DNA from: Candidatus Sungbacteria bacterium RIFCSPLOWO2_01_FULL_47_10
Lineage (GTDB): Bacteria; Patescibacteriota; Minisyncoccia; Sungbacterales; GWA2-42-14
Assembly: GCA_001820675.1 (NCBI GenBank)
Contig: MHQO01000061.1
Coordinates: 1-13,207, forward strand
DNA length: 13,207 nucleotides
Direction of reading: 5' to 3'
Below the pieces are notes generated by a model, which made no database searches, was not told the origin of the DNA, and worked only from the letters and a program-made list of their open reading frames with translations. The position numbers and the translations under genes were made by a program. The number at the start of each line of letters is the position of its first letter. The stretch's first letter is position 1. Of this stretch, positions 1-13,207 are shown piece after piece.

Positions 1-265
1 GCGATGAAAAAACAAAACTGCCCGGTTTAAGCAGTGCCGCTTTTCCGGAGAATGTTGCATAAGCCACAAACATCCATTTCGACCCGATAATTCCTTCCGT
101 CTTAAGTTTTTCCGCGACAGTCCGGGAACCGTCGCCTTTTGCGATTTCAACCGTCCGCGATCCTTCAAAAGAAGCGTGGGGAGTAAAAAGATATGCAAAA
201 AAATATGCTGTCATCAGCACAAGAATTATCACTAACTTTAACACCTGTCTGTTAAACGCCTCCAT
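1..265 (-). CDS. mltG: MltG-type endolytic murein transglycosylase, N-terminal part (runs off left edge)
   Basis: The 88 visible residues start with a short basic stretch and one hydrophobic helix (about residues 9-28, rich in V/I/L/F). Next comes a segment resembling the LysM-like start of the YceG/MltG family: 'VEIAKGDGSRTVAEKLKTEG', then 'IIGSKWMFVAYATFSG' and 'LLKPGSFVFS'. Family members are inner-membrane proteins that cut nascent glycan strands and so influence peptidoglycan chain length. The catalytic Glu lies far beyond the window edge and cannot be checked. The ATG is 11 nt after the pcm stop codon on the same strand, so the two are probably co-transcribed with pcm first. No good SD precedes the start; the nearest purine run (AGAGGA) lies about 14 nt upstream inside the end of pcm, compatible with translational coupling. 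The family call rests on this N-terminal pattern only. Confidence 0.78.
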   Translation of the reverse strand, partial: MEAFNRQVLKLVIILVLMTAYFFAYLFTPHASFEGSRTVEIAKGDGSRTVAEKLKTEGIIGSKWMFVAYATFSGKAALLKPGSFVFSS

Positions 266-276
266 GTGATTTGAAT

Positions 277-924
277 TTATCCTCTCACAAGCGGCACGAA
301 CACGAACCCGGGAAATTCCTGTTCTTCCCACTTTGTTTCGTTGACTTTTTCAAAAAGCCACAATGAGCCGTCGATTGGAGATACAATTTTTCCTCCGATT
401 TTCAGCTGTTTTTTCCATTCAAACGGAATATCTTGCCGGGCAGATGCCGCGGCAATTATTTTATCGAACGGCGCTTCATCCGGAAAGCCGCCGGTTGCAT
501 CAACACAGTGAAATCGGATGATATTATTTGAAATAAATTTATACTTCTCAAGATTTCTGGTCGCAAAATCACATAACGCCTGAAGTCTTTCCACAGCGAT
601 TACAATGCCTTTTTGACCTCCTTCGTTGCGGAGATTTGCAACAATGTGCGCAAGTAAAGCCGTTTGCCACCCCGACCCTGCGCCCACATCAAGAATTTTT
701 TCGCCCGGTTTCGGTTCTAGAAGCTCAAGCATGAACGCAACCGTCAAGGGCTGGGAAATGGTTTGTCCTTCGCCGATCGATAACGGGTAATTTTCATACG
801 CCTCTCCCTTGAACGGTTCCGGTACAAAATCCACGCGGTCGATATTCTGAAATGCGTCAATAATCCGCGGTGTTTTTAAATATCCGGTTTCGATAAGCTC
901 CTGAATGAGATCTGCTTTCGTCAT
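277..924 (-). CDS. pcm: Protein-L-isoaspartate O-methyltransferase
   Basis: 215 residues, the normal length for this family. The enzyme uses S-adenosylmethionine to methylate isoaspartyl residues that form in ageing proteins, starting their repair in the cytoplasm. Visible motifs in order: the family's pre-motif GEGQTISQP (51-59), SAM-binding motif I DVGAGSGWQTALLA (79-92), the acidic end of strand 2 at VE (111-112), VDAT (141-144), the APFDKIIAAAS strand (151-161) and QLKIGGKIVSPI (173-184). The ATG at 924 has a modest SD-like AAGGGCG a few bases upstream. The gene is followed closely by mltG on the same strand. The 180 bases between it and lon hold the lon terminator and an AT-rich stretch (about 965-1005) that may contain the promoter; no clear -35/-10 pair was seen. 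Function is assigned with high confidence from motif order. Confidence 0.9.
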   Translation of the reverse strand: MTKADLIQELIETGYLKTPRIIDAFQNIDRVDFVPEPFKGEAYENYPLSIGEGQTISQPLTVAFMLELLEPKPGEKILDVGAGSGWQTALLAHIVANLRNEGGQKGIVIAVERLQALCDFATRNLEKYKFISNNIIRFHCVDATGGFPDEAPFDKIIAAASARQDIPFEWKKQLKIGGKIVSPIDGSLWLFEKVNETKWEEQEFPGFVFVPLVRG

Positions 925-1051
925 GGTACACCGCCCTTACGCGCTTTCATTTGCGCAAAACAGGCGATTAATAATATATATGCCTGCTCAAGTTAATGGT
1001 TAATCATGCTCCTCCACTCCTTTCTTCATACCATTTTTTTGATTTTTTGCC

Positions 1052-1084
1052 AATGAAAAAAGACGGCGATAAAACCGTCTTCAT
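1052..1084 (-). terminator. Rho-independent terminator of lon
   Basis: Read on the minus strand, AAGACGG (1081-1075) and CCGTCTT (1066-1060) form a 7-bp stem around an 8-nt loop. The stem runs straight into a T-rich tail (complement of the A-run at 1056-1061). It begins about 20 bases after the lon stop codon, which fits termination of lon before pcm. Confidence 0.8.
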
Positions 1085-1104
1085 TGTTATGTTTCTCTCA
1101 TCTT

Positions 1105-3660
1105 TTATTGATTGCTTATGGCGTCGTGAAGCCGCGGACAATTCGGAAATGCAACTTTCAGCGCATCAATCATAGAATCGCAGAGAATTATTTCAATTTG
1201 GTTTTTTGTTTCCTCGGGCACATCGGCGAGTTCCGCCTCATTTGCCCTTGGCATGAGAAACTGTTTTGCGCCCGCACGGACCGCCGTGGTGATTTTATTC
1301 GTAATTCCTCCGACCGGGAGAATTTTTCCGAGAGCAAGCGTATTTTCTCCCGTCGCAACCAGCCCATGTCTGACCGGCTGGTTTGTGAACTTTGAATAGA
1401 GAGCAAGAACAAGCGATATCCCCGCGGAAGGACCGTCTTTTGCAATGCCGCCATTGGAGAAGGTGATATGGAGATAGATTTTTTCCTCGACGCCGAGGTT
1501 GTTCAGCAGGCCGCTTTCACGAAACAGGAAATCCCATGCCTTGTGCGCGGAATCCCGAAGCATTCTGCCAAGCTTTTCGTCGTGAGGGTTATATCCCGTT
1601 ATCTTGATTTCACGCTTTTCCGATTTCCGATAAGCCGCTTCAACGTAGAAGATTGAGCCGCCCGTGTCCGACACGGCGACTATGGGTGCTACACCGCATG
1701 GGAGCGGATCTTCCGACAACGCGTGCCTCTTTGAAATCCGCGCGGCATCCTCGATATACAGCGAGAGATTCCGTTCGTTAATCTCCCAAACAGCGCCGTC
1801 TTCCGCCGCAACATCAGTGCGTTCCACATTGGGCTGGCGCGAAGAATTCTGGTTTTTCATTTTCCAAACAACCTTTCTCATAACTTTCCCGATGACCCTG
1901 TCCAATTCGCGAACTCCCGCCTCGAATGTCATTTCACCAATGAGAACGTCAAGCACCGAATCCGTGATATTGACTGTGACGGCCTCAAGCAGACCGTCAC
2001 GGAACATTTTTGAATCGGGCGTCAATCCGTGCCGCGCAAGCTGTTTTGGAATCAAAAACTCGCGCGCAATATGTTTCTTTTCGTTATGGTTATAGCTCGG
2101 AAAAAAGATAAATTCCATACGATCACGAAGCGCGGGAGGAATCGATTCTATGTTGTTCGCCGTGGTAATAAAAAGGATTGACGAAAGGTCGAAGCCGAAT
2201 TCGAGATAGTTATCGACGAAATTATGGTATTGTTCCGGGTCAAGGACCTCAAGCATCGCGTCTCGGGCGCTTCCTTGGGCGCCTCCGCCGAAGAGTTTAT
2301 CGATCTCATCGATCATAAAAACAGGATTCCGTTTTCCGACTCTTCGCATCGTGCTGATAATTCTGCCCGGCTCCGCTCCGACGTACGTCCTCCGGTGGCC
2401 GCGAATCTCCGATTCGTCGTGAATGCCCCCCACAGAGATTCTCCAAAATTTCCTGCCGAGGGCGCGGGCGATTGACTTTCCGAGAGATGTTTTGCCAACG
2501 CCAGGCGGACCGATAAAGCAGAGGATCGGATTGTCAATGCCGGAGTTGAACGATTTTGCCGCAATGAACTCTATTACGCGCTGTTTGGGTTTTGGAAGGC
2601 CGTGGTGGTCTTGATCGAGAATTCGCGGAATTTCGCGCGTGTCTTCGTTGTCAACCGTATAGTCATTCCAGGGCAGGTTGAGCGCCCAATCAAGATAGGT
2701 GGCCGCCATGCTGTATTCCGCCGATTGCGGATTCATGCGGCCAATGCGATCAATCTCTTTTTCCACTTCTTTTTTGGCGTCTTCAGGCATGTTGTTTTTC
2801 TTTTGTTCATACTGCTCTTTCCATGAATTCGACTGTCCCGACTGAGACCGTCCACCAACTTCCGCAATCGCAGTAATAGCTTTTTTTATTGTTTCGACAT
2901 CCGCCTTAAACAGTGTTTCAAGTTTTTCAAGCCGGGCAAGGACGGAGCGCTCGGCAATAAGTTCCGCAAGTTCGCGGGTAAGAGACGGAATGCTTGCGGA
3001 AAAGCCGAACGGATTCTCGCTTCGCGACCGCACTTGTTGCAGGATCTCCTGCGCATATTGCCGGTTTTTTGAGGTCAGAATGTTCGCAGTCATATCAAGA
3101 GTCCGTGCTAATGTTGAGCGGTTTGTATTTTTGAGCAATTTTTGCGCGCTTTCAAAAAGTGAGTGAGACACCGGGGCGCCGAAGACAGGCAGTAACTGCG
3201 AAAAAAGATCGTCATACTCCTGTATGAGCGAAAAAAGCCCCTTTAGGCGACCGGGTACATTTGCAGAATTCCATGTTTCTTCATCAACTGGGGCATCTTC
3301 AAGCTTTTCCCAATACGCAAGCTTGTATGCGGGTTCGCCATTTTCCGGATATATCGTTTCCGCTCGTTCGATACGACAGCGATGCCGGAAGGAAACATTC
3401 ACGCTTACTACGCTTCTTCCCGGGTGTGTATTTCGGGTTGTCGGACTGACCCGGCAGACCATTCCAAATTCCGCACTGTTTTCATTGGTGCTGTCTTCGT
3501 CATAAAAATACGGAAGCAAAATCATCGAGCGGGATACTGCCACGACGTTACTTACACTCGCCGGAATAACGTACTGAATTGCTCTTTCCGGAAAACATAC
3601 GACTTGTGAAAAAATAGCCGGAAGCTGTTCGGGAATATCCGTCGGGTGTTTTGCAGGCAT
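1105..3660 (-). CDS. lon: ATP-dependent serine protease Lon
   Basis: 851 residues from the chosen start. Lon is a cytoplasmic homohexamer that unfolds and degrades damaged and regulatory proteins. Order of parts: a divergent N-terminal substrate-binding region (about 13-200), a helical linker (230-330), an AAA+ module with Walker A GPPGVGKT (384-391), Walker B VFMIDEID (447-454), sensor-1 ITTANN (498-503) and arginine-finger region PALRDR (509-514), then the C-terminal protease domain with KDGPSAG (catalytic Ser745) and GGITNK (catalytic Lys789). Both dyad residues are present. They lie 44 residues apart rather than the 43 I count in the E. coli sequence from memory, because of one extra residue in TLALGK. 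The ATG at 3660 was chosen over an upstream start at 3792 in the same frame because a full AAGGAGG lies 5 nt before it and a good promoter sits at 3706-3733, inside the longer version. Divergently arranged from the DksA-like gene. Confidence 0.95.
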   Translation of the reverse strand: MPAKHPTDIPEQLPAIFSQVVCFPERAIQYVIPASVSNVVAVSRSMILLPYFYDEDSTNENSAEFGMVCRVSPTTRNTHPGRSVVSVNVSFRHRCRIERAETIYPENGEPAYKLAYWEKLEDAPVDEETWNSANVPGRLKGLFSLIQEYDDLFSQLLPVFGAPVSHSLFESAQKLLKNTNRSTLARTLDMTANILTSKNRQYAQEILQQVRSRSENPFGFSASIPSLTRELAELIAERSVLARLEKLETLFKADVETIKKAITAIAEVGGRSQSGQSNSWKEQYEQKKNNMPEDAKKEVEKEIDRIGRMNPQSAEYSMAATYLDWALNLPWNDYTVDNEDTREIPRILDQDHHGLPKPKQRVIEFIAAKSFNSGIDNPILCFIGPPGVGKTSLGKSIARALGRKFWRISVGGIHDESEIRGHRRTYVGAEPGRIISTMRRVGKRNPVFMIDEIDKLFGGGAQGSARDAMLEVLDPEQYHNFVDNYLEFGFDLSSILFITTANNIESIPPALRDRMEFIFFPSYNHNEKKHIAREFLIPKQLARHGLTPDSKMFRDGLLEAVTVNITDSVLDVLIGEMTFEAGVRELDRVIGKVMRKVVWKMKNQNSSRQPNVERTDVAAEDGAVWEINERNLSLYIEDAARISKRHALSEDPLPCGVAPIVAVSDTGGSIFYVEAAYRKSEKREIKITGYNPHDEKLGRMLRDSAHKAWDFLFRESGLLNNLGVEEKIYLHITFSNGGIAKDGPSAGISLVLALYSKFTNQPVRHGLVATGENTLALGKILPVGGITNKITTAVRAGAKQFLMPRANEAELADVPEETKNQIEIILCDSMIDALKVAFPNCPRLHDAISNQ

Positions 3661-3665
3661 TCCTG

Positions 3666-3672
3666 CCTCCTT
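3666..3672 (-). promoter_or_regulatory. Strong ribosome binding site that fixes the lon start
   Basis: AAGGAGG on the minus strand, 5 nt before the ATG at 3660. It is among the best SD sequences in the window and supports an 851-residue Lon rather than one 44 residues longer. Confidence 0.85.
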
Positions 3673-3705
3673 TTGACGATTTTCAAAGACCTCTGATTGT
3701 TGGGG

Positions 3706-3733
3706 ATTGTACCACGCTTTGCGAATTTGACAA
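3706..3733 (-). promoter_or_regulatory. Sigma70-type promoter of lon
   Basis: On the minus strand TTGTCA (3733-3728), a 16-nt spacer and TACAAT (3711-3706) each match consensus at 5 of 6 positions. Predicted initiation near 3699 gives a leader of roughly 40 nt ending with the AAGGAGG site. No CIRCE-like heat-shock operator was seen. Confidence 0.65.
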
Positions 3734-3810
3734 TATTGCCGCTCGGAGTGTTTCATGGTATCCTTTATAGCAGACATGTAACAGATTGACACAGACGGAG
3801 GACAGATTTA

Positions 3811-3850
3811 CACGGATCACAGGTTCGCATGAGGATATCTGTGATCCGTG
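3811..3850. repeat. 12-bp perfect inverted repeat upstream of the DksA-like gene
   Basis: CACGGATCACAG (3811-3822) and its reverse complement CTGTGATCCGTG (3839-3850) surround a 16-nt spacer. Pairing continues imperfectly outward (ACAGATTTA on the left against CGGGTCTGT on the right). It lies 34 bp before the start codon of the next gene. It lacks a T-run, so it is not an obvious terminator, and it overlaps the phased repeat units at 3844-3881. Confidence 0.75.
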
Positions 3851-3881
3851 CGGGTCTGTAAAAAATCCGTGCCTATCCGCG
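3844..3881 (+). repeat. Helically phased ATCCGTG repeat block ending two bases before a start codon
   Basis: ATCCGTG at 3844-3850, a degenerate unit GTCTGT near 3854, ATCCGTG at 3865-3871 and ATCCGCG at 3875-3881. Starts of the clear units are 21 and 10 bases apart, close to whole helical turns. The last unit ends two bases before the ATG at 3884. A related block with ATTCG(T/C)G units lies before the gene at 8810-9853. Confidence 0.7.
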
Positions 3882-3883
3882 TT

Positions 3884-4258
3884 ATGGACAAGAAATTATT
3901 GAACGAACTAAAACAAAAACTTTTGGAAGAAAAAAAACTTCTGGAGGACGAGCTTTCTTCTTTTGCGAAAAAAGACCCGGACATGAAAGGAGATTGGGAT
4001 ACGGTGTATCCCGACATGGCCCAGGCCCAAGATCTTTCAAGCTCTTCCCTTGAAGAACAGGCAGACGAGGTTGAGGAATACGAGAATCTCACTTCGCGGG
4101 AATTCGTCCTTGAGTCGCGCCTGAAAGAGGTAAACGATGCGCTTGGCAGAATGGAAAAAGACGGCTATGGGGTTTGCGAAAAATGCGGCAAAGAAATTTC
4201 CGAAGAACGGCTTTTGGCAAATCCCGCCGCGGGATGCGACGTTAAACACACCGAATAA
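3884..4258 (+). CDS. DksA/TraR-type zinc-finger protein
   Basis: 124 residues, mostly helical and charged. Residues 1-90 are predicted coiled coil (KLLNELKQKLLEEKKLLEDEL, then SLEEQADEVEEYENLTSREF), followed by the family's C-terminal finger: YGVCEKCGKEI (C98, C101), then ERLLANPAAGCDVKH (C118, H122). Relatives bind in the RNA polymerase secondary channel and adjust initiation; whether this one does is inferred. The second half of the finger is unusual: where relatives such as YteA end in a TCVEH-like motif, here the Cys is one place earlier and Asp119 stands at the usual Cys position. A GTG at 3848 would add 12 residues encoded by the repeat block; ATG 3884 was preferred because family similarity starts there. 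No SD is present. A TTGACA at 3786 could be a -35 element, but no good -10 follows. The histidine kinase gene begins 7 nt after the stop. Confidence 0.83.
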   Translation: MDKKLLNELKQKLLEEKKLLEDELSSFAKKDPDMKGDWDTVYPDMAQAQDLSSSSLEEQADEVEEYENLTSREFVLESRLKEVNDALGRMEKDGYGVCEKCGKEISEERLLANPAAGCDVKHTE

Positions 4259-4265
4259 AAAAACC

Positions 4266-5468
4266 ATGGTTACTGATTCTCAATCCGGGCAAGGAGAAAA
4301 CAACAAAACGAACGAGAACGGGTCTCTCCCAATCTCCCGACGGGGCGCCATGTCCCGCCTTGTTTCACTATTCCTCTTTATTGGGTTTTGGACGGGAATC
4401 GCATATATCGCGTCTTTTTACTTCCTGCCCTTCATTCAGATTAAACCCGGGTTCATTGCCTCGGCGCTCGCGCTCGTAGGAATTCTCGTTGCGGCAAGCG
4501 TTATATTTATGGTGCGCGTCACGCCGACCGGCGGGAGTGAAGCCCGAACATTGGATTTTCAGACACTTATTATAGTCGTATTCGGAACAGCATCCCTTCT
4601 TGCCGCCGGAGGGATTACGGCGCTTTCTCTTAAACCCCCGCTACTTGCCGGGGCGATTCTCGGCATTCTTATCATATATGTCATAACCCTTTTTCGTATT
4701 ATTCGTTTTACGTTTCGATCCGACAGGGAAATAGAAAAAATCAGGAGCCAATATCAGGACCTTATTAAAATTGAACGGGCAAAAACGGAATTCATGACCG
4801 TCACGTCGCACCAGTTGAATACACCGTTGGCCGAAGTGCGCTGGGGGCTTGAATCGCTCCTTTCGGCAGAAGGCATCGAAAAAGAAAACCGCGACATGAT
4901 TTCCATGATCCTCAAGGGGGTAAACCGGATTGTTGAAACGGTAGCGGATATCAACAAAGCGCTTTCACAAAAAGACAAAACCGCAACGGACTATGCATCA
5001 GAATTAAAAACAGTTCAGCTTGCGGAACTGATTCTTGAAATTGTCAATGTGCTCGGCGGCGTTGCGCGTGAAAAAAACGTGACATTGTCTTTTGAGGGGC
5101 CGGAACAGGAAATTTTTCTCGGCGGAAACAAGGACAAACTCACATCGGCAATCAAAAACGTCATTGATAATGCGATTCGATATACTCCCGGGGGGCGCGT
5201 TATTATTTCCTTGCGGAAGGAAGGAGCTTCTGCGATCATCCGCGTGCAGGACACGGGCATCGGGATCCTTCCCGAAGACACCCCGCTTATGTTCAAAAAA
5301 TTCTTCCGCGGGAAAAATGCGCTCCTCCTCCAGCCGGACGGGTCAGGCCTCGGCCTTTTTACCGCCCGGGAAATTATTGAAAACGCGGGGGGAAAAATTG
5401 ACTTTATCTCGACTCCGGAGCGGGGAACGATATTTTTCATTACCCTGCCGCTGAAAAAGACCGCCTGA
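4266..5468 (+). CDS. Membrane sensor histidine kinase, four transmembrane helices
   Basis: 400 residues from the ATG at 4266. Four hydrophobic helices (about 32-54, 63-84, 99-121 and 125-146) form a compact N-terminal membrane unit with no sizeable extracellular domain. A short coiled linker follows, then HisKA with the H-box SHQLNTPL (phospho-acceptor His182), and HATPase_c with N-box NVIDNAIRYT (298-307; Asn302 expected to hold Mg), G1 box DTGIG (329-333), F-box MFKKFF (342-347) and G2 box DGSGLGL (358-364). All catalytic boxes are present, so it should be active. The protein would autophosphorylate on His and pass phosphate to a response regulator, but none is encoded in the window. The gene starts 7 nt after the DksA-like stop, suggesting one transcript. 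No SD is evident. An alternative start is Met29, just before helix 1, which would drop a polar 28-residue N-terminus. A strong terminator follows. Confidence 0.9.
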   Translation: MVTDSQSGQGENNKTNENGSLPISRRGAMSRLVSLFLFIGFWTGIAYIASFYFLPFIQIKPGFIASALALVGILVAASVIFMVRVTPTGGSEARTLDFQTLIIVVFGTASLLAAGGITALSLKPPLLAGAILGILIIYVITLFRIIRFTFRSDREIEKIRSQYQDLIKIERAKTEFMTVTSHQLNTPLAEVRWGLESLLSAEGIEKENRDMISMILKGVNRIVETVADINKALSQKDKTATDYASELKTVQLAELILEIVNVLGGVAREKNVTLSFEGPEQEIFLGGNKDKLTSAIKNVIDNAIRYTPGGRVIISLRKEGASAIIRVQDTGIGILPEDTPLMFKKFFRGKNALLLQPDGSGLGLFTAREIIENAGGKIDFISTPERGTIFFITLPLKKTA

Positions 5469-5490
5469 TTGCGAAACATTCAAAAAATTC

Positions 5491-5520
5491 AAGCCCCGAC
5501 CTTGTATAAGGTCGGGGCTT
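5491..5520 (+). terminator. Terminator hairpin after the histidine kinase gene
   Basis: AAGCCCCGACCTT (5491-5503) pairs perfectly with AAGGTCGGGGCTT (5508-5520) around a GTAT loop: 13 bp, very GC-rich. The tail on the plus strand is short (ATTAAG). On the minus strand the stem is followed by GAATTTTTTG, so the element may also stop transcripts arriving from the tRNA side. Confidence 0.85.
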
Positions 5521-5521
5521 A

Positions 5522-5535
5522 TTAAGAGGGAGCTG
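5522..5535. repeat. 14-bp copy of the tRNA-Lys anticodon-arm sequence
   Basis: TTAAGAGGGAGCTG at 5522-5535 is identical to 5628-5641 inside the tRNA-Lys gene (positions 25-38 of the tRNA, including the anticodon) and lies in the same orientation. It sits 57 bp beyond the 3' end of the tRNA and directly against the terminator hairpin. Such partial tRNA copies can be leftovers of site-specific integration, but no integrase or element is visible. Confidence 0.7.
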
Positions 5536-5582
5536 TCCCGATTTTTACAGTAATTATAAAACAAAGAAGAATTGAGGATCCT

Positions 5583-5676
5583 CGATTCTGTGTCCGCCCC
5601 CCGAGACTCGAACTCGGAACCGTCTCCTTAAGAGGGAGCTGCTCTACCAATTGAGCTAGAGGCGGACACAGAATCG
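5583..5676. repeat. 16-bp perfect inverted repeat enclosing the tRNA-Lys gene
   Basis: CGATTCTGTGTCCGCC (5583-5598) and GGCGGACACAGAATCG (5661-5676) are exact reverse complements. Five pairs belong to the acceptor stem and eleven lie outside the mature tRNA, so the precursor can form an acceptor stem about 11 bp longer than the tRNA itself. A short palindrome GAGGATCCTC (5574-5583) adjoins the left arm. Confidence 0.85.
5593..5665 (-). tRNA. tRNA-Lys (anticodon CTT)
   Basis: 73 nt, with no encoded CCA. The cloverleaf was folded by hand on the minus strand: acceptor CCGCCTC/GGGGCGG (one T-G pair), TA, D-stem GCTC/GAGC with loop AATTGGTA, anticodon stem GCTCC/GGAGA (outermost G27-A43 mismatched), loop CTCTTAA giving anticodon CTT, variable CGGTT, T-stem CCGAG/CTCGG with loop TTCGAGT, discriminator A. 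It reads AAG lysine codons. It is oriented like the tRNA-Pro genes further upstream, and no convincing promoter of its own was seen. Confidence 0.93.
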
Positions 5677-5698
5677 GGACTCTGTCAATTGACCTGCT

Positions 5699-5732
5699 CG
5701 CCATAGCATTAGCGAAGGCGGGGCTATGGGCG
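5699..5732. repeat. Hairpin-forming sequence between tRNA-Lys and the tRNA-Pro pair
   Basis: CGCCATAGC (5699-5707) pairs with GCTATGGGCG (5723-5732) with one bulged G, enclosing a 15-nt GC-rich loop. On the plus strand it is followed by AAAATTTTT, which is weakly terminator-like; on the minus strand it has no T-run. The 46 bases from here to 5778 show nothing else recognisable. Confidence 0.5.
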
Positions 5733-5843
5733 GAAAATTTTTAATGTGAGCAAAATGGCGCTCCCGTTAACAACTAAACCGGGGTGCAGAGAATGGTTCG
5801 ATACGACTCACCACAGGTTGAACTCTGTCTTCACGCACCCTTG

Positions 5844-5950
5844 CCCCATTAGAAATCTACTTTTCGGGATGCTGGGAATCGAACCCAGTCTTTACGCACC
5901 CGAAGCGTACGTACTGCCGGTATACTACATCCCGACGATTTCTAACAGGG
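5844..5950. repeat. 14-bp stem bringing the two halves of the interrupted tRNA-Pro together
   Basis: On the minus strand CCCTGTTAGAAATC (5950-5937) pairs with GATTTCTAATGGGG (5857-5844): 14 consecutive pairs, two of them G-T. These arms lie directly outside the inner tRNA-Pro and inside the anticodon loop of the outer one. They extend its anticodon stem into a long helix carrying the inner tRNA at its tip. An alternative register pairs CACCC with GGGTG nearer the anticodon stem. Confidence 0.75.
5864..5934 (-). tRNA. tRNA-Pro (anticodon CGG), nested inside another tRNA gene
   Basis: 71 nt with a perfect 7-bp acceptor CGGGATG/CATCCCG, C1-G72 and A73 as expected for proline tRNA. D-stem GTAT/GTAC with loop ACCGGCA, anticodon stem TACGC/GCGTA with loop TTCGGGT (anticodon CGG followed by G37, typical of proline), variable AAGA, T-stem CTGGG/CCCAG with loop TTCGATT. 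CCA is not encoded. All features point to a functional tRNA for CCG codons. It lies within the anticodon-loop insertion of the outer tRNA-Pro-like gene, on the same strand. Confidence 0.93.
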
Positions 5951-6042
5951 TGAACGTGCGTACTGCCGGTATACTACACCCCGAATAAAATAGTGAACCC
6001 CAAAGCGTATACCTGTCCTGATATTATCGAAAGATACTGCAG

Positions 6043-6062
6043 AAAAATAACGTATCCGTTAT
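6043..6062 (-). terminator. Short terminator overlapping the stop of the coiled-coil gene
   Basis: On the minus strand ATAACG (6062-6057), loop GATA and CGTTAT (6052-6047) are followed by a T-run (6046-6042). The stem has only 6 bp and includes the TAA stop codon, so it is a weak candidate. It separates the protein gene from the tRNA-Pro pair, whose promoter was not identified in 5984-6042. Confidence 0.5.
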
Positions 6063-7114
6063 CTTTTTTCAGAGTTCCGGTAAATAGTATTTAAAATCTC
6101 TTTCTTCCAATGTATTCTTTCAGCTTGTTCTCCTCCTTCTTTAAGCAGGTTCTCGCGAAGTCGATAACTTAGATGATTTACAACCAGCATTCGCGTACCT
6201 TTTATATTTGTAAATCTAGTATCAACAATTTTGGCCTTGTCCATAAGCTCGCGGTAGCGTCTCGTAAGTTCCGATGCCCTAACCAGCTCCGCGAATGTAT
6301 TATTTAATGCATCATCCTGCTGTTGTGCGGCAGTCGCCGCTTCAAATTCTTTTTCGTGTTTTAGTACGAGGTCAATCGCCGCTTTTTCTCTCCCTTGAAA
6401 TAAGCCAAGCTCCTTTCGTCTCTGCTTTAATCTTGCGATAAGCTCCCTTGGCGATTCTGATCCATGATATATTAATTCGTTTTTCATTGCTGGCTTATTC
6501 CTTAACACACCGCGCGCATCATTTAGAATATTGTAGACAATAGCTCCTGTTTCCCGAACAACTGCCCCATTTTCATAGATTTTGTGTTTTATATCTTCGG
6601 TTTGTTGCGCATGGTTAATAATCACCTCTTCTAATTTATCTGTTTCGAGTTCAAGTTCCTTAACCGCCTTTTCATATGCTTCTTCTGCTGTGCGCGCGCT
6701 CTTTTCCATTTCTGCCGACTCAACAATCCGTGTACCGATTTCCGGCTGCTCGTATATTGATTTAATGCGGTTGTTTATATGCCCAAGATCACTCTCGATT
6801 GAAACCACCTGTTTTTCAAGCTCTTTAAGTTTTGCCTTACCCTCTTCGTCAAGAAGGCCATTTTCATTTACTGCCCGGAAATATTCAACTGTGTCATTGG
6901 CTTTGTCCGAAAGTGTTTGTCTTTTTCGCGCTTCCTCAATTAAGGCATCGTGTTCCGAGATTTGTGTTTCAATATGTTTCTTTTTTTGTGTTTCCATTTC
7001 TGCGACTTTTTGCCGAAGTTCTTCAGAGGCGCGTTGCAGTCCGTCAAGAGTTAACTCATCGCTATTCTTATGAACTTCGGCTTGTCCTGACTCGCGCTCG
7101 CGTTCTGTTTCCAT
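6059..7114 (-). CDS. Coiled-coil protein of unknown function
   Basis: 351 residues from the ATG at 7114. I do not recognise a family. The protein is hydrophilic and very rich in Glu, Lys, Gln and Arg, with long stretches predicted as coiled coil (about 22-75, 93-130 and 145-185). A basic, less repetitive C-terminal half follows, with Arg-rich pieces such as ELIARLKQRRKELG and VNHLSYRLRENLLK. There is no signal peptide or membrane helix, so it is probably cytoplasmic and perhaps structural or DNA-associated, but nothing shows this directly. A TTG at 7159 would add 15 residues; the ATG was preferred although neither start has an SD. It lies downstream of the DUF155 fragment and HAD gene on the same strand; AT-rich sequence at 7190-7218 may hold a promoter, with no clear consensus. 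The coding call rests on the long open frame and a plausible protein composition. Confidence 0.75.
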   Translation of the reverse strand: METERERESGQAEVHKNSDELTLDGLQRASEELRQKVAEMETQKKKHIETQISEHDALIEEARKRQTLSDKANDTVEYFRAVNENGLLDEEGKAKLKELEKQVVSIESDLGHINNRIKSIYEQPEIGTRIVESAEMEKSARTAEEAYEKAVKELELETDKLEEVIINHAQQTEDIKHKIYENGAVVRETGAIVYNILNDARGVLRNKPAMKNELIYHGSESPRELIARLKQRRKELGLFQGREKAAIDLVLKHEKEFEAATAAQQQDDALNNTFAELVRASELTRRYRELMDKAKIVDTRFTNIKGTRMLVVNHLSYRLRENLLKEGGEQAERIHWKKEILNTIYRNSEKR

Positions 7115-7218
7115 TGTTATTTTTAACGACAAGAATCTTTTGTGCGTCGCTTGCAACAAGTGAAACGCCGCAAGGATTCCTGCCGGTTACCTATTAAAAT
7201 ATTTTTTATACTGTTTTG

Positions 7219-7451
7219 TCACTTTCCGATAAAGGCAAAATACAAATCAAAAATTAAAAGAATTGTCCAGCCGAAAAGCAAAACGAACCATCCAATAAGC
7301 TCGATCCGTTCCCACGAAAGACTGAACCGTTCAGTCGCGATCGAATAAATGTCTTCAAGCGCCTCAAGCTTGTCTTTAATCTGCGATCTCCATTCGGAAA
7401 ATTTGAATTTAGCCCCCGCCATGTCATACAGCCGCGCAGAATACCAATCCC
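7219..7451 (-). pseudogene. Orphan C-terminal copy of the DUF155/RMD1-type gene
   Basis: Bases 7224-7451 match 8818-9045, the 3' end of the full DUF155 gene, with no indels at a constant offset of 1594. I count 27 mismatches over 228 positions, about 88% identity. The fragment covers the last ~75 residues (from WYSARLYDMAG) and stops abruptly 4 bp from the HAD stop codon. From an internal ATG at 7422 it keeps an open frame of 67 codons ending in TGA at 7219, with a hydrophobic helix like the parent's. Of 20 changed codons, 16 are synonymous and the other four give mild changes, except Ala to Phe. It may therefore be a still-translated small membrane protein rather than a dead remnant. No SD is seen before ATG 7422, but coupling to the HAD gene ending 34 bases upstream is possible. 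Confidence 0.8.
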
Positions 7452-7455
7452 TATT

Positions 7456-8076
7456 TCATTGTTCTTTCAACAACGCAAGAAGATCTCCGGGAGAATTTAC
7501 TATAGCAATTGGATCGCCCTTCTGCAATGCCTCAATTTTTTGAAATCCCCATGTCACGCCGACCGATTTGATTCCCGCCTTTCTGGCTTCTCGCATGTCT
7601 CCAAGTGTATCCGTAATAAATATACAATCCTCTGGACCCGCATTAAACTCTTCAAAAACCATCCGAACCTTGACACGTTTGCTTTTGTGGATGTCACCTC
7701 CGTAAATCTTATCGAAATGCCGCGAAAGGTCGTGCTTGATGAGATAATTCTTAATCGGACTGCTTATTGACGAAGAAATAACCACCATGCGATGATTTGT
7801 ATGTAATTCCTTGATCGCTTCAATCATCCCTTTTGCCGGCTCCAACTCCATGAGAAGCGGGATATATGTCTTGAAAAACGGAGTGTTCTCATCAATTTTC
7901 GCATTGTTTAGTTTTATATCCTCATTATATAAGATGTTGCCGTCAAACCAGCCGCGAAACCCGTCTTCATCCGGAAGATTAGGAACGATTGTCTTCGTAA
8001 TTCGATACGAAATATCGAATGTGTTGACTATCACCCCATCGAAATCAAATAGTAATATTTTGGTTTTATCTTCCAT
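7456..8076 (-). CDS. HAD-superfamily hydrolase, phosphoglycolate-phosphatase-like
   Basis: 206 residues, typical of HAD subfamily IA. Motif I is DFDGV (Asp11 nucleophile, Asp13 acid/base). A helical cap region (about 17-85) follows, then motif II VVISSS (Ser101 or a neighbour), a basic motif III region KSKRVKVR (131-138) and motif IV FITDTLGD (Asp156, Asp160 for Mg). The C-terminal GIKSVGVTWGFQ is the usual end of phosphatases in this group. It should dephosphorylate a small phosphorylated metabolite in the cytoplasm; the substrate cannot be read from sequence. Motif II has Ser-Ser-Ser-Ile rather than the more common Thr/Ser-Asn. The ATG at 8076 lacks an SD. It lies between the NYN gene upstream and the DUF155 fragment downstream, inside the 1366-bp stretch bounded by direct repeats. 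Confidence 0.85.
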   Translation of the reverse strand: MEDKTKILLFDFDGVIVNTFDISYRITKTIVPNLPDEDGFRGWFDGNILYNEDIKLNNAKIDENTPFFKTYIPLLMELEPAKGMIEAIKELHTNHRMVVISSSISSPIKNYLIKHDLSRHFDKIYGGDIHKSKRVKVRMVFEEFNAGPEDCIFITDTLGDMREARKAGIKSVGVTWGFQKIEALQKGDPIAIVNSPGDLLALLKEQ

Positions 8077-8109
8077 GGCATTTCAGCTTGGAAAACTCGT
8101 TATCCCCAG

Positions 8110-8122
8110 CCGTTGACAACGG
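8110..8122. repeat. Palindrome covering the -35 box of the small-RNA promoter
   Basis: CCGTTG-A-CAACGG is a perfect 6+6 palindrome whose centre contains the TTGACA -35 element. It could be a regulator binding site, or chance. No candidate regulator gene is adjacent. Confidence 0.45.
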
Positions 8123-8140
8123 TCCTCAATTTGCTATACT
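8113..8140 (+). promoter_or_regulatory. Sigma70-type promoter facing against the neighbouring genes
   Basis: TTGACA (8113-8118), a 16-nt spacer and TATACT (8135-8140): a perfect -35 and 5 of 6 at -10. Initiation would be near 8147. Both flanking protein genes run on the minus strand, so no protein gene explains it; a hairpin with a T-rich tail follows. Confidence 0.65.
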
Positions 8141-8146
8141 AGGAGC

Positions 8147-8204
8147 ATCAATACGAAAAGGTCCCTTGGTGGGTTCGTCCCGTTAGGGGCCCTTTTCATT
8201 TTAA
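8147..8204 (+). ncRNA. Candidate small structured RNA of about 57 nt
   Basis: Downstream of the 8113-8140 promoter, GAAAAGG (8155-8161) pairs with CCTTTTC (8191-8197), CCC (8163-8165) with GGG (8187-8189), and an inner hairpin GGG-TTCGT-CCC (8171-8181) sits at the tip. The tail CATTTTAAC resembles a terminator. There is no start codon in the stretch. The last bases overlap the stop codon of the NYN gene on the other strand, so the transcript would be antisense to its end. The hairpin might instead be only a terminator of the NYN transcript; the promoter argues for a separate RNA. I cannot assign it to a known RNA family. Confidence 0.45.
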
Positions 8205-8684
8205 CTCCAATTTTGATCTCATTTCCTCAATAAATACATGGCTACTCCTCGCCTCGCGTTTTAACAGGATTGAGCACCACTTACTGTTGGGGCTGATGAC
8301 ATAACCCAATTTTTCAATTTTTCTCAAATATTTCACGAGACATTGAAAATCGCCGTCACCCGTGACAATCACGGCTTTTCTGTATTCATTAAGGTCAATC
8401 ATGGCTTGTAACACCAACTCCGCGTCACAATTACCTTTTACTTCTCCATTTTTATTGGGTAGCGTCGGTTTGAAAATCAATGTATACCCCATATTCTGAA
8501 AATCACGATACATATCCTGATTGCCGGCAAGGTATCCTATAAACATATAGGCGCGGGTAACGCCGTATCGCTCCGCAAGAAGTTTTCTGAATTTTGTTAA
8601 ATCCAACTTCCACCCAAGCATCTGAATGCCCTTATGTACGTTAGTATTATCTATAAAAGCGAAATTATTCTCCTTGTTATGCAT
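8196..8684 (-). CDS. NYN-domain (PIN-like) nuclease
   Basis: 162 residues, essentially one NYN domain. Acidic and polar active-site positions are visible in order: FAFIDNTNV (Asp12, Asn15), KGNCDAELVLQAMID (Asp87 and following acids) and VIVTGDGDFQCLV (Asp110, Asp112). The family folds like PIN nucleases and cleaves RNA with bound metal; the target here is unknown. No partner antitoxin gene is adjacent, so a toxin role is not supported. The ATG at 8684 has no SD upstream; an AAGGAG occurs just inside the coding region, which is odd but has no usable ATG after it. A TATAAT at 8737-8732 could start a leader of about 40 nt. The TGA stop lies within the hairpin of the small-RNA candidate. Composition is more AT-rich than lon or valS. 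Confidence 0.85.
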   Translation of the reverse strand: MHNKENNFAFIDNTNVHKGIQMLGWKLDLTKFRKLLAERYGVTRAYMFIGYLAGNQDMYRDFQNMGYTLIFKPTLPNKNGEVKGNCDAELVLQAMIDLNEYRKAVIVTGDGDFQCLVKYLRKIEKLGYVISPNSKWCSILLKREARSSHVFIEEMRSKLELK

Positions 8685-8731
8685 AATATTATTCTAATTG
8701 AGCAAAACAAAAGCTCCAATAAATTTTTCCA

Positions 8732-8737
8732 ATTATA
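8732..8737 (-). promoter_or_regulatory. Possible -10 box for the NYN gene
   Basis: A perfect TATAAT on the minus strand, about 48 bases before the NYN start codon. No good -35 lies at the expected distance, so this is tentative. The remaining bases from 8685 to 8809 show no other feature beyond a small GCCGCACGGC hairpin near 8790-8800. Confidence 0.35.
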
Positions 8738-8809
8738 TGACCCTTCACAAAGCGTTGTTTATATGGCACTTCTTATGTTTCTTCCCTGCGCCGTGCGGCA
8801 TTGTTTCGC

Positions 8810-9853
8810 TTATCTCGTTCCGATAAATGCGAAATATAAATCCGCAATCAGGATGATCGTCCATCCGAATAAAAGGACAAACCATCCAATAAGCTCGATC
8901 CGTTCCCACGAAAGACTGAATCGTTCTGACGCGATCGAATAAATGTCTTCAAGTGCTTCAAGCTTGTCTTTTATCTGCGTTCTCCATTCTGAAAATTTGA
9001 ATTTAGCCCCCGCCATGTCATACAGCCGCGCAGAATACCAATCCCCAATCAATTTGATATCGCGGTCAAGACTCAAAAATTCCGAAAGCGATGTTGCGCG
9101 CACCTCGATGATGGTCTTTAGCGCGTTCCGAATTTCGACACCGCCGAATAAATATGTTTTTTGCTGGGCCCGCGCAAACACATCCGCAACATGCTTCAAT
9201 CTCCCCTCGAAGAATGAGTCGAGAATACGATACCGCAGGAGCTGGTAATTGGCAAGCTCCAAAAGCTCGATTGTCGAGGCAAAATCTCCTTCGGGGTCGA
9301 AAATGAACGCGCCGTCCCAGTCGATAATGACCAAATCATTTTTTGCGTACTTGATGGAGGTGGCAAGCGTTGATTTGATTTCTTTTTTGTCGAGCGGAAG
9401 CGTCTCGGACTTAAGGAAGCCCGCGATTTTATCGGACATCGAAAAAAATTGCTCCGGCCCTCCGGAATACTTCCCGACCGCGATAACAGAATACTCCTCC
9501 GTTACTTCCTTTTTTCCGCGTCTTCGTTCAAATATCTTATAGCAATTTTCCAGAAGAGAATCCTGAAGTGACAACACATTTTCCGCAAATACATCCTCAA
9601 GATTTACGACCGCCTCAATAATCAATATATCCGGCGCATACATTTTGATCGAATATTCGACTTCCTGCGCCGGAAGGCCGTTATATTCCGGAATTGACTG
9701 TTTTTCAGATGCAACCAAAAACTGCTTCGGAATGATCTCCTCAAAATAATGCGGAGCGCTCTTAAGCGATTTGAATTCGATCGCTTCACCTTTTGGGGCG
9801 CGTTTTGCCTGCCCCATGACGAGGGTGATAAGTTGTCCGTTTACCTTCTGCAT
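8810..9853 (-). CDS. DUF155/RMD1-like membrane-anchored protein
   Basis: 347 residues. The second half shows the pattern I associate with the DUF155 (RMD1/YagE) family: LLRYRILDSFFEGRLKHV (205-222), a helical stretch, LIGDWYSARLYDMAGAKFKF (268-287), the WRTQIKDKLEALEDIYSI region (290-307), and a C-terminal hydrophobic hairpin of about 25 residues (319-344). The first half is an alpha/beta region with DLVIIDWDGAFIFDP (173-187). Family members are membrane-anchored through the C-terminus; the yeast relatives are mitochondrial and their biochemistry is unclear. Start: ATG 9853 follows immediately on a repeat unit (CATTCGCG then ATG), with no SD; Met13 is the alternative. The 3' end is duplicated at 7224-7451. 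It is separated from valS upstream on the same strand by 85 bp filled by the repeat block. Confidence 0.8.
   Translation of the reverse strand: MQKVNGQLITLVMGQAKRAPKGEAIEFKSLKSAPHYFEEIIPKQFLVASEKQSIPEYNGLPAQEVEYSIKMYAPDILIIEAVVNLEDVFAENVLSLQDSLLENCYKIFERRRGKKEVTEEYSVIAVGKYSGGPEQFFSMSDKIAGFLKSETLPLDKKEIKSTLATSIKYAKNDLVIIDWDGAFIFDPEGDFASTIELLELANYQLLRYRILDSFFEGRLKHVADVFARAQQKTYLFGGVEIRNALKTIIEVRATSLSEFLSLDRDIKLIGDWYSARLYDMAGAKFKFSEWRTQIKDKLEALEDIYSIASERFSLSWERIELIGWFVLLFGWTIILIADLYFAFIGTR
8818..9045. repeat. 228-bp direct repeat, parent copy (partner 7224-7451)
   Basis: Same orientation, no indels, about 88% identity by hand alignment. Identity is near 100% at the 5' (high-coordinate) side and drops to about 70-75% over the last 70 bp at the 3' end. 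The 1366 bp between the copies carry the HAD gene, the small-RNA candidate and the NYN gene. Confidence 0.9.
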
Positions 9854-9932
9854 CGCGAATGATCACGAATTTTGGCACGAATTTTCGCGAATCGCAAACA
9901 TCGGTACTATTCTTGCCATATTCGTGTAAATT
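9854..9932 (-). repeat. Helically phased ATTCGTG repeat block directly before the DUF155 start codon
   Basis: On the minus strand four units ATTCGCG, ATTCGTG, ATTCGTG, ATTCGCG occupy 9892-9854, with starts 10, 12 and 10 bases apart, and the last abuts the ATG at 9853. An opposed unit, AATTTACACGAAT (9932-9920), lies upstream as the left arm. The arrangement matches the block at 3804-3881, which has ATTTACACGGAT as its left arm. Confidence 0.75.
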
Positions 9933-9938
9933 AGCACA

Positions 9939-12266
9939 TTAACGCGGCCATTGTTCTATCATAAGCATTTTTTTGTCGCGGATCGGCATTTTCGACCATA
10001 TTTCTTCCGTGATAAACGGCATAAAAGGGTGAAGGAGTTTGAGCGTGTTCGCGAGAACATGCAATAGTAAGCGTTTCGTATTTTGTTGCACTGCTTCATC
10101 ATCCAACTGTTTTTTGCTTTCCTCTACATATGTGTCCGCGAATTCATGCCACGTGAAATCATATATGGCCTGGGCCGCCCGATGGAGGGAAAAATCTTCA
10201 AGCGAAGAATTAACCTCGCTGATGGTTTCTTTCATTTTTTTCAGTATATCGCGATCCGCGCCCGTTATTGCCGGGGGCGGATTGGCTGTGTCGGCGGCAA
10301 TTTCCGCATCTCCAATTCTTGCCAGCACAAACCGCGCGATATTCCAGAGCTTATTCGAAAAATGCTTCATTCCACGAATGCGGTCCTCCTGAAGCGAAAT
10401 GTCGTTTCCCGCGGCCGTTGCGAACACAAGGGCAATGCGGAGCGCATCCGTGCCGTATTTCTCGCTCATGGCAAGAGGAGCAATTACGTTCCCTTTTGAC
10501 TTCGACATTTTCTGGCGCTCTGCGTCCCGAACGATTCCGTGCAGATACACGGTATGAAACGGCACTTCTCCCAAAAAATATGTTGTCATAAGAATCATCC
10601 GCGCGATCCAGAAAAAGAGAATATCATATCCTGTCTCCATCACGTCGGTGGGGTGGTAATTCGCAAGATCATTTTCTCGGCCGGGTTTACCCGCCATAGC
10701 GGTATCCGCGAATGCGGGCCATCCGAGCGTGGAAAACGTCCAAAGTCCCGAAGAAAACCAAGTATCAAGCGTATCCGAGTCTTGGACATATTCTCCGTCG
10801 CAAAAATTACACACCGGTTTTTCCGCCGAGACCACAACCTCTTTACACCTGCCGCAATCATCTTCTCGTCTCGGTTTGGGCACGCATTTTGGCTCGTGGT
10901 ACCACACCGGAATCCTGTGCCCGTACCAAATCTGGCGCGATATGCACCAGTCGCGGAGATTATCAATCCAGTGGTAATAAATTTTCTCGAAGTGCTCGGG
11001 GATGATTTTGATTTCTCCCGATTCAACGACTGATTTCATTATTTCTTTCACGGTGGTTTCCTCGCCGTCTTTGGTGCTGTGTAATTTTGAGTTCTGCTTT
11101 TTTCTGCCGGAGGCAGATCCGCTTCCGGCGGAGAATTTGGCATTCACGTTCACGAACCATTGTTCTTTTATCTGCGGCTCGATGATTCCGCCTCCCCGGG
11201 AATTCGCCGCGATGCGATGAATATATTCCCCGTCGATTTTTTCAATAAGACCTTTTGATTTCAGCTTTTCAACGATGAGCGGCCTCGCTTTTTTTATATG
11301 CGCTCCCGCAAATTCTCCCGCGACCGGAAGCAATTTTCCGTCGAAATCAATGATCTGTTCGAAATCAAGGCCATGCCGTTTGGCGATGTCAAAATCCGCC
11401 GCGTCGTGCCACGGGGTAATGGTCATAACACCCGTTCCGAACGACATGTCAACCGCCGGATCTTTAATGACGGTTGCCGCGATCACGCCGTTGATCCATT
11501 CGACGTCAAGTTTTTGCCCGTGCGTATATTTCGAATACCGCTCGTCGTCCGGATGCATCACAACATATTTATCGCCGAACTTCGTTTCAGGCCGCGCCGT
11601 TGCGATCGTAAACGGGCCGTACCGTACATAATAAAAAGGAATTTTTTCTTCCTTCCATTCTATTTCATCATCCGATACGGTTGTCTGAAGTTTCGGGTCC
11701 CAGTTTACGATCCGTTTTCCGCGAGAAATTATTCCGCCGTCATACATTCTCTTAAACGCTTCGCCCACCGCCCGGCTTCGCATTTCATCGAGCGTATATG
11801 CCTCGCGCGACCAATCGCAGGATGACCCCATCTTCCTGATTTGAGAAACGATCGTATCATGCGAATCTTTCGCATATGCCTCGACTTTTTTGAGGAATTC
11901 TTCGCGGCCATAATCATAACGGGTCTTTCCCTCTTCCTTATATATAATGGATTCCACTTTTGATTGTGTCGCAATCGCGGCATGATCCGTGCCAGGCAGC
12001 CATAACGTTTTTTTGCCGCGCATGCGCTCGAAGCGGATAAGAATATCCTCGATTGTGAGCATTAACGAATGGCCGATATGAAGAACGCCGGTTACGTTCG
12101 GCGGAGGCATGATGATCGAGAAGGGTTTTTGGTGCCGTTCGGGCAGATTGTCGGGGTTAAAATATCCCGTTTTTTCCCAGACCGCACATATCCGTTCCTC
12201 AACCTCTTTCCAGTCATAGTGCGGGGGAAGCTCGAATATTTGTTTTTGAAGGTCTTGACTTTTCAT
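9939..12266 (-). CDS. valS: Valyl-tRNA synthetase, short form
   Basis: 775 residues from the ATG at 12266. It charges tRNA-Val in the cytoplasm. Visible: PPPNVTGVLHIGH (HIGH at 63-66), class-I catalytic core, the editing domain with TIATARPET (220-228) and GVMTITPWHDAADFDI (279-294), a CxxC pair region (C471/C474 and C486/C489, with C461 nearby) likely to bind zinc, DTWFSS (501-506), QKMSKSKGN (585-593) and the anticodon-binding helices ending at LHPFMPFITEEIWSKM. It stops soon after (IEQWPR), so the C-terminal coiled-coil arm of typical bacterial ValRS (about 870-950 residues) is missing. A polar Ser/Gly/Lys-rich insert lies at 379-405. An ATG at 12299 would add 11 residues unlike the family, so 12266 was chosen; no SD precedes either. 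Divergent from the dehydrogenase gene. Confidence 0.95.
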   Translation of the reverse strand: MKSQDLQKQIFELPPHYDWKEVEERICAVWEKTGYFNPDNLPERHQKPFSIIMPPPNVTGVLHIGHSLMLTIEDILIRFERMRGKKTLWLPGTDHAAIATQSKVESIIYKEEGKTRYDYGREEFLKKVEAYAKDSHDTIVSQIRKMGSSCDWSREAYTLDEMRSRAVGEAFKRMYDGGIISRGKRIVNWDPKLQTTVSDDEIEWKEEKIPFYYVRYGPFTIATARPETKFGDKYVVMHPDDERYSKYTHGQKLDVEWINGVIAATVIKDPAVDMSFGTGVMTITPWHDAADFDIAKRHGLDFEQIIDFDGKLLPVAGEFAGAHIKKARPLIVEKLKSKGLIEKIDGEYIHRIAANSRGGGIIEPQIKEQWFVNVNAKFSAGSGSASGRKKQNSKLHSTKDGEETTVKEIMKSVVESGEIKIIPEHFEKIYYHWIDNLRDWCISRQIWYGHRIPVWYHEPKCVPKPRREDDCGRCKEVVVSAEKPVCNFCDGEYVQDSDTLDTWFSSGLWTFSTLGWPAFADTAMAGKPGRENDLANYHPTDVMETGYDILFFWIARMILMTTYFLGEVPFHTVYLHGIVRDAERQKMSKSKGNVIAPLAMSEKYGTDALRIALVFATAAGNDISLQEDRIRGMKHFSNKLWNIARFVLARIGDAEIAADTANPPPAITGADRDILKKMKETISEVNSSLEDFSLHRAAQAIYDFTWHEFADTYVEESKKQLDDEAVQQNTKRLLLHVLANTLKLLHPFMPFITEEIWSKMPIRDKKMLMIEQWPR

Positions 12267-12314
12267 AAGGATTATTGTTACAGGATAACTACAAGGCATC
12301 GATAGAGCATCAAC

Positions 12315-12349
12315 TGCGCGGTGTCACTTTGAAACGGGTGATACGCGCA
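12315..12349 (-). other. Hairpin in the valS leader
   Basis: TGCGCG (12315-12320) and TGTCAC (12322-12327) pair with GTGATA (12338-12343) and CGCGCA (12344-12349): 12 bp with one G-T pair and one bulged G, around a 10-nt loop. It ends about 49 bases before the valS start. No T-rich tail is present and it does not look like a T-box. Confidence 0.5.
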
Positions 12350-12361
12350 ATTCGCATGCCT

Positions 12362-12390
12362 ATTATGCCACAAAAAAGGCCCCTTGAAAA
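12362..12390 (-). promoter_or_regulatory. Possible valS promoter
   Basis: On the minus strand TTTTCA (12390-12385), 17 nt, then CATAAT (12367-12362). The -10 overlaps a TATTAT (12361-12366) on the plus strand that could serve the divergent gene, with a weak GTGATA 17 nt before it. Both are tentative. Confidence 0.35.
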
Positions 12391-12400
12391 CCAAAAAACC

Positions 12401-12405
12401 AGGAG
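12401..12405 (+). promoter_or_regulatory. Ribosome binding site of the P5C dehydrogenase gene
   Basis: AGGAG 7 nt before the ATG at 12413, in an A-rich context. It fixes the start of this edge gene. Confidence 0.8.
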
Positions 12406-12412
12406 AAAAAAC

Positions 12413-13207
12413 ATGGCACTGATGTTTAACGCGGTGACGGAGATTCCCAAGCCGGAAAATACTCCGTTTGTCGGGTATCAAAAAGGGTCAAAAGAAAGAG
12501 ACGCCCTTGTTTTAGAGATTCGGAAACTTCGCGAGAGGACAAAGTCACAAGCCCTCTATGATCATTGTCCGCTTTGGATCAACGGTCCCGTTGTTGCAAG
12601 TAAGGAACTGCTGTGCCGTGTGCCGCACGACAACACCAGGATTCTCGGCACATATTCTGCCGCATCCGAAAGGCACGTTGTTGCCGCGATCGATACGGTA
12701 TTGAATGCGCGCGAACGGTGGTCGCAGATTCCCTGGTGGGTCAGGATGCATATTTTCCGTACCGCAGCACGCCTCATCGAAACAAAATATCGCCACCAAA
12801 TGGTTGCCGCGGTCATGGAGGACTATTCGAAAAGCCCGTTCGAGGCATCAATCGACGTGGAGGAACTTATCGATTTCCTGAATTTCAATACGTATTATGC
12901 CTATCTGATTTATCAGGAACAGCCGGATTCGAATCGCGATACATTAAATATGCTTGACTGCCTTCCGCTCGAAGGATTCGTTTTTTCCGTCTCTCCGAAT
13001 AATTTCATCGCAATCAACGGAAATTTATGCACCGCCCCCCTCATCATGGGTAATGTGGTTGTCGCAAAGCCGTCTTCGGATGTCGTGTACTCGTTCAATC
13101 TGTTCCTGAAAATTCTGCTCGAGGCGCGTCTTCCGCACGACGTGATGTCGGTATTATACGGCGACTCGAAGATGATCGGTGAGATTGTCATGAATCACAG
13201 AATGTTT
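12413..13207 (+). CDS. pruA: Delta-1-pyrroline-5-carboxylate dehydrogenase, N-terminal part (runs off right edge)
   Basis: 265 codons are open to the window end; family members have about 520-560 residues. The enzyme oxidises glutamate semialdehyde/P5C to glutamate with NAD, the second step of proline breakdown. The visible part follows the ALDH4A1-type (group 1) P5C dehydrogenase: NAVTEIPKPENTPFVGYQKG (6-25), WINGPVV (55-61), VPHDNTRILGTY (70-81), AAIDTVLNARERWSQIPW (91-108), FEASIDVEELIDFLNFN (143-159), PLEGFVFSVSPNNF (185-198), then NGNLCTAPLIMGNVVVAKPS (202-221). Asn in the SPNNF motif matches the oxyanion Asn and the Lys of AKPS the NAD-binding Lys of aldehyde dehydrogenases. The catalytic Cys and Glu lie beyond the edge. 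Start fixed by AGGAG 7 nt upstream. Divergent from valS across 146 bp. The family call is firm; activity on P5C is inferred. Confidence 0.87.
   Translation, partial: MALMFNAVTEIPKPENTPFVGYQKGSKERDALVLEIRKLRERTKSQALYDHCPLWINGPVVASKELLCRVPHDNTRILGTYSAASERHVVAAIDTVLNARERWSQIPWWVRMHIFRTAARLIETKYRHQMVAAVMEDYSKSPFEASIDVEELIDFLNFNTYYAYLIYQEQPDSNRDTLNMLDCLPLEGFVFSVSPNNFIAINGNLCTAPLIMGNVVVAKPSSDVVYSFNLFLKILLEARLPHDVMSVLYGDSKMIGEIVMNHRMF

Follow-up and report, generated by a model that had tools for sequence, protein, structure and literature searches.

Why does a complete tRNA gene lie in the anticodon loop of a second tRNA gene for the same amino acid, and which of the two is the gene in use? The question is raised by a locus on the minus strand of the window, by which we mean the whole stretch of 13,207 nucleotides analysed here. 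A preliminary description of this DNA had proposed that one tRNA-Pro is nested in another, paralogous one, and had left undecided whether the outer gene is joined into a working tRNA or is the relic of a tandem duplication.

Structure of the nested locus

The inner gene, tRNA-Pro(CGG) at 5864-5934 (minus strand, as are all features of the nest), is intact according to both ARAGORN and Rfam (RF00005, 56.5 bits). It is bounded by a 5′ arm, CCCTGTTAGAAATC (5937-5950), and a 3′ arm, GATTTCTAATGGGG (5844-5857), which can be read in the sequence and are paired in the predicted fold; 5950-5937 and 5857-5844 form 14 pairs, 12 of them Watson-Crick and two G-U. Outside the arms are the two parts of another tRNA-Pro, identified by reading the sequence and by a flank similarity score. 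The 5′ part (5952-5983) consists of an acceptor strand (5977-5983), the D arm, and the 5′ anticodon strand, and ends in TTC. The 3′ part (5780-5840) consists of GGGT, the 3′ anticodon strand, the T stem, and the other acceptor strand (5780-5786). The acceptor strands CGGGGTG (5983-5977) and CACCCCG (5786-5780) form seven of seven pairs, an 18-nucleotide stretch of the D arm, TAGTATACCGGCAGTACG, is identical in the outer and inner genes, and the T stem is made of CAGAG (5827-5823) and CTCTG (5791-5787). The proposed nest is thus confirmed where the preliminary description had placed it.

Removal of 5951-5841 (111 nucleotides) joins TTC to GGGT, which is the loop of the inner tRNA-Pro(CGG). Apart from the inner tRNA and its arms, this insert has only a few linker bases and no integrase gene. 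Against the flanks of the other tRNAs of the genome, where the control maxima are 18 for the upstream and 10.5 for the downstream half, the two outer halves score 25 and 12.5, respectively. Because both scores exceed the control maxima and the arrangement recurs elsewhere, the halves are more than a chance resemblance. The minus-strand fold that had been called for contains the paired 14-bp arms and has z = -4.4, a value equalled by none of 200 shuffles when the inner tRNA is counted in; a wider stretch gives z = -2.8, equalled by two of 100.

Two features had escaped the preliminary description. The T loop of the outer copy (5792-5822) is 31 nucleotides long, compared with the normal seven, and a third, decayed layer can be made out by eye beyond the outer gene. 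On the 5′ side the remnant of this outermost copy (5996-6012) includes GCTTTGGGGTT (6006-5996); on the 3′ side (5748-5771) there are GTTAACGGGAGCGCC (5771-5757) and a partial hairpin. By eye, GCTTTGGGGTT before and GTTAACGGGAGCGCC after the nest are the signature of a second type of insert, type A, found in relatives. As far as the sequence can be read, decay is strongest in this outermost layer.

Around the nest (5500-6300), promoter and terminator scans give no promoter-like site on the minus strand and no terminator-like site. RNA families other than tRNA stay below the gathering score in the window and in the nest loci scanned with Rfam at an E-value threshold. The neighboring tRNA-Lys(CUU) (5593-5665, minus strand; ARAGORN and Rfam) lies within a 10-bp inverted repeat (5676-5667 and 5592-5583). 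Elsewhere in the window, a 67-amino acid frame (7219-7422, minus strand) duplicates the C-terminal end of a 347-amino acid protein (8810-9853, minus strand) encoded about 1.4 kb away, and reads as a displaced gene end. There is also a near-perfect hairpin of 58 bases at 3802-3859, with a sub-threshold match to mir-2329 (29.1 bits; cut-off 90).

The window is not the only such place in its genome (1.097 Mb in 84 contigs, 87% complete, with 32 Rfam tRNAs). The proline anticodons are CGG (the window), UGG, and GGG, each with a single gene. A search with the window nest recovers a second nest, of tRNA-Pro(UGG), on another contig (C50); its arms, TTGAGCACCATATT and AATATGGTGCTCAA, are unlike those of the window, and its outer acceptor strands are CGGGCCG and TGGCCCG. 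The tRNA-Pro(GGG) has a remnant downstream (score 14.5; control maximum 11.5), tRNA-Thr(UGU) has two outer layers by eye and so is a threefold nest, and arms are present at the Thr, Arg(UCU), Lys, and Asp tRNAs. The flank score test leaves unflagged the Thr nest and the downstream half of the UGG nest, both readable by eye, and it flags Phe and Arg because the next tRNA gene adjoins. The same genome contains a tRNA-less stretch of 115 nucleotides (L082:1795-1909) at the start of an open frame; its ends, TCCCGTTAGAAGT...ACTTCTAACGGGA, are by eye related to the arms, and it has 13-bp inverted-repeat ends and TGGAA direct repeats. Next to it, again by eye, CCCCGTTAGAAAC...GTTTCTAACGGGG lies between TGAA repeats, with a run of N inside.

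Nests and arms in other genomes

We are interested in how widely nests of this kind occur. A BLAST match to the nest sequence is found in all six genomes of the family, although any tRNA-Pro can produce one. Reading of the loci themselves finds nests in five genomes (G000, G002, G003, G004, and G005) and only partial upstream copies in the sixth (G001). Within the class, a pattern built on the Pro-type D arm is found at 11 places in 10 of 383 genomes, from seven families, and the control has none. A looser version returns 29 stretches from the GTDB contigs (one genome per species); 22 of their titles name a Patescibacteria group and seven say just “bacterium.” The inner gene is a tRNA-Pro in 27 of them; of the other two, one is a tRNA-Gly(CCC) nest of three layers and the other a short stretch with no tRNA call. 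The pattern guarantees the upstream half in all 29, while the downstream half is missing or unreadable in several (e.g., L055, L067, and L068). Many of the outer shells are broken or have substituted T loops, the inner and outer copies are nearly identical in some nests (e.g., L049 and L051), and many Pro tRNAs have no nest at all. Upstream of Pro UGG nests (L095, L023, and L024) we also observe palindromes like GTTTCATATGAAAC, which seem to resemble parS sites and would suggest a conserved locus in the family.

The D-arm pattern detects only tRNAs with that D arm, and it is therefore uninformative on other isotypes. We considered whether nesting is limited to Pro and Gly(CCC), and rejected this as an artefact of the pattern, as a motif taken from the arms finds other isotypes. 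The arm motif, GCCCCGCACYAAAW, is present in 37 of the 383 class genomes, with 80 occurrences in all (the reversed-pattern control has 11), and partner arms show that several copies have terminal inverted repeats in common. The 70 stretches that we read, 30 from the search itself and 40 retrieved in addition, contain 72 distinct occurrences. A tRNA lies at most 70 nucleotides away in 38 of the 72, with 21 anticodons represented; at least two of these 38 are the two arms of a single nest (L175).

The other 34 occurrences have no tRNA nearby. In two of them the arms enclose a 5S rRNA (L144, 82.0 bits; L152, 79.5 bits), and in L152 a piece resembling another 5S can be seen by eye upstream of the armed one. 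In this same stretch, upstream of the armed 5S, the 23S rRNA contains a group I intron (L152:57-302; Rfam, 71.9 bits). Some are bare hairpins (L151, L154, and L155); of the remainder, several, in G205 and other genomes, enclose a repeated element, and some resemble chance matches in coding DNA. A non-tRNA repeat of about 130 nucleotides is found in L193-L198 (all in G205), L170, L166, L201, and L205. Its ends are those of the arms (CTTGCCCCGCACCAAATTTTGAC...GTCAAAATTTTGGTGACGGGGC) and its interior is conserved (GCCGCTTTCGTTTCCATCC...CGCCAGCTTATTC); it might be a structured RNA, or the element from which the arms derive. We also note, by eye, an inverted repeat CCCCGCACTAAATTTTGC...GCAAAATTGATGCGGGGCAAG in L079, near the match at position 1501. 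It sits in what seems to be the 3′ terminus of a gene for type I restriction specificity, with a second copy of that gene end behind it; here a protein-coding gene offers a parallel to the tRNA nests.

Does the displaced copy match the isotype of the inner gene? Among 210 evaluable places (218 distinct), 61 tRNAs are armed, compared with 12 when downstream flanks are swapped; since the loci were chosen for nests or for the motif, 61 of 210 is not a prevalence. A scorable 3′ half of a tRNA lies downstream of 39 of the 61, and in 31 cases the best isotype of this half agrees with that of the inner gene. Seven of the eight mismatches are intact neighbor genes (score 36), and the eighth is L177. 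For unarmed tRNAs a scorable 3′ half is present in 38 of 149, with the same isotype in 18, ordinary neighbor genes being counted. Taken together, nesting is between genes of the same isotype and usually in the anticodon loop, the arm families occur also without an RNA gene, and the outer copies have suffered losses and acquired additional inserts in their loops. The insertion site can differ: by eye, an inner Arg gene lies in the outer T loop in L157 and an inner Lys gene in the outer D loop in L203. Also by eye, CAAG flanks both layers of the Gly nest L047, and no target duplication is seen at the Pro type B sites.

Here we give an example where an un-nested counterpart exists. G133 has an un-nested tRNA-Pro(CGG), and in the syntenic place of G150 the corresponding tRNA is split, TTCG|GGT, around an inner tRNA. 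The proteins encoded upstream are 78% identical over 287 residues; the gene, presumably that of a CCA-adding enzyme, also precedes the nests of G220 and G005 (41-47% identity). Over the first 29 nucleotides, the G150 outer copy agrees with G133 at 27 positions and with G190 (same genus, other locus) at all 29, and the inner copy agrees at 23 and 21, respectively. The inner copy instead matches the un-nested tRNA of G113 at 67 of 71 positions, in a DNA match of about 97 nucleotides that extends beyond the tRNA itself. When all 71 columns are compared, the outer copy loses its lead (54 matches to G133, compared with 56 for the inner copy) because a short hairpin has taken the place of its T arm; the case for two lineages is built on the 5′ part and the acceptor. 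From these comparisons, it is most likely that the outer copy of G150 is native to the locus and that the inner copy arrived later. Such a foreign origin does not extend to all nests, given the near-identical pairs such as those in L049 and L051.

Replacement, scaffold, or relic

How might such loci arise? We regard it as somewhat probable that tRNA loci are rebuilt by serial, self-replacing insertion of palindrome-bounded segments that bring replacement copies. A segment would enter a loop of the native tRNA gene. As the insertion destroys that gene, it would survive only if it came with a functional gene for that tRNA; the inner copy would then supply the tRNA, and the outer copy would be the displaced former gene. 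Repeated rounds would produce Russian-doll loci with the oldest copy outermost. In the window, ordinary tRNA end processing would release the inner tRNA-Pro(CGG) only. The match of isotypes, the excess of the arm motif over its control, the synteny of G150 with G133, the direct repeats TGGAA and TGAA, the greater decay of the outermost window layer, and the lack of splicing enzymes over the cut-off all point to insertion, with mechanism and expression both inferred. The paired helices of the type A inserts and the Pro type B sites without target duplication are evidence against it.

The helices deserve attention. We aligned eight type A inserts from Pro nests with the inner tRNA removed, omitting a ninth (L051) because its third hairpin is much longer. 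They form three hairpins, in which 98.1% of 208 cells are paired and 20 of 26 pairs have changed on both sides; none of 500 shuffles is paired as highly, and slid versions reach at most 53.4%, a comparison that favors the structure over its slid versions since it was drawn from the same related rows. These paired changes are the main result against a pure relic and are more than a dead relic requires; they also bear on the suggestion of the preliminary description that structure holds the relic together. Three processes could have produced them: an RNA scaffold may be favored by selection, misfolded forms of the inner tRNA may be selected against, or template switching may correct the palindromes. 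Whatever the origin of the nest, the shell and arms might be selected as a folding or processing scaffold of the inner tRNA, e.g., a double-stranded stalk cut before RNase P. The type A pairing, and the paired changes by which the UGG nests of G000 and G002 (two genera of one family) differ, speak for such a role. We nevertheless consider it rather unlikely, as in many cases the outer shell is broken or its T loop replaced, and as many Pro tRNAs are free of nests. We examined an excess of G-U over A-C as a sign of selection at the RNA level and set it aside: the arms proper have 16 G-U and 11 A-C (30 Pro loci), no clear signature, and inclusion of the outer stems gives 66 and 38 (48 loci, extended alignments). 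Six or seven acceptor pairs together with a T arm of normal size are found in 16 of the 29 GTDB stretches. With flanks swapped, however, the mean is still 12.7 and the maximum 19, so the acceptor pairing across the nest is not evidence of locus-specific pairing. Under serial insertion, palindromes may be corrected by template switching, which would keep the outer stems paired; alternatively, the pairing may persist since outer strands left unpaired would cause the inner tRNA to misfold. Type A inserts share a two-hairpin unit, GGGAATGC..GCATTCCC with AATTTTGCGAGAAGCAAAATT, which is seen also in hairpins resembling T arms and beside tRNA-Leu (L023, L029, and L084).

Could the outer copy instead be a working tRNA from which the insert, inner tRNA included, is spliced out? 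The exact CGG loop is restored by eye in the window and in L043 and L044, and 13 of 33 Pro nests give an ARAGORN tRNA of the same isoacceptor at some junction (three of 33 with halves swapped). However, the remaining 20 never do so, and the junction test is permissive, with any tRNA call in 17 of 33 nests and 10 of 33 controls. For the window itself, none of 3450 junctions of the outer halves gives a tRNA, presumably owing to the 31-nucleotide outer T loop. The type A inserts, by eye, do not restore the anticodon stem. Among the six family genomes, two of them less than 90% complete, the tRNA splicing endonuclease (PF01974) is found in none, whereas four archaeal controls are positive; RtcB (PF01139) exceeds the cut-off in none, with one sub-threshold fragment in G002. 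We have therefore dropped splicing as an explanation of the window, and the joined outer tRNA of the preliminary description with it; as a general account it is very improbable. Still harder to credit is an assembly artefact. Most of the genomes are metagenome bins and palindromes assemble badly, but nests occur in records of many projects, on contigs of up to 217,908 bases, and an armed tRNA-Lys is present in a one-contig genome (G121, L203).

The relic of a tandem duplication needs more discussion. The outer gene as a decayed copy, specifically a displaced relic, is the best reading. The signs of decay named beforehand, an intact gene elsewhere and lack of conservation in relatives, give a divided answer: no second tRNA-Pro(CGG) is found in the 87%-complete genome, and the arrangement recurs in relatives. 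Tandem duplication would have local, partial duplications of tRNAs shaped into palindromes later by template switching, with no mobile element involved; the near-identical copies in L049 and L051 fit this, and template switching is known to be able to produce perfect inverted repeats (PMC6649704). It is too narrow, however, since the arms belong to a palindromic family found at RNA genes of many families and also alone, and since at one locus, in G150, the inner tRNA is of a different lineage from the outer. We judge it improbable as the general origin.

Within the favored reading of serial insertion, it is tempting to speculate further. A protein-less, palindrome-bounded cassette might carry a structural RNA gene as its toll, enter the loops of tRNA and perhaps 5S genes, and persist where its cargo replaces the broken gene, so that tRNAs of foreign lineage could take over native loci and leave nested fossils. 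We put this forward tentatively, as a possibility that we hold to be less than even; if true, part of the tRNA set of Patescibacteria turns over by cassette replacement.

Comparison with known systems

The pattern points to an undescribed way to replace essential RNA genes in tiny, mostly uncultured bacteria. If the reading holds, an essential tRNA gene present in one copy can be exchanged with no lethal interruption, the broken tRNA halves and odd leader-trailer stems of Patescibacteria are accounted for, and the layered fossils, older toward the outside, trace the replacement of tRNAs between lineages. For annotation there is a warning, as tRNA finders report the inner gene only. The nests also make testable how a tRNA matures when a long helix extends its acceptor stem.

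Several known systems share features with the nests. Group I introns occur in bacterial tRNA genes, where they interrupt the anticodon loop, as the insert does here. The preliminary description had dismissed such an intron, rightly: the Rfam E-value scan gives no match to Intron_gpI in the window or in L021, L023, L024, L026, and L027. Bulge-helix-bulge introns of archaea and eukaryotes also interrupt tRNA genes mostly in the anticodon loop; unlike them, the insert of a nest is itself a tRNA gene, and the endonuclease that would splice it is the one found in none of the six family genomes. Integrative elements and phages use tRNA genes as attachment sites, and like the nests they target a tRNA gene, restore its function, and leave displaced tRNA pieces behind. 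In contrast to them, a nest insert is only about 100-250 nucleotides long, both halves of the target are displaced, and no integrase lies between. We also considered integron attC sites for the GTT...AAC motif and dropped them on the order of the half-sites.

The Rickettsia palindromic elements are small palindromes that insert into protein-coding genes whose product stays functional (Ogata et al. 2000, 2002), as described in PMC6649704, which also names template switching as a mechanism that corrects palindromes. The nests resemble them as small bacterial palindromes inserted into genes, and are set apart by that description in that the arms surround an entire RNA gene whose type is that of the target. 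In the open-access literature, the scope of our search, we found no account of one RNA gene nested within another of its own type.

MITE-like non-autonomous elements are short, have inverted-repeat ends, and carry no protein gene. By analogy, the arms resemble such inverted-repeat mobile elements: they share the inverted-repeat ends, the small size, and the lack of a protein gene, and direct repeats are visible by eye at two tRNA-less copies. The nests differ from them in lacking a target duplication at the Pro type B sites, in carrying a tRNA or 5S rRNA gene as cargo, and in having as their target the loop of a gene of the same kind. The nested arrangement appears to be new, and the machinery behind it may prove to be a known type of element.
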